Shown here: positions 1 through 64,000 of the stretch, in pieces
Layout of the letters: each line of letters opens with the position of its first letter
Position numbering within the stretch: position 1 is the first letter of the stretch
Source: Achromobacter xylosoxidans
Lineage (GTDB): Bacteria; Pseudomonadota; Gammaproteobacteria; Burkholderiales; Burkholderiaceae_B
Assembly: GCF_001457475.1 (NCBI RefSeq)
Contig: NZ_LN831029.1
Span: 186,001 to 250,000, forward strand
Length of the DNA stretch: 64,000 bases
Direction of reading: 5' to 3'
Notes under the pieces: model-generated
The model's database searches: none
Seen by the model: the letters and a program-made list of their open reading frames with translations, nothing else
What the model was told of the DNA's origin: nothing
Position numbers and translations under genes: made by a program

Positions 1-228
1 TCCGGCGATGTTTGCAAATGATACGCACTATCGTTCCAGGTTTCAGCGTCGATTGACGTGGCTGGCCGCGTGCCGGCGCGTCCGCGCAAGGCAGCGCACG
101 CGCCGCGTCAACTTCTTGCGGGATGCGGCGCATAAGGGGGTAATGCGAATCGGCTTCCGCACCGGATCGGCGGGCGGGGCGCCACGGCAGGGGGGCGGTC
201 CAAGCCAGCCCCCCGCCTGTGTGGCGCG

Positions 229-675
229 TTACTTGACGATCGTCAGGCGCGGGCGCTTGGGTTCGTCGTCGCCGCCATCGTCGCCGGGCGCGGTATCGGC
301 GTCGGCTTCGGGAGAGGCGGTGTCGGACGCGCCCGGCGTGCCGGGCGCCGGCGGTTCGTAGGGCTGCACTTCGAAGCCCATGCCGGCGCCGGTTTCGCGC
401 GCATAGATGGCGCTGACGGCGCCCACCGGCACGTAGACGTTTTCGGTCACGCCGCTGAAGCGGGCCTGGAATTCGATGAATTCGTTGCCCAGCACCAGGC
501 GGTTGGTGGCCAGCGTGCCGACGTTCAGGGTGATCTGTCCATCGCGCACGTGGGCGACGGGCACCATGGTGTGCTCGTCGACCTGCACGGTGATGTACGG
601 CGTGTAGCCGTTATCGGTGCACCATTCGTGCAGCGCGCGGATCAGATACGGTTTGGTCGAAGTTTCACCCATCAC
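229..675 (-). CDS. sspB: ClpXP protease specificity-enhancing factor SspB
   Basis: Adaptor that binds ssrA-tagged proteins released from stalled ribosomes and hands them to the cytoplasmic ClpXP protease. The 148-residue product has the compact N-terminal SspB fold region (KPYLIRALHEWCTDNGYTPY near residue 8), then a Pro/Asp/Glu-rich linker from about residue 105. It ends in RPRLTIVK, which matches the ClpX-docking tail of SspB proteins (RVVK-type ending in E. coli). It starts 9 bp after the sspA stop, the usual sspA-sspB pairing, so co-transcription with sspA is inferred. Confidence 0.95.
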   Translation of the reverse strand: MMGETSTKPYLIRALHEWCTDNGYTPYITVQVDEHTMVPVAHVRDGQITLNVGTLATNRLVLGNEFIEFQARFSGVTENVYVPVGAVSAIYARETGAGMGFEVQPYEPPAPGTPGASDTASPEADADTAPGDDGGDDEPKRPRLTIVK

Positions 676-684
676 GCAACAGCC

Positions 685-1296
685 TTAGCGACGCATCACT
701 TTTTCCGAAGGCGTCAGCGCTTCGATGTAGGCCGGGCGCGAGAAGATGCGTTCGGCGTACTTCTGCAGCGGAGCCGCGTTCTTGGGCAGCTCGATGCCGT
801 AGTGGTCCAGGCGCCACAGCAGCGGGGCCACGGCCACGTCGAGCATGGAGAATTCCTCGCCCAGCATGTACTTGTTCTTGAGCAGCATCGGGGCCAGCTG
901 GGCCAGGCGGTCGCGGATGTTCTGGCGGGCGTTGGCCAGCTTCTTCTCGTCGGGCTTGGCGCTGCGGTCTTCCAGCGTCGAGACGTGGACGAACAGCTCT
1001 TTCTCGAAGTTGTACAGGAACAGGCGGGTGCGCGCGCGCATGACCGGATCGGCCGGCATGAGCTGCGGATGCGGGAAGCGCTCGTCGATGTACTCGTTGA
1101 TGATGTTCGATTCGTACAGGACCAGGTCGCGCTCGACCAGAATGGGCACTTGACCGTACGGGTTCATCACCGAGATGTCTTCGGGCTTGTTGTACAGGTC
1201 GATGTCGCGGATCTCGAAATCCATGCCCTTTTCGAACAACACGAAGCGGCAGCGTTGCGAAAACGGACACGTGGTTCCGGAATAGAGCACCATCAT
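685..1296 (-). CDS. sspA: Stringent starvation protein A (GST-fold RNA polymerase-associated protein)
   Basis: SspA binds RNA polymerase and supports stationary-phase, acid and virulence gene expression in proteobacteria. The 203-residue product has a GST N-terminal thioredoxin-like domain (YSGTTCPFSQRCRF near residue 5, NPYGQVPILVERDLVLYES near residue 45) and a helical C-terminal GST domain. Like other SspA proteins it is not expected to be a working glutathione transferase; this is family knowledge. Two consecutive ATG codons open the frame, so 1293 is an alternative start. A factor-independent terminator lies just upstream, separating it from petC. Confidence 0.95.
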   Translation of the reverse strand: MMVLYSGTTCPFSQRCRFVLFEKGMDFEIRDIDLYNKPEDISVMNPYGQVPILVERDLVLYESNIINEYIDERFPHPQLMPADPVMRARTRLFLYNFEKELFVHVSTLEDRSAKPDEKKLANARQNIRDRLAQLAPMLLKNKYMLGEEFSMLDVAVAPLLWRLDHYGIELPKNAAPLQKYAERIFSRPAYIEALTPSEKVMRR

Positions 1297-1311
1297 GGCG
1301 AAAAATCCTTT

Positions 1312-1355
1312 ATGAAAAACGAAAGGCCAGCGCCCTAATCTAGCAGGCGCTGGCC
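1312..1355 (-). terminator. Intrinsic terminator after petC
   Basis: Perfect 10-bp inverted arms GGCCAGCGCC (1325-1334) and GGCGCTGGCC (1346-1355) are followed on the minus strand by a T-rich stretch (TTTCGTTTTTC). It sits after petC and ends about 16 bp before the sspA start codon, so sspA must have its own promoter or depend on read-through. Confidence 0.8.
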
Positions 1356-1449
1356 CCGATTGCCAGGCGGGGGGTAGGCATACAGCCCTAACCCGCCATT
1401 ATCCACCCTGGAGAAAATGGGGGCGGATAAGCCTGGCGGGGCGTTGCGG

Positions 1450-2304
1450 TTAGCGCACGTGTTTCCAGTAAGAGGCGTTCAGGCGCCACATCACCAGGAA
1501 GAACAAGAGCAGGAACAACATGACACCGACGCCCAGTTGCACGCGGAAAGTCTGGACGGGCTCGGCCATCCAGGACATGAACGCGGTCAGGTCGGCGACG
1601 TCGTTGTCGTATGTTGCGGTTTGGGCCGGATTGGCGGCCTTGAATTTGGCCTCGAAGGTGGCATGGCCGTGGTAGCTGGCTACCGGCTCGGCCTTGACCG
1701 TGGCAAAACCTTGCGCATCGTACACCGTCGTGACCCGTTCCCACGACTTCGGCGCGCCGTCCTTGCCTTCGACCTCGTGCATCGCCACCGTCGTCAGCTC
1801 GCGCGGACCCTGGCGTTCCCACAGCGCGTGCGGCATGCCGACGGCCGGGAAGACCAGGTTGTTCCAGCCCGTGGCACGCGAGGTGTCGCGGTAGAACGTG
1901 CGCAGGTAGGTGTAGATGTAGTCGGAACCCGAGGGGCCGGCGTTGACGGATTTGGCGCGGGCGATCACGGACAGGTCCGGGGGCGTGGTGCCAAACCACT
2001 TCTTGGCGTCCTTGGGCGTCATGGCGACATTCATCATGTCGCCGACCTTCTCGCCGGTGAACAGCAGGCTTTCCTTGATTTGCTGGTCGGTCAGGCCAAT
2101 GTCCTTGAGCTTGTTGTAGCGCATCGACGATGCGCTATGGCAGTTCAGACAGTAGTTGACGAACAGCTTGGCGCCGTTTTGCAGCGACGCCATGTCGTTG
2201 ACGCGGTAAGGCGCCTTGTCCAGCGGAAAGCCGCCTTCGGCGGCGAAAGTGGCGGCGGTACACGTGAGCATCAAGGCCACGGCACCAATCAGCTTCTTGA
2301 TCAT
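1450..2304 (-). CDS. petC: Ubiquinol-cytochrome c reductase, cytochrome c1 subunit
   Basis: Membrane-anchored c-type cytochrome of the bc1 complex (complex III), passing electrons from the Rieske protein to soluble cytochrome c in the periplasm. The 284-residue product has an N-terminal signal peptide (cleavage likely near AAEGG, residue 22), the haem c motif CLNCH at residues 52-56 and a C-terminal anchor helix at about 253-275 ending in basic residues. It is the last gene of petA-petB-petC and is followed by an intrinsic terminator. Length and layout are normal for the family. Confidence 0.97.
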   Translation of the reverse strand: MIKKLIGAVALMLTCTAATFAAEGGFPLDKAPYRVNDMASLQNGAKLFVNYCLNCHSASSMRYNKLKDIGLTDQQIKESLLFTGEKVGDMMNVAMTPKDAKKWFGTTPPDLSVIARAKSVNAGPSGSDYIYTYLRTFYRDTSRATGWNNLVFPAVGMPHALWERQGPRELTTVAMHEVEGKDGAPKSWERVTTVYDAQGFATVKAEPVASYHGHATFEAKFKAANPAQTATYDNDVADLTAFMSWMAEPVQTFRVQLGVGVMLFLLLFFLVMWRLNASYWKHVR

Positions 2305-2328
2305 GGTCAGTCCGTTATTCTCGTTGGC

Positions 2329-3717
2329 TCAGTGGGCGTGGAACGTCACGCGGTCAGGCACTTGCTTGAAGGTGCCCAGGCGGCTCCAGACCGGCATCAG
2401 GAAGAAGAATGCCAGGTACAGCAGCGTGCCGATCTGCGACGTGATGTTCAACGGCGGACTGGGCGGCTGCGTACCGATGTAGCCGAGCACCAGGAAGTTG
2501 ACCATGAAGATGCCGTAGATCCACTTGTGCCAGGTGGGGCGGTAGCGGATCGACTTGACCGGCGAATGGTCCAGCCACGGCAGGAAGAACAGGATGACCA
2601 CGGTGCCGCCCATGGCGACCACGCCCCAGAACTTGGCGTCGATCACGCGCAGCAGCACGGCCACGACGATCAGGATGCCGGGCACGGCGATGCGCATGAA
2701 GCCCTTCAGGTTGCTCTTGACGAGCAGCGCGATGGCGCCCAGCACCGAAGCGCCGGCCAGCACCCACGTGAACTCGTCGGTGGTGGCGCGCAGCATCGAG
2801 TAGAACGGCGTGAAGTACCACACCGGGGCGATGTGCGGCGGCGTCTTGAGCGAGTCGGCCGGGATGAAGTTGTTGAACTCCAGGAAGTAGCCGCCCATCT
2901 CCGGCGCGAAGAACACGATGAAGGCGAACACCAGCAGGAAGCCCGCGACGCCGACCAGGTCGTGCACCGTGTAGAACGGGTGGAACGGGATGCCGTCCTT
3001 CGGGCGACCGTACTTGTCCTTCGGGCCCTGCTTGATCTCGATGCCGTCCGGGTTGTTCGAGCCGACTTCGTGCAGCGCCACCAGGTGCGCCGCCACCAGG
3101 CCCACCAGCACCAGCGGAATGGCGATGACGTGGAAGGCGAAGAAGCGGTTCAGCGTGGCGTCGGACACGACGTAGTCGCCGCGGATCCAGATCGACAGCT
3201 CGGGGCCGATGAACGGGATGGCCGCGAACAGGTTCACGATCACCTGTGCGCCCCAGTAGGACATCTGGCCCCACGGCAGGAGGTAGCCGAAGAATGCTTC
3301 GGCCATCAGACAGAGGAAGATCGCGACGCCGAAGATCCAGACCAGCTCACGCGGCTTGCGGTACGAGCCATAGAGCAGGCCGCGCAGCATGTGCAGGTAG
3401 ACGACGACGAAGAACATCGAGGCGCCGGTCGAGTGCATGTAGCGCACCAGCCAGCCCCACGGGACTTCGCGCATGATGTATTCGACGGATTGGAACGCGC
3501 GCTCGGCGTCCGGCTTGTAGTGCATGACCAGGAAGATGCCGGTCACGATCTGCAGCACCAGCACCAGGAGTGCCAGCGAGCCGAAGAAATACCAGAAGTT
3601 GAAGTTTTTCGGTGCGTAGTATTCGGACAGATGCGCTTTCCAGGTGGAGGTCACCGGGAAGCGCCGGTCCAGCCAGCCCAACAGGCCTGTCGTCTCGACG
3701 GTTTTCTCGCCAGCCAT
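2329..3717 (-). CDS. petB: Ubiquinol-cytochrome c reductase, cytochrome b subunit
   Basis: Integral membrane subunit of complex III carrying the two b haems and the Qo and Qi quinone sites. The 462-residue product shows the expected transmembrane helices, with haem-ligand histidines in the second and fourth helices (MHSTGASMFFVVVYLHMLRG; FFAFHVIAIPLVLVGLVAAH). It also has the Qo-site region with PEMGGYF and PADSLKTPPHIAPVWYF, the family's PEW-type segment being divergent here. It lies 24 bp upstream of petC and about 75 bp downstream of petA. It is longer than mitochondrial cytochrome b, as is usual for proteobacterial forms with a full eight-helix layout. Confidence 0.97.
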   Translation of the reverse strand: MAGEKTVETTGLLGWLDRRFPVTSTWKAHLSEYYAPKNFNFWYFFGSLALLVLVLQIVTGIFLVMHYKPDAERAFQSVEYIMREVPWGWLVRYMHSTGASMFFVVVYLHMLRGLLYGSYRKPRELVWIFGVAIFLCLMAEAFFGYLLPWGQMSYWGAQVIVNLFAAIPFIGPELSIWIRGDYVVSDATLNRFFAFHVIAIPLVLVGLVAAHLVALHEVGSNNPDGIEIKQGPKDKYGRPKDGIPFHPFYTVHDLVGVAGFLLVFAFIVFFAPEMGGYFLEFNNFIPADSLKTPPHIAPVWYFTPFYSMLRATTDEFTWVLAGASVLGAIALLVKSNLKGFMRIAVPGILIVVAVLLRVIDAKFWGVVAMGGTVVILFFLPWLDHSPVKSIRYRPTWHKWIYGIFMVNFLVLGYIGTQPPSPPLNITSQIGTLLYLAFFFLMPVWSRLGTFKQVPDRVTFHAH

Positions 3718-3791
3718 GTAACGGCTCCTTCTCTAATACGTGGCGTATTTGTTTTACTTACGTAATTCGGGAAAAAAGCGCGACGCGAGCG

Positions 3792-4433
3792 TCAGGCCTT
3801 GTTGTCTTCATCGACGCCCACGATGATGCGGGAGTCGGTGAGATACTGGTACGGCGGAACTTCGAGATTGTCGGGAGCGGGCTTGTTCTTGTAGACCCGG
3901 CCTGCCAGGTCGAACGTGGAGCCATGGCACGGACAGAGGAATCCGCCTTGCCAGGAGGCGCCCATGCCGCCACCGCCGCCCGTTTCGAAGTGCGAGGTGG
4001 GCGAGCAGCCCAGATGGGTACAGATGCCAACACAGACGAAGATCTCGGGCTTGCGCGAGCGACCTTCGTTTTCCGCGTATTTGGGCGTGAAACCGGGCCG
4101 CTTGGACTGGGGGTCCGCCAGGAGGGCGTCCTGGGTCTTGAGGCCGGCGATCTGTTCAGGAGACCGGTGGATGATCCAGACCGGCTTGCCCCGCCATTCC
4201 ACCGTTTTCATGGTGCCCACGGGAATGTCGCCGATGTCGACCTCCACGGGGGCGCCGGCGGCGCGGGCTTTTTCAGAAGGGGAAAACGTGCTCACAAGCG
4301 GTATTGCCGTTGCGACACCTGCTACGCCACCCACAGCACAGGCGGTGGTTACCCAGAAACGTCGCGAAGGATCGGGCGGCAGATTTGGATCAACCGCACC
4401 GTCATCATCATGCACCAGCGTATCCTGACTCAT
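3792..4433 (-). CDS. petA: Ubiquinol-cytochrome c reductase, Rieske iron-sulfur subunit
   Basis: The 2Fe-2S subunit of complex III, oxidising ubiquinol at the Qo site. The 213-residue protein has a twin-arginine type N-terminal region (SRRFWVTTA, arginines 24-25) followed by a hydrophobic anchor helix. Both Rieske cluster boxes are present: CTHLGC at 138-143 and CPCHGS at 167-172, supplying two Cys, two His and the disulfide pair. Rieske proteins are established Tat substrates, and the tatABC genes lie about 4 kb away in this window. First gene of the petABC operon. Confidence 0.97.
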   Translation of the reverse strand: MSQDTLVHDDDGAVDPNLPPDPSRRFWVTTACAVGGVAGVATAIPLVSTFSPSEKARAAGAPVEVDIGDIPVGTMKTVEWRGKPVWIIHRSPEQIAGLKTQDALLADPQSKRPGFTPKYAENEGRSRKPEIFVCVGICTHLGCSPTSHFETGGGGGMGASWQGGFLCPCHGSTFDLAGRVYKNKPAPDNLEVPPYQYLTDSRIIVGVDEDNKA

Positions 4434-4573
4434 CTTCCTATCCTTGTTGATGCGCCCGCTCTACGAGTAGCATCACTTCTGCGGCATCGGCTTCGCGGGA
4501 ATATGTAACAACATAGCAACCGCGTATTATAGCGCCAGCCTACTGGTGGGCGTATCACGAAGGGAGTGCTTTT

Positions 4574-5026
4574 ATGAGCAAAGCGACTGGTTTCGTCAAA
4601 GAATTCCGAGATTTCGCTGTCAAAGGCAATGCGGTCGATTTGGCGGTTGGTGTGATCATCGGGGCGGCTTTCGGCAGAATCGTCGACTCACTGGTCAAGG
4701 ATATCGTCATGCCGCTGGTGAACTTCGTGCTGGGCGGATCCGTCGATTTCTCGAACAAGTTCCTGGTGCTGTCGATGCCAGCCGGTTACAACGGGCCGAT
4801 GACATATGCGGACCTGACCAAGGCGGGAGCCAACGTTTTCGCCTGGGGGAACTTCATCACGATCATCATCAACTTCGTGTTGCTGGCGTTTGTGATCTTC
4901 TGGATGGTGAAGGCGATCTACAAGGCGCGCACCAAGGCCGAGGAAGCGCCGGCGGCGCCTGCCGCGACGCCCGAGGATGTGGCGTTGTTGCGTGAAATTC
5001 GGGATTTGTTGAAGAAGCAGCCTTGA
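4574..5026 (+). CDS. mscL: Large-conductance mechanosensitive channel MscL
   Basis: Pentameric inner-membrane safety valve that opens on osmotic downshift. The 150-residue product starts with the amphipathic N-terminal helix ([20 protein letters not shown]), then TM1 ([20 protein letters not shown]), a periplasmic loop, TM2 ([20 protein letters not shown]) and a cytoplasmic helical bundle with an Ala/Pro-rich linker (EEAPAAPAA). An AAGGGAG ribosome binding site lies just upstream. The 140-bp gap to petA on the other strand must hold both divergent promoters. A strong terminator follows the gene. Confidence 0.97.
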
Positions 5027-5038
5027 AGTGAATGGAAG

Positions 5039-5061
5039 AGCGCCCTGTGGGGCGCTTTTTT
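5039..5061 (+). terminator. Intrinsic terminator of mscL
   Basis: The stem AGCGCCC (5039-5045) pairs with GGGCGCT (5050-5056) around a four-base loop and runs directly into six T residues. It begins 13 bp after the mscL stop codon, a textbook rho-independent terminator on the plus strand. Confidence 0.9.
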
Positions 5062-5109
5062 ATTGGTTCAGTGGTTGTTTGCTTGCGGGGGGTGTGGGCT
5101 TCGTAGGCC

Positions 5110-5274
5110 GCCCGGCGCGGGTGGTCGCGGGCGGGGCGCGCCTGCGATTGCGGTCCGGAGCGTTCGCTCCGGACTGCCCCGAGCTCAACCTCGTGGCCGC
5201 CTGTCGGCGGCTGCCTTCGGTTTCCGCCGGGCGCATCTGACGGCGCGCCCCGCCCGCGACCACCCGCGCCGGGC
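5110..5274. repeat. 165-bp palindromic intergenic element with perfect 33-bp inverted arms
   Basis: The left arm 5110-5142 (starting GCCCGGCGCGGGTGG) and the right arm 5242-5274 are exact reverse complements over 33 bp. The 99-bp centre holds two further hairpins: GTCCGGAGC (5153-5161) with GCTCCGGAC (5166-5174), and GCCGCC (5196-5201) with GGCGGC (5206-5211). The whole unit could fold as a multi-branched cruciform or RNA. No coding frame in it is credible. It lies in the 490-bp gene-free stretch between mscL and the nif3-like gene (5027-5517), which otherwise holds only the mscL terminator and one more hairpin. It resembles a REP/BIME-like or MITE-like element, but its family is not identified. 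Confidence 0.7.
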
Positions 5275-5337
5275 TACCGGTTTCGAGGTTTCATGCGCTG
5301 CTGGACCGAGGGGGCATGGGAGGGGCTTGTGTTGCCC

Positions 5338-5371
5338 GCCAAAACCGGCTGCGCGGGCAGCCGGTTTTGGC
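5338..5371. repeat. Perfect 15-bp hairpin, possible terminator of the nif3-like gene
   Basis: GCCAAAACCGGCTGC (5338-5352) and its exact complement (5357-5371) enclose a four-base GCGG loop. The stem contains an AAAACCGG/CCGGTTTT core, but no long T tract follows on either strand. It sits about 150 bp beyond the stop codon of the minus-strand nif3-like gene, so it may act as a weak or bidirectional terminator, or it may be another copy of a dispersed palindrome. Confidence 0.55.
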
Positions 5372-5517
5372 ATACGTGCTTCTGGGGAGCGAGGGGGTGT
5401 GCGCTGCGCGCTGGCGGTGAGTGTTGCGGGTGGCCCGGCGGCGTTCAGACTCTGCGTGGCTACGGGTGGACGGGTACGCGCTGGGATCAGCGTTGCAGCC
5501 ATGCCCTTTCGTTGCTG

Positions 5518-6294
5518 TCACACCGGGTTGTCCAGGTCCACGAATTCGACCTTGATGCCGAAGCGCTCGGCCACGGCCTGGCCCAGGGCCTGGATGCCGT
5601 AGCGTTCGGTGGCGTGGTGGCCGGCGCCCAGGAAGGCGACGCCGGTTTCCTGGGCCAGGTGGAAGGTGGATTCGGAGGCTTCGCCGGTGATGTAGGCGGT
5701 GGCGCCGGCGTCGATGGCGTCGGCGAGCATGCCCTGGGCGCCGCCGGTGCACCAGGCGATGCGGGCGACGGGCTGGTCGGGGTCGCCGACGACCAGCGGC
5801 TGGCGGCCCAGGCGTTGCTGGATGCGGGCGGCGAGCTGGTCCAGGGTGGGGAGATCGGGGGCGGCGCCGAGCCAGACCAGGTTGTCGGGGCCACAGGTGC
5901 GTGGGCTGCCGTCGTCGCGCCGTTCGGGTTCCAGGCCGAGGACCCGGGCCAGTTGGGCGTTGTTGCCCAGGGTGGGGTGGGCGTCCAGGGGCAGGTGGTA
6001 GGCGTAGAGGTTGAGGTCGTTCTTCAGGGCCAGCGCCATGCGGGTGCGGCGGGTGCCGATGACGCGGCGGTCTTCGTTGCGCCACATCCAGCCGTGGTGG
6101 ACCAGCACCGCGTCGGCGCCGCGCTCGACGGCGATGCGCAACAGGGCTTCGCTGGCGGTGATACCGGTGATAATGTGCCTGACTTCGGATCGGCCTTCCA
6201 CCTGCAGACCGTTGGGGCAGTAGTCCTTGAAGCGGGCGGCTTGCAGGGTGTCGTCCAGCCACGCGGCCAGGACGTGGGAGTCCACTTTACTCAT
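5518..6294 (-). CDS. Nif3-like dinuclear metal centre protein (YbgI/GTP cyclohydrolase I type 2 family)
   Basis: Member of the Nif3/YbgI family, hexameric toroidal proteins with a two-metal site whose physiological reaction is still not settled. The 258-residue product has the family segments CPNGLQVEGRSEVRHIITGI near residue 29, the metal-ligand motif VHHGWMW near residue 63, and the C-terminal GHHATERYGIQALG. Start chosen at 6294 (MSKVDSHVL), which is preceded by an AGGA at normal spacing; an upstream in-frame start at 6315 would overlap the divergent protease gene. Only 19 bp separate the two start codons, an arrangement often kept in betaproteobacteria. Confidence 0.9.
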   Translation of the reverse strand: MSKVDSHVLAAWLDDTLQAARFKDYCPNGLQVEGRSEVRHIITGITASEALLRIAVERGADAVLVHHGWMWRNEDRRVIGTRRTRMALALKNDLNLYAYHLPLDAHPTLGNNAQLARVLGLEPERRDDGSPRTCGPDNLVWLGAAPDLPTLDQLAARIQQRLGRQPLVVGDPDQPVARIAWCTGGAQGMLADAIDAGATAYITGEASESTFHLAQETGVAFLGAGHHATERYGIQALGQAVAERFGIKVEFVDLDNPV

Positions 6295-6313
6295 TGCTAG
6301 TCCTATCAGAATC

Positions 6314-7474
6314 ATGCGCCGATATTGGCTGATCTTCGCTCAGGCCGTCACGGTCTGCCTGGGTATTCTATTCGTCGTCACCACCTTGCGGCCGGATCTG
6401 TTGCGCCTGGCCGGGTCGGAGGCGATGCCCGCGGCCGTGCCGCAACCGGTCATGGCACCGGGGCGGCCGACCATGGGGCCCGTGTCCTATGCCGACGGGG
6501 TCGCGCGGGCCGCGCCCTCGGTGGTGAATGTCTACACCACCAAGCACGTGAATGTGCCGCTGGTGCCGTTGCCCGATGATCCCATCCTGCGCCAGCTGTT
6601 CGGACAGGTGCCGGGGGTGAGCCGCCGCCAGGCCAGCACCAGCCTGGGGTCGGGCGTGGTGGTCAACCACGACGGCTACGTGCTGACCAACTACCACGTG
6701 GTGCAGGCGGCCGACGCGATCGAGGTGGCGCTGGCCGATGGGCGCAAGGACACGGCCAAGGTGGTGGGCGCGGATCCGGACACCGACCTGGCGGTGCTGA
6801 AGCTGGCCACCCTGCGCAATCTGCCGGCGGCCACGCTGGCGCCGGATCGCGGCCTGCGGGTGGGCGACGTGGTGCTGGCGATCGGCAATCCGTTCGGCGT
6901 GGGGCAGACCACCACGCAGGGGATCGTGTCGGCGCTGGGCCGCAACGGGCTGGGCCTGAACACCTACGAGAATTTCATCCAGACCGATGCCGCGATCAAT
7001 CCGGGCAATTCGGGGGGCGCCCTGGTGGACGCGCAGGGCAACCTGGTGGGCATCAATACCGCGATCTATTCGGAGTCGGGCGGATCGATGGGCATCGGCT
7101 TCGCCACGCCGATCGACATTGCGCGCAAGGTGATGGACGAGATCGTCAAGACCGGCGGCGTCAAGCGCGGCTGGCTGGGGGTCGAGCCGCAGGACCTGAC
7201 GCCCGAACTGGCGCGGGCGTTCCAGATGGAACGCGACGCCCGCGGCGTGATCATCGCCGGCGTGTTGCGCGACGGCCCGGCCGCCAAGGGCGGCCTGCGG
7301 GTGGGCGACATCGTGCAGACGGTGAACGGCAAGCCGATGATGGATACGTCGGGGTTGCTGGCTGCCATTGCGCAGTTGACGCCGGGCCAGCGCGCGACGC
7401 TGGGCGTGTTGCGTGGCGGCAAGGTGGCCGAGGTGACGGTGGTGGTCGGGACCCGGCCCGGATTGCCGCGCTAG
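6314..7474 (+). CDS. Trypsin-like periplasmic serine protease, DegS/DegQ (HtrA) type
   Basis: Envelope quality-control protease. The 386-residue product has one N-terminal membrane-anchor helix (residues 5-24) and then a trypsin-like domain with the catalytic triad visible: His in TNYHVVQ, Asp in DPDTDLAVLKL, Ser in NPGNSGGAL. A single C-terminal PDZ domain follows (GWLGVEPQDL onward). An anchor plus one PDZ domain fits DegS-like proteins (sigma-E pathway) better than DegP; the exact role is inferred. Start chosen at 6314 because the anchor begins there. The stop codon TAG lies inside an inverted repeat shared with the convergent XRE gene. Confidence 0.92.
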   Translation: MRRYWLIFAQAVTVCLGILFVVTTLRPDLLRLAGSEAMPAAVPQPVMAPGRPTMGPVSYADGVARAAPSVVNVYTTKHVNVPLVPLPDDPILRQLFGQVPGVSRRQASTSLGSGVVVNHDGYVLTNYHVVQAADAIEVALADGRKDTAKVVGADPDTDLAVLKLATLRNLPAATLAPDRGLRVGDVVLAIGNPFGVGQTTTQGIVSALGRNGLGLNTYENFIQTDAAINPGNSGGALVDAQGNLVGINTAIYSESGGSMGIGFATPIDIARKVMDEIVKTGGVKRGWLGVEPQDLTPELARAFQMERDARGVIIAGVLRDGPAAKGGLRVGDIVQTVNGKPMMDTSGLLAAIAQLTPGQRATLGVLRGGKVAEVTVVVGTRPGLPR

Positions 7475-7513
7475 GGCCTGTGCGAGGCTCCTTTCAGTGT
7501 GAACAGGCCCTAG
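7471..7513. repeat. 43-bp inverted repeat carrying both convergent stop codons
   Basis: CTAGGGCCTGT (7471-7481) and ACAGGCCCTAG (7503-7513) are perfect 11-bp inverted arms around a 21-bp loop. The TAG of the left arm is the protease stop codon, and the TAG read on the minus strand from the right arm is the stop codon of the XRE regulator. It may act as a bidirectional terminator although no T tract is present, or it may be a short dispersed palindrome inserted between the genes. Confidence 0.65.
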
Positions 7514-7899
7514 ACGGGCGGCGGGCGGCCGGATGCCCGCCGCGGCCGGCATGGCGTGTCGAGCACCAGGCGCACGACCTGCAGCACACGCTTGCGCGTG
7601 GCCTCGGGCTGGTGGCGCAACAGCGCGCAGATCTCGGCGCAGTAGGCGTCGGATTGTTCTTCTTCGCGCGGCTGGGCGGCGGCGGCCTGCGCGACCATGC
7701 CGTCGGCCAGCCACGGCACCTGCGTATCCAGGGCCCGGGCCAGCCGCTGCAGCGTGGCGCGGGTGGGCGCATAGCGTTCTTCGCGGGTGAGGATGCGGTG
7801 GATGCAGGACTGCGGCACGCCGGAGATGCGGGCGAGCTGGTTCTGGCTTTTGATGCCGCGCCACCGCATCAGGGTGCGCAGGCGTAGGGCGAGCGACAT
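7510..7899 (-). CDS. XRE/Cro-CI family transcriptional regulator
   Basis: Small DNA-binding protein of 129 residues. Residues 1-62 form an XRE-type helix-turn-helix (SQNQLARISGVPQSCIHRIL is the core), followed by RYAPTRATLQRLARALDTQVPWLADG, typical of the fourth and fifth helices of phage-repressor-like domains. The C-terminal half is Arg-rich and has no recognised domain. Start chosen at 7899 because the helix-turn-helix begins there. A 21-bp palindrome lies 1 bp upstream of the start codon and suggests autorepression. Target genes beyond itself are unknown; it is convergent with the protease gene and separated from tatC by a terminator. Confidence 0.8.
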   Translation of the reverse strand: MSLALRLRTLMRWRGIKSQNQLARISGVPQSCIHRILTREERYAPTRATLQRLARALDTQVPWLADGMVAQAAAAQPREEEQSDAYCAEICALLRHQPEATRKRVLQVVRLVLDTPCRPRRASGRPPPV

Positions 7900-7900
7900 G

Positions 7901-7921
7901 GCTGCAATGTATGTTTGCAGC
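7901..7921 (-). promoter_or_regulatory. Probable operator of the XRE regulator
   Basis: Seven-base perfect inverted arms GCTGCAA (7901-7907) and TTGCAGC (7915-7921) are separated by 7 bp. The palindrome abuts the regulator's start codon, where a bound repressor would block transcription or translation initiation. Its size and 14-bp centre-to-centre spacing suit a dimeric XRE protein. Autoregulation is inferred, not shown. Confidence 0.6.
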
Positions 7922-7962
7922 GGATGCGCGACAAGCGGAAACCGTCCGTTTATGGAATGACA

Positions 7963-7986
7963 AAGGGGCCCGCATCGGGGCCCCTT
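7963..7986 (-). terminator. Terminator after tatC
   Basis: AAGGGGCCC (7963-7971) pairs with GGGCCCCTT (7978-7986) over 9 bp around a six-base loop. It lies 17 bp beyond the tatC stop and marks the likely end of the long minus-strand his-tat transcript. The T tract on the minus strand is short (CCCCTTTG). Confidence 0.65.
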
Positions 7987-8003
7987 CATGTCCGGGCACT
8001 GGC

Positions 8004-8795
8004 TCAGTGGCGTTCGGTCAGCGAGCCGTCGTTGACGGCTTCGTCGGCGCCGGGCTTGGGCGTGACCATGCGCGCGCAGATCAACCCCAGTTCGTACAGC
8101 AGGCACAGCGGCACCGCCAGCATGAACTGGCTGACCACGTCGGGCGGCGTCACCACGGCGGCGATGATGAAGGCGCCGACCACCACGTAGCCGCGCGCGC
8201 TCTTGAGCTTGGACAGCTCCACCACGCCCATGCGCACCAGCAGCACCACGGCCACGGGCACTTCGAACGTGATGCCGAATGCCATGAACATGGTCATGAC
8301 GAAGCTCAGGTAGGCCTCGATGTCCGGCGCCGGCGTGATCGACTGCGGCGCGAAGGTGGCGATGAAATGGAAGACGGTGCGGAACACCACGAAATAGCAG
8401 AACGCCATGCCCGCGATGAACAGCAGCGTGCTGGAGATGATCAGCGGCAGCGCCAGGCGCTTTTCGTGCTTGTAGAGGCCCGGCGCGACGAAGGCCCAGG
8501 CCTGGTACAGCACCACTGGCAGCGCCACGATGAAGGCGGCCATCATGGTGACCTTGACTGGCACCATGAAGGGCGTGATGACGCCGGTGGCGATCATGCG
8601 GGTGCCTTCGGGCAGCGAGGCCAGCATGGGCTGGGCCAGCACGTCGTAGATGGCGGACGCGCCGGGATAGATGAACAGGATGATGAACACGCCCACCACC
8701 GCGCCGACGGCGCGCAGCAGGCGGGTGCGCAGTTCGACCAGGTGGGAGATGAAGCTTTCCTGCTGGCCGTCTTCTTGGGAGGCGTCCTGGGTCAC
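8004..8795 (-). CDS. tatC: Sec-independent protein translocase subunit TatC
   Basis: Six-helix membrane core of the Tat export machine, which recognises twin-arginine signal peptides with TatB. The 263-residue product contains the N-terminal family segment SFISHLVELRTRLLRA and several long hydrophobic helices (AVGAVVGVFIILFIYPG; LIISSTLLFIAGMAFCYFVV; SFVMTMFMAFGITFEVPVAV). The start overlaps the tatB stop by 4 bp, so translation is coupled. Length is normal. Known Tat clients visible in this window include the Rieske protein PetA. Confidence 0.97.
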   Translation of the reverse strand: MTQDASQEDGQQESFISHLVELRTRLLRAVGAVVGVFIILFIYPGASAIYDVLAQPMLASLPEGTRMIATGVITPFMVPVKVTMMAAFIVALPVVLYQAWAFVAPGLYKHEKRLALPLIISSTLLFIAGMAFCYFVVFRTVFHFIATFAPQSITPAPDIEAYLSFVMTMFMAFGITFEVPVAVVLLVRMGVVELSKLKSARGYVVVGAFIIAAVVTPPDVVSQFMLAVPLCLLYELGLICARMVTPKPGADEAVNDGSLTERH

Positions 8796-9391
8796 GTTGT
8801 CGTTCCGGAGGGCGTGGCGGGCTTGGTGGCCGGCGGGGGCTCGCTGGCGGCCGGGGCGTGGGGCGCCGGCGCGGGTTGCGGGGCGGGGGCGGGCTGGGCG
8901 GCCGGCGCGGCGGCGGGCGAATCCAGATCCAGGCTCAGGTTCGGGTTGGGCGGCGCGATGCTGCGCGGCGCTTCGGCCGGCTGGCCGGCCTGCGGCGTCA
9001 TCAGCGGGTCGGCCGGCGCGGCGGCGCGCGGGTCGACGGAAGCCGTGGCGGTCTCGGCGCCGGCCGTGATGGCGGGCTTGCCGCTGGCTTCGCGGGCCAC
9101 TTCGTCGAGCTCGGCGCGGAATTGCTGCACCGGCTCCTGCAGCGCGTTGTGGGTGTCGTTCAGCGATTGCTGCACGTCCTGCGCCGCGGTTTCCATTTCG
9201 CTCTTGAACTTGCGCAGCTCGTCCAGCTCGATTTCGCGCTGGATATCGGATTTCACGTCATTGACGTAACGCTGCGCGCGGCCCAGCAGGTGACCGACCG
9301 TGCGGGCGACCTTGGGCAGGCGTTCGGGGCCGATGACGATCAGCGCGACGACGCCGATCACCATCAGTTCAGTGAGGCTGACATCAAACAT
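8792..9391 (-). CDS. tatB: Sec-independent protein translocase subunit TatB
   Basis: Single-span membrane protein that forms the twin-arginine receptor with TatC. The 199-residue product begins MFDVSLTELMVIGVVALIVIG, followed by the conserved GPERLPKVART hinge and amphipathic helix. A long charged helix (about 40-95) is followed by a Pro/Ala-rich tail that is unusually rich in PAPQPAPAP-type repeats. Start chosen at 9391, where the canonical TatB N-terminus begins; an upstream start at 9418 would add nine residues before the membrane helix. Confidence 0.95.
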   Translation of the reverse strand: MFDVSLTELMVIGVVALIVIGPERLPKVARTVGHLLGRAQRYVNDVKSDIQREIELDELRKFKSEMETAAQDVQQSLNDTHNALQEPVQQFRAELDEVAREASGKPAITAGAETATASVDPRAAAPADPLMTPQAGQPAEAPRSIAPPNPNLSLDLDSPAAAPAAQPAPAPQPAPAPHAPAASEPPPATKPATPSGTTT

Positions 9392-9463
9392 TCGACGGCC
9401 GCTCGGGAATTGAGGCAATGAGGGCCGGCCGGATCAGGCCGGGCCCGGGGGGCGCGCAGGCGC

Positions 9464-9691
9464 TCAGGAGTTGGACTTTTCCTTGGCCTGCACGTCGATG
9501 GTGTCGCCGGCCACGCGTTGCTGGGCGATGGGTTCGGCCGGCTTGTCGCCGTTGGCGTCCTTCATGCCTTCCTTGAAGCCCTTGACGGCGCCGCCCAGGT
9601 CCGAGCCGATGTTACGCAGTTTCTTGGTGCCGAAGATCAGCGCCACGATGACCAGAACGACCAACCAATGCCAAATGCTAAAGCTACCCAT
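9464..9691 (-). CDS. tatA: Sec-independent protein translocase subunit TatA
   Basis: Pore-forming or membrane-thinning subunit of the Tat system. The 75-residue product shows the standard pattern: N-terminal membrane helix ([18 protein letters not shown]), the [20 protein letters not shown] hinge and amphipathic helix, then a polar tail. It lies 72 bp upstream of tatB and 14 bp downstream of hinT, in the usual tatABC order. Confidence 0.96.
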
Positions 9692-9705
9692 GATGGTTCT
9701 CCGTA

Positions 9706-10074
9706 TTACGCAGTGGGGGCCACGCGCCCTTTCCAGGGGCGCTGACCGCCGATGATGTGGAAATGCAGATGCGGGACTTCCTGGCCGCCTTCGACGCCAG
9801 AATTGATCATGATGCGAAACCCGCCATCAGGGCCCGGGGTGCAACCGTTTTCAGCGGCAAGCCGCGGCGCCAATGCCATCATTCTACCCAACCAACCTGC
9901 GTCCTCGGCCGTAATATCCTGCATGGATATGACATGACGTCGAGGGATCAGCAATAAATGCACCGGCGCGGCCGGGTTGATATCGTGGAATGCAACAAAG
10001 TCCTCGTCCTCGTAGACCTTCTTGGACGGGATATCGCCGGCGGCGATCTTGCAGAAAATACAGTTGGCGCTCAT
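9706..10074 (-). CDS. hinT: HIT-family purine nucleoside phosphoramidase (HinT-like)
   Basis: Cytoplasmic nucleotide-binding hydrolase of the HIT superfamily, acting on adenosine phosphoramidates. The 122-residue product starts with [19 protein letters not shown], the HinT N-terminus, and has the histidine triad HLHFHIIGG near residue 105, which supplies the catalytic His. It sits between hisE and tatA in the same transcription unit, a position commonly seen in betaproteobacteria. No functional link to histidine synthesis is implied. Confidence 0.95.
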
Positions 10075-10089
10075 TTTTGCGGTTCCGTG

Positions 10090-10440
10090 TCAGTCCTGGG
10101 GACGGCTGGCCTTCTCGGCCAGGCCCGAGAGCCCTTCGCGGCGGGCCAGTTCGGCCAGCACGTCGTCGGGCCGCAGATTGAAGTGCGTCAGCGCGACCAG
10201 GCAATGAAACCACAGGTCGGCGGTTTCGCTGACGATGCGCTCGGGCACGCCGTCCTTGGCCGCCATGACCAGTTCGGTGGCTTCCTCGCCAATCTTCTTC
10301 AGGAAGGCGTCGGGGCCCTTGGACAGCAGCTTGGCCGCGTAGGAAGCCTTGGGATCGCCGCCGTTCTCGGGGCGGCGGGTTTCCAGGGTGGCGGCAATGC
10401 GGGCCAGCACGTCGTGGGCGCTCAGGGGCGAATCGGTCAT
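10090..10440 (-). CDS. hisE: Phosphoribosyl-ATP pyrophosphatase
   Basis: Catalyses the second step of histidine biosynthesis, hydrolysing PR-ATP to PR-AMP. The 116-residue product is a stand-alone MazG-like all-alpha enzyme with the metal-binding [17 protein letters not shown] and [13 protein letters not shown] segments. Start chosen at 10440, which overlaps the hisI stop by 4 bp (ATGA), giving coupled translation. HisE and HisI are separate proteins here, unlike the fused enterobacterial HisIE. Confidence 0.96.
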
Positions 10441-10847
10441 TTGTAGATCAGTTCGGGGTCTTTCAGCACCGGGTCCACCGTGACCCAGCTGGCCTGGTCG
10501 GTCTGGCCTTCCAGGCGGCGGTAGAAACAGCTGGCGCGGCCCGTGTGGCAGGCGATGCCGCCTTCCTGGTGCACCTTGAGCAGCACCACGTCGCCGTCGC
10601 AGTCCAGGCGCAGCTCGTGCACCTGCTGCACGTGGCCGGATTCCTCGCCCTTGCGCCACAGGCACTGGCGCGAGCGCGACCAGTACACGGCGCGGCCGGT
10701 GGCGGCGGTTTCGGCCAGCGATTCGCGGTTCATCCAGGCCACCATCATGATCTGGCCGTTGTCGGCGTCCTGCGCGATGGCCGGGATCAGGCCGTTCTCG
10801 TCGAAGACGACGTCGGCCATCCAGCTGGGTTCGTTGCTCATCGTCAT
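10437..10847 (-). CDS. hisI: Phosphoribosyl-AMP cyclohydrolase
   Basis: Third step of histidine biosynthesis: zinc-dependent opening of the adenine ring of PR-AMP. The 136-residue product has [20 protein letters not shown] near residue 30, [18 protein letters not shown] and the metal-binding CDGD and [12 protein letters not shown] segments. Start at 10847 overlaps the hisF stop by 4 bp; 10841 (MSNEPSW) is an alternative. Normal length for monofunctional HisI. Confidence 0.96.
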
Positions 10848-11662
10848 ATCCTCACTTCAATGCCTTGTTCGGCCATGAAGCGCTTGCATTCACCGACCGT
10901 GTGCTGGCCGAAGTGGAAGATGCTGGCGGCCAGCACGGCGCTGGCGCGGCCGGTGGTGACGCCGTCGGCCAGGTGCTGCAGGGTGCCGACGCCGCCGGAG
11001 GCGATGACCGGTACCGGCACGGCATCCGACACGGTGCGGGTCAGCTCCAGGTCGAAGCCCGACTTGGTGCCATCGCGGTCCATGCTGGTCAGCAGGATCT
11101 CGCCGGCGCCGTAGGCGGCCATGCGGCGGGCCCAGGCCACGGCGTCCAGGCCGGTGGCCTTGCGGCCGCCGTGGGTGAAGACTTCCCAGCGCGGCGCTTC
11201 GCCCGCGGCCGAGACCCGGCGCGCGTCGATCGCCACCACCACGCACTGCGAGCCGTGGTAGTCGGAGGCCGCGCGCACCAGTTCCGGATTGGCCACGGCG
11301 GCGCTGTTGATGCTGATCTTGTCGGCGCCGGCGTTGAGCAGGCGCTGGATGTCGGACACCTGGCGCACGCCGCCGCCCACCGTCAGCGGAATGAAGACCT
11401 GCGAGGCGACCTGCTCGATGATGGGCAGGATCAGGTCGCGGCCATCGCTGGTGGCGGTGATGTCCAGGAAGGTGAGTTCGTCGGCGCCCTGCTCGTTGTA
11501 GCGGCGGGCGATCTCGACGGGGTCGCCGGCGTCGGCGAGGTTGACGAAGTTCACGCCCTTGACGACTCGGCCAGCGGTGACGTCAAGGCAGGGAATGATG
11601 CGGCGGGTCAGCGCGCTCTGGGCGGGCGCGCCCGCCCCGGAGGTACTGCTGGAGGTGGTCAT
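10844..11662 (-). CDS. hisF: Imidazole glycerol phosphate synthase, cyclase subunit
   Basis: TIM-barrel subunit that, with HisH, makes imidazole glycerol phosphate and AICAR from PRFAR and ammonia. The 272-residue product has the catalytic first-strand Asp in [18 protein letters not shown], the phosphate-binding VGGGVR and the C-terminal half with [11 protein letters not shown] Ser/Thr/Gly/Ala-rich N-terminal extension of about 18 residues precedes the fold. Start chosen at 11662, overlapping the hisA stop by 4 bp. Confidence 0.96.
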
Positions 11663-12399
11663 TTGGCCAATTCGTCGGCGCGGGCCTGTGCCGCTTGGAA
11701 GTTGAGCGTGCCTTCGTAGATGCTGCGGCCCAGGATGGCGCCTTCGACGCCCTCTTCCTCGACGGCGCACAGCGCCTCGATGTCCTGGATGCCGGCGATG
11801 CCACCCGAGGCGAACACGGGAATGCGCACGTGTTGCGCCAGGCGCACGGTAGCCTCGACGTTCACGCCCGACAGCATGCCGTCGCGGCCGATGTCGGTGT
11901 AGATGATGGCCTCGCAGCCGTAGTCCTCGAACTTCTTGGCCAGGTCGAGCACGTCGTGGCGGGTCAGCTTGCTCCAGCCGTCGGTGGCGATCTTGCCGTC
12001 ACGGGCATCCAGGCCGACGATGATCTGGCCGGGGAAGGCGCCGCAGGCGTCCTGCAGGAAGCCGGGGTTCTTGACCGCGGCGGTGCCGATGATGACGTAG
12101 GAGATGCCAGCGTCGAGATAGCGTTCGATGGTGTCGAGATCGCGGATGCCGCCGCCGATCTGGACCGGGATATCGTCGCCGACGGCGTCCAGGATGGCCT
12201 TGATGGGTGCTTCGTTCTTCGGTTTGCCGGCGACGGCGCCGTTCAGGTCGACCAGATGCAGGCGGCGGGCGCCCTGGTCGAGCCATTGCGAGGCCATGGA
12301 GGCGGGGTCTTCGGAGAACACCGTTGCATCGTCCAGGTCGCCCTGGCGCAGACGCACGCAGCGTCCGTCTTTGAGATCGATGGCGGGGATCAGCAGCAT
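11659..12399 (-). CDS. hisA: ProFAR isomerase (phosphoribosylformimino-AICAR-P isomerase)
   Basis: Fourth step of histidine biosynthesis, an Amadori rearrangement on a TIM barrel homologous to HisF. The 246-residue product begins [20 protein letters not shown] with the catalytic Asp at residue 8. It has [20 protein letters not shown] and the second catalytic Asp region [12 protein letters not shown], then [11 protein letters not shown]. Normal length and organisation. Confidence 0.97.
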
Positions 12400-12467
12400 G
12401 GTGGGCAGCGGGAAAATATGGGGTTGAATGGGCTGGAGCGCGTGAGCCAGGGCGGTGTGCCCGTGGC

Positions 12468-13166
12468 TTACGGCTGCCAGTCTACAAAATTGCGATACAG
12501 GCGCAAACCGTGCTCGGCGCTCTTCTCGGGGTGGAACTGCACCGCGAAAATGTTAGCTGCCGCCACCGCGCAGGTAAAGGCAACGCCATAATCGGTTTCA
12601 CCAACGGTCAGGCTCGTATCGGCCGGGTCGGCGTAATAACTATGGACGAAATAGAAATGCGTGTCGTCCGGAATGCCGCCCCAGATAGGGTGAGAGCGCG
12701 TCTGGCGCACTTTGTTCCATCCCATGTGCGGGACTTTCAACCGCTCCGGGCGGACATCGACCGGGCCGGCCGTGCCGGTGTCGGCCTCGCAGGCCGCGTC
12801 GTCGGCCGCGACCGGGTCGGCGAAGCGCGGGCCGGCAAAGCGCCGCACCACGCCGGGGAACAGCCCCAGGCACGGGGTCGCGCCCTCTTCGCTGGACTCG
12901 AATAGCATCTGTTCGCCGACGCAGACGCCCAGCAGCGGCTTGGCGCGGGCGGCCTTGACGACCGCTTCGCGCAGGCCGGATTCATTCAGGGTGCGCATGC
13001 AGTCCGCCATGGCGCCCTGGCCGGGAAACACCACGCGGTCGGCCGCGTCGATTTCATGGGGCTGGTTGCAGATGCGGATGTCCGCGTCGGGGGCGGCGTA
13101 CTTGAGCGCGCGCGCGACGGAATGGAAGTTGCCCATTCCGTAGTCGACGATGGCGATAGTGGTCAC
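12468..13166 (-). CDS. hisH: Imidazole glycerol phosphate synthase, glutamine amidotransferase subunit
   Basis: Class I glutaminase that supplies ammonia to HisF. The 232-residue product has the nucleophile Cys in [12 protein letters not shown] and the His-Glu pair in [12 protein letters not shown] near the C-terminus. Compared with the usual GICLGMQ nucleophile elbow this copy reads GVCVGEQ, a mild variant. An insert of about 20 acidic/Ala-rich residues ([17 protein letters not shown]) in the middle makes it slightly longer than typical (about 210). A 68-bp gap separates it from hisA. Confidence 0.96.
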
Positions 13167-13203
13167 TTCGGTTTACCTGGTGCGTGGCGGAAGGTCACGG
13201 AGG

Positions 13204-13791
13204 TTACAGCACGCCCTTGGTCGAGGGCACGACGTCGCCCATGCGCGGGTCGACTTCGATGGCCATGCGCAGCGCGCGGCCACAGGCCTTGAAGACCGTC
13301 TCGCATTGGTGGTGGGCGTTGGTGCCGCGCAGGTTGTCGATGTGCAGGGTGATCAGCGCGTGGTTGACCAGGCCCTGGAAGAATTCGCGTGTCAGGTCGA
13401 CGTCGAAGGCGCCGATGTGCGAGCGGGTGAAGGGGATGTGGTATTCCAGGCCGGGACGGCCCGAGAAATCGACCACCACGCGCGACAGCGCCTCGTCCAG
13501 CGGCACGTAGGCGTGACCGTAGCGGCGCAGCCCGGCCTTGGTGCCGACCGCCTTGGCGATGGCCATGCCCAGCGTGATGCCCACGTCTTCCACCGTGTGA
13601 TGCGCATCGATGTGCAGGTCGCCCTCGGCCTTGATGTCGAGGTCGATCAGGCCGTGGCGCGCGATCTGGTCCAGCATGTGGTCCAGGAAGGGCACGCCCG
13701 TGTCGATCGTCTGCTTGCCGGTGCCATCCAGGTTGATGGCCACGCGGATGCGGGTTTCGTTGGTGTTGCGGGTGATCTCTGCGGTACGCAT
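13204..13791 (-). CDS. hisB: Imidazoleglycerol-phosphate dehydratase
   Basis: Manganese-dependent dehydration of IGP to imidazole acetol phosphate. The 195-residue product is the monofunctional dehydratase, without the histidinol phosphatase domain of enterobacterial HisB. The duplicated metal-binding motifs are visible: [13 protein letters not shown] and [11 protein letters not shown] in the first half, and [17 protein letters not shown] in the second. Start chosen at 13791 (MRTAEITRN), 13 bp after hisC; 13812 is an alternative. A separate histidinol-phosphatase must be encoded elsewhere. Confidence 0.96.
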
Positions 13792-13804
13792 GTCAGGGAC
13801 TCGA

Positions 13805-14896
13805 TTAGGCACTCAGTATTTCTTGCAGTGCCGATAGCAAAGCGGCGTTCTCGGACGGCGCGCCCACCGAGATGCGGAGGCAGCCGGCCAGGAGCGGATG
13901 GGCGTTGGAGAAGTTACGAACCAATATTTTGCGCTGTTTCAGGGCAAGATGCACGGCGTTGCCATCCAGCTTGCCGGAAAAGCGCGCGAGTACGAAGTTG
14001 GCCGCGGAAGGGAATACCCTGACGCCGGGCAGCGCCGCCAGCGCCGCGGCCAGTGGTTCGCGGTCGGCGCGCAGGCGGGCGGCCTGTTGGTCCAGCACCG
14101 GCTTGTGGCGCAGCACTGTCAGCAGCGCTGCCTGGGTCAGCACGTCCAGGTTGTAGGGCGGGCGCACCTTGTCGAACTCGGCGATCCAGTCGGGGTGGCC
14201 GGCCAGATAGCCAAAACGCAGGCCCGCCAGGCCGATCTTGGACACGGTACGCATCACCACCACGTTGGGCGCGTCCAGCAGGCGCGGCATCCAGCTGCGG
14301 TCGGTGAAGGGCTGGTAGGCCTCGTCCACCACCACCAGGCCGGGGGCGGCGGCGATGATGGCGGCCATGTCCGCGTCCGACCAGACGCCGCCGGTGGGAT
14401 TGTTGGGCACGGCCAGGAACACCACCTTGGGCTGGTGTTCGCGGATCGCGGCCAGCATGGCGGGAAGATCAAGGGACAGATCGTCGGTCAGCGGCACGCC
14501 GACGAAGCGGGCGTGGTCGAAGCGGGCCGCCATGTCGAAATAGACGAACGACGGCCACGGCGCCAGCACCACCTCGCCGGGATTGCAGCAGGCCTGCACC
14601 ACGATGTGGATCAGTTCGTCCGAGCCGTTGCCGAACAGCACGCCGGCGTCGGCAGGCACGCCGAAGGCCGTCTTCACGGCCTGGCGCAGTTCGGACAGGT
14701 CGGCGGCCGGGTAGCGGTTCAGCGGCGTGTCGCGCAGCACCCGGGCGAGGTCGTCGCGCACCGCCTCGGGCAGTTCGTAGGGCGATTCCATCGCGTCCAG
14801 CTTGATGCAGCCTTCGGCGTGCGCCACCGGATACGCGCTCAGTTCACGGATATCGGGCCGGATGGTGCCGGCGATGCGGCCGGCGACCTCGCTCAT
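13805..14896 (-). CDS. hisC: Histidinol-phosphate aminotransferase
   Basis: PLP-dependent class II aminotransferase that converts imidazole acetol phosphate to histidinol phosphate. The 363-residue product has [15 protein letters not shown], the GNGSDELI cofactor-phosphate segment, [16 protein letters not shown] and the PLP lysine in [15 protein letters not shown]. Start chosen at 14896 (MSEVAGRIA), overlapping the hisD stop by 4 bp. Confidence 0.96.
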
Positions 14897-16197
14897 GGCT
14901 GGTCGATCCGGTACTGGGCGCTGGCGGCGTGGGCCTGCAGGCCTTCGCCCAGCGCCAGTTCGGCGGCGATGCGGCCGAGCGTCTGGGCGCCCTGGTGCGA
15001 GACCTGGATCAGACTGGAACGCTTCTGGAAGTCGTACACGCCCAGCGGCGACGAGAAGCGCGCCGTGCGGGAAGTGGGCAGCACGTGGTTCGGGCCGGCG
15101 CAGTAGTCGCCCAGGGCTTCCGAGCTGAAGCGGCCCATGAAGATGGCGCCGGCGTGGCGGATCTTCGCGGTCCAGATTTCCGGTTGCTCGGTGGAGATCT
15201 CGAGGTGTTCCGGGGCGATGTCGTTGGCGATGCGGCAGGCTTCGTCCAGGTCGCGCACCTGGATCAGCGCGCCACGGTTGGCCAGGCTGGTGCGCAGGAT
15301 GTCGGCGCGCGGCATGGTTGGCAGCAGGCGGGCGATGGCGGCCTCGACCTCGGCGATGAAGGCGGCGTCCGGGCACAGCAGGATGGATTGGGCCAGTTCG
15401 TCGTGTTCGGCCTGCGAGAACAGGTCCATGGCGATCCAGTCGGCCGGTGTCTTGCCGTCGCAGATCACCAGGATTTCGCTGGGGCCGGCGATCATGTCGA
15501 TGCCGACCACGCCGAACACGCGACGCTTGGCGGCGGCCACGTAGGCGTTGCCCGGGCCGACGATCTTGTCCACGGCCGGCACGGTGGCGGTGCCGTAGGC
15601 CAGCGCGCCCACGGCCTGCGCGCCGCCGATGGCGAACACGCGGTCGACGCCGCTGATGGCGGCGGCGGCCAGCACGATGGGGTTGCGCGCGCCGTCCGGC
15701 GTGGGCGTGACCATGACCAGTTCCTGCACGCCCGCGACCTTGGCCGGGATGGCGTTCATCAGCACCGACGACGGATACGCGGCCTTGCCGCCCGGCACGT
15801 ACAGGCCGACGCGGTCCAGCGGCGTGACCTGCTGGCCCAGCACCGTGCCGTCGGCCTCGGTGTAGGTCCAGGTCTCGGCGCGCTGGCGCTCGTGGTAGCG
15901 GCGCACGCGCTCGGCGGCCGCCTGCAGCGCGTCGCGCTGGGCGGCGGGCAGCGCGGCCAGGGCCGCATGCCAGTCGGCCTTGGGGATTTCGAGCGTGTCC
16001 GCGGACGCGTGCGGCATGCGGTCGAAGCGCTGGGTGTATTCCACCAGCGCGGCGTCGCCGCGGGCGCGCACGTCGGCCAGGATGCCGGCGGCGGCGCGGT
16101 CGATGGACTCGTCCTCGGTGGCCTCGAAGGCCAGCAGCTTGGACAGGGCGGACGCGAATCCGGGATCGCGGGAGTCGAGACGATTGATCAGGGCCAT
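14893..16197 (-). CDS. hisD: Histidinol dehydrogenase
   Basis: Zinc enzyme that oxidises histidinol twice to histidine with NAD. The 434-residue product contains [34 protein letters not shown], the zinc-site segment [10 protein letters not shown] and [12 protein letters not shown], and the C-terminal [19 protein letters not shown] with catalytic residues. Start, length and order after hisG are typical of betaproteobacterial his operons. Confidence 0.97.
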
Positions 16198-16242
16198 GGC
16201 GTTCAGGCGGGTGGCGGCCGCCGCGTGGGGCGGCGGCCTGGG

Positions 16243-18442
<2,200 letters not shown>

Positions 18443-18447
18443 GGACG

Positions 18448-19260
18448 TCAGTTCCTGAGTTTGTAGCCGCTGGCCAGGAGCCGCAGCGCATAGATCGAAA
18501 GCGCGAGGAACACCCCCGTCACCACCGCCAGGCTGCGCCAGGGGGAGACGTCCGACACCGAGAAGAATCCGTAGCGGAAACCGTCGATGGTGTAGAAGAT
18601 GGGGTTCCAGTGCGACACGCCCTGCCAGAAGGGCGGGAGCGTATGGATGGAATAGAACACGCCGGACAGGAAGGTGGCCGGCATGATGAGGAAATTCTGG
18701 AACGCCGCCAGCTGGTCGAATTTCTCCGACCACAGACCGGCGATCAGGCCCAGCGTGCCCATGATGCCGCAGGCCAGCACCGCGAACACCAGCAGCCACA
18801 GCGGGTTGGACGGCACCAGCGAGACGAAGAACAGCGCCACCACCCATACGCACAGGCCCACGGCCAGGCCGCGCACCACGGCCGCCAGCACGTAGGCGGC
18901 GAAGATGTCGCGGTGCGACAGCGGCGGCAGCAGCATGAACACCAGGTTGCCGGTGATGCGGCTCTGGATCAACGACGACGACGGGTTGGCGAAGGCGTTC
19001 TGCAGCATGCTCATCATCATGAGCCCGGGGATCAGGAACGCGGTGTACGGCACGCTGCCGTAGACCATGACGCGCCCTTCCAGCACGTGGGCGAACACCA
19101 GCAGGTACAGCAGCGCGGTGATGACCGGCGCGGCGATGGTCTGGAAGCTGACCTTCCAGAAGCGCAGCAATTCCTTGCGCAGCAGGGTCGGAAAGCCCGA
19201 ACCCGCGTCCAGGCGGGGCTGCACCAGCGGCTGGCTGGCATTGGCGGCGGGCTGCGTCAT
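18448..19260 (-). CDS. ABC-2 type transporter permease (YadH-like)
   Basis: Integral membrane half of an exporter of unknown substrate. The 270-residue product has six predicted helices (for example VITALLYLLVFAHVLEGR; AYVLAAVVRGLAVGLCVWVV; LLVFAVLACGIMGTLGLIAG) and the ABC-2 signature region near PATFLSGVFYSIHTLPPFWQ. The start overlaps the stop of the ATPase gene by 4 bp, so they form a pair. The pair resembles E. coli YadGH. Its place between mlaC and ibaG suggests an envelope-related role, but this is inference. Confidence 0.9.
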   Translation of the reverse strand: MTQPAANASQPLVQPRLDAGSGFPTLLRKELLRFWKVSFQTIAAPVITALLYLLVFAHVLEGRVMVYGSVPYTAFLIPGLMMMSMLQNAFANPSSSLIQSRITGNLVFMLLPPLSHRDIFAAYVLAAVVRGLAVGLCVWVVALFFVSLVPSNPLWLLVFAVLACGIMGTLGLIAGLWSEKFDQLAAFQNFLIMPATFLSGVFYSIHTLPPFWQGVSHWNPIFYTIDGFRYGFFSVSDVSPWRSLAVVTGVFLALSIYALRLLASGYKLRN

Positions 19261-20054
19261 TGCGAAATCTCGTCGGGTTGCAAGGCGTCGTCCTGGTGCA
19301 TGATGCGCACGAAGGCGTCTTCGAGGTCAACGCCGCCGACGCGCGCCAACAGTGCCTGGGTGGTGTCCAGCGCCACGATGCGGCCGCCCTTGAGCATGGC
19401 GATGCGGCCGCACAGGGCCTCCGCTTCTTCCAGGTAGTGGGTGGTCAGCATGATGGTGTGGCCGGCCTTGTTCAGGCGCGAGATGAACTCCCACAGGGTG
19501 CGGCGCAGGTCCACGTCCACGCCCGCGGTGGGCTCGTCCAGCACGATCACGGGCGGGCGGTGCACCAGCGCCTGCGCCACCAGCACCCGGCGCTTCATGC
19601 CGCCGGACAGCGCGCGCATGTTCGAGTTGGCCTTGTCGGCCAGCCCCAGGTTGAACAGGATCTCGTCGATCCAGTCGTCGTTCTTGCGCAGGCCGAAATA
19701 GCCGGACTGGATGCGCAGCGTTTCGCGCACGGTGAAGAACGGGTCGTAGACCAGTTCCTGCGGCACCACGCCCAGCGCCCGCCGCGCCGACTTGTAGTCG
19801 GCCACGACGTCGTAGCCACAGACGGTGGCGCGGCCGCTGGTGGCGTGCGCCAGCCCGGCCAGGATGGAAATCAGGGTGGTCTTGCCGGCGCCATTGGGAC
19901 CGAGCAGGCCGAAGAACTCGCCGTGCTCGATATTCAGGCTGACATCGTTGAGCGCCTGGAAACCGGCGCCGGACGCGCGCCCGGTGAGCTTGCTCCAGCC
20001 GCTGCGGCGCGGCGAGTAGATTTTGGAGACGTTCTCAAGACTGACGGCAGACAT
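19257..20054 (-). CDS. ABC transporter ATP-binding protein (YadG-like)
   Basis: ATPase partner of the adjacent ABC-2 permease. The 265-residue product has Walker A (GLLGPNGAGKTTLI), the signature ALSGGMKRRVLVAQAL, Walker B (PVIVLDEPTAGVD) and the switch His in MLTTHYLEEAEALC. An insert-like stretch SPRRSGWSKLTGRASGAGF precedes the core. Start chosen at 20054 (MSAVSLENVSKIY). A TATAAT-type hexamer lies about 40 bp upstream. Confidence 0.93.
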   Translation of the reverse strand: MSAVSLENVSKIYSPRRSGWSKLTGRASGAGFQALNDVSLNIEHGEFFGLLGPNGAGKTTLISILAGLAHATSGRATVCGYDVVADYKSARRALGVVPQELVYDPFFTVRETLRIQSGYFGLRKNDDWIDEILFNLGLADKANSNMRALSGGMKRRVLVAQALVHRPPVIVLDEPTAGVDVDLRRTLWEFISRLNKAGHTIMLTTHYLEEAEALCGRIAMLKGGRIVALDTTQALLARVGGVDLEDAFVRIMHQDDALQPDEISQ

Positions 20055-20093
20055 GACGGCGGCGAGGGGTGCCCGGAAAAGAGCGAATTGATC

Positions 20094-20099
20094 ATTATA
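20094..20099 (-). promoter_or_regulatory. Candidate -10 element for the yadGH-ibaG-murA-his-tat run
   Basis: On the minus strand this reads TATAAT, an exact sigma-70 -10 hexamer, in a short AT-rich patch about 40 bp before the ATPase start codon. No convincing -35 box is seen at 16-18 bp, so the promoter is tentative. It lies just beyond the mlaC terminator, where a new transcription unit would be expected to begin. Confidence 0.4.
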
Positions 20100-20165
20100 T
20101 AAGCGCCCCGCTACGCAAGGCGCCGATAGCCCCGGGGCGCGTGGGGGCGCTGCGGCCCGATTTGT

Positions 20166-20209
20166 CCCCAAAACAATCGGCCCGGCGGGCCGCAAGGGCG
20201 CGCCGGGCC
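20166..20209 (-). terminator. Terminator-like hairpin after mlaC
   Basis: GGCCCGGCG (20179-20187) and CGCCGGGCC (20201-20209) are perfect 9-bp arms located 20 bp after the mlaC stop on the minus strand. They are followed by GATTGTTTTGGGG, a short T tract. This would end the mla transcript before the ABC-2 genes. Confidence 0.6.
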
Positions 20210-20229
20210 GAGGCGGATCGGACGGAATC

Positions 20230-20859
20230 CTACTGATTGCGCTGGTTCAGCGCCTTGATCAGGCCGTCGATGCCGTTCTGGTTGATCTGCTGGGCGAACT
20301 GGTTGCGGTAGTTCTCGATCAGCCAGATGCCTTCGACGTTCATGTCGTAGATCTTCCAGCCCTGGGGCGTTTTTTCCAGGCGGTAGTCGACACCCGTGGG
20401 TTGGCCGTTGGCCTGGCTGATGAGCGTGCGCACGACCACGTCGTCGGCCTTGGGGTCGCCGCGGAACGGCAGCGCCGTGACCTTGGTGCCGGACGTGACG
20501 CGGGTCAGCGCGCCGCTGTAGGTGCGCACCAGGGTGCCGCGGAAGGCGTCGGCCAGGGCGGTCTTCTGTTGCTCCGTGGCCTGGCGCCAGTAGCGGCCGG
20601 CGGCCAGGCGCGTGGTCTTCTGGAAGTTGACGTACGGCAGGATGTGCTCGTTGACGACCTGGTTGATGCGCGCGGTGTTGCCGGCCTTGACGGCGCCGTC
20701 GGCCTTCAGGACGTCCAGCGCTTCGTTGGCCGCGCCCAGCACGAACTGGTCAGGCGCGCCGTGCGCGTCCGGTTGCGCCTGGGCGGCGGCTGATGCCGCC
20801 AGGCCCAGCAGGCCGGAGAAGGCGACGCGCCGGAGCAGGGAAAAAAAGGAAAACCGCAT
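20230..20859 (-). CDS. mlaC: Phospholipid-binding periplasmic protein MlaC
   Basis: Periplasmic shuttle that carries phospholipid between the outer-membrane MlaA and the inner-membrane MlaFED complex. The 209-residue product has a signal peptide (residues 1-28, ending AAAQAQP), then the MlaC/Ttg2D domain with VNEHILPYVNFQKTTRLAAG, FRGTLVRTYSGAL and YRLEKTPQGWKIYDMNVEGI. It ends the mla operon and is followed by a terminator. It is preceded by a purine-rich ribosome binding site (AAGGAG). Start chosen at 20859 because the signal peptide begins there. Confidence 0.94.
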   Translation of the reverse strand: MRFSFFSLLRRVAFSGLLGLAASAAAQAQPDAHGAPDQFVLGAANEALDVLKADGAVKAGNTARINQVVNEHILPYVNFQKTTRLAAGRYWRQATEQQKTALADAFRGTLVRTYSGALTRVTSGTKVTALPFRGDPKADDVVVRTLISQANGQPTGVDYRLEKTPQGWKIYDMNVEGIWLIENYRNQFAQQINQNGIDGLIKALNQRNQ

Positions 20860-20897
20860 GAAAACTCCTTGCTGTACTGATAACGCAATCCAACAGC

Positions 20898-21707
20898 TTA
20901 CTTGGTTGCGGGAACCGGCGCTGGCGCCGCGGCGCCCTTGTCCTTGCTGGCGGCGCCTTCGTCCTCGTCGTCTTCGTAGTTCGGCAGGCTGGATTCGTCG
21001 TCCACGCGCTGGCCGGCCACCATGGCGGCGCGCCGCTGCAGGTAGGCGTCGCGCACGAAGCTGTACGGATCGAGCGCCACGCGGTCGACCGTGTCGGTGG
21101 CGTTGAGCAGGCTGGCGCGCGTATCGACCACTTCCAGGCCCCACAGCGAATTGCGCAGCGCCACGTTGTCGATGGCGCTCACGCCCATGTAGCCGTGCAT
21201 GCGGCCCTGCCAGTCGCCGACCAGGCCGACGCCGTCGCGCACGCTGGCCGAACCGAAGAACGGCAGCACCAGGTACGGACCCTGGCCGAAGCCCCACACG
21301 CCCAGCGTGGTGCCGAAGTCGTTGGGGATCTTGCGCGCGCCGTTGGCCGAGGCGACGTCGAAGCAGCCGCCCACGCCCATGGTGGTGTTGAACAGGAAGC
21401 GGCCGAGCGTGTTGACGAAGTCGTGGCCGCGGCCCTGCAGGAAGCTGTTGGTGCCCGACCAGAGGTCGCCGACGTTGCTGAAGATGTTGTGCACGCAGCT
21501 GCGCACCGGCTCCGGCGTGACGTAGGTGTAGGCCTGCGCCACCGGCTTGAAGACGGCGCGGTCGACGGTGTCGTTGAACTTGTAGACGCCGCGGTTGAAG
21601 CCTTCCCAGGGATCGCGCGGATCCGGCTGCTGCGGCGCGGCGCAACCGGCCATCAGTGCGCCGGCGGCGGCGACGGTGGCGATTCGGGAAAGAGCTTTCT
21701 TGTTCAT
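20898..21707 (-). CDS. mlaA: Outer-membrane lipoprotein MlaA (VacJ)
   Basis: Removes mislocalised phospholipid from the outer leaflet of the outer membrane. The 269-residue product has a lipoprotein signal with lipobox LMAGC (Cys near residue 22), the VacJ motif DPWEGFNRGVYKFND and the conserved FLFNTTMGVGGCFDVAS, LGVWGFGQGPYLVLPF and SVRDGVG segments. An acidic, low-complexity C-terminal tail (YEDDEDEGAASKDKG) is extra to the conserved fold. It is encoded inside the mla operon, between mlaD and mlaC; in E. coli it is elsewhere. Confidence 0.95.
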   Translation of the reverse strand: MNKKALSRIATVAAAGALMAGCAAPQQPDPRDPWEGFNRGVYKFNDTVDRAVFKPVAQAYTYVTPEPVRSCVHNIFSNVGDLWSGTNSFLQGRGHDFVNTLGRFLFNTTMGVGGCFDVASANGARKIPNDFGTTLGVWGFGQGPYLVLPFFGSASVRDGVGLVGDWQGRMHGYMGVSAIDNVALRNSLWGLEVVDTRASLLNATDTVDRVALDPYSFVRDAYLQRRAAMVAGQRVDDESSLPNYEDDEDEGAASKDKGAAAPAPVPATK

Positions 21708-21791
21708 GATCAGGGCATCCCTATCAACAGATATCTATTCTTATTGCAGCGTGCGCCGCGCGCGGATGTGGCCGCGCGTGACGGATCCTCT

Positions 21792-22292
21792 TTAATTCGG
21801 GGCTTTCGCTTCCGGCGAGCCACCCGCGTTCGAGCCTTCCTTCTCGGCCGTGCCGTACAGGAACTTGCTGATCAGCTGTTCCAGCACGACGGCGCTTTGG
21901 GTATAGCGGATTTTCCCGCCGTCGGCAAAGTTGTCCTCTTCGCTGCCCGGGGTCAGGCCCAGGTACTGTTCACCCAGCAGGCCGGACGTCAGGATGGCCG
22001 CGGACGAGTCCTTGGGGAACTGGTAGGCGGTTTCCAGGTTCATCGACACGACGGCCTGGAAAGTCTTATCGTCAAAGGAGATTCCGGCGACCCGGCCCAC
22101 CACCACACCGGCGCTTTTCACGGGGGCGCGCACCTTGAGGCCGCCTACGTTATCGAAATTGGCCGTCAGCGTATAGGTGGGGGCAAAAGAAAAGGTGCTC
22201 AAGTTGCCGGCGCGCAACGCCAGGAACGCCAGCGCGGCCGCGCCCAGCAAGACGAACAGGCCTACCCAGAAATCGGTTTTTTCGCGAGACAT
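21792..22292 (-). CDS. mlaD: Phospholipid transport MCE protein MlaD
   Basis: Inner-membrane anchored MCE ring protein of the MlaFED transporter. The 166-residue product has a single N-terminal membrane helix (FWVGLFVLLGAAALAFLAL) and one MCE domain (LTANFDNVGGLKVRAPVKSA, VGRVAGISFDDKTFQAVVSM, SSAAILTSGLLGEQYLGLTP). A short polar tail ends the protein. Start chosen at 22292 (MSREKTDF); 22316 would add eight residues. Confidence 0.95.
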   Translation of the reverse strand: MSREKTDFWVGLFVLLGAAALAFLALRAGNLSTFSFAPTYTLTANFDNVGGLKVRAPVKSAGVVVGRVAGISFDDKTFQAVVSMNLETAYQFPKDSSAAILTSGLLGEQYLGLTPGSEEDNFADGGKIRYTQSAVVLEQLISKFLYGTAEKEGSNAGGSPEAKAPN

Positions 22293-22305
22293 GATCGATC
22301 CGTAA

Positions 22306-23094
22306 TCAGTTTCCAAACATCAAGGCGGTCAGCAGGAAGTCCAGCCCCAGCACCGCCAGCGACCCCACCACGACCGTGCGGGTGGTGGCGCGGGCGACGC
22401 CTTCCGGGGTGGGCTTGGCCTGCCAGCCTTCGTAAAGCGCCACCAGCGTCACCGTGACGCCGAATACCAGGCTCTTGATGACGCCGTTGACGACGTCGTT
22501 CCAGACGTCCACGCCGCCCTGCATCTGCGACCAGAAGGCGCCGGCGTCGACGCCGATCATCAGCACCCCGACCACCCAGCCGCCCAGGATGCCCACCATG
22601 GAGAACACGGCGGCCAGGATCGGCATGGCGATGATGCCGCCCCACAGGCGCGGCACCAGCACCCGGCGCATCGGGTCGACCGCCATCACTTCCATGGCCG
22701 ACAGTTGTTCGCCGGCCTTCATCAGGCCGATCTCGGCGGTCAGCGAGGTGCCGGCGCGGCCGGCGAACAGCAGCGCGGTCACCACCGGGCCCAGCTCACG
22801 CACCAGCGACAGCGCCACCAGCAGGCCGAGCGATTCCTCGGCGCCGTAGCGGTTCAGCGTGTAGTAGCCCTGCAGGCCCAGCACGAAGCCCACGAACATG
22901 CCGGACACGGCGATGATCAGCAGCGAGTAGTTGCCGATGAAATGAATTTGCTGCGACACCAGCCGCGGCCGCGACAGCGCGATGCCGCTGCGCGCCAGCA
23001 TGGCGCCGAAGAAACGGGTGAAGAAGCCGACGCCGGCGATGCGGGTGCGCACCCAGCCGCCCAGCGCGCCGATGGCGTTGTTGGATCCGCTCAT
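22306..23094 (-). CDS. mlaE: Phospholipid ABC transporter permease MlaE
   Basis: Membrane domain of the MlaFED transporter. The 262-residue product shows the MlaE permease features: [60 protein letters not shown] and [15 protein letters not shown]. Start chosen at 23094 because it overlaps the mlaF stop by 4 bp (ATGA), giving coupled translation. Confidence 0.95.
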
Positions 23095-23927
23095 GCCTTG
23101 CGCCCTTGTTGTTGCGAAAGCCACTTCTGGAAAGCCGGCGTTTCGGGGTACTGGAACGCGACCGGGCCGTCGGGTTCGCCCTTCAGGAATTGCTGCACGT
23201 AGGGGTCCGGCGAGGCCGACAGGCTGTCGGGGCTGCCGGCCGCCTTGAGCTGGCCCTGGCCGACCAGGTACACCTGGTCGGCGATCGCGAACGATTCGTG
23301 CACGTCGTGGGTGATCAGCACCGAGGCGCAGCCCAGGCGGTCGGCCAGGCTGCGGATCAGGCGGGCGGTGATGCCCAGCGAGATCGGGTCGAGGCCGGCG
23401 AAGGGTTCGTCGTACAGGATCAGTTCGGGTTCCAGCACCACCGCGCGGGCCAGCGCCACCCGGCGGGCCATGCCGCCGGAGATTTCGGCCACCTTCAGGT
23501 GGGCGGCGGCGCGCAGGCCGACGGCGTCGAGCTTGTCCAGCACGCGGGCGGTGATCTCGGGTTCGGCCAGCCGGGTGTGCTCGCGCAGCGGGAAGGCGAC
23601 GTTCTCGAACACGTTCAGGTCGGTGAACAGCGCGCCCTGCTGGAACAGCACGCCCATGCGCTTGCGCAGCGACTGCAGTTCGGCCCGAGTGGCCCGGGCG
23701 ATGTCCTGGCCGAACGCCAGCACGGTGCCTTGTTGCGCGACGAGCTGGCCGGTGGCCGCCCGCAGCAGCGTGGTTTTGCCGGAGCCGGAGCCGCCCATGA
23801 TGGCGACCACCTGGCCCGAGCGCACTTCCATGGAAATGCCGCGCAAGACGGTGAAATCACCGTAGCCTAGCGCCACATCCTGCAGGCGCAGGGCGAATTC
23901 CGGGGTGCTGCGGGTTTGATCGGGCAT
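23091..23927 (-). CDS. mlaF: Phospholipid ABC transporter ATP-binding protein MlaF
   Basis: ATPase of the MlaFED complex. The 278-residue product has Walker A ([15 protein letters not shown]), signature [14 protein letters not shown], Walker B ([16 protein letters not shown]) and the switch His in [15 protein letters not shown]. The C-terminal extension is consistent with MlaF proteins. First gene of mlaFED-mlaA-mlaC. No mlaB (STAS-domain subunit) gene follows in this operon. Start chosen at 23927 (MPDQTRS); a TTG at 23936 is possible. Confidence 0.95.
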
Positions 23928-24087
23928 GGGCAACAAGCGGGTGTTTCGGTGGCGGATGCCCTGCCGCCGCGCTCATGCGCGGGCGGGGAGCCGGCCGGCG
24001 CGAGCGAGGCGGGCTGCGTCGGGAAGCGCCCTGTTACTCATATGCCGGGGACGGGGAAAGTCCGGTCGCACCCGGCGGCGAGGGGCC

Positions 24088-24093
24088 ATTGTA
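24088..24093 (-). promoter_or_regulatory. Weak candidate -10 for the mla operon
   Basis: Reads TACAAT on the minus strand, 160 bp before the mlaF start, within the 285-bp gene-free stretch 23928-24212. No good -35 match is visible. The stretch shows no gene, and I see nothing else convincing in it. Confidence 0.25.
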
Positions 24094-24212
24094 GCCCGAC
24101 GAATTGTCACCGCAGTGGGATATGACTGTCCGTGGAACAGTGTTTTCGCCCACGGGAACAATCCGGGGACGCTTTGGCGCGTCCTCGGATTGCGCCCGGC
24201 GTTCGGACGGCG

Positions 24213-25274
24213 TCAGCCGCGACCGCGGGCGGCGGCGGTCTCGCGCGCCAGCCGCGCCACCAGCGCGGCCGTGCTTTCGCGCCGGGCGAGGGGCGCGCCC
24301 TGGCCCGCCCACAGCGACAGCACGGCGATATTGCCGGCCTTGCCGCCGGCCGTGCGCATGGGACGCGTCAGCGCGTTCTGCAACGGGTACGGCAGGATGT
24401 CGTCCGATAGTTCGTCGGCGTCGCGCATGAAGGAATTGACGATGCCGCGCGCCGGCCGTCCGGAAAACGCCCGGGTGACGCGCGACTGTTCCGACCGGGA
24501 GGCCGGCAGCACCGCCTTGTAGGCGTCGCCGATCCCCGCTTCGTCGGTGGTCAGGAAGGCTGTCCCCATTTGTGCGGCGCTGGCGCCCAGGGCCAGCGCG
24601 GCGGCGATGCCGCGCCCGTCCATGATGCCGCCGGAGGCGATCACCGGGATCGACACCGCGTCGGCCACCTGCGGCACCAGCGCCATGGTGCCGATCAGCG
24701 AATGCTCGAAATCGTCCAGGAAGGTGCCGCGGTGCCCGCCCGCCTCGGCGCCCTGGGCCACGACGGCATCCACCCCGTCCTGTTCCAGGGCCACGGCCTC
24801 GCGCACGGTGGTGGCGGTGCCGACCGTCAGGATGCCCAGTTCGCGGCAGCGCGCCAGGGCGTCGGCCGGCATGCGGCCGAAGGTGAAGCTGAAGACCGCG
24901 GGCCGCAGGCGCAGCACCGCCTCGATCTGGCCGGGCAGCGGATCGGGCTGCGGCCCGGGCGCCACGGGCGCCGGCAGGCCCAGTTGGGCGTGGTAGCGCG
25001 CCAGCAGGTCCAGCATGCGGCTGGCATCGCCATCGAAGGGTTGCTCGGGCACGGAGGCGAACAGGTTGATGGCGAATGGCCGGTCGGTGCGTTCGCGGAT
25101 GGCGCCGGCGGCCGCCTCGATCTGTTCCGGGCTCAGGTAGGCCGCCCCGAGCGACCCCAGGACGCCCGCCTTCGAGGCCTCCGACACCAGCTCCACCGTC
25201 GTCGCGCCGCCGGCCATGGGCGCCTGGATGACGGGGTGGTCGAGCTTGAGCAGGTCGAGAAGGCGGGATGTCAT
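24213..25274 (-). CDS. Nitronate monooxygenase (2-nitropropane dioxygenase family)
   Basis: FMN-dependent TIM-barrel enzyme that oxidises alkyl nitronates such as propionate 3-nitronate. The 353-residue product has LDHPVIQAPMAGGATTVELV at the N-terminus, the active-site segment VDAVVAQGAEAGGHRG with the catalytic His, and PVIASGGIMDGRGIAAALAL for FMN phosphate binding. Start chosen at 25274 (MTSRLLDLLK). It follows a Bug receptor and an MFS permease on the same strand, probably one operon controlled by the divergent LysR gene. Confidence 0.9.
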   Translation of the reverse strand: MTSRLLDLLKLDHPVIQAPMAGGATTVELVSEASKAGVLGSLGAAYLSPEQIEAAAGAIRERTDRPFAINLFASVPEQPFDGDASRMLDLLARYHAQLGLPAPVAPGPQPDPLPGQIEAVLRLRPAVFSFTFGRMPADALARCRELGILTVGTATTVREAVALEQDGVDAVVAQGAEAGGHRGTFLDDFEHSLIGTMALVPQVADAVSIPVIASGGIMDGRGIAAALALGASAAQMGTAFLTTDEAGIGDAYKAVLPASRSEQSRVTRAFSGRPARGIVNSFMRDADELSDDILPYPLQNALTRPMRTAGGKAGNIAVLSLWAGQGAPLARRESTAALVARLARETAAARGRG

Positions 25275-25293
25275 GGGAATACTCCTGGTTGGC

Positions 25294-26271
25294 TTACTGG
25301 AGCTGGATGTTTCCAGCCTTGATGACTTGCGCCCACTTGGCCGTTTCGCTCTTGATGAACGCGCCGAATTCCTCGGGCGTGCCGCCGCCGGCCTGGCTGC
25401 CGGTGTCGGCAATGGCCTTCTGCACGTCGGGTTCCTTCAGGATGCGGTTGAACTCGGCATTGAGCTTGGCGATGATGGGCGCGGGGGTGCCGGCGGGGGC
25501 GACGATGCCCTGCCAGTTGTACGACTCGAAGCCCGGCAGGCCGGATTCGGCCATGGTCGGCACGTCCGGCAGCACCGCGAGGCGCTGGGCGGAGGTCACC
25601 GCGATCGGGTGGATCTTCTGGCCCTGGATGGCCGGCAGCGCCGAGTAGCCCATCTCGAACATCATCGAGATATGGCCGCCCATCAGGTCGGTCGCGGCCA
25701 GGCTGCCGCCCTTGTAGGGCACGTGCACGATGTCGATCTTGGCCTGCTCGCGGAACATCTCGCCGGACAGGTGGTGCGCGCCGCCCACGCCCGACGAGCC
25801 GAACGACAGCTTGCCCGGCTGCTTCTTGGCCATGGCGATCAGGTCGGCCAGGGTCTTGACCGGCAGTTCGTTGTTCACGCTCAGCACCAGCGGGCTGTTC
25901 TCGATCAGGATGACCGGCGCCAGGTCCTTCTGCGGGTTGTACGGCATGTCCTTCATCAGCGACGGGTTGACCGCCATCGGCGCCAGGTTGCCCGTGCCGA
26001 TGGTGTAGCCGTCGGGCGCCGCCTTGGCGATCAGGTTGGTGCCGACCACGCCGCCCGCGCCCGCCTTGTTCTCGACCACGATCGGCTGGCCCAGCGATTC
26101 GCCCAGCTTGCGCGCCAGCAGGCGCACGCGGGTATCGGCAAAGCCGCCCGGCGCGTAGGGCACGATCATGGTGATGGGCTTGGCGGGCCAGTCGGTGGCC
26201 TGGGCGTGGGCGGTACCGCCCAGGGAGGCAAAGGCGGCCAGGGCGGCGACCAGGGGACGTAGCGATTTCAT
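25294..26271 (-). CDS. Bug-family (TTT) periplasmic solute-binding receptor
   Basis: Tripartite tricarboxylate transporter receptor-like protein of the Bug family, much expanded in Bordetella and relatives. The 325-residue product has a signal peptide ending THAQA and the Bug signatures WPAKPITMIVPYAPGGFADT, VVENKAGAGGVVGTNLIAKA and VPTMAESGLPGFESYNW. Such receptors are often orphans used for sensing or for a remote transporter. Ligand unknown; a neighbouring nitronate monooxygenase gives only a weak hint. Start chosen at 26271 where the signal peptide begins. Confidence 0.92.
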   Translation of the reverse strand: MKSLRPLVAALAAFASLGGTAHAQATDWPAKPITMIVPYAPGGFADTRVRLLARKLGESLGQPIVVENKAGAGGVVGTNLIAKAAPDGYTIGTGNLAPMAVNPSLMKDMPYNPQKDLAPVILIENSPLVLSVNNELPVKTLADLIAMAKKQPGKLSFGSSGVGGAHHLSGEMFREQAKIDIVHVPYKGGSLAATDLMGGHISMMFEMGYSALPAIQGQKIHPIAVTSAQRLAVLPDVPTMAESGLPGFESYNWQGIVAPAGTPAPIIAKLNAEFNRILKEPDVQKAIADTGSQAGGGTPEEFGAFIKSETAKWAQVIKAGNIQLQ

Positions 26272-26284
26272 GCTGGGTGACTCC

Positions 26285-27511
26285 TCATTCTTGATGTGAC
26301 GGTTCCTGGGAACCGATCGCATTATGCCCAGCGTTCGTGCCCGCGGTGCTGATTTTTCCCAAGCGCCAGGCCGACAGCGCCAGCAGCGCCGCGCCTGCCG
26401 CCAGCACCTGCGGCAGCGTCGCGCCCCAGCGCGCGGCGCCGGAAGCCAGCAGCGGCCCCACGATCTGGCCTGCGGCGAAGGCCGAGGTCATGACGGCCGC
26501 GGCGCGTGGCGCGGCACTGCCGGCCAGCCGCTGCGCCACCAGCATGCCCGACTGCGTGATGACCATGAACGTGCCACCGACCAGCAGCGCGGCGACGATG
26601 ACCGCGGCGATGTCGTGCCACAGCGCCACCGCCAGCATGCCCAGCGCCATCAGCGCCTGCGCGCCGCGCCACACCGTCTTGTCGTCGCGTGCCTGCGCCA
26701 CGCGCGGGGCCAGCAGGCACGACAGCGCCGCCGCCAGGCCGAATAGCGGCCAGGCCCAGCCGAACACCGCCGGATCGGGGATGATCTCGCGCGCCATGGC
26801 GGGCAGGAACGTGGCCGGGATGATGTAGCCCGCGCCGAAAATGCCATAGTGCAGCGCCAGCCGGCCGATGCCGGGCGGCAGGCGGCCGGGCGCGGGCGCC
26901 GAGGCCAGGTGGCGGGCCGGCCCGGGGCGATTCAGCCCCGGCCAGGCCAGTACCGCCAGCGCCAGGGTCAGCGCGCCCAGCGCGGTCCAGTTGGCATTGG
27001 CGTCCGCGCCCGCGGCCATCAATACCAGGCACGCCAGCCCGGTCAGCGCGATGCCGGCGCCGACGCCCGCGTAGGTAATGGCCGACACCGCCGGCGCGCG
27101 GGGATCGCCCGGTCCGACGGCGCGTGAAGCGGCCACGCAGATGAAGGCGCTGGCGCTGCCGTACCCCGCCGCCAGCCGCAGCAGGCTCCAGGCCAGGACG
27201 CCGTGGAACCACGGCATCGCCAGCGTCAGCAGCGCCACGGCGAGCAGGCTCACGGCCAGCATGGCGCGCGGATGGCGCGGTGGCCGCAGGGCCGCGGCCA
27301 ACGCGCCAAGCAGGTAGCCGGCGTAATTGGCCGAGGCCAGCCAACTGCCCTGCGCCAGCGACAGCCCGGCCTCCTGCGCCATCAACGGCCACACGGGCGT
27401 GAAGGCGAAGCGGCCGATGCCCATCGCCGCGGCCAGCGCCAGCGCGGCCGGCAGGGCCAGGCCGAGGGCGCCGCGGGGACGGGCGGTATCGGGGTGGGTG
27501 GCTATTGACAT
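26285..27511 (-). CDS. YbfB/YjiJ-type MFS transporter
   Basis: Major facilitator superfamily permease with 12 predicted helices in 408 residues. The N-terminal segment GIGRFAFTPVWPLMAQEAGLS followed by ANYAGYLLGAL is typical of the YbfB/YjiJ family, whose substrates are mostly unknown. First gene of a likely operon with the Bug receptor and nitronate monooxygenase. It is divergent from the LysR gene, with 65 bp of AT-rich sequence between start codons. Start chosen at 27511. Confidence 0.88.
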   Translation of the reverse strand: MSIATHPDTARPRGALGLALPAALALAAAMGIGRFAFTPVWPLMAQEAGLSLAQGSWLASANYAGYLLGALAAALRPPRHPRAMLAVSLLAVALLTLAMPWFHGVLAWSLLRLAAGYGSASAFICVAASRAVGPGDPRAPAVSAITYAGVGAGIALTGLACLVLMAAGADANANWTALGALTLALAVLAWPGLNRPGPARHLASAPAPGRLPPGIGRLALHYGIFGAGYIIPATFLPAMAREIIPDPAVFGWAWPLFGLAAALSCLLAPRVAQARDDKTVWRGAQALMALGMLAVALWHDIAAVIVAALLVGGTFMVITQSGMLVAQRLAGSAAPRAAAVMTSAFAAGQIVGPLLASGAARWGATLPQVLAAGAALLALSAWRLGKISTAGTNAGHNAIGSQEPSHQE

Positions 27512-27557
27512 GGCTCCCACTCTACGGCTGTACTAATATCTTGAATAGTGAATTATT

Positions 27558-27573
27558 AAGAATATGAGTTCTT
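27558..27573. promoter_or_regulatory. Possible LysR binding site between MFS and lysR genes
   Basis: Inverted arms AAGAA (27558-27562) and TTCTT (27569-27573) with a 6-bp spacer lie in the 65-bp AT-rich divergent promoter region. The site abuts the lysR start codon, a common place for an autoregulatory LysR site. Short arms make this tentative. Confidence 0.3.
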
Positions 27574-27576
27574 GAA

Positions 27577-28449
27577 ATGAGAAACTTGGATCTCGACGCG
27601 CTGCAGATCTTCAAGGCGGTGGCGGACCATGGCGGCGTGGCGCGCGCGGCGGTCCACCTGAACCGGGTGCAGTCCAATGTCTCGACGCGCCTGAAGCAGC
27701 TGGAAGCCACGCTGGAGGCGCCGTTGTTCCGGCGCCAGAACCGCCGCCTGGTGCTGTCCGAGCAGGGACGCGTGCTGTTGTCGTATGCGGACCGGTTGCT
27801 GCGCCTGTCGGCCGAGGCCCAGGCGGCCGTGCGCGATGGCGCGCCGCAAGGCCTGCTGCGCATCGGCACCATGGAAAGCACGGCCGCGGCGCGGCTGCCG
27901 CCGATCCTGGCGGCGTATCACGCGGCCTGGCCGCAGGTGCGCATCGAACTGGTGACGGGCACGTCCGGCGCGCTGGCCGCCAAAGTGCGCAACTATGAGA
28001 TCGAGGCCGCTTTCGTGGCGCAGCCTTTCGAGGCCCAGGGGCTGGCGCAGCAGCCGGCGTTCGACGAAGAGCTGGCGCTGATCTCGCCGCTGGCCTGGCC
28101 GGAAATCCACGGCCCCAAGGACGTCGGCGATCGCAGCGTCATTGCGTTCGCGGCGGGCTGTTCGTACCGCCGCATCCTGGAGGCCTGGTTCGGCCAGGAA
28201 GGCGTGGCCCCGGACAAGGTGATGGAATTCGCGTCGTACCACGCCATCGTCGCGTGCGTGGCCGCGGGGTCGGGCGTGGCGATCGTGCCGCGTTCGGTGC
28301 TGGCGCTGCTGGGGGCGGAGCCGTCGTTGCGCGTGACGCCGCTGTCCGGCAAGCATGGCCGGGCGCAGACGCGGTTGGTCTGGCGCGCGGACGACGAAAC
28401 GCCTGCATTGCAGGCGTTGCAGCAGCTACTGGCGCAGCGGCGCCAGTAG
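27577..28449 (+). CDS. LysR-family transcriptional regulator
   Basis: The 290-residue product has an N-terminal winged helix-turn-helix (ALQIFKAVADHGGVARAAVH; VQSNVSTRLKQLEATLEAPL) and a type 2 periplasmic-binding-like effector domain from about residue 90. It is transcribed divergently from the MFS-Bug-nitronate monooxygenase genes, so it most likely controls them; the effector is unknown. No strong Shine-Dalgarno sequence precedes the ATG. Confidence 0.92.
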   Translation: MRNLDLDALQIFKAVADHGGVARAAVHLNRVQSNVSTRLKQLEATLEAPLFRRQNRRLVLSEQGRVLLSYADRLLRLSAEAQAAVRDGAPQGLLRIGTMESTAAARLPPILAAYHAAWPQVRIELVTGTSGALAAKVRNYEIEAAFVAQPFEAQGLAQQPAFDEELALISPLAWPEIHGPKDVGDRSVIAFAAGCSYRRILEAWFGQEGVAPDKVMEFASYHAIVACVAAGSGVAIVPRSVLALLGAEPSLRVTPLSGKHGRAQTRLVWRADDETPALQALQQLLAQRRQ

Positions 28450-28466
28450 CCGGTGGCGCGGCAAGA

Positions 28467-29099
28467 TCAGAAGCGGTAGCCGACGCCCAGCGTGGCGACC
28501 CAGGGATTGATGCGCGCGGTGCCGATGTGTTCGCCGTTCAGCTTCACCTTGGACTTGATGTCGATGTAGCGGATGTCGGCGTTCATGAACCAGCGTTCGC
28601 TGATCTTGATGTCCGCGCCCAGTTGCGCGGCCACGCCCCAGGAATCGCCCAGCTTCAGGTCGGAACCCTTGAGCGCGCCTTCGGCCTTGGTGTCGAAGAA
28701 CTTGGTGTAGTTGATGCCGACGCCGATGTAGGGCTGGACCATGCTGTCGGGCAGGATGTGCCATTGCAGGCTGAGCGTGGGCGGCAATTGCTTGCTGGAG
28801 CCGATCTTGCCCAGGCCGCTGCCGCGCACGTCGTGCTCGAAGGGCCAGGCGCCCAGCAGTTCGATGCCGATGTTGCGCGTGGCCATGTACGCCAGCGTGA
28901 AGCTGGGACGCACGTTGTTGTTGACGTCGAGCTTGACGCTGCCATCGAGCACGGAGCCGTTGTTGGACGAGGGGCGAACCTGCGTCGCGCCGACGCGGAA
29001 CAGGATGTCGCCGGCTTCGTGGGCCTGCGCGGGGGCGGCAAGCATCAGGGTGGCGCCGCAGGCCGAGGCCAGGGCAAGAGCGCGGGTGCGCCGATACAT
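28467..29099 (-). CDS. OmpW-family outer-membrane beta-barrel protein
   Basis: Eight-stranded outer-membrane barrel thought to pass small hydrophobic molecules. The 210-residue product has a signal peptide ending PAQAHEAGD, the OmpW pattern GDILFRVGATQVRPSSNNG and ELLGAWPFEHDVRG, YIGVGINYTKFF, and a C-terminal strand WVATLGVGYRF ending in Phe as required for barrel assembly. Start is ambiguous between 29099 (11 nt after a GAGG) and 29108 (very close to it). Convergent with the lysR gene. Confidence 0.88.
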   Translation of the reverse strand: MYRRTRALALASACGATLMLAAPAQAHEAGDILFRVGATQVRPSSNNGSVLDGSVKLDVNNNVRPSFTLAYMATRNIGIELLGAWPFEHDVRGSGLGKIGSSKQLPPTLSLQWHILPDSMVQPYIGVGINYTKFFDTKAEGALKGSDLKLGDSWGVAAQLGADIKISERWFMNADIRYIDIKSKVKLNGEHIGTARINPWVATLGVGYRF

Positions 29100-29236
29100 C
29101 GCGAACATTTCCTCTCTCCGTGTATTGCGTGAATGTAGGCATTCAGGTTCGCAGAGGCGGGAAAAGCCGGTCTTGACGTGTATCAAGCCGCGACACGGCG
29201 CGTGGTTGCAGCGCCACAGTTACGCGTCAATCGGAC

Positions 29237-30154
29237 TCAACGCAAGGTATCGGTGCCACGCGGCACCGCATAGGCGTGGCGGAAATAGTCGCGCACCGCG
29301 CGCATCGGACCCGTGATGTCCGCGCCCTTGCGCCACGCCAACCCCACGTTCATCGGCGGGATCGGATCCTTCAACTGGATGGTCTCGATGCGGCGCCCTT
29401 CCAGCGACCACGGGCGATAGACCATGTCCGACAGCACCGCCACGCCGCCGCCATTGGCCACCATGCTGCGCACCGCCTCCACCGACGAGGTGCGCAGGCG
29501 CACGTCGGGGCGGAATGGCGTTTCGCTCCAGTAGCGCAGCGCGGTGTGCGCGGCCTCGTCGACCGTGAGCATGATGAACGGCTCGTGCGCCACGTCTTCC
29601 AGCGTGACGGTATCGCGCGCCAGCAGCGGATGACGCGCCGGCACCCACAGGCGCCGCGGCGAACCGAAGAAGTGTTCGACCGCCAGTTCCGGGTTCACCA
29701 CGTTCGAGGTCAGCAGCACCGCCATGTCGTAGCGGTGCGCGATCAGGCCTTCCTCGATGGCGTTGCGGTTGAGCTCGTGCAGCTGGATGTCCAGGTTGGG
29801 ATAGAGCTGCGACAGGCGCTGCAGGTGGTAGGGCAGGAAGTAGCCGATCACGGTGTACGACGCCGCCAGCAGCAGGCGGCCGCTCTCTCGCCCGTCGGCG
29901 CTGGGCATGCGCAGCGCCTCGTCGACCGACGACAGAATGTTGTAGGCATGGTTGAGAAAGCCGCGTCCGGTTTCGGTCAGCGCCACGCCGCTGGCGCTGC
30001 GCTGGAACAGCGGCGAGCCGACGATCTCTTCGAGTTCACGGATGGCGGTGGTGACCGCCGACTGCGAGATCGCCAACTGGATCGCCGCCTGCGAGATCTG
30101 TCCGAGTTCGGCGGCCGCGACGAAATATTTGAGCTGCCGGAGGGTGAGCGACAT
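29237..30154 (-). CDS. LysR-family transcriptional regulator of the adjacent carboxylase cluster
   Basis: The 305-residue product has the LysR winged helix-turn-helix (LRQLKYFVAAAELGQISQAA; SQSAVTTAIRELEEIVGSPL) and an effector domain from about residue 90 (GRLLLAASYTVIGYFLPYHL). It is divergent from the LamB/YcsF-biotin carboxylase-KipI/KipA-permease genes across a 258-bp region rich in palindromes, so it is the likely regulator of that cluster. Effector unknown. Confidence 0.9.
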   Translation of the reverse strand: MSLTLRQLKYFVAAAELGQISQAAIQLAISQSAVTTAIRELEEIVGSPLFQRSASGVALTETGRGFLNHAYNILSSVDEALRMPSADGRESGRLLLAASYTVIGYFLPYHLQRLSQLYPNLDIQLHELNRNAIEEGLIAHRYDMAVLLTSNVVNPELAVEHFFGSPRRLWVPARHPLLARDTVTLEDVAHEPFIMLTVDEAAHTALRYWSETPFRPDVRLRTSSVEAVRSMVANGGGVAVLSDMVYRPWSLEGRRIETIQLKDPIPPMNVGLAWRKGADITGPMRAVRDYFRHAYAVPRGTDTLR

Positions 30155-30224
30155 GGCGGCAATATCTGATTAATTGATAGTAAGCCACCAGAATATCTGT
30201 TTATCCGCGCCATCGGGGTGCGCG

Positions 30225-30250
30225 AAATCTCAGGGAAATCCCTGAAATTT
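30225..30250. promoter_or_regulatory. 26-bp near-perfect palindrome in the divergent promoter region
   Basis: AAATCTCAGGG (30225-30235) and CCCTGAAATTT (30240-30250) are complementary over 10 of 11 positions around a 4-bp AAAT spacer. A second small palindrome, CAGA-ATA-TCTG, lies at 30189-30199. Both are in the 258-bp gap between the divergent lysR and LamB/YcsF genes (30155-30412), and they are the best operator candidates there. A weak TTGATC/TATCCC promoter pair (30316-30343) may serve the catabolic operon. Confidence 0.5.
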
Positions 30251-30412
30251 CATGGGAATTCAGCAACCGCCCTGATTTGGTGCGCAATGCGGGGCATCAA
30301 AAATTCAGATAACCATTGATCCAAAAAAAGAACTTTTTATCCCTTGGACGCTTCGCTACTGTGCAGGCATTGCGCGGGCCACCGGCCCGCGAATGGAAGG
30401 AGATCCTGTTTC

Positions 30413-31183
30413 ATGAGCAAGGCGACGATAGACCTGAACTCCGACATGGGCGAAGGCTTTGGTTCCTGGAAAATCGGCGATGACGTGGACGACGCCATCA
30501 TGCCGCTGATCAGCTCGGCCAACATCGCCACCGGCTTTCATGCCGGCGACCCCAACATCATGAACCGCACCGTGGTCATGGCGCGCGAGCACGGCATCGG
30601 CATCGGCGCCCATCCCGGCTTTCGCGACCTGGTCGGCTTCGGCCGCCGCGACCTGAACGAGAACGCCGAAGGCCTGGTCAACGACATCGTCTACCAGGTC
30701 GGCGCGCTGCGCGAATTCGCCCGCCTCTATGGCCTGCGGCTGCAGCACGTCAAGCCGCATGGCGCGCTGTACATGCGCGCCGCGCGCGACGAAACCCTGT
30801 CGCGCCGGCTGGTGCAGACGTTGCGCGACCTGGAGCCGACGCTGATGCTGTACTGCATGGAGAACTCGCTGACCTGCAAGGTGGCGCGCGAGTTGGGTCT
30901 GCCGGTGGTGCGCGAGTTCTACGCCGACCGCGACTACGACGCCAGCGGCTCGATCGTGTTCACGCGCTACACCCAGGCGCTGGATCCGGAGCAGGTGGCC
31001 GACAAGGTGCTGCGGGCGTGTACCGACGGCAAGGTGCGCACCGTCGACGGCCGCGACATCCCGATCGGCTTCGATTCCGTCTGCATCCACAGCGATACGC
31101 CCGGCGCGCTCGGCCTGGTGCAGGCCACCCGCGCCCGCCTGGAGGCGCACGGCATCCGCATCGCGCCGCCGCAGTTGTCCTGA
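30413..31183 (+). CDS. pxpA: LamB/YcsF family protein (5-oxoprolinase subunit A-like)
   Basis: Member of the LamB/YcsF family; one subgroup is PxpA, part of the ATP-dependent 5-oxoprolinase PxpABC. The 256-residue product has the family N-terminus [20 protein letters not shown], then [42 protein letters not shown] and [16 protein letters not shown], which carry conserved His/Asp residues. Start chosen at 30413 (MSKATID), preceded by AAGGAGAT. First gene of a plus-strand operon with biotin carboxylase parts. The pxpA name fits the family; the true substrate may differ. Confidence 0.85.
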
Positions 31184-31222
31184 TCCGCCCATCATTCCCA
31201 TACATTCCAAGGAGAAAACCCC

Positions 31223-31465
31223 ATGTCGCAGCAAGAGATCCAGAGCCCCCTGCCCGGCACCTTCTACCGTCGTCCCAGTCCTGATGCGGCGCCGTTCGTC
31301 GAAGTGGGCGCCACCATCCAGCCCGGCGACGTGGTCGGCATCGTTGAAGTGATGAAGCAGTTCAACCAGATCGAGGCCGAGGTCGGCGGCGTGGTCGCCG
31401 AGATCCTGGTGGCCGATGGCGACCCGGTCGAACCCGGCCAGGCCCTGCTGCGGATCGAGGGCTGA
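31223..31465 (+). CDS. Free-standing biotin carboxyl carrier protein
   Basis: An 80-residue biotinyl/lipoyl domain on its own. The modification site is EVMKQF with lysine 45, a variant of the usual EAMKM, flanked by symmetric beta strands (PGTFYRRPSPDAAPFVEVG before, GVVAEILVADGDPVEPGQAL after). It lacks the N-terminal thumb and linker of AccB, so it is unlikely to be the main acetyl-CoA carboxylase carrier. A ribosome binding site AAGGAG precedes it. It lies 3 bp before the biotin carboxylase gene and presumably shuttles carboxybiotin between that enzyme and the KipI/KipA proteins. Confidence 0.88.
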   Translation: MSQQEIQSPLPGTFYRRPSPDAAPFVEVGATIQPGDVVGIVEVMKQFNQIEAEVGGVVAEILVADGDPVEPGQALLRIEG

Positions 31466-31468
31466 GGC

Positions 31469-32857
31469 ATGGGCGTGCATTCCTTCTACCGGCCGCGCCG
31501 CATCCACACCCTGCTGGTCGCCAACCGCGGCGAGATCGCGCTGCGCGTGATCCGCGCCGCGCGCGAGCTGGGCATGCGCACGGTGGCGGTCTACAGCGAC
31601 GCCGATCGCGACGCCCTGGCGGTGCGCCTGGCGGACTCGGCGGTGCATATCGGTCCGGCCCACGCCACCCGCAGCTATCTCAATGCCGACGCCCTGTTGG
31701 CGGCGGCGCGCGACAGCGGCGCCGACGCGATCCATCCCGGCTATGGCTTCCTGGCCGAGAACGCCGACTTCTCGCAGGCCGTGACCGACGCCGGCCTGGT
31801 GTTCGTCGGACCCGACGCCCACACCATCCGCAGCATGGGCGACAAGGCCGCGGCGCGCGCCTGCGCCAAGGCGGCGGGCGTGCCCACCGTGCCGGGCAGC
31901 GAGGGCGTGGTCGGGTCGCTGGACGAGGCCCTGAGCCACGCGGCGCAGATCGGCTATCCGTTGATGATCAAGGCGTCCGCCGGCGGCGGCGGCCGTGGCA
32001 TCCGCGTGGCGGCCGACGAAGCGCAGTTGCGCGAGGCCATCCCGATGGCGCAGGCCGAGGCGCGCGCCGCATTCGGCGACGGCGGCGTCTACCTGGAACG
32101 CTACCTGCCGCGCGCCCGCCATATCGAGGTGCAGGTATTGGGCGACGGCGAACGCGCGGTGCATTTGTTCGAGCGCGAGTGCTCGCTGCAGCGCCGCCGC
32201 CAGAAGGTGTTCGAGGAAGCGCCGTCACCGGCGCTGAGCCCCGCGCTACGCCAGGCGCTGTGCGAATCCGCGCTGCGCCTGACCGAATCGGTGGGCTATC
32301 GCGGCGCCGGCACGCTGGAATACCTGTACGACGAGACCCGCGGCGAGTTCTACTTCATCGAGATGAACACGCGCATCCAGGTCGAACATCCGATCACCGA
32401 GGCGATCACCGGCATCGACCTGGTGCGCGAGATGCTGCGCATCGCCGACGGCGAACCGCTGCGCTTGAAGCAATCCGACATCGTCATGCGCGGCGCCGCG
32501 ATCGAGTGCCGCCTGAACGCCGAAGATCCGGCGCGCAACTTCGCGCCCGGTCCCGGCACCGTGTCGCACGTACGCTGGCCGGCCGGGCCAGGCGTGCGCA
32601 TCGACTCGATGGTGTATGCCGGCAGCGTGGTGCCGCCCTACTACGATTCGCTGCTGGCCAAGCTGATCGTGTGGGACGAGGGCCGCGACGCCGCGCTGGC
32701 GCGCATGGCGCGCGCGCTGGACGAAACCGAATTCGAAGGCGTGCCGTCGACGCTGGCCCTGCATCGCGCCCTGGTGGCCGACGCGGGCGTGCTGGCGGGC
32801 GACTATCACACCAACTATCTGGAAAGCTGGATGCAGCGGCGGGAGGGGACCCAATGA
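31469..32857 (+). CDS. Biotin carboxylase subunit (AccC-like)
   Basis: ATP-grasp enzyme that carboxylates biotin with bicarbonate and ATP. The 462-residue product has the N-terminal LVANRGEIALRVIRAARELG, HPGYGFLAENADFSQ, glycine-rich loop KASAGGGGRGIRV, ECSLQRRRQKVFEEAPSP and the active-site FIEMNTRIQVEHPITEAITG (canonical except for small changes). The C-terminal biotin carboxylase domain is complete. It sits in an operon with its own carrier protein and no AccA/AccD-type or PccB-type carboxyltransferase. The acceptor is therefore probably not an acyl-CoA. Confidence 0.92.
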   Translation: MGVHSFYRPRRIHTLLVANRGEIALRVIRAARELGMRTVAVYSDADRDALAVRLADSAVHIGPAHATRSYLNADALLAAARDSGADAIHPGYGFLAENADFSQAVTDAGLVFVGPDAHTIRSMGDKAAARACAKAAGVPTVPGSEGVVGSLDEALSHAAQIGYPLMIKASAGGGGRGIRVAADEAQLREAIPMAQAEARAAFGDGGVYLERYLPRARHIEVQVLGDGERAVHLFERECSLQRRRQKVFEEAPSPALSPALRQALCESALRLTESVGYRGAGTLEYLYDETRGEFYFIEMNTRIQVEHPITEAITGIDLVREMLRIADGEPLRLKQSDIVMRGAAIECRLNAEDPARNFAPGPGTVSHVRWPAGPGVRIDSMVYAGSVVPPYYDSLLAKLIVWDEGRDAALARMARALDETEFEGVPSTLALHRALVADAGVLAGDYHTNYLESWMQRREGTQ

Positions 32858-33729
32858 CGGTGCGCTACACCCATGGCGGCGATGAATTCATCTTCGCCGA
32901 GATCAGCGAATCGATGTCGCTGGCCGCGTTCTTCAAGGGCATGGCGATCACGCGTGCGCTGCGCGAACGCGCCGTGCCCGGCGTCACCGAGATCTGCCCG
33001 GCCAACGCCTCGTACCAGATCCGCTACGACCCCGAGCAGGTCGCGCCCGAATCCATGCTGGCCATCCTGCGCGAGATCGAGGCCGGCATCGACCTGGACA
33101 ACCTGCGGCTCGACACCCGCGTCATCGAGGTGCCGGTGCTCTACAACGATCCCTGGACCCACGAGACGCTGATGCGCTTTCGCGAGCGCCACCAGGACCC
33201 GGAATCGACCGACCTGGAATACGCCGCGCGCATCAACGGCTTTGCCGATACCGATGCATTCATCGCCGCGCATTCCAGCGCGCCGTGGTTCGTGTCGATG
33301 GTCGGCTTCGTGGCCGGGCTGCCGTTCATGTTCCAGATGGTCGAGCGCGAACGCCAGCTCGAAGTGCCCAAGTACCTGCGGCCGCGCACCGACACGCCCA
33401 AGCACACGGTGGGACATGGCGGTTGCTTCGCCTGCATCTATTCCGTGCGCGGCGCGGGCGGCTACCAGATGTTTGGCGTGACGCCCGCGCCGATCTTCGA
33501 GCCCGCGCAGCGCCAGGCGCACCTGCGCGACTCGATGGTGTTCTTCCGTCCCGGGGACATCGTCAAGTTCAAGCCGATCAGCCGCGCCGAGTACGACGCC
33601 GCGGTGGCCGAGGTCGAGGCCGGCACCTTCCAGCTCGACATCCGTCCCGTGTCGTTCTCGCTGTCCGAATTCATGGCGGCGCCCGAACAGTACAACGCCC
33701 GCCTTCTGGAGACGCTCCATGTCGCATGA
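32854..33729 (+). CDS. KipI-like carboxyltransferase half, urea-carboxylase type (PxpB family)
   Basis: The 291-residue product belongs to the KipI/PxpB/allophanate hydrolase subunit 1 family. It is longer than typical PxpB (about 220-240): an extra region from about residue 90 to 145 (VIEVPVLYNDPWTHETLMRF onward, ARINGFADTDAFIAAH) and the block PRTDTPKHTVGHGG with CIYSVRGAGGYQMFGVT resemble the KipI-like part of urea carboxylase. The likely role is one half of a carboxyltransferase with the next gene's product. The start overlaps the biotin carboxylase stop by 4 bp (ATGA). Generic annotation would call it 5-oxoprolinase subunit B. Confidence 0.82.
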   Translation: MTVRYTHGGDEFIFAEISESMSLAAFFKGMAITRALRERAVPGVTEICPANASYQIRYDPEQVAPESMLAILREIEAGIDLDNLRLDTRVIEVPVLYNDPWTHETLMRFRERHQDPESTDLEYAARINGFADTDAFIAAHSSAPWFVSMVGFVAGLPFMFQMVERERQLEVPKYLRPRTDTPKHTVGHGGCFACIYSVRGAGGYQMFGVTPAPIFEPAQRQAHLRDSMVFFRPGDIVKFKPISRAEYDAAVAEVEAGTFQLDIRPVSFSLSEFMAAPEQYNARLLETLHVA

Positions 33730-34708
33730 CGAACCGCTCATCGAAGTAATCAAGCCCGGGCTGGCGACGTCGGTCCAGGATCGTGGCCGCCAGGGCTACT
33801 ACCACCTGGGCATTCCGCCCTCGGGCGCGCTGGACCAGTACGCGCTGGCCGCCGCCAATCTGCTGGTGGGCAATCCCGAGGACGCGGCGGTGCTGGAATG
33901 CACGCTGATGGGCCCCGAATTGCGCTTCACCCGCGCCGCGGTGATCGCCGTCACCGGCGCCGCCATGACGCCCAAGATCGATGGCCAGGCGCAGGCCTGC
34001 AACACCGCGCTGGCGGTGCCGGCCGGCGCCCGGCTGTCGTTCGATTTCGTGCAGGCCGGCGCGCGCGCCTGCCTGGCGATCGCCGGCGGCATCGACGTGC
34101 CCGAGGTGCTGGGCAGCCGCTCGACCTACACGCTGGGCGCCATTGGCGGCTTCGACGGCCGCCGCCTGCAGGCCGGCGACCGCCTGCGCGTGGGCGCGCC
34201 GCGCCCGGGGACGCGGGTCGGCCGTGCGCTGCCGCCGGAACTCGCCAGCCAATGCCCGAAGGAGCAGGTGCTGCGCGTGGTGCCGGGCCTGTACGACCAT
34301 CGCCTGATGCCGGAATCGGCCGCCTCGTTCTACGAGGACGCCTGGAGCGTGACCTCGGAGGCCGACCGCATCGGCTACCGCTACAAGAAAGGCCGCGCCC
34401 TGAAGTTCCAGCCGCGCGAGCAACCGTTCGGCGCGGGCGCCGATCCGTCCAACATCGTCGACGCCTGCTACCCGATCGGATCGATCCAGGTGCCGGCCGG
34501 GGTCGAGCCCATCATCCTGCACCGCGACGCCGTGTCCGGCGGCGGCTACGCCATGATCGGCACCGTGATCAGCGCCGACCTCGACAAGGTCGGCCAGATG
34601 CAGCCCAACCAGCAGGCGCGCTTCGAGCGGGTCACGCTGGAGACGGCCTTGCAGGCCCGCAAGGACTACCGCGCCCGCCTCGAGCGGCTGCGCGCCGCCC
34701 TGGGCTGA
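33719..34708 (+). CDS. KipA-like biotin-dependent carboxyltransferase family protein (PxpC family)
   Basis: The 329-residue product carries the KipA/PxpC domain: VIKPGLATSVQDRGRQGYYH at the N-terminus, SGALDQYALAAANLLVGNPE, VLECTLMGPELRF, ACLAIAGGIDVPEVLGSRST and SADLDKVGQMQPNQQARFER at the end. In urea carboxylase the carboxyltransferase domain is a KipA-like plus KipI-like pair; here the two are separate proteins with genes overlapping by 11 bp. With the upstream biotin carboxylase and carrier this makes a complete split carboxylase. Substrate unknown. Confidence 0.87.
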   Translation: MSHDEPLIEVIKPGLATSVQDRGRQGYYHLGIPPSGALDQYALAAANLLVGNPEDAAVLECTLMGPELRFTRAAVIAVTGAAMTPKIDGQAQACNTALAVPAGARLSFDFVQAGARACLAIAGGIDVPEVLGSRSTYTLGAIGGFDGRRLQAGDRLRVGAPRPGTRVGRALPPELASQCPKEQVLRVVPGLYDHRLMPESAASFYEDAWSVTSEADRIGYRYKKGRALKFQPREQPFGAGADPSNIVDACYPIGSIQVPAGVEPIILHRDAVSGGGYAMIGTVISADLDKVGQMQPNQQARFERVTLETALQARKDYRARLERLRAALG

Positions 34709-34861
34709 TCCGCGCCGCGCTTTCCCCTTGATTGCTGCTTTCCCTCCGGCCCGTTCCGACGGGCCGGACGGGCGCGTTCGCGCCTGTGCATTCGAGTTTC
34801 ACACGCTGCATGCCGTACCCGTCCGCATTCCGCGGTTCTTCAGCACGTCAGGAGAGCCTCC

Positions 34862-36199
34862 ATGGCCAACCTTGCTTCCAGCTCCACGTCCTCCGACCGG
34901 GACACTTCCCTCGCCACCGTGGCCGATGCCGACCGCATGGGCCGATTCCCGCTCACCATGGCCTGGTGGGCCGTGTGCAGCGCAATTTTCTACATCGTGG
35001 TCGGCGCCACGCTGGCGCTCAACTACGGCGCCCGCAACGCCATCATCGGCATGGTGCTGTCGGTGATTTCCTATGGCCTGATCAACGCCGTGATCTCGCG
35101 CTACGCCATCCGCACCGGCCAATCGGTGGCGCTGTTCTCGCGCGCGGTGTTCGGCACCTCGGGCGCGGCGTTGGCTACCCTGATCTTCTTCGCCACCGCC
35201 ATCTACTACGCCGTGTTCGAGGGCTCGGTGATGGCGGTCGCCGCGCACCACATGTTCCCGTCCGTGCCCTATTGGGCCTTCGCGCTGCTGGTGGTCGTCT
35301 ACAGCGTGCTGCTGATCTTCGGCAGCGTGCAGCGCTGGCTCGACAAGTTCAACGGCGTGCTGTTGCCGTTCTACCTGGGCGGCCTGCTGCTGGCCGTGGC
35401 GCTGGCCACGCGCGAATACGGCTACAGCGACGCCTGGCTGGCGTTCGGCCCGGCCGGCGGGCCGGTCGCGGGCGGCTGGTGGGATGCCTATGTGTACTAC
35501 ATGGGCGTCTGGATCCTGATGATGTTCACCTTCGACTACGCGCGCTTCGGCCGCCGCGAGGACGCGCGCTACCACGGCCGCTACAACTTCGGCATGCCGT
35601 TCTACCTGGTCACCTTCCTGCTCAACGGCGTGGCCGGAATCTACCTGGTTGCGATCATTCCCGGCGACGGCGCCTTGAGCGAGGTGTCGGTGGTGCTGGC
35701 GCTGCTCAAGCTGATGGGCCTGGGCGGCCTGTTCTTCGTGTGGGTGACGCAGACCCGCATCAACACCGCCAACTACTACCTGGCCACCATCAACATGCAG
35801 GCCTTCTTCGCGCGCTTCGGCCTGGGCCGCTGGCCGAAGGCGGCATGGGCGGTGGTGGTGGGCCTGGTGTCGTACGCGCTGATGCTGTTCGACGTGTTCG
35901 CCTATCTGCTGCAGGCGCTGGCCTACCAGGGCATCTTCGTGGTGGCGTGGGTCGCGGTGGCGCTGGTGCACATCCTGGCGGTGGGCGAGACCGCGCCGGC
36001 GCCGGGCGGCGGCAGCGCCTACAACCGGCGCGGGCTGGGCGCCTGGTTCGCGGGCGCGGCCAGCGGGCTGGTGCTGATGCACATGAGCGGCCTGGCCGCG
36101 AGCTTCGCCGCGCCGGCCAGTTTCGTGGTGGCGGCCGCGACCTACTGGCTGGGACAGGCGGCGGTATCGGGCCCGCGCATGCAGCGCGGCGGTGCCTAG
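34862..36199 (+). CDS. Purine-cytosine permease-like (NCS1) transporter
   Basis: Integral membrane permease of 445 residues with about 12 hydrophobic helices (LTMAWWAVCSAIFYIVVGAT; FALLVVVYSVLLIFGSVQ; WILMMFTFDYARFGRRED). The arrangement and the FDYARFGRR segment fit the nucleobase:cation symporter-1 family, which takes up cytosine, purines, hydantoins, allantoin or uracil. It follows the carboxylase genes after a 153-bp gap, so it probably brings in the substrate of that enzyme, which would then be a small N-heterocycle or cyclic amide. This is inference from context. A terminator on the other strand follows. Confidence 0.82.
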   Translation: MANLASSSTSSDRDTSLATVADADRMGRFPLTMAWWAVCSAIFYIVVGATLALNYGARNAIIGMVLSVISYGLINAVISRYAIRTGQSVALFSRAVFGTSGAALATLIFFATAIYYAVFEGSVMAVAAHHMFPSVPYWAFALLVVVYSVLLIFGSVQRWLDKFNGVLLPFYLGGLLLAVALATREYGYSDAWLAFGPAGGPVAGGWWDAYVYYMGVWILMMFTFDYARFGRREDARYHGRYNFGMPFYLVTFLLNGVAGIYLVAIIPGDGALSEVSVVLALLKLMGLGGLFFVWVTQTRINTANYYLATINMQAFFARFGLGRWPKAAWAVVVGLVSYALMLFDVFAYLLQALAYQGIFVVAWVAVALVHILAVGETAPAPGGGSAYNRRGLGAWFAGAASGLVLMHMSGLAASFAAPASFVVAAATYWLGQAAVSGPRMQRGGA

Positions 36200-36256
36200 G
36201 GCGTACCGCGTTCAAAGGCGCGTGGCCCCGGGTCGTCGGCGACCCGGCGCGACAAG

Positions 36257-36291
36257 AAGCAAAACGGCCGGCTCCCGCAAGGAAGCCGGCC
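36257..36291 (-). terminator. Intrinsic terminator of gltBD
   Basis: GGCCGGCT (36266-36273) pairs with AGCCGGCC (36284-36291) around a 10-base loop. Read on the minus strand, it is followed by GTTTTGCTTCTTG. It lies 22 bp after the gltD stop. It may also serve the convergent permease gene. Confidence 0.75.
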
Positions 36292-36313
36292 ATTGCCGTC
36301 TGGCGGGCGCCGG

Positions 36314-37780
36314 TCAGCGCGGCAGTTCGGAACTGCCCATCAGGTAGGCATCGACCGAGCGGGCGCACTGGCGGCCTTCGCGGATGGCCCAGACCACCAG
36401 CGACTGGCCGCGGCGCATGTCGCCGGCGGTGAAGACCTTTTCAACGTTGGTGCGGTAGTCGTCGGTGTTGGCGCGCACGTTGCCGCGCGCGTCGCGGTCC
36501 ACGCCGAAGGCGTCCAGCACGGTCTGCACCGGCGACACGAAGCCCATGGCCAGCAGCACCAGGTCGGCCTTGATCTCGAATTCCGAGCCTTCGACCTCAC
36601 GCATTTTCATCTGGCCCGTCGACTCGTCCTTGAACCACTCGACACGCGAGCCGACCAGTTTTTCGACCTTGCCGTTGCTGCCCTTGAGCAGCTTGGTGGT
36701 CACCGACCAGTCGCGTTGGCAGCCTTCCTCGTGCGAGGACGAGGTGCGCATCTTCAGCGGCCAGTAGGGCCAGGTCATGGCCTTGTTCTCGGACTCGGGC
36801 GGCTGCGGCAGCAGCTCGAACTGCGTGACCGAGGCGGCGCCGTGGCGGTTGCTGGTGCCCACGCAGTCGGAACCGGTGTCGCCGCCGCCGATCACCACCA
36901 CGTGCTTGCCCTTGGCCAGCGTCTGGTTGGTCAGGCGGTCGCCGGCCACGGCCTTGTTCTGCTGGCGCAGGAAGTCCATGGCGAAGTACACGCCCGACAG
37001 CTCGCGGCCCGGCACCGGCAGGTCGCGCGGGGTTTCCGAGCCGCCGCTCATCACCACGGCGTCGAATTCGGCCAGCAGCGATTCCGGCGTGCGCACGGTC
37101 AGGCCGTCGGCCACCGGGTCGGACGGGTTGCCGATGTAGGTCGAGGGCGCGAACTCCACGCCTTCGGCTTCCATCTGGGAAATGCGGCGGTCGATCTGGT
37201 GCTTTTCCAGCTTGAAGTCGGGAATGCCGTAGCGCAGCAGGCCGCCGATGCGGTCGCTCTTCTCGAACAGCGTGACCGAGTGACCCGCGCGCGCCAACTG
37301 CTGCGAGCAGGCCAGGCCGGCCGGGCCGGAGCCCACCACGGCGACCTTCTTGCCGGTCTTGCGCGCCGGCACTTGCGGCGCGACCCAGCCCTCGGCCCAG
37401 CCCTTGTCGATGATGGCGTGCTCGATGGACTTGATGCCCACGGCGTCGCTGTTGATGTTCAAGGTACAGGCGGCCTCGCACGGCGCCGGGCAGATGCGGC
37501 CGGTGAATTCCGGGAAGTTGTTGGTGGAATGCAGCACATCCAGCGCGCGGCGCCAGTCCTGCTTGTACACCAGGTCATTCCAGTCGGGGATGATGTTGTT
37601 GACCGGGCACCCGTTGTTGCAGAACGGGATGCCGCAGTCCATGCAGCGCGCCGCCTGCTGCTTGGCCTGGTCGTCGGTCAGGTGCAGCACGAATTCGCGC
37701 CAGTTCTTCAGCCGCTTCTGCGGGGCCTCGGAGGCCTCCTGCAGGCGCTGGTATTCCATAAAGCCGGTAATCTTTCCCAT
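36314..37780 (-). CDS. gltD: Glutamate synthase (NADPH) small subunit
   Basis: FAD and iron-sulfur subunit that passes electrons from NADPH to the large subunit. The 488-residue product has the N-terminal cysteine clusters ([21 protein letters not shown] and [13 protein letters not shown]), the FAD-binding [18 protein letters not shown] and the NADPH-binding [15 protein letters not shown]. Start chosen at 37780 ([12 protein letters not shown]), the usual GltD N-terminus. It lies 8 bp downstream of gltB. Confidence 0.97.
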
Positions 37781-37788
37781 GGTATCCC

Positions 37789-40700
37789 TCACGCAGCCAG
37801 TTGTTGCGGGTTGGCTGCACGCCACATTTCACCCAATGCGCGGCGGTAGTCCGTCGGCATGACCTTTACGAATTTGCCGCGCGAGGCTTCCCAGTCGCCC
37901 AGGATCTCGCGGGCGCGGAAGCTGCCGGTGTAGCGGAAGTGGTCTTCCACCAGGCGGCGCAGGATGGCTTCATCCGTTTCGCGTTCGCCGCCGCGCTGCG
38001 CGCTGTGCCAGACGTCGATGTTGTTCTGGGCCTGCTGCTCGGCATGCGGCAGCACGGCTTCCAGTTCGACCATCGACAGGTTGGCGCGATGCTTGAGCGT
38101 GCGCTCCGGATCCCACACGTACGCCACGCCGCCCGACATGCCGGCGGCGAAGTTGCGGCCGGTGGCGCCCAGCACCACCACGGTGCCGCCCGTCATGTAT
38201 TCGCAGCCGTGGTCGCCGGTGCCTTCCACGACCGTGGCGGCGCCCGAGTTGCGCACCGCGAAGCGTTCGCCGGCCACGCCGTTGAAGAAGGCTTCGCCGG
38301 CCAGCGCGCCGTACAGGACGGTGTTGCCGGCGATGATGTGGTCGGGGCCGAAGCCGCGGAAGTCATTGGGCGAGCGCACGATGATGCGGCCGCCCGACAG
38401 GCCCTTGCCGACGTAGTCGTTGCCTTCGCCCACCAGGTCCATGGTGATGCCATGGGCCAGGAAGGCGCCGAAGCTCTGGCCGGCGGTGCCGTTGCACTGG
38501 ATGTGGATGGTGTCGTCCGGCAGGCCGTCGTGGCCGTAGCGCGCCGCCACCGCGCCGGACAGCATGGCGCCGATGGTGCGGTTGCGGTTGCGCACCGGCA
38601 CGATGAACGAGACCTTCTCGCCGCGCTCCAGCGCCGGCTTGCTGCGCTCGATCAGCTGGTGGTCCAGCGCGCCGGCCAGGCCGTGGTCCTGCTCTTCGGT
38701 CTGGCGCACGTCGGCGTCGGATTGGGTCTGGTGGAACACGCGGGCGAAGTCCAGGCCCTGCGCCTTCCAGTGCTCGACACCCGAGCGCATGTCCAGCAGG
38801 TCGGCGCGGCCGATCAGGTCGTCGAACTTGCGGATGCCCAGCTGGGCCATGATCTCGCGCACTTCCTCGGCGATGAAGAAGAAGAAGTTGACGACGTGCT
38901 CGGGTTTGCCCTGGAACTTCTTGCGCAGCTCCGGATCCTGCGTGGCCACGCCCACCGGGCAGGTGTTCAGGTGGCACTTGCGCATCATGATGCAGCCTTC
39001 CACGACCAGCGGAGCCGTGGCGAAGCCGAATTCATCGGCGCCCAGCAGCGCGCCGATGACGACGTCGCGGCCGGTCTTCATCTGGCCGTCGGCCTGCACG
39101 CGGATGCGGCTGCGCAGGCGATTCAGGACCAGCGTCTGCTGGGTTTCGGCCAGGCCGAGTTCCCACGGCGTGCCGACGTGCTTGATGGACGACACCGGCG
39201 AGGCGCCCGTGCCGCCGTCATGGCCGGCGATCACGACGTGGTCGGCCTTGGCCTTGGCCACGCCGGCGGCGACCGTGCCGACGCCGACTTCCGACACCAG
39301 CTTGACCGAGATCGAGGCCTTGGTGTTGACGTTCTTCAGGTCGTGGATCAGCTGCGCCAGGTCCTCGATCGAGTAGATGTCGTGGTGCGGCGGCGGCGAG
39401 ATCAGGCCCACGCCCGGCACCGAGTAGCGCAGCTTGGCGATGTACTCGGACACCTTGTGGCCGGGCAGCTGGCCGCCTTCGCCGGGCTTGGCGCCCTGCG
39501 CCATCTTGATCTGGATCTGGTCGGCCGATGACAGGTACTCGGCGGTGACGCCGAAGCGGCCGGAGGCGACCTGCTTGATCTTCGAACGCAGCGAATCGCC
39601 CTTCTTGAGCGCGACGTCGGCTTCGATGCGGTCGGAGCCGAGCAGCGAGGCCAGCGTGTCGCCGTCCTTGATGGTGCTCTTGCCCTGGCGCATTTCGGCG
39701 CGATAGCGCAGCTCGTCCTCGCCGCCTTCGCCGGTGTTGGACTTGCCGCCGATGCGGTTCATGGCCACGGCCAGCACCGAGTGGGCCTCGGTGGAGATCG
39801 AGCCGAGCGACATGGCGCCGGTGGCGAAGCGCTTGACGATTTCCTTGGCCGGCTCGACGTCATCGAGCGGAATGGCGCGCGACGGGTCGAAGCGGAACTC
39901 GAACAGGCCGCGCAGCGTCATGTGGCGGCGGCTCTGGTCGTTGATGATCTGCGCGTATTCCTTGTACGTGCGGTAGTTGTTGGCGCGCGAGGCGTGCTGC
40001 AGCTTGGCGATGGAATCGGGCGTCCACATGTGCTCTTCGCCGCGCACGCGATAGGCGTACTCGCCGCCCGCGTCGAGGTCGTTGGCCAGGACCGGATCGG
40101 TGCTGAACGCGGCCCGGTGCTGGCGCAGCGCCTCTTCGGCCACCTGGAAGATGCCGATGCCTTCGATGTTGGAGGCGGTGCCGGTGAAGTACTTGTTCAC
40201 CAGGCTGCTCTGCAGGCCCACGGCTTCGAAGATCTGGGCGCCGGTGTAGGACATGTAGGTGGAGATGCCCATCTTGGACATCACCTTGTTCAGGCCCTTG
40301 CCGATTGCCTTGATGAAGTTCTTGACGGCCTTTTCCGGGTCGCTCATCTTGCCCAGCGATTCCAGCGCCAGGTAGGGATGGATGGCTTCGGCGCCGTAGC
40401 CGCCCAGCAGCGCGAAGTGATGCACTTCGCGGGCCGAGCCGGTTTCCACCACCAGGCCGGTGTTGGTGCGCAGGCCGGCGCGGATCAGGTGCTGGTGCAC
40501 CGCCGAGGTGGCCAGCAGGGCGGGGATGGCCACGCGTTCGCTGTCGACCAGGCGGTCCGACACGATCAGGATGTTGTAGCCGCTCTGCACCGCGTCCACG
40601 GCGCGCGCGCACAGCGCGGCCACGCGGGCTTCGATGCCCTCGGGACCCCAGGCGGCCGGGTAGGTGATGTCCAGCTCGAAGCTGCGGAACTTCTTGCCGG

Positions 40701-42528
40701 TGACCTGCTCGATGTCGCGGATCTGCGCCATGGCGGCGAAGTCCAGCACCGGCTGCGACACTTCCAGGCGCAGCGGCGGATTGACGTTGTTGATGTCCAG
40801 CAGATTGGGCTTGGGGCCGATGAACGACACCAGCGACATCACCATCTGCTCGCGGATCGGGTCGATCGGCGGGTTGGTGACCTGGGCGAACAGCTGGCGG
40901 AAATAGTTGTAGAACGGCTTGGCGCGGTCGGACAGCACGGCCAGCGGGGCGTCGTTGCCCATCGAGCCGATCACTTCCTCGCCGGTCGAGGCCATGGGCT
41001 CGAGGATGAACTTGTAGTCTTCCTGGGTCCAGCCGAAGGCCTGCTGGCGATCCAGCAGCGACACCGACGATTGCGCCGGCACGCCGGCCTGGCGCGGGGC
41101 CGGCAGCGATTCCAGCTTGATCTGCAGCCGCTCGATCCACTGGCGGTACGGACGGCTGTTGGCCAGTTGCAGCTTGATCTCGGCGTCGTCGATGATGCGA
41201 CCTTGCTCCAGGTCGATCAGGAACATCTTGCCCGGCTGCAGGCGCCACTTCTTGATGATGCGGTTTTCCGGGATCGACAGGGTGCCGGCTTCCGAGGCCA
41301 GGATGACCATATCGTCGTCGGTCACCAGGTAGCGCGCCGGGCGCAGGCCGTTGCGGTCGAGCGTGGCGCCGATCTGGCGGCCGTCGGTGAAGGCGACCGC
41401 GGCGGGGCCGTCCCACGGCTCCATCATGGCGGCGTGGTACTCATAGAAAGCGCGGCGGCTTTCGTCCATCTGCGTGTGCTGTTCCCAGGCTTCCGGGATC
41501 ATCATCATCATGGCGTGGGCCAGCGAGTAACCCGAGTTCACCAGCAGTTCCAGGCAGTTGTCGAACGTGGCGGTGTCCGACTGGCCTTCGTAGACGATGG
41601 GGTAGAGCTTTTTCAGGTCGTCGCCCAGCACGGCCGACTGCATCATGCCTTCGCGGGCGCGCAGCCAGTTGAAGTTGCCCTTGACCGTGTTGATTTCGCC
41701 GTTGTGGGCGATCATGCGGTAGGGGTGGGCCAGCGGCCAGGCGGGGAAGGTGTTGGTCGAGAAGCGTTGGTGCACCAGCGCCAGCGCCGACACGGTGCGC
41801 GGGTCGGCCAGGTCGCGGTAGTAGCGGCCGACCTGGTCGGCCAGCAGCAGGCCCTTGTAGACCACGGTGCGCACCGAGGCCGAGGGCACGAAATATTCCT
41901 TGCCATGCGCCAGGTGCATGTTCTGGATGGCGTGGCTGGCGGTCTTGCGGATCACGTACAGCTTGCGTTCCAGCGCGTCGGGCACCATCACGTCGGCGCC
42001 GCGGCCGATGAACAACTGGCGGATCACGGGTTCGCAGTCGCGCACGGTGGGCGACATCGGCATGTCGACGTCCACGGGCACGTTGCGCCAGCCCAGCACG
42101 ACCTGGCCTTCGGCGCGCACCGAGCGCTCCAGTTCCTGTTCGCAGGCCAGGCGCGAGGCGGTTTCCTTGGGCAGGAACACCATGGCCACGCCGTATTCGC
42201 CGGGCGGCGGCAGGGTGATGCCATGCTGGGCGAACTCGTCGCGGTAGAGCGTGTCGGGAATCTGGATCAGGATGCCGGCGCCGTCGCCCATCAGCTTGTC
42301 CGCGCCCACCGCGCCGCGGTGATCGAGGTTCTCCAGGATCTTCAGGCCCTGCTGGATGATGGCGTGGCTTTTCTTGCCCTTGATGTGCGCCACGAAGCCC
42401 ACGCCACAGGCGTCATGTTCGTTCTTGGGGTGGTACAGGCCCTGGGCGGGCGGCAGACCGATGCGGCTGGCATCGATCGGGGTCGCCTTGGGGGTGGGAC
42501 AGGAATCGTTCGGGGTGGTGTGGGGCAT
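37789..42528 (-). CDS. gltB: Glutamate synthase (NADPH) large subunit
   Basis: Makes two glutamates from glutamine and 2-oxoglutarate. The 1579-residue product begins with a propeptide of about 40 residues and then the catalytic Cys41 of the class II glutaminase ([18 protein letters not shown]). A central domain, the FMN-binding synthase domain ([40 protein letters not shown]), the 3Fe-4S cysteines in [15 protein letters not shown] and a C-terminal GXGXG beta-helix follow. Start chosen at 42528 (MPHTTPND) because CGGAG lies 6 bp upstream; 42582 is an alternative without such a site. Largest gene of the window. Confidence 0.97.
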
Positions 42529-42612
42529 GGCGCGCTCCGCAGTAAAGACTGCGTTCCAATGTTGCAGTGCAGGAACGGACAATACCCCCGTGCGTAGTAG
42601 GGTGCAATAAGA

Positions 42613-42661
42613 ATATAAGGGGTGTGACCCTAATTAAAGCAATGCACCGTCGTAGAGCATT
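42613..42661 (-). promoter_or_regulatory. Candidate gltB promoter with an adjoining inverted repeat
   Basis: On the minus strand TTGCTT (42642-42637) and TTATAT (42618-42613) are spaced by 18 bp in an AT-rich patch about 85 bp before the gltB start. Directly upstream is an inverted repeat AATGC-N11-GCATT (42641-42661), the form and position expected for a LysR-type activator site. It lies in the 353-bp gene-free stretch 42529-42881. The rest of that stretch holds a small hairpin CGCAG/CTGCG near 42537, the terminator of the next gene and nothing else I can identify. Confidence 0.4.
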
Positions 42662-42857
42662 AATATGGTGACACATAAAGAGGCGCGTCAAACAAGGCTT
42701 CCCAGGGTGCACCTTTCGCAAGGGGTGGCGCCAGGGTGGATTATCCCCTGTTTCCGCGATGGTACGTCCCTGTTTATTGTGATGTTTTTTGGCCGCGCAC
42801 TGACCGGTGGCGAGCAAGCGCAGGCCGCCGTCGGTCGGTGCGTCCCGAAACGGCCAT

Positions 42858-42878
42858 GAAAAAGCGCCCGAAGGCGCT
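42858..42878 (-). terminator. Intrinsic terminator of the RAYT-like gene
   Basis: AGCGCC (42863-42868) pairs with GGCGCT (42873-42878) around CGAA. Read on the minus strand, this gives a TTCG tetraloop hairpin followed by TTTTC. It begins 3 bp after the stop codon of the RAYT-like gene. Confidence 0.8.
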
Positions 42879-42881
42879 GTG

Positions 42882-43685
42882 TCAGGAAGTGGAACCGCCG
42901 CCGTTGCCGGAACCCGGTCCGTGGCCGGTGGGAGCCGGCGGCGAGGCCGGTGGCGTGGCCGCGGCCGGGTCGGCATCGACGGCGGCCGGCGCGGCCGGCT
43001 TCTTGCGCGGGCGTCCGCGCTGGCCTGGCGCCACGCGGCGGCTGGCGGTATGCGCCAGGCTGGCGATGAAACTCGGGCCGCCCAGCGCCCATTGGCCGGA
43101 GACCGCCTGGTCGATGCGCTGGGTTTCCTCGCGCGACAGGCCGTCCTGCAGACGTTTGCGGTAATTGGCCTGGCGGTCGAACGGCGTGTTGCCGCAGGCC
43201 CAGTAGTCGGCGTGATCGGACTGCCACTGCGCCGGGGCGGCGGTGGTGTTGCCGGTATGGCTGGAAGCCGACGACCACGGCCAGGAATCGGGATCTTGCG
43301 AGGCGCCGCTGCGCACCGGATAGGTTTCCAGCCACACCAGCGCCGGCAGCACCCAGGCGCCGGGCTCGAGCAGGGCCGAGCGGTAGCGGCCGGCGAACAC
43401 CCGGCCGCCGCGCAGGCGCGCGGCCAGGTTGCGGCCCAGCGTCTGCATCAGGCGCGGCAGGCCTTCCTCGTCGGCGGGCGTGGCCAGCAGCAGGATGCGA
43501 TCGTTGGCAAGCAGCCAGCCGTGCACCGACACACGATGACGCTGGGCGGATTCGCCCAGCCACGCGGCAAGCTGGTTGAGGATATCGGCCGGGGCGGGCT
43601 GGGACGGCGCCGCCAATGGCTGAATGAAGTTGGCCTGCACCAGTTGGGGCAGCCCAGGGGCGTACAGACGGGGCAGACGGGCCAT
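42882..43685 (-). CDS. RAYT-like protein (REP-associated tyrosine transposase family) lacking the HUH motif
   Basis: The 267-residue product follows the layout of RAYT/Y1-transposase proteins: ARLPRLYAPGLPQLVQANFI at the start, RHRVSVHGWLLANDRILLL where active members have a HAYVLMPNHVHLL-type segment, LGRNLAARLRGGRVFAGRYR, LVWLETYPVRSG and DSWPWSSASSHTG. The two catalytic histidines of the HUH site are replaced (NDRIL), so nicking activity is not expected. The C-terminal 60 residues are a Pro/Ala/Gly-rich tail with an RGRPRKK AT-hook-like motif. It has its own terminator and no terminal repeats, which suggests a domesticated gene with a host role, possibly DNA or RNA binding. Confidence 0.8.
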   Translation of the reverse strand: MARLPRLYAPGLPQLVQANFIQPLAAPSQPAPADILNQLAAWLGESAQRHRVSVHGWLLANDRILLLATPADEEGLPRLMQTLGRNLAARLRGGRVFAGRYRSALLEPGAWVLPALVWLETYPVRSGASQDPDSWPWSSASSHTGNTTAAPAQWQSDHADYWACGNTPFDRQANYRKRLQDGLSREETQRIDQAVSGQWALGGPSFIASLAHTASRRVAPGQRGRPRKKPAAPAAVDADPAAATPPASPPAPTGHGPGSGNGGGSTS

Positions 43686-43920
43686 AGTGTCAGGGCTTGC
43701 GCTTCCAGAAGAACGGGTTGTCTTCTCTCACGTATATAAATAGTGCCACGGTGGTCGCCGGTCAAGTCCCGCGATCACAATATGGGCACGGAATCGATAC
43801 TTTTTGTGGAAAGGACTCCGTGTTTCGGGCAGGTTAACATTCGGCGACGGATCGTCGTACCGTGGATATACCCTAATCCCGCCCGAATTTTGTTCAGCCT
43901 CAGACCCGGAGACCGCTGCC

Positions 43921-44784
43921 ATGCCCGCCGCCCTGGAACTCATTTCCCAGCATCGCTGTTTTGGCGGTTCGCAGCGCTATTACCGCCATGAGTCGGCCGA
44001 GATCGGCCTGCCGATGCGTTTTTCCGTCTTCGTCCCGCCCCAGGCCGAGCAGGGGCCGGTGCCGGTGCTGTTCTACCTGGCCGGCCTGACCTGCACCGAG
44101 GAAACCTTCATGATCAAGGCCGGCGCCCAGCGCCTGGCCGCCGAGCTGGGCGTGATGCTGGTGGCACCGGATACCAGCCCGCGGGGCGCCAACGTGCCCG
44201 GCGAGGACGAAAGCTGGGACCTGGGCACCGGCGCCGGCTTCTATCTGGACGCCACCACCGGCCCCTGGCGCGCCCATTACCGCATGGACAGCTACGTGAC
44301 GCGTGAATTGCACGCCATCGTCACCAGCGCGCTGCCCGGCGACGCCGCGCGCGTCGGCATCTTCGGGCACTCGATGGGCGGCCATGGCGCCCTGGTGCTG
44401 GCGCTGCGCAACCCTGGTCAGTTCCGTTCGGTCTCGGCCTTTGCCCCGATCGCGGCGCCCAGCCTGTGCCCCTGGGGCAAGAAGGCGTTCGGCGCCTACC
44501 TGGGCGAGAATCCCGACGACTGGGCCGCCTACGATGCCTCGGCGCTGATGCGCGGCTTGCGCCAGCCGTTTCCCGCGGGCATCCTGATCGATCAGGGCAC
44601 GGCCGACCAGTTCCTGGCCGAGCAGTTGTATCCCGAGGTATTCGAGGCCGCCTGCGCCACCGCCGGGCAGCCGCTGGAACTGCGCCGCCAGGAAGGTTAC
44701 GACCACGGCTATTACTTCATCTCCACGTTCATCGAGGATCACATCCGGTTTCACGTCGAGCGGCTTGGAAAACCGGCGGCCTGA
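43921..44784 (+). CDS. fghA: S-formylglutathione hydrolase
   Basis: Serine hydrolase that completes glutathione-dependent formaldehyde oxidation, releasing formate. The 287-residue alpha/beta-hydrolase has the nucleophile in FGHSMGGHGALVL, the acid in LIDQGTADQFL and the base in GYDHGYYF, and the family segments YLAGLTCTEETFMIKAG and VAPDTSPRGANVPGE. Start chosen at 43921 (MPAALELIS). The usual partner, glutathione-dependent formaldehyde dehydrogenase, is not in this window. Confidence 0.95.
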   Translation: MPAALELISQHRCFGGSQRYYRHESAEIGLPMRFSVFVPPQAEQGPVPVLFYLAGLTCTEETFMIKAGAQRLAAELGVMLVAPDTSPRGANVPGEDESWDLGTGAGFYLDATTGPWRAHYRMDSYVTRELHAIVTSALPGDAARVGIFGHSMGGHGALVLALRNPGQFRSVSAFAPIAAPSLCPWGKKAFGAYLGENPDDWAAYDASALMRGLRQPFPAGILIDQGTADQFLAEQLYPEVFEAACATAGQPLELRRQEGYDHGYYFISTFIEDHIRFHVERLGKPAA

Positions 44785-44880
44785 CGCCCCGCTTCTATAC
44801 TGGGCGGCCTGCCGAGACAGGCCCGGGGCGCCCGGCATCCGACGCCCGGCCGCGGCGCTCTATGCATAGGATCGCCTGAT

Positions 44881-45570
44881 TTGATCAACGGAATCGCTCC
44901 CTTCGTCTGGATCCTGCTGGCCGCGGTGGTCCTTTTCCTGCCGGGCATGGCGATGCTGCTGGGCCGGGGCGGTCCGCGCGATGAGCGCGGCCGGCGCGCC
45001 TTCCAGTTCCGGCCCGTGCGCCGCCTGTTTGGCCTGATGCTGCTGTTGCTGGGTGGCGTCTCGGGGCTGCTGGCCCTGTCGCTGGTGCAGTTCTTCCGCC
45101 TGACCACCGACGAGCCGGTGGCGCGCATCGAGGTGCGCCAGCAGGCCGAGGGCCAGTTCCAGGTCAGCGCCACCGCGCCGGGCGTGGGCGCCAAGCGGTA
45201 TGTGCTCTATGGCGACCAGTGGCAGATCGACGCCCGCGTGGTGCGCTGGAAACTGCCGGCGCTGATAGCTGGCCTGCCGCCGTTGTATCGCCTGGAACGC
45301 TTGTCCGGCCGATACAGCGATGCGGCGCGCGAGGCCTCGGCCACCCGCTCGGTCCACGCCCTGGACGACTGGCCTGCGCCGGACCTGGGTTCGCTCAAGC
45401 AGAGCTTCCCGAACTGGTTTCCCTTCGTCGATGTCCAATTCGGCAGCGCGGCCTACATGCCGTTGTTCGACGGCGCCACCTACCAGGTCTACATGGATCC
45501 GCGCGGCGCCTTGTTCGTGCGGCCGGACGGCGAGGCCACCGCCGCCGGCTTGAAGCGCCTGGGCTGGTAG
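44881..45570 (+). CDS. Hypothetical inner-membrane protein
   Basis: A 229-residue protein of unrecognised function. It has two N-terminal membrane helices (FVWILLAAVVLFLPGMAMLL and LFGLMLLLLGGVSGLLALSL) and then a soluble, beta-rich domain from about residue 75 to the end. The second helix's loop is basic, placing the C-terminal domain probably in the periplasm. The only start at the right place is TTG at 44881; no in-frame ATG occurs before residue 22. Similar betaproteobacterial proteins are sometimes labelled multidrug or cation transporter without evidence. It lies between fghA and rpoH. Confidence 0.75.
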   Translation: MINGIAPFVWILLAAVVLFLPGMAMLLGRGGPRDERGRRAFQFRPVRRLFGLMLLLLGGVSGLLALSLVQFFRLTTDEPVARIEVRQQAEGQFQVSATAPGVGAKRYVLYGDQWQIDARVVRWKLPALIAGLPPLYRLERLSGRYSDAAREASATRSVHALDDWPAPDLGSLKQSFPNWFPFVDVQFGSAAYMPLFDGATYQVYMDPRGALFVRPDGEATAAGLKRLGW

Positions 45571-45683
45571 GCGTCCGGCCCGCCGGTCGCGACGCGCGCC
45601 CCGGCCCCCATGACACAAAGCCGGCCGCCGCCGGGGGCAAGACAGGCAAATTAAAATTGGGGACGCCCTATAAAAGGGAAACT

Positions 45684-45712
45684 TTGACGCGCCGCAATAG
45701 TCGAATTAGCAC
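45684..45712 (+). promoter_or_regulatory. Possible rpoH promoter overlapping CIRCE
   Basis: TTGACG (45684-45689) is a good -35 box; 17 bp further on, TAGCAC (45707-45712) falls inside the left CIRCE arm and is a poor -10. If this is the rpoH promoter, bound HrcA would cover its -10 region and block transcription directly. Tentative because of the weak -10. Confidence 0.35.
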
Positions 45713-45732
45713 TCCCTTTACTAGAGTGCTAA
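45706..45732. promoter_or_regulatory. Perfect CIRCE operator (HrcA binding site) upstream of rpoH
   Basis: TTAGCACTC (45706-45714), a 9-bp spacer and GAGTGCTAA (45724-45732) match the CIRCE consensus at every arm position with the exact N9 spacing. CIRCE is the target of the heat-shock repressor HrcA, whose activity depends on GroE. It lies 46 bp before the rpoH start codon, so the heat-shock sigma factor itself appears to be under HrcA control. Confidence 0.92.
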
Positions 45733-45778
45733 CATCGAATCCATGTCTTTACCCCTTTGCATTCCGGAGACCGCCGCA

Positions 45779-46663
45779 ATGAAGCAACCCAGTACCTCGT
45801 TGGCCACGTCCGGCAACGCCCTGGCGTTGGCCATCGCCAATCCGGGCGCACTCGGCACGATCGATGCCTACATCTCGGCCGTGAACCGCCTGCCGGTCCT
45901 GTCGGCCGAACGCGAAACCGAACTCGGCCGTCGCCTGCGCGACAGCGAAGACCTGGGCGCCGCGCGCGAGCTGGTGCTGTCGCACCTGCGCCTGGTGGTG
46001 TCGGTGGCGCGCCAGTACCTGGGTTATGGCTTGCCCCACGCCGACCTGATCCAGGAAGGCAATGTCGGCCTGATGAAGGCCGTCAAGCGTTTCGACCCCG
46101 AGCGCGGCGTGCGCCTGGTGTCGTTCGCCGTGCACTGGATCAAGGCCGAGATCCACGAATACATCATCCGCAACTGGCGCCTGGTAAAGGTGGCCACCAC
46201 CAAGGCCCAGCGCAAGCTGTTCTTCAACCTGCGCAGCATGCGCCCGGACGGACAGACGCTGGATCCCGAGCAGGTCGATCACATCGCCCGCGAACTGAAC
46301 GTGCGCCGCGAAGACGTCAGCGAAATGGAAGTGCGCCTGTCGGGCCGCGACATGTCGCTCGAGAACCAGGACGACGATGACGACAGCTACGCGCCCATCG
46401 CCTACCTGTCCGACGAGGGCCGCCAGGAGCCGACCCGCGTGCTGGAACGCGCCGCCCGCGACCAGTTGCAGAGCTCGGGGCTGTCCAGCGCGCTGGAAGC
46501 GCTGGATCCGCGTTCGCGTCGCATCGTCGAAGCCCGCTGGCTGCAGGACGACGGCGGCGCCACGTTGCACGAACTGGCGCAGGAATTCGGCGTGTCGGCC
46601 GAACGCATCCGCCAGATCGAGGCCGCGGCGTTGAAGAAGATGCGCGGCAACCTGGCTGCCTGA
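45779..46663 (+). CDS. rpoH: RNA polymerase heat-shock sigma factor RpoH (sigma-32)
   Basis: Directs RNA polymerase to chaperone and protease promoters. The 294-residue product has sigma region 2 (LVLSHLRLVVSVARQYLGYG, LPHADLIQEGNVGLMKAVKR, VSFAVHWIKAEIHEYIIRNW), the RpoH-box-like segment TTKAQRKLFFNLRSMR and region 4 with ATLHELAQEFGVSAERIRQI. Start chosen at 45779 because GGAGA lies 9 bp upstream; an upstream ATG at 45743 lacks a site. A perfect CIRCE operator precedes it and an intrinsic terminator follows. Confidence 0.96.
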   Translation: MKQPSTSLATSGNALALAIANPGALGTIDAYISAVNRLPVLSAERETELGRRLRDSEDLGAARELVLSHLRLVVSVARQYLGYGLPHADLIQEGNVGLMKAVKRFDPERGVRLVSFAVHWIKAEIHEYIIRNWRLVKVATTKAQRKLFFNLRSMRPDGQTLDPEQVDHIARELNVRREDVSEMEVRLSGRDMSLENQDDDDDSYAPIAYLSDEGRQEPTRVLERAARDQLQSSGLSSALEALDPRSRRIVEARWLQDDGGATLHELAQEFGVSAERIRQIEAAALKKMRGNLAA

Positions 46664-46692
46664 TTGCTGCCTGCTTCCCGCCGTACCCATGC

Positions 46693-46718
46693 AAAGGGCC
46701 GCGATTCGCGGCCCTTTT
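46693..46718 (+). terminator. Intrinsic terminator of rpoH
   Basis: GGGCCGCGA (46696-46704) pairs with TCGCGGCCC (46706-46714), effectively an 8-bp stem with a three-base loop. AAA lies before it and TTTT after it. It begins 30 bp beyond the rpoH stop. Confidence 0.85.
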
Positions 46719-46830
46719 GCTTTGCGTCGACGGCCGTGCGCGCCGGCGGGAGGGGGGCGCCGCGGCGATGGTCGCGGCGCACCAATAAATTGATACAAAT
46801 TCGCTGCGAAATAACGGGCGATTTCAGAAA

Positions 46831-46973
46831 CTTAATGAAGCTCGCCCCGCCTAACTTCACGTAGACCGCGAACTTTGGTTGGCAGTCTTGTCATCCGTCT
46901 CGGCTTCTCCTCTTTCCCCTCCCCTATGAGACGGATGCTTGCGGGGCACCACGCATATGGTGCCCCGTTTTTT
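46831..46973 (+). ncRNA. Putative small RNA with a pyrimidine-rich hairpin loop and its own terminator
   Basis: In the 386-bp gap 46664-47049, beyond the rpoH terminator, lie three ordered plus-strand hairpins. The first is TGAAG (46836-46840) with CTTCA (46855-46859) around a C-rich loop. The second is CATCCGTCTC (46892-46901) with GAGACGGATG (46928-46937), a perfect 10-bp stem with a 26-base loop made almost only of C and U, containing CTTCTCCTC and CCCCTCCCC. The third is the terminator GGGGCACCA (46943-46951) with TGGTGCCCC (46958-46966) followed by GTTTTTT. No credible coding frame exists. The loop could pair with Shine-Dalgarno sequences. The 5' end is uncertain; TTGATA at 46790 may be a -35. 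The remaining gap also holds a GC-rich hairpin at 46757-46780. Confidence 0.55.
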
Positions 46974-47049
46974 ATTGCGCGCGCCAAACGCGTGACGTAG
47001 CAGGCGGCCGCGCTGCCAAAGCGTTGTGGGGTTGTCAGGCCGCCGGCTC

Positions 47050-47892
47050 TCAGGCCGCCCGCGCGCTGTCCGGACCGGGCTGGGCGCCCGTGTGCCACAG
47101 CGCGTCCTGCACGCGCCGCACGCCGGTGGCCATGGAGCCGTCCTGGTAGAGCTTGATCCAGCGGTAGCCGGGCGCGAGGTTGTCGACCACGTGCTTGCCA
47201 TCGCGGATGCTGAACTGGAAGCAGGTGGAAGGCGTGGCCAGCATGCGCAGGTTGTGGCGGCGGCGGTCGAACTCGTGATGCACGTGGCCCCACAGCAGTA
47301 CCCGCACCTGCGGCCAGCGCGTCAGCAACTTGAACAGCCCCTGGGGATTGTCGATCATCATCGAGTCGTGCCAGTGGTTGTCGATCTGCATCGGGTTGTG
47401 GTGCATGGCCAGCAGTGTGTGGCGCCCGGGCGCCTCGGCCAGCGCGGCCTCCAGCAGATCCAGTTGGCTGTCGGGCAGGTGGCCGGCGTTCGAGCCCGGC
47501 ACGGTGGTGTCCAGCGAGATCACGCGCCATGCGCCGACGTCGGTCACCGGCGTCGACCATTCGGGCAGTTCCTGGCGCAGCGCGGATGGCAGGTCGTGGT
47601 TGCCGGGCAGGCAACGGATGCGGGCGCCGTCCAGCGCCGGGGCGGCGCCGAGCATGGCGGCCAGGCGTCGATAGGCGGCGGGCTCGCCGTCCTGGGACAA
47701 ATCGCCGGTGGCCAGCAGCAGGTCGGGGCGTTTGCCGTCGGCCTCGATCTGCCGCAGCACGGCGCGCAGGCTGGCGTCGGTATTGACGCCAAGCATCACG
47801 GTTTCCGGCTCGCCGAAAAGATGGCAATCCGTCAATTGGACCAGCATGGCGGGCGCGTCATTGCGCCGTGCCAGGGAGTGGACGCGTACCAA
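47050..47892 (-). CDS. CpdA-like cyclic nucleotide phosphodiesterase (metallophosphoesterase)
   Basis: Class III cyclic-nucleotide phosphodiesterase type metallophosphoesterase. The 280-residue product has all five metal motifs: DCHLFG, LLATGDLSQDG, LPGNHDLP, LAMHHNP and WGHVHHEFDRR. CpdA proteins hydrolyse 3',5'-cAMP. Start chosen at the TTG 47892 because AGGAG lies 6 bp upstream; the first ATG (47847) has no ribosome binding site but would still include the first metal motif. It is divergent from an antiporter with a cyclic-nucleotide-binding domain, which suggests a shared signal. Confidence 0.88.
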   Translation of the reverse strand: MVRVHSLARRNDAPAMLVQLTDCHLFGEPETVMLGVNTDASLRAVLRQIEADGKRPDLLLATGDLSQDGEPAAYRRLAAMLGAAPALDGARIRCLPGNHDLPSALRQELPEWSTPVTDVGAWRVISLDTTVPGSNAGHLPDSQLDLLEAALAEAPGRHTLLAMHHNPMQIDNHWHDSMMIDNPQGLFKLLTRWPQVRVLLWGHVHHEFDRRRHNLRMLATPSTCFQFSIRDGKHVVDNLAPGYRWIKLYQDGSMATGVRRVQDALWHTGAQPGPDSARAA

Positions 47893-48080
47893 GTACGGCT
47901 CCTGCGAAGTTTCTGCACGGCCCCTACCTTACCGAAAAAACACGCCCGGGCGCGTATCGCCCGCGCCGGCCAGGGTAACGAAACGTGCGGCCGAACGATC
48001 TGTTCGCCGGAATCGACAGGAAAACCCGCTATTCTTGTGAAACTTCTCACAAGCTTCACGATCGGAACGCGGCGCTATCC

Positions 48081-50852
48081 ATGGATGTAGGTTTTCTCGT
48101 ATTCGGCCTGGCCGGGCTGTTGACCCTGGTGTGCTTCATGCCGCCGCTGGCCGGGCGCCTCAAGCTGCCCTATTCGGTGCTGCTGGCAATCGTCGGCTGC
48201 CTGCTGGGCATCATCGTGCACGTCCATGGCTGGGCGCCGAGCTGGATCGGCGACTTCCTGGATTCGCTGGAACGCTTCGAGATTTCCTCCGAGACTTTCC
48301 TGATGGTGTTCCTGCCGGTGCTGCTGTTCGAGACTGCCCTGTCGATGAACGTGCGGCGCCTGATGGACGATATCGGCCCGATCCTGATGATGGCGATCGT
48401 GGCGGTGGTGGTGTGTACCGTGGTGGTGGGCGTGACGCTGGACGCGATCTCGCCCTATGGCCTGGTGGTGTGCCTGCTGCTGGGGGCCATCGTGGCGACC
48501 ACCGATCCGGTGGCGGTGGTGGGCATCTTCCGCGAAGTGGGCGCGCCCAAGCGCCTGACCACGCTGGTGGAAGGCGAAAGCCTGTTCAACGACGCCGCGT
48601 CCATTGCCTTGTACTCGGTGCTGCTGGCCGTGCTGGGCGGGCACGGCGAGCTGACCGCCAGCGGCATCTTCAATGACTTCATCGTGCACTTCATCGGTGG
48701 CGGCATCGCCGGTTTCGCCATGGGGCGCCTGGCCTGTTTCCTGTTTGCCTGGCTGCGCGGCTTTCCCACGGCCGAGATCACGCTGACGCTGACGCTGGCC
48801 TACCTGTCCTTCTTCATCTCCGAACATTACCTGAACGTGTCGGGCGTGGTCGCCACGGTGATCGCCGGCCTGGTGGTGGGGTCGACCGGCCGCACCCGCA
48901 TGTCGCCGACGACCTTCGAATACCTGTCGAGCGCGTGGGAACAATTCGGCTTCTGGGCCAATTCCCTCATCTTCCTGTTCGCCGCCATGCTGATTCCCAA
49001 GCTGATGGCGGCGGCCGACTGGCAGGAACTGGTGCTGGTGGCGGTGGTGTTCGTGGCGACGCTGGTGGCGCGGGCCATCGTGGTGTTCGGCCTGCTGCCG
49101 TTGCTGGGGCTGACCAAACTGGGCACCAAGGTCAGCAATCCCTATAAGGTGGTGATGCTGTGGGGCGGACTGCGCGGCGCGGTGTCGCTGGCCCTGGCCC
49201 TGGCCGTGACCGAGCAGACCGGCGTGCCCGAGGAGGCGCGCCAGTTCATCGCCGTGGCCACCACCGGTTTCGTGCTGTTGACGCTGTTCGTCAACGGCAT
49301 CAGCCTGCGGCCGCTGATCCGCATGCTGGGACTGAACCAGCTGTCGCCGGTCGAGCGCACCATCCGCAACCAGGCGCTGGCGGTGGCGTTGGAGGACCTG
49401 CAGGGCAAGACCGACGAGGTTGCCAAGACCGAGCATATCGGCACGGAAGTGCGCGACCGCATCCGCGCCGTGTTCGACGCCAGCCTGACCAGCGTGCACG
49501 ACGGCCAGGTCAGCCAGATGAGCGACGAGCAGCGGGTGGCGGTGGGCCTGGCGATCGTGGCGCAGCGCGAGGAGGAAATGTTCTTCGACATCCTCAAGGC
49601 GCAGATCGTCGACTGGCGCATGGCCGAAACGCTGCTGGCGCGGGCCGAACGGCTGGAGGACGCGATCCGCATGGGCGGGGTGCCGGGCTTCGAGCGCGCC
49701 ATCATCGCCGACGTGCGCTATTCCACCGGTTTCCGGCTGGCCCTGCGGCTGCACTACCTGTTCGGCTTCCAGGGCTGGCTGGCGCGCGAGCTGGGCCAGC
49801 GTTTCGCCAATCTCATGAGCAAGCGGTCGGTGGCGCAGCGGCTGATCATGTTCGCGCGCGAGCAGATCACGCCGCTGCTGGGCGAGACCGCCACGCAGCG
49901 CATCGTGGCGCTGCACCAGCGCCGCCTGGACCTGATAGAGAACGCCATGCAGGCGCTGAACCTGCAATACCCGTCGTACGCGCAATGGCTGCAGGAAAGC
50001 TATCTGGGCCGGGTGGCGCGCGAACTGGAACGGATCCGCTATCGCGACATGCTGGAGCAGTTCCTGATCAGCGGCGAGGTCTATGCCGACCTGATGGCGC
50101 AATTGAAGAGCCGCTGGGCGCACATCGATACGCACCCGCCGCTGGACATCGAAATGAGCGCGGCCGACCTGATCAAGCGCGTGCCGTTGTTCGAGGGGCT
50201 GTCGGCCGATTCGCTGCGCGCGATCAGCAAGCTGCTCAAGCCGCGCCTGTCGCTGCCCGACCAGCGGGTGCTGACCAAGGGCCGGCATGGCGAGGAGATG
50301 TGCTTCGTGGCGTCGGGGGCGGTGGCGGTGCACCTGCCGGACAACACCATGATCGAACTGGGCAGCGGCGAGTTCTTCGGCGAACTTGGCCTGCTGGGTG
50401 AGCAGCAGATCGCGCCCGAGGTGACGTCACTGGGCTACAGCAAGCTGCTGATGCTGTCGTCGCGCGATTTCCATGCCCTGCTGGCGCGTGACGAGCACCT
50501 GCGCGAACGCATCCAGGTGGTGGCCAAGCAGCGCCTGCGCGCCATCGAGGTCTGGAAGCAGTTCTCGCAGGCCAACGCGACGGCGGCTCCCGCGCCCGCG
50601 CAGGCGCCCGTGCCTTCGCCGGCCCAGGCTGCGGCGGCGGCCGAAGCTGCCGGGGTGGCTGCCGGCGACGAACTCGACGCGCGCGCGGTGCAGGCGCTGC
50701 GGGCGGCCGAGCCGGGCGCGCCGGCCGCGCCCACGGCTACGCCGGTGGCGCCGCAACAGGTGGAGACGCGCCGGGTCGAAAACCCGCCGGTCGAAACGGA
50801 TGAAATCCAGGCGCGTGAATCGGGCGCGGCGCCGGGCGGCGCCAGCGCCTGA
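48081..50852 (+). CDS. Cation/proton antiporter with C-terminal cyclic-nucleotide-binding domain
   Basis: A 923-residue protein with an N-terminal CPA1/NhaP-type exchanger domain of about 12-13 helices (SETFLMVFLPVLLFETALSM; GAIVATTDPVAVVGIFREVG; LVEGESLFNDAASIALYSVL). The conserved ATTDPVAV and FNDAAS ion-site motifs are intact. A long cytoplasmic helical region (about 455-690) leads to a cyclic-nucleotide-binding-like domain (RVPLFEGLSADSLRAISKLL; GEFFGELGLLGEQQ, about 700-820). An Ala/Pro-rich low-complexity tail ends it. Start chosen at 48081 (MDVGFLVFG). Ion specificity (Na+ or K+) cannot be read. The domain order suggests gating by cAMP or c-di-AMP-like ligands. Confidence 0.9.
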   Translation: MDVGFLVFGLAGLLTLVCFMPPLAGRLKLPYSVLLAIVGCLLGIIVHVHGWAPSWIGDFLDSLERFEISSETFLMVFLPVLLFETALSMNVRRLMDDIGPILMMAIVAVVVCTVVVGVTLDAISPYGLVVCLLLGAIVATTDPVAVVGIFREVGAPKRLTTLVEGESLFNDAASIALYSVLLAVLGGHGELTASGIFNDFIVHFIGGGIAGFAMGRLACFLFAWLRGFPTAEITLTLTLAYLSFFISEHYLNVSGVVATVIAGLVVGSTGRTRMSPTTFEYLSSAWEQFGFWANSLIFLFAAMLIPKLMAAADWQELVLVAVVFVATLVARAIVVFGLLPLLGLTKLGTKVSNPYKVVMLWGGLRGAVSLALALAVTEQTGVPEEARQFIAVATTGFVLLTLFVNGISLRPLIRMLGLNQLSPVERTIRNQALAVALEDLQGKTDEVAKTEHIGTEVRDRIRAVFDASLTSVHDGQVSQMSDEQRVAVGLAIVAQREEEMFFDILKAQIVDWRMAETLLARAERLEDAIRMGGVPGFERAIIADVRYSTGFRLALRLHYLFGFQGWLARELGQRFANLMSKRSVAQRLIMFAREQITPLLGETATQRIVALHQRRLDLIENAMQALNLQYPSYAQWLQESYLGRVARELERIRYRDMLEQFLISGEVYADLMAQLKSRWAHIDTHPPLDIEMSAADLIKRVPLFEGLSADSLRAISKLLKPRLSLPDQRVLTKGRHGEEMCFVASGAVAVHLPDNTMIELGSGEFFGELGLLGEQQIAPEVTSLGYSKLLMLSSRDFHALLARDEHLRERIQVVAKQRLRAIEVWKQFSQANATAAPAPAQAPVPSPAQAAAAAEAAGVAAGDELDARAVQALRAAEPGAPAAPTATPVAPQQVETRRVENPPVETDEIQARESGAAPGGASA

Positions 50853-50873
50853 CCCCCAGCCCGCGTCGCCGGC

Positions 50874-51679
50874 TCAGATCTCGCCGGCGGCGCGGCGCTG
50901 CATGATGTCTTCGATGATCACCAGCGCGGCTTCCAACGTGAATTCGCCCTCCGCCACGCGGCGGACCACCGTGTCGACGTCGGCCGCGGCAATTTCCATC
51001 ACTTCTCCGTCACGGTTGGCGGGCCTGGCGTCGGCCGCCAGCACACAGGTGCTGGTGAGCACGTCCTCGACCTGGTAGCCCTCGGGCAGGCGGCGATGGA
51101 TGCGCAGGATGGTGCGTAGCGGCGAGCGCCGCGTCAGGTCGGGCGCGTCCAGCCCGGCTTCTTCGCCGCATTCGCGCACCAGCGCCGATTCAAGCGGTTC
51201 GCCGCTGCCGGCCAGGCCGCCAACCAGGGTGTCCCACATGCCGGGGTCGGTGGACTTGCTGAGCGCGCGGCGGGCGATCCAGATGCGGCCATCCGGGGTC
51301 CAGGCGTTCAGGTGCACCGCCTTGGTCAACAGACCCAGCGGCCGCACCGCCGCGCGTTCGATCACGCCCAGCGCAATGTCGCCGTCCAGGACGTCGAGCA
51401 ATTCATCGCGCCAGCCCCTCAGGCAGTTGGCTTGGCGCAACAGTTGCGCGGTCTGTTCGAGCACGCCATCGAGCGCCGGGCCGGGGGCAACGCCGCGCCG
51501 ATGCGCAGCGCGTCGGTATCCACGTCGATGTGCGCGGCTCCCTGGAGGGCGTCACAGGCGGCATGCGTGGCCCAGCCGCAGCGTCGTCCCGCTATATAGA
51601 GAGCGTGCGCGCCCGCGGGGGCGGGCTCCTGGGCGCGAGCGCGCAAGGCGGCATACAGATCGGACAGCTGCTTGGGCAT
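50874..51679 (-). pseudogene. Nudix hydrolase split by a one-base frameshift
   Basis: The N-terminal part (from 51679, MPKQLSDLYAALRARAQEP) and the C-terminal part (to 50874) are in different frames. Both read through a run of five G (51483-51487 on the plus strand). One extra base there would join them: RIGAALPPG then PALDGVLEQTAQLLR, giving a 268-residue protein. The C-terminal part has the Nudix box (GLAGSGEPLESALVRECGEE followed by AGLD) and a DUF4743-like N-terminal half (ALYIAGRRCGWATHAACDAL). The break is a deletion, a sequencing error or a slippery tract. The C-terminal part alone (51464-50874) keeps the whole Nudix domain and might still be made. Confidence 0.75.
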
Positions 51680-51790
51680 TGGGAGGCCGTTGTGATGGGA
51701 CTGCCGGGATTTTATGCCACCCGGTTTATCCGGCGCGTCAAGGGGGCGCGGGCAGATGGGGGCGGGCCGCATGAATTCAAGGGCACAAAC

Positions 51791-51818
51791 TTACATCTGT
51801 TTGCGCGTCCGCTATAAT
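51791..51818 (+). promoter_or_regulatory. Sigma-70 promoter of the cytochrome oxidase operon
   Basis: TTACAT (51791-51796), a 16-bp spacer and an exact TATAAT (51813-51818) lie upstream of coxB. This predicts a transcript start near 51825 and a leader of about 145 nt before the coxB start. I see no clear regulatory structure in that leader. Confidence 0.65.
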
Positions 51819-51971
51819 CCGCCAGTTTCTTTGTGATTTCGAGTGGGAATGCGGGGGCCGCTCTATCTCCCCCTGCCTAGCCCTGCCATCTAATAATTGC
51901 GCGTAGTCCTGTTGCAGTGACATCCGTGCCACTAGGCGACAAGGGCCTTCGCGCCGTGTTTCGAGGTAAGC

Positions 51972-53129
51972 ATGAAGAAGTGGAGAGGGATACTGGGCGC
52001 TTGTGCGCTGCTGATTGGCAGCGCGGCCATCGCTCAGGTGCAAGACATGCCCGGCGGCCCGAAGGTCAATCAGCTGAACCTGCATGAAGGCGTCACACAG
52101 ATCACGCGTGATGTCATGTGGCTGCACTGGCTGCTGCTCACGATCTGTATTGTGATTTTCGTGGGCGTCTTCGGAGTGATGTTCTACTCCATCTGGGCGC
52201 ACCGGAAATCCCGCGGACACAAGGCCGCGACCTTCCACGAACACCTCGGCGTGGAAGTGGCCTGGACGGTCATCCCCTTCATCATCGTCATCGCCATGGC
52301 GCTGCCGGCCACCAAGACGGTCGTGGCCATGAAAGACACTTCCAGCGCGGACCTGACCATCAAGGTCACCGGCTATCAATGGAAGTGGGGCTACGAGTAT
52401 CTCGACGGCCCCGCCGCCGGCGTCAAATTCCTCTCCACCCTGTCGACCCCGCGCGCCCAGATCGAAGGCCGCGAGGCCAAGGGCCAGTTCTACCTGATGG
52501 AAACGGACAACCACATGGTGGTGCCCGTGGACAAGAAGGTACGCGTCGTCCTGACCGCCGCCGACGTCATCCACTCGTGGATGATTCCCGACTTCGGCGT
52601 CAAGCAGGATGCGATCCCCGGTTTCCTGCGCGACGCCTGGTTCCGCGCCGAAAAACCCGGTATCTACCGTGGCCAGTGCGCCGAATTGTGCGGCAAGGAC
52701 CACGCCTTCATGCCCATCGTCGTGGAAGTCCTGGCGCAAGCGGACTACGATAAGTGGGTTGAAGACCAAAAGAAGAGGATGGCGGCAAACGCCGACGATC
52801 CCAATAAAGAGTGGACGGAAGCCGAACTGGTTGCCCGTGGCGAGAAGGTCTTCGCCGCCAATTGCGTGGCCTGTCACCAGGCCAACGGCAAGGGCATCCC
52901 GGGCAGCTTCCCGGCCCTCGATGGAGACAAGGTTGTTCTGGGCCCGAAAGCGGAACAGATCAACACCGTGCTCAAGGGCAAGCCGAACACCGCCATGGCG
53001 GCATTCGGCCCGCAGCTCAATGATGTCGAGATCGCCGCGGTCATCAGCTATACGCGCCATGCCTGGAGCAACGCCGGCAAGGGGCAGGACCCGACAGTGA
53101 TGCCGAAGGATGTCGCGGCCGCGCGTTGA
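51972..53129 (+). CDS. coxB: Cytochrome c oxidase subunit II with fused cytochrome c domain
   Basis: Accepts electrons through the CuA centre of the aa3/caa3-type terminal oxidase. The 385-residue product has a signal peptide, two membrane helices (WLLLTICIVIFVGVFGVMFY; AWTVIPFIIVIAMALPATK) and the CuA loop GQCAELCGKDHAFM with cysteines 236 and 240. A C-terminal class I cytochrome c domain carries CVACH at about 298-302 with a Met ligand beyond. The fusion makes this a caa3-like oxidase. First gene of the locus, preceded by a good promoter. Confidence 0.96.
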   Translation: MKKWRGILGACALLIGSAAIAQVQDMPGGPKVNQLNLHEGVTQITRDVMWLHWLLLTICIVIFVGVFGVMFYSIWAHRKSRGHKAATFHEHLGVEVAWTVIPFIIVIAMALPATKTVVAMKDTSSADLTIKVTGYQWKWGYEYLDGPAAGVKFLSTLSTPRAQIEGREAKGQFYLMETDNHMVVPVDKKVRVVLTAADVIHSWMIPDFGVKQDAIPGFLRDAWFRAEKPGIYRGQCAELCGKDHAFMPIVVEVLAQADYDKWVEDQKKRMAANADDPNKEWTEAELVARGEKVFAANCVACHQANGKGIPGSFPALDGDKVVLGPKAEQINTVLKGKPNTAMAAFGPQLNDVEIAAVISYTRHAWSNAGKGQDPTVMPKDVAAAR

Positions 53130-53229
53130 TCGCGCCCCGCTTTCCCATCGCAGAGCTGGTTCCGTTTAGTCAGAGATACCCTGCCGGTTCCGTGGAACGG
53201 AGCCGGCACTCAGCAGGAAGGAGTCCATC

Positions 53230-54837
53230 ATGAGCAGCGTCACTGTAGACCACGTGTCGCCGGGCCACGGCCACGGTCACGATGACCACCACCACGCCAC
53301 CCCCACCGGCTGGCGCCGCTGGCTTTTCGCCACCAACCACAAAGACATCGGGACGATGTATCTCATCTTCTCGTTCGTCATGCTGCTCGAAGGCGGCACG
53401 CTGGCGCTGCTGCTGCGTACCGAGCTGTTCGAGCCGGGCCTGCAGTTCTTCCGCCCCGAACTGTTCAACCAGTTCACCACCATGCACGGCCTGATCATGG
53501 TGTTCGGCGCCATCATGCCGGCGTTCGTGGGTTTCGCGAACTGGATGATCCCGATGCAGATCGGCGCGTCCGACATGGCCTTCGCCCGCATGAACAACTT
53601 CAGCTTCTGGCTGCTGCCGGTGGCCGCGATCATGCTGACGGCCTCGTTCTTCGTGCCGGGCGGCGCCACCGCCGCCGGCTGGACGCTGTATGCGCCGCTG
53701 TCGCTGCAGATGGGCCCGGGCATGGACCTGGCCATCTTCGCGATGCACATCATGGGCGCGTCCTCGATCATGGGCGCCATCAACATCATCGTGACCGTGC
53801 TGAACATGCGCGCGCCCGGCATGACGCTGATGAAGATGCCGCTGTTCTGCTGGACCTGGCTGATCACCGCGTTCCTGCTGCTGGCCGTGATGCCGGTGCT
53901 GGCCGCCGCCATCACCATGGTGCTGACCGACCGCCACTTCGGCACCGGCTTCTTCAACGCCGCCGCCGGCGGCGACCCGGTGCTGTACCAGCACGTGTTC
54001 TGGTTCTTCGGGCACCCCGAGGTCTACATCATGATCCTGCCGGCGTTCGGTATCGTGTCGGCCATCGTGCCCGCGTTCGCCCGCAAGAAGCTGTTCGGCT
54101 ACGCCTCGATGGTGTACGCGACCGCCTCGATCGCCGTGCTGTCGTTCATCGTGTGGGCGCACCACATGTTCACCACGGGCATGCCGGTGACCGGCCAGCT
54201 GTACTTCATGTACGCCACCATGCTCATCTCCATCCCGACCGGGGTGAAGGTGTTCAACTGGGTCGCCACCATGTGGCGCGGGTCGATGACGTTCGAGACG
54301 CCGATGCTGTTCTCGATCGGCTTCATCTTCGTGTTCACGATGGGCGGCTTCACCGGCCTGATCCTGTCGGTGGCGCCGATCGACATCCAGGTGCATGACA
54401 CGTATTACGTGGTGGCCCACTTCCACTACGTGCTGGTGGCCGGCTCGCTGTTCGCGCTGTTCGCCGGCACCTACTACTGGCTGCCCAAGTGGACCGGCCG
54501 CATGTACAGCGAAAAGCTGGGCAAGCTGCACTTCTGGTCGACGCTGATCTCGTTCAACGTGACCTTCTTCCCGATGCACTTCCTGGGCCTGGCCGGCATG
54601 CCGCGCCGCTATGCCGACTACGCCGCGCAGTTCACGACGTTCCACCAGATCGCCACCATCGGCGCCTTCTGGTTCGGCCTGTCGCAGCTGATCTTCCTGT
54701 GGGCCGTGCTGCGTTGCTACATGGGCAAGGGCGAGCAGGCCGCGGCCAAGCCGTGGGAAGGCGCCGAAGGACTGGAATGGACCGTGCCGTCGCCCGCCCC
54801 GTTCCATACCTTCGAGACGCCGCCCGAAGTCAAGTGA
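53230..54837 (+). CDS. ctaD: Cytochrome c oxidase subunit I
   Basis: Twelve-helix catalytic subunit carrying haem a and the haem a3-CuB centre. The 535-residue product has a His-rich N-terminus ([11 protein letters not shown]), the haem a ligand region [16 protein letters not shown], the CuB/Tyr cross-link segment [28 protein letters not shown] and [15 protein letters not shown] with haem ligands. The His-rich N-terminal tail is a feature seen in several betaproteobacterial CtaD proteins and could bind metal; that is inference. AGGAAGGAG lies just upstream of the start. Confidence 0.97.
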
Positions 54838-54866
54838 GCGCCGATCCGAAACCCGCAACAGGCAGC

Positions 54867-55001
54867 ATGGCCATGACCCCCGAGCAGCGCCGACGCAACA
54901 AGATCGCAGGACTGGTTCTGCTGGTATTCGTCATCGCCGTGTTCGCCTGGACCGTGTTCCGCGGTTCGGCGCTGCTGGCGGGCAAGGCCATCGGCGGCTA
55001 G
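54867..55001 (+). CDS. Small cytochrome oxidase assembly-type membrane protein
   Basis: A 44-residue single-span protein: MAMTPEQRRRNKIAGLVLLV then FVIAVFAWTVFRGSALL. Proteins like this sit right after ctaD in many Burkholderiales and are annotated as small oxidase assembly proteins; the function is not well proven. A GTG at 54834, overlapping the ctaD stop, would give 55 residues and coupled translation, so the start is open. It lies 11 bp before the DUF2970 gene. Confidence 0.75.
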   Translation: MAMTPEQRRRNKIAGLVLLVFVIAVFAWTVFRGSALLAGKAIGG

Positions 55002-55012
55002 CGGGCCACGAG

Positions 55013-55237
55013 ATGAGCGACGACCTGCGCGAATCCGCCCAGCGCAAGCTGAGCTTCTTCCAGACGATGAAGGCGGTGGCGTGGGGATTTTTCGGCGTCC
55101 GCAAGGGCGCGGGCTATCGCGAGGACAGCGCCAGGCTCAATCCCGTCCATGTGATCGTGGCGGGGCTGCTGGCGGCGGCGATCTTCGTGGCCGTGCTGGT
55201 GTTAATTGTGCGTTGGGCGGTATCCAGCCTGACTTGA
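55013..55237 (+). CDS. DUF2970 single-span membrane protein
   Basis: A 74-residue protein with the DUF2970 pattern: SFFQTMKAVAWGFFGVRKGA then VHVIVAGLLAAAIFVAVLVL as its single membrane helix. Found in oxidase loci of betaproteobacteria between the assembly genes and ctaE; role unknown. In relatives a ctaG (Cox11) gene often lies just before it, but none is present here. Confidence 0.88.
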   Translation: MSDDLRESAQRKLSFFQTMKAVAWGFFGVRKGAGYREDSARLNPVHVIVAGLLAAAIFVAVLVLIVRWAVSSLT

Positions 55238-55275
55238 ATCACTTAATTCTATAAATCAGTACCAGGGAGAAAGCC

Positions 55276-56151
55276 ATGAGTGCAAGCCACTCGGTTCAAG
55301 GTAAAGAGGCACCCTATTACTACGTGCCCGCCGATTCGGGGCATCCCGTGCGCACGGCCGTGGCGCTGCTGCTCATGGGCCTGGGCGCCGCGGGCTGGAT
55401 CAACGGCGTGAGCTGGGCCAAGTGGTCGGTGCTGGCCGGCTTCATCGCGCTGATCGTGGTGCTGTATTACTGGTTCGGCGACGCCATCCAGGAATCCGAG
55501 GCCGGCATGAACAGCAAGCGCATCGACGGGTCGTACCGTTGGGGCATGAGCTGGTTCATCTTCTCGGAAGTGATGTTCTTCGCGGCGTTCTTCGGCGCGC
55601 TCTGGTATGTGCGCACCATCACCACACCGTGGCTGGGCGACATGGACCACCGCCTGATGCTGTGGCCCGACTTCCAGGCGGTGTGGCCCAACTTCGGCCC
55701 GGCCGGCGTGGTCGAGCACTTCCAGACCGTGGGCCCCTTCTGGCTGCCGACCATCAACACCGCGTTGCTGCTGAGCTCGGGCGTGACGCTGACCATCGCC
55801 CACCATGCGCTGCGCGAGAACCATCGCGGCAAGACCATGTTCTGGCTGGCCGCCACGGTCATCCTCGGGTTCATCTTCGTGGCCTGCCAGGCCGCTGAAT
55901 ACCACCACGCGTACACCGAGCTGAACCTCAAGTTCAATTCGGGCGCCTACGGTTCGCTGTTCTACATGCTGACGGGCTTTCACGGCTTCCACGTGATCCT
56001 GGGCGCCACCATGCTGACGGTCATCCTGATCCGCCTGATGCGCGGCCATTTCCGGCCCGACCACCACTTCGGCTTCGAGGGCGCCGCCTGGTACTGGCAC
56101 TTCGTGGACGTGGTGTGGCTGGGCCTGTACCTGTTCGTCTACTGGTTCTGA
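55276..56151 (+). CDS. ctaE: Cytochrome c oxidase subunit III
   Basis: Seven-helix core subunit of the terminal oxidase that stabilises subunit I and lines the oxygen path. The 291-residue product has WFIFSEVMFFAAFFGALWYV, FWLPTINTALLLSSGVTLTI, CQAAEYHHAYTELNLKFNSG and GFHGFHVILGATMLTVILIR, and ends AWYWHFVDVVWLGLYLFVYW plus Phe. These are the standard subunit III signatures. It is preceded by AGGGAGAAAGCC. Confidence 0.97.
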   Translation: MSASHSVQGKEAPYYYVPADSGHPVRTAVALLLMGLGAAGWINGVSWAKWSVLAGFIALIVVLYYWFGDAIQESEAGMNSKRIDGSYRWGMSWFIFSEVMFFAAFFGALWYVRTITTPWLGDMDHRLMLWPDFQAVWPNFGPAGVVEHFQTVGPFWLPTINTALLLSSGVTLTIAHHALRENHRGKTMFWLAATVILGFIFVACQAAEYHHAYTELNLKFNSGAYGSLFYMLTGFHGFHVILGATMLTVILIRLMRGHFRPDHHFGFEGAAWYWHFVDVVWLGLYLFVYWF

Positions 56152-56189
56152 GGCGTGGGCCCGGCGCTGCCGGGCCGATCGGCTGGACG

Positions 56190-56237
56190 GGGCGAGGCTG
56201 GCGGGCCGCCGGGAAACCGGCGCCGCCGGCCTCGCCC
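56190..56237 (+). terminator. GC-rich hairpin after ctaE
   Basis: GGGCGAGGC (56190-56198, allowing for one flanking G) pairs with GCCTCGCCC (56229-56237). The internal sequence can also pair (CCGCC with GGCGG). It lies 38 bp after the ctaE stop. Without a T tract it may work as a weak or factor-dependent terminator. Confidence 0.45.
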
Positions 56238-56305
56238 TTCGCTTGATGGCGGTCCGTGTTCCAATAGGGCTGGTCGCGTGGCCGGGGAACCGGCCGGACG
56301 CGGGT

Positions 56306-56506
56306 TTATCTAAAACCGGTGCTTTCGATCCAGCCCATGTGATGGGCGAACAGCACGAACAGGAACAGGGCAACCGACAGGCCGATGCGCACCGTCAGCG
56401 CGTTGACCGTGCGGTTGGTGCTGCCTTTGTCCCGCATCAGGTAGACCAGGGCGGATGCCAGACTGGCCAGGATACCGATGAAGGCCAGAACGACGAAAAC
56501 GCGCAT
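56306..56506 (-). CDS. DUF2909 twin-transmembrane protein
   Basis: A 66-residue protein with two membrane helices (VFVVLAFIGILASLASALVY and RIGLSVALFLFVLFAHHMGW) joined by MRDKGSTNRTVNALTV, the DUF2909 layout. It is encoded on the minus strand inside the oxidase locus, divergent from surf1 with 36 bp between start codons. The same orientation is common in relatives. Function unknown; an oxidase-related role is inferred from context. Confidence 0.9.
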   Translation of the reverse strand: MRVFVVLAFIGILASLASALVYLMRDKGSTNRTVNALTVRIGLSVALFLFVLFAHHMGWIESTGFR

Positions 56507-56542
56507 GATGGTCTCCGGACAAAATCGATTGATTCAATACAG

Positions 56543-57343
56543 ATGGCTCGACCGCATTCAACCCGCTACACGGTAGCCGCCTTGCTCCTGCTGGGGATCG
56601 CCGTGGTGATCCTGGCGTCGCTGGGCCAATGGCAATTGCGGCGGGCCGACGAGCGACGCGACATTCTGGCGGCTATCGAGGCCGGCCGCAAGCAAGCGCC
56701 GCTGGTGCTGGCGCCGTCGACCGCGCCGGCCGACATGAAGCCGTGGCGCGTGGCGCAGGCCAGCGGCACTTGGCTGCCCGAATTCAGTGTACTGCTGGAC
56801 AACCGCAACCATGAAGGCAAGCCGGGCTACTGGCTGGCCACGCCGCTGCTGCTGGATGCCGGCAGCCGCCACGCGGTGCTGGTGCTGCGCGGCTGGCTGC
56901 CGCGGGTGATCCAGGGCCAGGGCGCGCCGGCGCTGCCGGCCACGCCCGACGGCGCGCAGACCATCAAGGGCGAGCTGTCGCCGCGCGTGCCGCGCATGTT
57001 CGAGCTGTGGTCGCTGGGGGGCCAGGACGCCTCCAGCCTGCCGGAGCGCCTGCCGCTCGCCGGCGGCGCCGTGCCACAGGTGCAGAACCTGCCGCTGGAG
57101 GCCTACGCCAAGGCCACCGGACTGACGCTGCTGCCCACCGTGGTGAGCCAGTTCGGCACCGGCGAGGACGACGGCCTGGTGCACGACTGGCCGCAGCCGT
57201 CGGTGAATTTCCAGCAGAACACGGTCTATGCCGTCGAATGGTTTTCCTTCGCCTTGTTTGCCGCCATTGCGTGGCTGGTGGTGCTGGGGGGCGCCATCAA
57301 GCGCATGCGCCAACGCGCCGCGGCCAACGACCCGGCGGCCTGA
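56543..57343 (+). CDS. SURF1-family cytochrome oxidase assembly protein
   Basis: Membrane protein that assists haem a insertion into CtaD. The 266-residue product has an N-terminal helix (YTVAALLLLGIAVVILASLG) followed by the SURF1 motif QWQLRRADERRDIL. It has a large periplasmic part with LLDNRNHEGKPGYWLATPLL and LRGWLPRVIQGQ, and a second helix near the end (WFSFALFAAIAWLVVLGGAI). Start chosen at 56543, the first ATG of the membrane segment. Confidence 0.92.
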   Translation: MARPHSTRYTVAALLLLGIAVVILASLGQWQLRRADERRDILAAIEAGRKQAPLVLAPSTAPADMKPWRVAQASGTWLPEFSVLLDNRNHEGKPGYWLATPLLLDAGSRHAVLVLRGWLPRVIQGQGAPALPATPDGAQTIKGELSPRVPRMFELWSLGGQDASSLPERLPLAGGAVPQVQNLPLEAYAKATGLTLLPTVVSQFGTGEDDGLVHDWPQPSVNFQQNTVYAVEWFSFALFAAIAWLVVLGGAIKRMRQRAAANDPAA

Positions 57344-57367
57344 CCGCCCTTTCCGACAACAGAATCC

Positions 57368-58003
57368 ATGACCCACGCGGCTCGCGACATGACTGCTTCC
57401 AAACCCGTACGGCGCTCGCTGACACCGATGGTGCTGGTGTTCCTGTGCACGCTGGCGCCGATCGTGGCGGCCTTCGTGGTCTACATGAATCCGCAGTGGT
57501 GGCCGGCGGACGCCAGCAACTATGGCCAGTTGGTCGAGCCGCAGCGGCCGATGCCCGCGCCGGAGGCGCTCAAGCTGACCACGCTGGATGGCAAGCCGTT
57601 CGACCTGCAGAGCCTGAAGGGCAAGTGGCTGCTGGTGGCGGCCGACGGCGCGGCCTGCCCGGAAAGCTGCGCCCGCAAGCTCTACATCACCCGCAACACC
57701 CATGCCAGCCAGGGCAAGAACGTCGACCGCCTGGCGCGCGTCTGGTTCATCACCGACGACGGCCCGGTGCCGGACAAGGTGCTGCAGGCCTACCAGGGCA
57801 CGATCATGCTGCGCGCCGATCCGGACCAGTTGGCGCGCTTCCTGCTGGCGCGCGAGGCCGCGGCCGGCCAGCCCGGCCTGGCGCAGCCGATCTGGGTGAT
57901 CGATCCCCTGGGCAACCTGATGATGCAGTATCCCGCCGACGCCGACGGCGTGAAGGTGCGCAAGGACATCAGCAAGCTGGTCTATAACTCGCGCATCGGT
58001 TGA
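57368..58003 (+). CDS. SCO-like thioredoxin-fold membrane protein of the oxidase locus
   Basis: A 211-residue protein with one N-terminal helix (PMVLVFLCTLAPIVAAFVVY) and a thioredoxin-like periplasmic domain (LKLTTLDGKPFDLQSLKGKW). A CxxxC pair in AACPESCARKLY sits where SCO proteins bind copper; WVIDPLGNLMMQYPADADG follows. The SCO histidine expected further on (in a DHTA-type motif) is not seen. Often labelled simply as a cytochrome oxidase-associated transmembrane protein. Probable role in oxidase assembly, possibly as a redox partner for the true SCO at the end of the locus. Start 57368; 57389 also possible. Confidence 0.8.
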   Translation: MTHAARDMTASKPVRRSLTPMVLVFLCTLAPIVAAFVVYMNPQWWPADASNYGQLVEPQRPMPAPEALKLTTLDGKPFDLQSLKGKWLLVAADGAACPESCARKLYITRNTHASQGKNVDRLARVWFITDDGPVPDKVLQAYQGTIMLRADPDQLARFLLAREAAAGQPGLAQPIWVIDPLGNLMMQYPADADGVKVRKDISKLVYNSRIG

Positions 58004-58024
58004 ATCGGTATTCAGTTGGTTTCC

Positions 58025-59059
58025 ATGGAACGCATCAAAGCGCGGTATCGCAAACTCGTCTTCTTCACCTGGTTCCTGACGCTGGACCTGATCATGTTCG
58101 GCGCCTTCGTGCGCCTGACGGACTCGGGCCTGGGCTGCCCGGACTGGCCCGGCTGCTACGGCAGCGTCACGCCGCTGGGCGCGATGGGCGACATCCACGA
58201 GGCCTCGCAGGCCATGCCGTTCGGCCCGGTGACCTTGTCCAAGGCCTGGATCGAGATGATCCACCGCTATGTCGGCTCGATCCTGGGCATGCTGATCATC
58301 GGCATCGTCTACATGGCCTGGCGCTACCGCCGCGAACTGGGCCGCTCGCCGGCCCTGGCGGTGACCACGCTGGTGGCGGTGTGCGTGCAGGGCGCGTTCG
58401 GCGCCTGGACCGTGACGCACAAGCTGATGCCCGCCGTGGTCACGGCGCACCTGGTGTTCGGCCTGTCGGTGCTGGCGCTGATGACCTGGTTGTCGGCGCG
58501 TGAACGCCCGCACCATGCGGTGGCCGCCGCGGCGCGGCGTTTCAGGCCCTGGGTGGTCGGCGGCTTCATCCTGCTGCTGATCCAGGTGACGCTGGGCGGC
58601 TGGGTCAGCACCAATTACGCGGCTCTTGCCTGCATGGATTTCCCCATGTGCCACGGCAAATGGGTGCCTGACATGGATTTCCATGGCGGCTATTCGATCA
58701 TCCGCGCGCTGGGCGAGCTGCCGTCCGGCGAAATGATCTCGCAACCGGCGCTGACGGCGATCCACTGGGTGCACCGCAATTTCGCCTTCGTCGTGTTCGC
58801 GTACCTGGGCGTGCTGGCCTGGCGCCTGCGGGCCGACCGGGGGCTGCGCGGCCCCGCCACGCTGATGCTGGCGCTGCTGGGCGCCCAGCTGCTGACCGGG
58901 CTGACGACCATTTTCTTCCAGTGGCCATTATTGATCGCCGTGCTGCACAATGGCGGGGCGGCCGGCCTGACGCTGGCCGCCGTCGTCCTCATGGTGCGCC
59001 TGTCCACGGCGGGCGGCGCGCCGGCCGGGGGCTACGGCCCCAATTCGGTGCGCGTTTAA
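58025..59059 (+). CDS. ctaA: Haem A synthase (COX15/CtaA family)
   Basis: Oxidises the methyl group on haem O to give haem A. The 344-residue, eight-helix product has the [20 protein letters not shown] motif in its first half and the repeated [20 protein letters not shown] in its second, with the haem-ligand histidines IHRYVG and [10 protein letters not shown]. Start chosen at ATG 58025 ([10 protein letters not shown]); TTG 58016 lies in frame upstream. It precedes ctaB. Confidence 0.95.
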
Positions 59060-59069
59060 AATAGGGTGC

Positions 59070-59963
59070 ATGATGACCAGTCTTGCCGCTCCCCAATCCG
59101 GATTGCTCCGCCAATATTTCGTGCTCACCAAGCCGCGCGTCACCCAGTTGGCGGTGTTCTGCGCGGTGATCGGCATGTTCCTGGCCGTGCCGGGCGTACC
59201 CGACATGCGCCGCGTGCTGTTCGGCACCCTGGGCATCTGGTTGCTGGCCGCGGCCGCCTTCGCCATCAATTGCCTGATCGAGCAGGAAGTCGACGCCCGC
59301 ATGCTGCGCACGGCGCGGCGCGCCACCGCGCGCGGCACCATTTCCGCGTACCAGGTGCTGGGCCTGTCGGGCCTGCTGGGCGGGGCCGGCATGTTCGTGC
59401 TGTACACGCTGGTCAACCCGTTGACCATGTGGCTGACCTTTGCCACCTTCGTCGGCTACGCGGTGATCTACACCGTCATCCTCAAGCCGCGCACGCCGCA
59501 GAATATCGTCATCGGCGGCCTGTCGGGCGCCATGCCGCCGGCGCTGGGCTGGGCGGCGGTGGCCGATTCGGTGCCGGCCGAGGCCTGGCTGCTGGTGCTG
59601 ATCATCTTCATCTGGACGCCGCCGCATTTCTGGGCGCTGGCGCTGTATCGCAACCATGACTACGTCAAGGCCGGCCTGCCCATGCTGCCGGTGACGCACG
59701 GCCAGCAGTTCACGCGTCTGCAGATCCTGCTCTACAGCATCGCGCTGGTCGCCACCACGCTGCTGCCCACCGCGATCCGCATGAGCGGCGCGCTGTACCT
59801 GGCGTCGGCGCTGGTGCTGGGCGGCATGTTCGTGTCGTATGCCTGGCGCCTGTACCGCAACTACAGCGACGAGCTGGCGCGCAGCATGTTCCGTTTTTCC
59901 ATTCTCTACCTGGCGCTGTTGTTCGGCGCCCTGCTGGTGGACCACTGGGTCGCGCTGATCTGA
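59070..59963 (+). CDS. ctaB: Haem O synthase (protoheme IX farnesyltransferase)
   Basis: UbiA-family prenyltransferase that adds a farnesyl group to protohaem. The 297-residue product has [20 protein letters not shown] at the start, the first Asp-rich motif region [18 protein letters not shown], the second conserved loop [20 protein letters not shown] and [20 protein letters not shown]. About eight to nine helices. It lies 10 bp after ctaA; 59073 is an alternative start. Confidence 0.96.
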
Positions 59964-59979
59964 CCCCCTGGAGATGTCG

Positions 59980-60585
59980 ATGTCCGTATTTTCCGCCAGT
60001 CGGCGCCTGGCCCTGCGCCTGGCCACGGCCGCCGCTTTCACCGTCGCCCTGGCCGCCTGCGGCGACAACGCGCCGCAGTTCAAGGGCAGCGACATCAGCG
60101 GCACCCAGCTGGGCCGCGGGTTGGAGCTGTCGGACTACAACGGCAAGACGCGCACGCTGCAGGACTTCGCTGGCAAGGCGGTGGTGGTGTTCTTCGGCTT
60201 CACGCAGTGCCCGGATGTCTGCCCGACCTCGCTGGCCGAGCTGACGGAGGTCATGAAAAAGCTGGGCCCGGACGCCGAGCGCGTCCAGGTGCTGCTGATC
60301 ACGGTGGATCCCGAGCGCGACACGCCGGAAGTGCTCAAGCAATACGTAACCGCGTTCGACCCGCGTTTTCTGGGTTTGACCGGCACGCCCGACCAGGTGA
60401 AGAAGGCGGCGGCCTCGTTCAAGGCCTATTACGCCAAGGCGCCGACCAAGGACGGCAACTACACCATGGACCACACCGCGGCCTTCTACCTGCTCGACGG
60501 CAAGGGTGAATCGCGCGTGCTGGCCAACAACAACATCGGGGTCGATGCCCTGGTGCACGACATCCAGGCCCTGCTCAAGGGTTGA
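59980..60585 (+). CDS. SCO1/SenC/PrrC-family copper chaperone lipoprotein
   Basis: Delivers copper to the CuA centre of subunit II. The 201-residue product has a lipoprotein-type signal with LAACGDN at about residue 25, the thioredoxin fold, the copper-binding CPDVC in FFGFTQCPDVCPTSLAEL and the third ligand His in TMDHTAAFYLLD. Start chosen at 59980 because GGAG lies 6 bp upstream; 59974 is possible. Last gene of the oxidase locus. All three copper ligands are present, unlike in the SCO-like protein upstream. Confidence 0.93.
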   Translation: MSVFSASRRLALRLATAAAFTVALAACGDNAPQFKGSDISGTQLGRGLELSDYNGKTRTLQDFAGKAVVVFFGFTQCPDVCPTSLAELTEVMKKLGPDAERVQVLLITVDPERDTPEVLKQYVTAFDPRFLGLTGTPDQVKKAAASFKAYYAKAPTKDGNYTMDHTAAFYLLDGKGESRVLANNNIGVDALVHDIQALLKG

Positions 60586-60660
60586 TGCCGCCGCCGCGGT
60601 CGGCCAGCCGGGCAGGCATCGGCAGGCGCTGCCGCGCGATCGGGTGTGCGGCCTATGGCG

Positions 60661-60882
60661 TCATTCGCCGCCCGCGGCCCGCCAGCGGGCCAGCGCATCG
60701 CGCGCCTTGTCGCCGATATCCGCCATGGGCAGTTCGCGGCGGTGCGACATGATCATCAGGGCATAGGGGGTGGCCAGCGCGGCCGCCTCCGGGCACAGGC
60801 GCGATTCGTCGCCGGTGGACGGCGAGACATTGCGCCAATAGTTGATGGCCGCTTCGATCTGAGGCAAGGTGATGGCATTCAT
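60661..60882 (-). CDS. DUF3717 domain-containing protein
   Basis: A 73-residue protein starting MNAITLPQIEAAINYWRNVS, then CPEAAALATPYALMIMSHRR and DKARDALARWRAAGG, the DUF3717 pattern found in Burkholderiales. No function is known. Start chosen at 60882. It is divergent from the glycine-zipper gene and convergent with the sco gene. Confidence 0.8.
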   Translation of the reverse strand: MNAITLPQIEAAINYWRNVSPSTGDESRLCPEAAALATPYALMIMSHRRELPMADIGDKARDALARWRAAGGE

Positions 60883-61013
60883 GGTCCTATTTTCCACGAA
60901 TGCCGCGGGCTGTCCAACCGCTTCGGCGCAGCAATGAAGCGTCACCATCGCAACATGCCGAAACCGCATCCGGGTGCTATACCACTGCCGGTTAGTAACG
61001 ATGGAGCATCGTC

Positions 61014-61685
61014 ATGAATTATCCCGCCCCAACCGAATCTCCCCGCCGCGGCCTGCATCCGCTGGTCGCGGCCGCCGCCATCGCGGTGATCGTCATGTGC
61101 TCGGTCGGCGTGGCCGCCGTGATGGGCTGGCTGCCGACGCCGTCGGCCACCCCGCACGCCGAGGACCCGGCGCTGGCCCAGCCCGGGCCCGAGGCCGCCA
61201 ATCTGGCGCCGGCCCAGCCCGCGACGCCTGGCCAGCCGCAAGCGCCGGCCGCGCGGCCGCCAGCCCAGGCGCAGGCCCAGCAGCCCCAGGCGCAAGGCCG
61301 CCCTGCGCCGGCCCCAGCCCCGGCGGCGCAGGCCTGCCGCAATTGCGGCGTGGTTGAATCGATCCGCCAGGTGCAGGTGCCGGTCAAGGACAATAGCGAC
61401 CACCTGGTCGGCACCATTGCTGGCGGCGTGGCCGGCGGCGTGGTCGGCAACCAGTTCGGCGGCGGCAGCGGCAAGACCGCGCTGACCGTGCTGGGCGCGG
61501 TGGGCGGCGCTTTGGCAGGCCGTGAAGTTGAGCGTAATATCAGGCAGCAACAAACGGTGACGCACTATGAGCTCACGGTACGCATGAACGACGGCAGCTC
61601 GCGCCAATTCCGCAGCGCGCAGCCGTTCGCCTTCGCGTCCGGCGACCACGTGCGGGTGGAGAATAATCAGCTGCTGCCGGGATGA
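61014..61685 (+). CDS. Glycine-zipper 2TM domain envelope protein
   Basis: A 223-residue protein with an N-terminal membrane segment (PLVAAAAIAVIVMCSVGVAA), a long Pro/Ala/Gln-rich linker (about 50-105) and a glycine-zipper domain (VGTIAGGVAGGVVGNQFGGG; VLGAVGGALAGREVERNIRQ). A conserved C-terminal part follows (YELTVRMNDGSSRQFRSAQP). It resembles the 17-kDa surface antigen/SlyB type family but is anchored by an uncleaved helix rather than a lipobox. Likely an envelope-stability protein; role inferred. Confidence 0.85.
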   Translation: MNYPAPTESPRRGLHPLVAAAAIAVIVMCSVGVAAVMGWLPTPSATPHAEDPALAQPGPEAANLAPAQPATPGQPQAPAARPPAQAQAQQPQAQGRPAPAPAPAAQACRNCGVVESIRQVQVPVKDNSDHLVGTIAGGVAGGVVGNQFGGGSGKTALTVLGAVGGALAGREVERNIRQQQTVTHYELTVRMNDGSSRQFRSAQPFAFASGDHVRVENNQLLPG

Positions 61686-61728
61686 CCACGCCGGCCGGCA
61701 GCGTTTTGCGATCTATGGGAAGACAGGA

Positions 61729-62520
61729 ATGAGCGACCAACACAGCAACCCGTTCGTCCTGCCCGGCATGGGCCAGAATTCCGACCTGTCGGGCAACCCC
61801 CTGCTGGCCAGCATGGAAATGATGCGCCAGGCCTGGGCTGGCCTGACCGGCCCAGGCGGGTTGGCGAGCAGCCTGCCGATGGCGCCGCCCATGAACCTGG
61901 AAGACCTGGACCGCCGTATCGCCGAACTGCGTTCGGTGGAAAATTGGCTGCGCATGAACCTGTCGATGCTGTCCAGCACGATCCAGGGCATGGAAGTGCA
62001 GCGCTCCACCATCAGCACGCTGCGCGCCTTTGTCGATTCGGCCGCCAACCTGGACCTGGGCGCGGTGCGCGAAAGCGGCGCGGCGTCGCCGCTGGAAGTG
62101 GTGCTGGGCCTGAAGCCGGCCCCTGCCGCCAAGCGCGCGCCGCAAGGCGCGTCGCAAGAGGCCGCGGGCGCCGCGAAGGCTGAGGCCAAGGCTCCCGAGT
62201 CCGACGGCGGCGCGGCCGGCGCCCAGCCCGCCATGAGCGAGCAGATGGGCGCGGCGGCGCAGTCGGCCTCCAAGGCCTGGTGGGACCTGCTGCAACAGCA
62301 ATTCAACCAGATCGCGGCGGCCACGGCCGCATCGATGCCCGGCAGCCAGCCGGCGCCCGAGGCCGACAAGTCCAAGGCCAAGCCGGGCGGCCCGCAGGCC
62401 GCGGCCGCCCCGGCGGCCAAGGCTGCCAAGACGGTCGCCAAGCCCGCCCGCAAGACCGCGCGCAAACCGGCCGCCAAGGCGGCCACCAAGAACAGCGGGC
62501 CTGCCGACGGCAAGCCCTGA
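61729..62520 (+). CDS. phaM: PhaM-family polyhydroxyalkanoate granule protein
   Basis: PhaM links polyhydroxyalkanoate granules to DNA and activates PHA synthase in Ralstonia/Cupriavidus; this function is from the family. The 263-residue product has the N-terminal PhaM domain (PLLASMEMMRQAWAGL; MNLEDLDRRIAELRSVENWL; MLSSTIQGMEVQRSTISTLR). It has a variable middle and a Lys/Ala/Pro-rich C-terminal tail with AKPARKTARKPAAK-type repeats resembling histone H1 tails, which fits DNA binding. It lies 64 bp before glmU. Confidence 0.85.
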   Translation: MSDQHSNPFVLPGMGQNSDLSGNPLLASMEMMRQAWAGLTGPGGLASSLPMAPPMNLEDLDRRIAELRSVENWLRMNLSMLSSTIQGMEVQRSTISTLRAFVDSAANLDLGAVRESGAASPLEVVLGLKPAPAAKRAPQGASQEAAGAAKAEAKAPESDGGAAGAQPAMSEQMGAAAQSASKAWWDLLQQQFNQIAAATAASMPGSQPAPEADKSKAKPGGPQAAAAPAAKAAKTVAKPARKTARKPAAKAATKNSGPADGKP

Positions 62521-62583
62521 TTTTTTCAATCCCGTCCCGGACCGCCGCATGGCGGTAGCGGGCGCATTCAAATACCGGAACTT

Positions 62584-63957
62584 ATGCTCAATGTAGTGAT
62601 TCTCGCCGCCGGACTCGGCAAGCGCATGCAGTCCGACCTGCCCAAGGTGCTGCACACCCTGGCCGGCAAACCGATGCTGGCCCACGTGCTGGATAGCGCC
62701 CGCCAGCTCGAGCCGGCCCGCGTCATCGTGGTGGTCGGCCATGGCGCCGACCGCGTCAAGCAGGCTTTCGCGGGGCAGGACGATCTGCAATTCGCGCTGC
62801 AGCAGCCGCAGCAAGGCACCGGCCACGCGGTCCAGCAGGCCGTGCCGCTGCTGCGCGAAGGCGACGGCAAGGACGACGTGACCCTGGTGCTGTACGGCGA
62901 CGTGCCGTTGGTGCAGCCCGAGACGCTGCGCCGCCTGCTGCAGGCGCGCGGCAACGGCGCCGCGGTGCTGACCGAAGTGCTGGCCGACTCGACCGGCTAC
63001 GGCCGCATCGTGCGTGACGCCGCCGGCAACGTCTGCCGCATCGTCGAGCACAAGGATGCCTCCGAGGCCGAGCGCGCCATCAAGGAAGTCAACACCGGCA
63101 TCCTGGCCGCGCCCACCGCGCAGCTCAAGGACTGGCTCTCGCGCATCGACAACAACAACGCCCAGGGCGAGTACTACCTGACCGATGTGGTCGGGCTGGC
63201 CGTGGCCGACGGCGTGCCGGTGGGCGCGGCCCAGCCGGACGCATCGTGGGAGACGCTGGGCGTGAACAGCCGCGTGCAGCAGGCCGAACTGGAGCGCCGC
63301 TATCAGGGCGAGCAGGCGCGTCGCCAGCTCGAGGCCGGCGTGACGCTGGCCGACCCCGCCCGTTTCGACGTGCGCGGCACGCTGACTTGCGGCCGTGATG
63401 TGTTCATCGACGTGGGCTGCGTGTTCGAGGGCCAGGTGACGCTGGCCGACGGCGTGCGCGTGGGCCCGCACTGCGTGCTGCGCGACGTCAGCATCGGCGC
63501 GGGCACGCAGATCGAGGCTTTCAGCCATCTGCAGCAGGCCCAGGTCGGCGGCGACGCGCGCATTGGTCCGTACGCCCGCCTGCGTCCGGGCGCCGAACTC
63601 GGCGATCGCACCCATGTCGGCAACTTCGTCGAGATCAAGAAGAGCGTGCTGGGCGCCGACAGCAAGGCCAACCACCTGGCCTACATCGGCGATGCCGACA
63701 TCGGCGCGCGCGTGAACGTGGGCGCGGGCACCATCACCTGCAACTACGACGGCGTCAACAAACACCGCACCGTCATCGAGGACGACGCCTTCATCGGCTC
63801 GGACACGCAACTGGTGGCGCCGGTGCGCGTCGGTCGCGGCGCCACGCTGGGCGCCGGCACCACCCTGACCCGTGATGCGCCGGCCGACAAGCTGACGGTA
63901 TCGCGCGGCAAGCAGGTCACCGTCGACGGTTGGCAACGGCCGGTCAAGAAGTCGTGA
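62584..63957 (+). CDS. glmU: Bifunctional UDP-GlcNAc pyrophosphorylase / GlcN-1-P acetyltransferase
   Basis: Makes UDP-N-acetylglucosamine, the substrate of MurA and of lipid A synthesis. The 457-residue product has the N-terminal uridyltransferase ([44 protein letters not shown]) and a C-terminal left-handed beta-helix acetyltransferase ([50 protein letters not shown]). All active-site blocks look intact. Confidence 0.97.
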
Positions 63958-64000
63958 CCGCGCCGGCGTCCCCGGCGCCGGCGGGCAAGTCCAAGCCTGC
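63954..64000 (+). CDS. Possible start of a downstream gene, cut by the window edge
   Basis: A GTG at 63954 overlaps the glmU stop in a GTGA arrangement and opens a frame ([15 protein letters not shown]) that runs off the end of the window. Only 15 residues are visible, all low-complexity, so neither the start nor a product can be confirmed. Confidence 0.2.

What the first reader, a model, noticed from the sequence alone, without database searches (positions are those of the whole stretch)
30413..36199. Split urea-carboxylase-like enzyme with a LamB/YcsF protein and an NCS1 permease
Seen: in one operon-like run there is a LamB/YcsF protein, a lone 80-residue biotin carrier (K45 in EVMKQF), a biotin carboxylase, a KipI-like and a KipA-like protein with overlapping genes, and a nucleobase-type permease. 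Known: in urea carboxylase the carboxyltransferase domain is a KipA-like plus KipI-like pair alongside biotin carboxylase and carrier domains, while PxpABC 5-oxoprolinase lacks biotin parts. Here the KipI protein is longer than PxpB and carries blocks recalling urea carboxylase. No allophanate hydrolase is present. Inference: a biotin- and ATP-dependent N-carboxylase acts on an imported cyclic amide or N-heterocycle, and the LamB/YcsF protein opens the product.
Basis: partly seen in the sequence, partly recalled or inferred. Interest (0 to 1): 0.72.

Follow-up and report, generated by a model that had tools for sequence, protein, structure and literature searches.

The report
Biotin-dependent lactam-opening enzyme operon
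A conserved bacterial gene set looks like urea carboxylase taken apart into separate proteins and re-used, probably to open stable ring-shaped amides such as 2-pyrrolidinone so that the cell can eat them.

The parts
29237..30154 (-). Divergent LysR-type regulator
   Evidence: PF03466/PF00126; a divergent LysR stands beside LamB in most related loci
30413..31183 (+). LamB/YcsF (PxpA-family) protein, proposed ring-opening hydrolase
   Evidence: PF03746 305 bits; PxpA subfamily NF003814 305 bits, cut-off 226
31223..31465 (+). 80-aa biotin carboxyl carrier protein
   Evidence: NF005457 132 bits, cut-off 87
31355..31357 (+). Codon of K45, predicted biotinylated lysine in EVMKQF
   Evidence: Sequence; EVMK in 86 of 88 carriers matched; the other two are a different carrier (L090) and a short contig (L184)
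31469..32857 (+). Biotin carboxylase subunit (PRK12833 type)
   Evidence: NF009471 826 bits, cut-off 686; of six motif patterns tried on 90 BCs (window included) four were in 90, one in 81 and one in 42 (the roles of the motifs are recalled)
32854..33729 (+). KipI-like carboxyltransferase subunit, subdomains C and D, UC-like
   Evidence: PF02682; TIGR02712 120 bits, TIGR00370 77; trees; fold
33370..33372 (+). Codon of KipI K173, aligned with the likely general base Lys1605 of K. lactis urea amidolyase
   Evidence: Alignments (position counted by hand); role in PMC5770610 (passage); conservation
33719..34708 (+). KipA-like carboxyltransferase subunit, subdomains A and B
   Evidence: PF02626 308 bits; TIGR00724 276 (cut-off 230), UC 249, PxpC 220; tree
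34862..36199 (+). NCS1-fold permease without a Pfam match
   Evidence: AlphaFold2 model, mean pLDDT 74.5; the five best Foldseek rows are CodB and Mhp1 entries, E from 1.1e-8

Best explanation
A split, biotin- and ATP-dependent lactam (cyclic amide) carboxylase-hydrolase. The permease imports a small neutral cyclic amide. BC carboxylates the biotin on the 80-aa carrier using ATP and bicarbonate. KipI-KipA, built like the carboxyltransferase domain of urea carboxylase and keeping its general-base lysine, moves the carboxyl group to the ring nitrogen. The N-carboxy-lactam is now imide-like and weakened, and the LamB/YcsF protein hydrolyses it; the carbamate then loses CO2, leaving an omega-amino acid. 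Leading substrate guess: 2-pyrrolidinone (gamma-butyrolactam) to GABA, then GabT/GabD to succinate. Shown by computation: gene set, clades, kept lysine, folds, neighbour genes. Inferred: every catalytic step, the substrate, biotinylation. The confidence given is for a lactam or cyclic-amide carboxylase-hydrolase; about 0.35 for 2-pyrrolidinone itself.
Against: 23 of 35 Pseudomonas loci lack BC and carrier, with KipI/KipA dN/dS 0.02-0.06 in the nine pairs that include a BC-minus member and gave a value; in a genus draw 29 of 46 genomes with this KipI have no such BC. All 15 Pseudomonas genomes searched hold other BC-like proteins, so supply by a shared BC is possible but untested. GabT is beside 0 of 26 loci from the even draws (25 of them family members, several on short contigs) and GabD over cut-off beside 1; 19 of 50 genomes have no GabT over cut-off. 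One of 19 control stretches also had a GabT. Five of seven HyuA neighbours miss the caprolactamase cut-off. AU test against grouping KipI with PxpB is only p = 0.04 and long branches meet. The KipI model is poor (pLDDT < 50) right after K173, residues 174-204.
Confidence: 0.62

Rival explanations
1. A biotin-boosted 5-oxoprolinase: the set opens 5-oxoproline to glutamate, as PxpABC does.
For: LamB/YcsF passes the PxpA subfamily cut-off; PxpABC is the nearest known use of such a trio; many Pseudomonas loci hold only LamB-KipI-KipA, the PxpABC make-up.
Against: KipI misses the PxpB cut-off that the host's own PxpB passes; separate clades; K173 is R in the PxpB rows; the host and 18 of 18 further whole genomes with this KipI also hold a CT_C_D protein of at least 202 bits, the range of PxpB and type B; neighbours include caprolactamase and GabT/GabD.
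Confidence: 0.12
2. A biotin-dependent carboxylase for another imported N-heterocycle or acyclic amide (hydantoin, dihydropyrimidine, imide, a urea derivative), with LamB/YcsF opening the product.
For: Same anatomy; the NCS1 fold is shared with a hydantoin and a cytosine transporter; HyuA/HyuB relatives that are not caprolactamase by cut-off lie near five loci.
Against: Of the neighbours scanned, the catabolic ones over a curated cut-off in the same run point to lactams and GABA; the host has no allophanate hydrolase near the cluster.
Confidence: 0.18
3. KipI-KipA-LamB act on the lactam without biotin, and BC plus carrier are a separable accessory or a second activity.
For: Joint absence of BC and carrier in many Pseudomonas (fewest changes 6 on the tree, 3 forced by starred branches) with intact, selected KipI/KipA; PxpB-PxpC are described as an ATP-hydrolysing pair with no biotin protein named (PMC8453981 passage).
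Against: K173 and the other near-invariant KipI residues are kept in BC-minus proteins; one KipA position is not; other BC-like proteins exist in 15 of 15 genomes searched; 9YX5 shows related proteins bound to a shared carboxylase complex.
Confidence: 0.2
4. An acetyl-CoA carboxylase, as the BC and carrier are named in databases.
For: NCBIfam names of PRK12833 and PRK07051.
Against: The only carboxyltransferase parts in the run are CT_A_B and CT_C_D, the UC/KipI type; in 17 of 17 Pseudomonas genomes of the draw that have this BC it lies directly beside KipI.
Confidence: 0.02

Closest known systems
Urea carboxylase / urea amidolyase (TIGR02712; K. lactis 3VA7, 5I8I)
   Different: Split over four genes instead of one chain; no allophanate hydrolase near; LamB/YcsF instead; own clades; no chain reaches the TIGR02712 cut-off
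PxpABC 5-oxoprolinase
   Same: LamB/YcsF plus KipI plus KipA trio
   Different: Dedicated BC and carrier; longer KipI with K173 instead of R; below the PxpB cut-off that the host's own PxpB passes
Caprolactamase / OplAB / hydantoinase A-B
   Same: ATP- and bicarbonate-dependent opening of lactams (PMC8453981, PMC11033972 passages); such genes sit in the same run in L082 and L185
   Different: Other protein families; no biotin named; OplAB prefers the six-membered ring and its abstract reports trace activity on gamma-butyrolactam (a table entry reaches 25% conversion)
M. smegmatis acyl-CoA carboxylase complex with MSMEG_0435-0436 (PDB 9YX5)
   Same: KipI/KipA-type proteins physically joined to a biotin-dependent carboxylase (title)
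'Type B' clusters in Pseudomonas (L168-L170)
   Same: LamB/YcsF, BC, carrier, KipI and KipA together
   Different: Short KipI with R at the key site (one scanned is over the PxpB cut-off, 193 bits); separate clade

Membership tests
Urea carboxylase | One chain scoring over TIGR02712 cut-off 1303.85 | tested here: not met
   BC 554, KipA 249, KipI 120, carrier 31; the host's real UC scores 1958
Urea carboxylase | General-base lysine of the carboxyltransferase site | tested here: met
   K173 in window; K in 99 of 99 family rows and 25 of 25 further loci
Urea carboxylase | Allophanate hydrolase alongside | tested here: not met
   No TIGR02713 match inside the window; the one over cut-off is beside the fused UC
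Urea carboxylase | Carboxylates urea | not testable with these tools
   Needs enzyme assay
PxpABC 5-oxoprolinase | PxpA family protein | tested here: met
   NF003814 305 bits, cut-off 226
PxpABC 5-oxoprolinase | PxpB over cut-off (TIGR00370, 145.55) | tested here: not met
   77 bits; the host's own PxpB 190, another 178
PxpABC 5-oxoprolinase | PxpC over cut-off (NF045499, 500) | tested here: inconclusive
   220 bits, but the host's own PxpC-type protein also misses it with 267, so the cut-off does not discriminate here
PxpABC 5-oxoprolinase | Works on 5-oxoproline | not testable with these tools
   Needs assay
Biotin-dependent carboxylase (general) | Biotin carboxylase over curated cut-off | tested here: met
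   NF009471 826, cut-off 686
Biotin-dependent carboxylase (general) | Biotin carrier over curated cut-off with acceptor lysine | tested here: met
   NF005457 132, cut-off 87; EVMK in 86 of 88; biotinylation itself not tested
NCS1 transporter | NCS1 fold | tested here: met
   Five best Foldseek rows CodB and Mhp1, model pLDDT 74.5
NCS1 transporter | Pfam sequence model match | tested here: not met
   No meaningful Pfam match at E up to 10
Acetyl-CoA carboxylase | Acyl-CoA type carboxyltransferase subunits in the set | tested here: not met
   KipI and KipA match only CT_C_D and CT_A_B

The most novel reading that the evidence does not exclude
Nature has a biotin route to open unstrained lactams: carboxybiotin puts CO2 on the ring nitrogen of 2-pyrrolidinone (and like lactams), and a LamB/YcsF protein hydrolyses the N-carboxy-lactam to GABA. 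In many Pseudomonas the same KipI-KipA pair has dropped its own BC and carrier and borrows those of another carboxylase.
Probability: 0.3. Interest if true: 0.8.

Novelty: new variant of a known kind. Interest (0 to 1): 0.6.

Why it matters
Public records label these genes in pieces as 5-oxoprolinase, acetyl-CoA carboxylase, allophanate hydrolase or carboxyltransferase subunits, so a coherent enzyme system, present in 16 of 398 evenly drawn Pseudomonadota genomes (own genome included), goes unnamed. [quoted passage not shown] It would also add N-carboxylation by biotin to the ways of weakening an amide, and hint at how PxpB/PxpC themselves work.

Tried and rejected
Reading the permease by sequence gave no useful Pfam, NCBIfam, PHROGs or PDB match; only the fold placed it. 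Aldehyde dehydrogenases near L088 (ExaC) and L089 (beside hydroxycinnamate genes) and the Burkholderia L052 aminotransferase (BioA) were dropped from the GabT/GabD counts; five more Burkholderia rows clustered with the BioA were dropped with it unscanned. GabD of L200 misses its cut-off. One search printed a probability for GabT clustering from a small rate sample; I do not use it, since the loci are neither independent nor picked at random. With the 50-genome rate (43 GabT in about 271 Mb, my sum of the sizes listed) about 0.3 would be expected in the 2.1 Mb of loci against 9 seen, in roughly 6 lineages by my count; but one of 19 control stretches (0.29 Mb) had one too. Set aside: L195 (221-bit hit, not this family); L070, L072, L084, L202 and L184 are short or contig-edge loci. 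The PxpC cut-off was first taken as evidence and then dropped. The large protein search (search for homologous proteins) was not used. P. putida KT2440 has a 5-gene 'butyrolactam catabolism' fitness module (PMC10949508, Table 1); its genes are in a supplement that I could not read. No paper describing this gene set was found in searches.
Full report
What is there. The window holds, at 30413-36199, six co-directional genes with a divergent LysR gene at 29237-30154. BC and KipI overlap by four bases and KipI and KipA by eleven. LamB/YcsF passes a PxpA subfamily model; the carrier and BC pass the models PRK07051 and PRK12833, whose names say acetyl-CoA carboxylase; KipI scores 120 bits to urea carboxylase (UC) and 77 to PxpB (cut-off 145.55); KipA scores 276 to the general 5-oxoprolinase/urea amidolyase domain, 249 to UC and 220 to PxpC. 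The PxpC cut-off of 500 says little, since the host's other KipA-type protein scores 267.

The host. The genome (6.8 Mb) has three CT_C_D proteins and two LamB/YcsF proteins. One set, near 510 kb, is a PxpB-PxpC-PxpA run with PxpB over its cut-off (190 bits) and a PxpA of 373 bits. The third, at 5.53 Mb, is a fused 1211-aa UC (1958 bits) beside allophanate hydrolase (840 bits) and a urea-transporter binding protein UrtA (590 bits). It is the only allophanate hydrolase over cut-off in the genome, and none of the 15 weaker or stronger matches lies in the window. So both obvious functions are covered elsewhere.

Distribution. This KipI (400 bits or more) was in 7 of 200 genomes of the host's family, own included; 46 of 149 of the genus Pseudomonas (one of the 46 partial); 15 of 240 of the class of an alphaproteobacterial centre (one is a 221-bit distant hit); and 16 of 398 Pseudomonadota, 13 of 213 genera, own included. 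Of 115 loci read (window, 8 plasmid, 80 best genome hits, 26 from the draws), 86 hold LamB, carrier, BC, KipI and KipA; 22 lack BC and carrier and L090 has only another kind of carrier; L184, L070, L072, L084 and L202 are short or edge contigs; L195 is not of the family.

Transport. By BLAST, permeases like the window's are in 37 of 115 loci and a different, TorT-like binding protein of an ABC transporter in 35. The permease model has mean pLDDT 74.5 and its five best PDB rows are CodB and Mhp1, described there as a cytosine transporter and an NCS1 transporter solved with a hydantoin.

Biotin proteins. The carrier motif EVMK is in 86 of 88 matched carriers. bioB lies near 10 of 115 loci, in Burkholderia, Glaciimonas, Acidiphilium and Pseudomonas. 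Yet 23 of 35 Pseudomonas loci lack BC and carrier. None of the 23 shows the permease within the stretch held, though in two the contig ends too soon to tell; of the 12 with BC, nine have it, two lack it and one contig ends. In 15 Pseudomonas genomes searched whole, this BC is over cut-off in the 4 whose locus has it and in none of the 11 others. In the genus draw 17 of 46 genomes with this KipI have the BC, in all 17 directly beside KipI, and 29 do not. On the KipI+KipA tree presence needs at least 6 changes, 3 forced by starred branches; the tree cannot tell gain from loss. KipI and KipA dN/dS is 0.01-0.06 in the 11 of 13 pairs that gave a value, with or without BC. Every KipI position near-invariant in BC-bearing rows stays so in BC-minus rows; one KipA position does not. 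A BC-minus KipI scores 92 bits to UC and 67 to PxpB. So the function does not need the dedicated BC. A shared BC is the simplest answer: each of the 15 genomes has other BC-like proteins, and PDB 9YX5 is titled as an M. smegmatis acyl-CoA carboxylase complex with the KipI/KipA-type proteins MSMEG_0435-0436 bound. That is an inference.

Substrate. Neighbours bear on it. (a) Caprolactamase: L185 runs CapB-CapA-LamB-carrier-BC-KipI-KipA (CapA 1225, CapB 1108 bits) and L082 has CapB-CapA after KipA (1120, 1153), all over cut-offs of 1000; five more loci have HyuA relatives at 481-529 bits, under it. (b) GabT over its cut-off in nine loci: three Variovorax, Rhodoferax, Hydromonas, a bin titled Deltaproteobacteria, Acidovorax, Ruegeria and one Pseudomonas. 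GabD over cut-off in L041, L061, L066, L086, L105 and L182; L095 was not scanned. In Hydromonas the NCS1-bearing cluster sits between gabT and gabD; in three Variovorax gabT, and in two gabD, follows the ABC genes. In 4 of 5 genomes searched the linked GabT is the only one over cut-off. (c) Against: none of the 26 loci from the draws has GabT by BLAST and one has GabD over cut-off, and 19 of 50 genomes have no GabT over cut-off. So GABA is a fair guess for part of the family, lactams a better one for the whole.

Mechanism and rivals. Lactam N-carboxylation followed by hydrolysis mirrors urea to allophanate. That bicarbonate helps to activate lactams is not alien: caprolactamase and OplAB need it (PMC8453981 and PMC11033972, passages), though by other protein families. 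The rivals are set out in their field.

Verdict. The strongest new facts are the kept lysine, the lactamase neighbours and the scattered absence of the biotin genes in Pseudomonas. It is a new variant built of known parts, widespread and unnamed. All catalytic claims await a bench.

Noticed in passing
L168, L169, L170: A second kind of BC-carrier-PxpB-PxpC-PxpA cluster in Pseudomonas, with short PxpB-like KipI; L169 has a GabT about 7 kb away.
   Followed up: partly
window 27577-28449 and 26285-27520: A LysR gene scoring 322 bits to putrescine regulator PtrR (cut-off 400) and a divergent YbfB-type MFS gene upstream of the cluster; a YbfB-type gene also lies downstream of gabTD in Variovorax L061.
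   Followed up: no
window 36314-42582: Glutamate synthase small (TIGR01317, 748 bits) and large (NF008730, 1694 bits) subunits lie directly downstream of the permease on the other strand.
   Followed up: partly
Pseudomonas loci L089-L125 without BC: The permease is missing as well wherever BC and carrier are missing and the contig is long enough to tell, although they flank KipI-KipA on opposite sides.
   Followed up: partly
L087: Locus titled Deltaproteobacteria falls, with weak support, among betaproteobacterial KipI rows; possibly transfer or a mis-binned contig.
   Followed up: no
window 34709-34861: A GC-rich inverted repeat appears by eye in the gap between KipA and the permease, perhaps limiting read-through.
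   Followed up: no
host family: The cluster is patchy near home: of 11 genomes of the host's genus in the draw, own included, 3 have this KipI.
   Followed up: no
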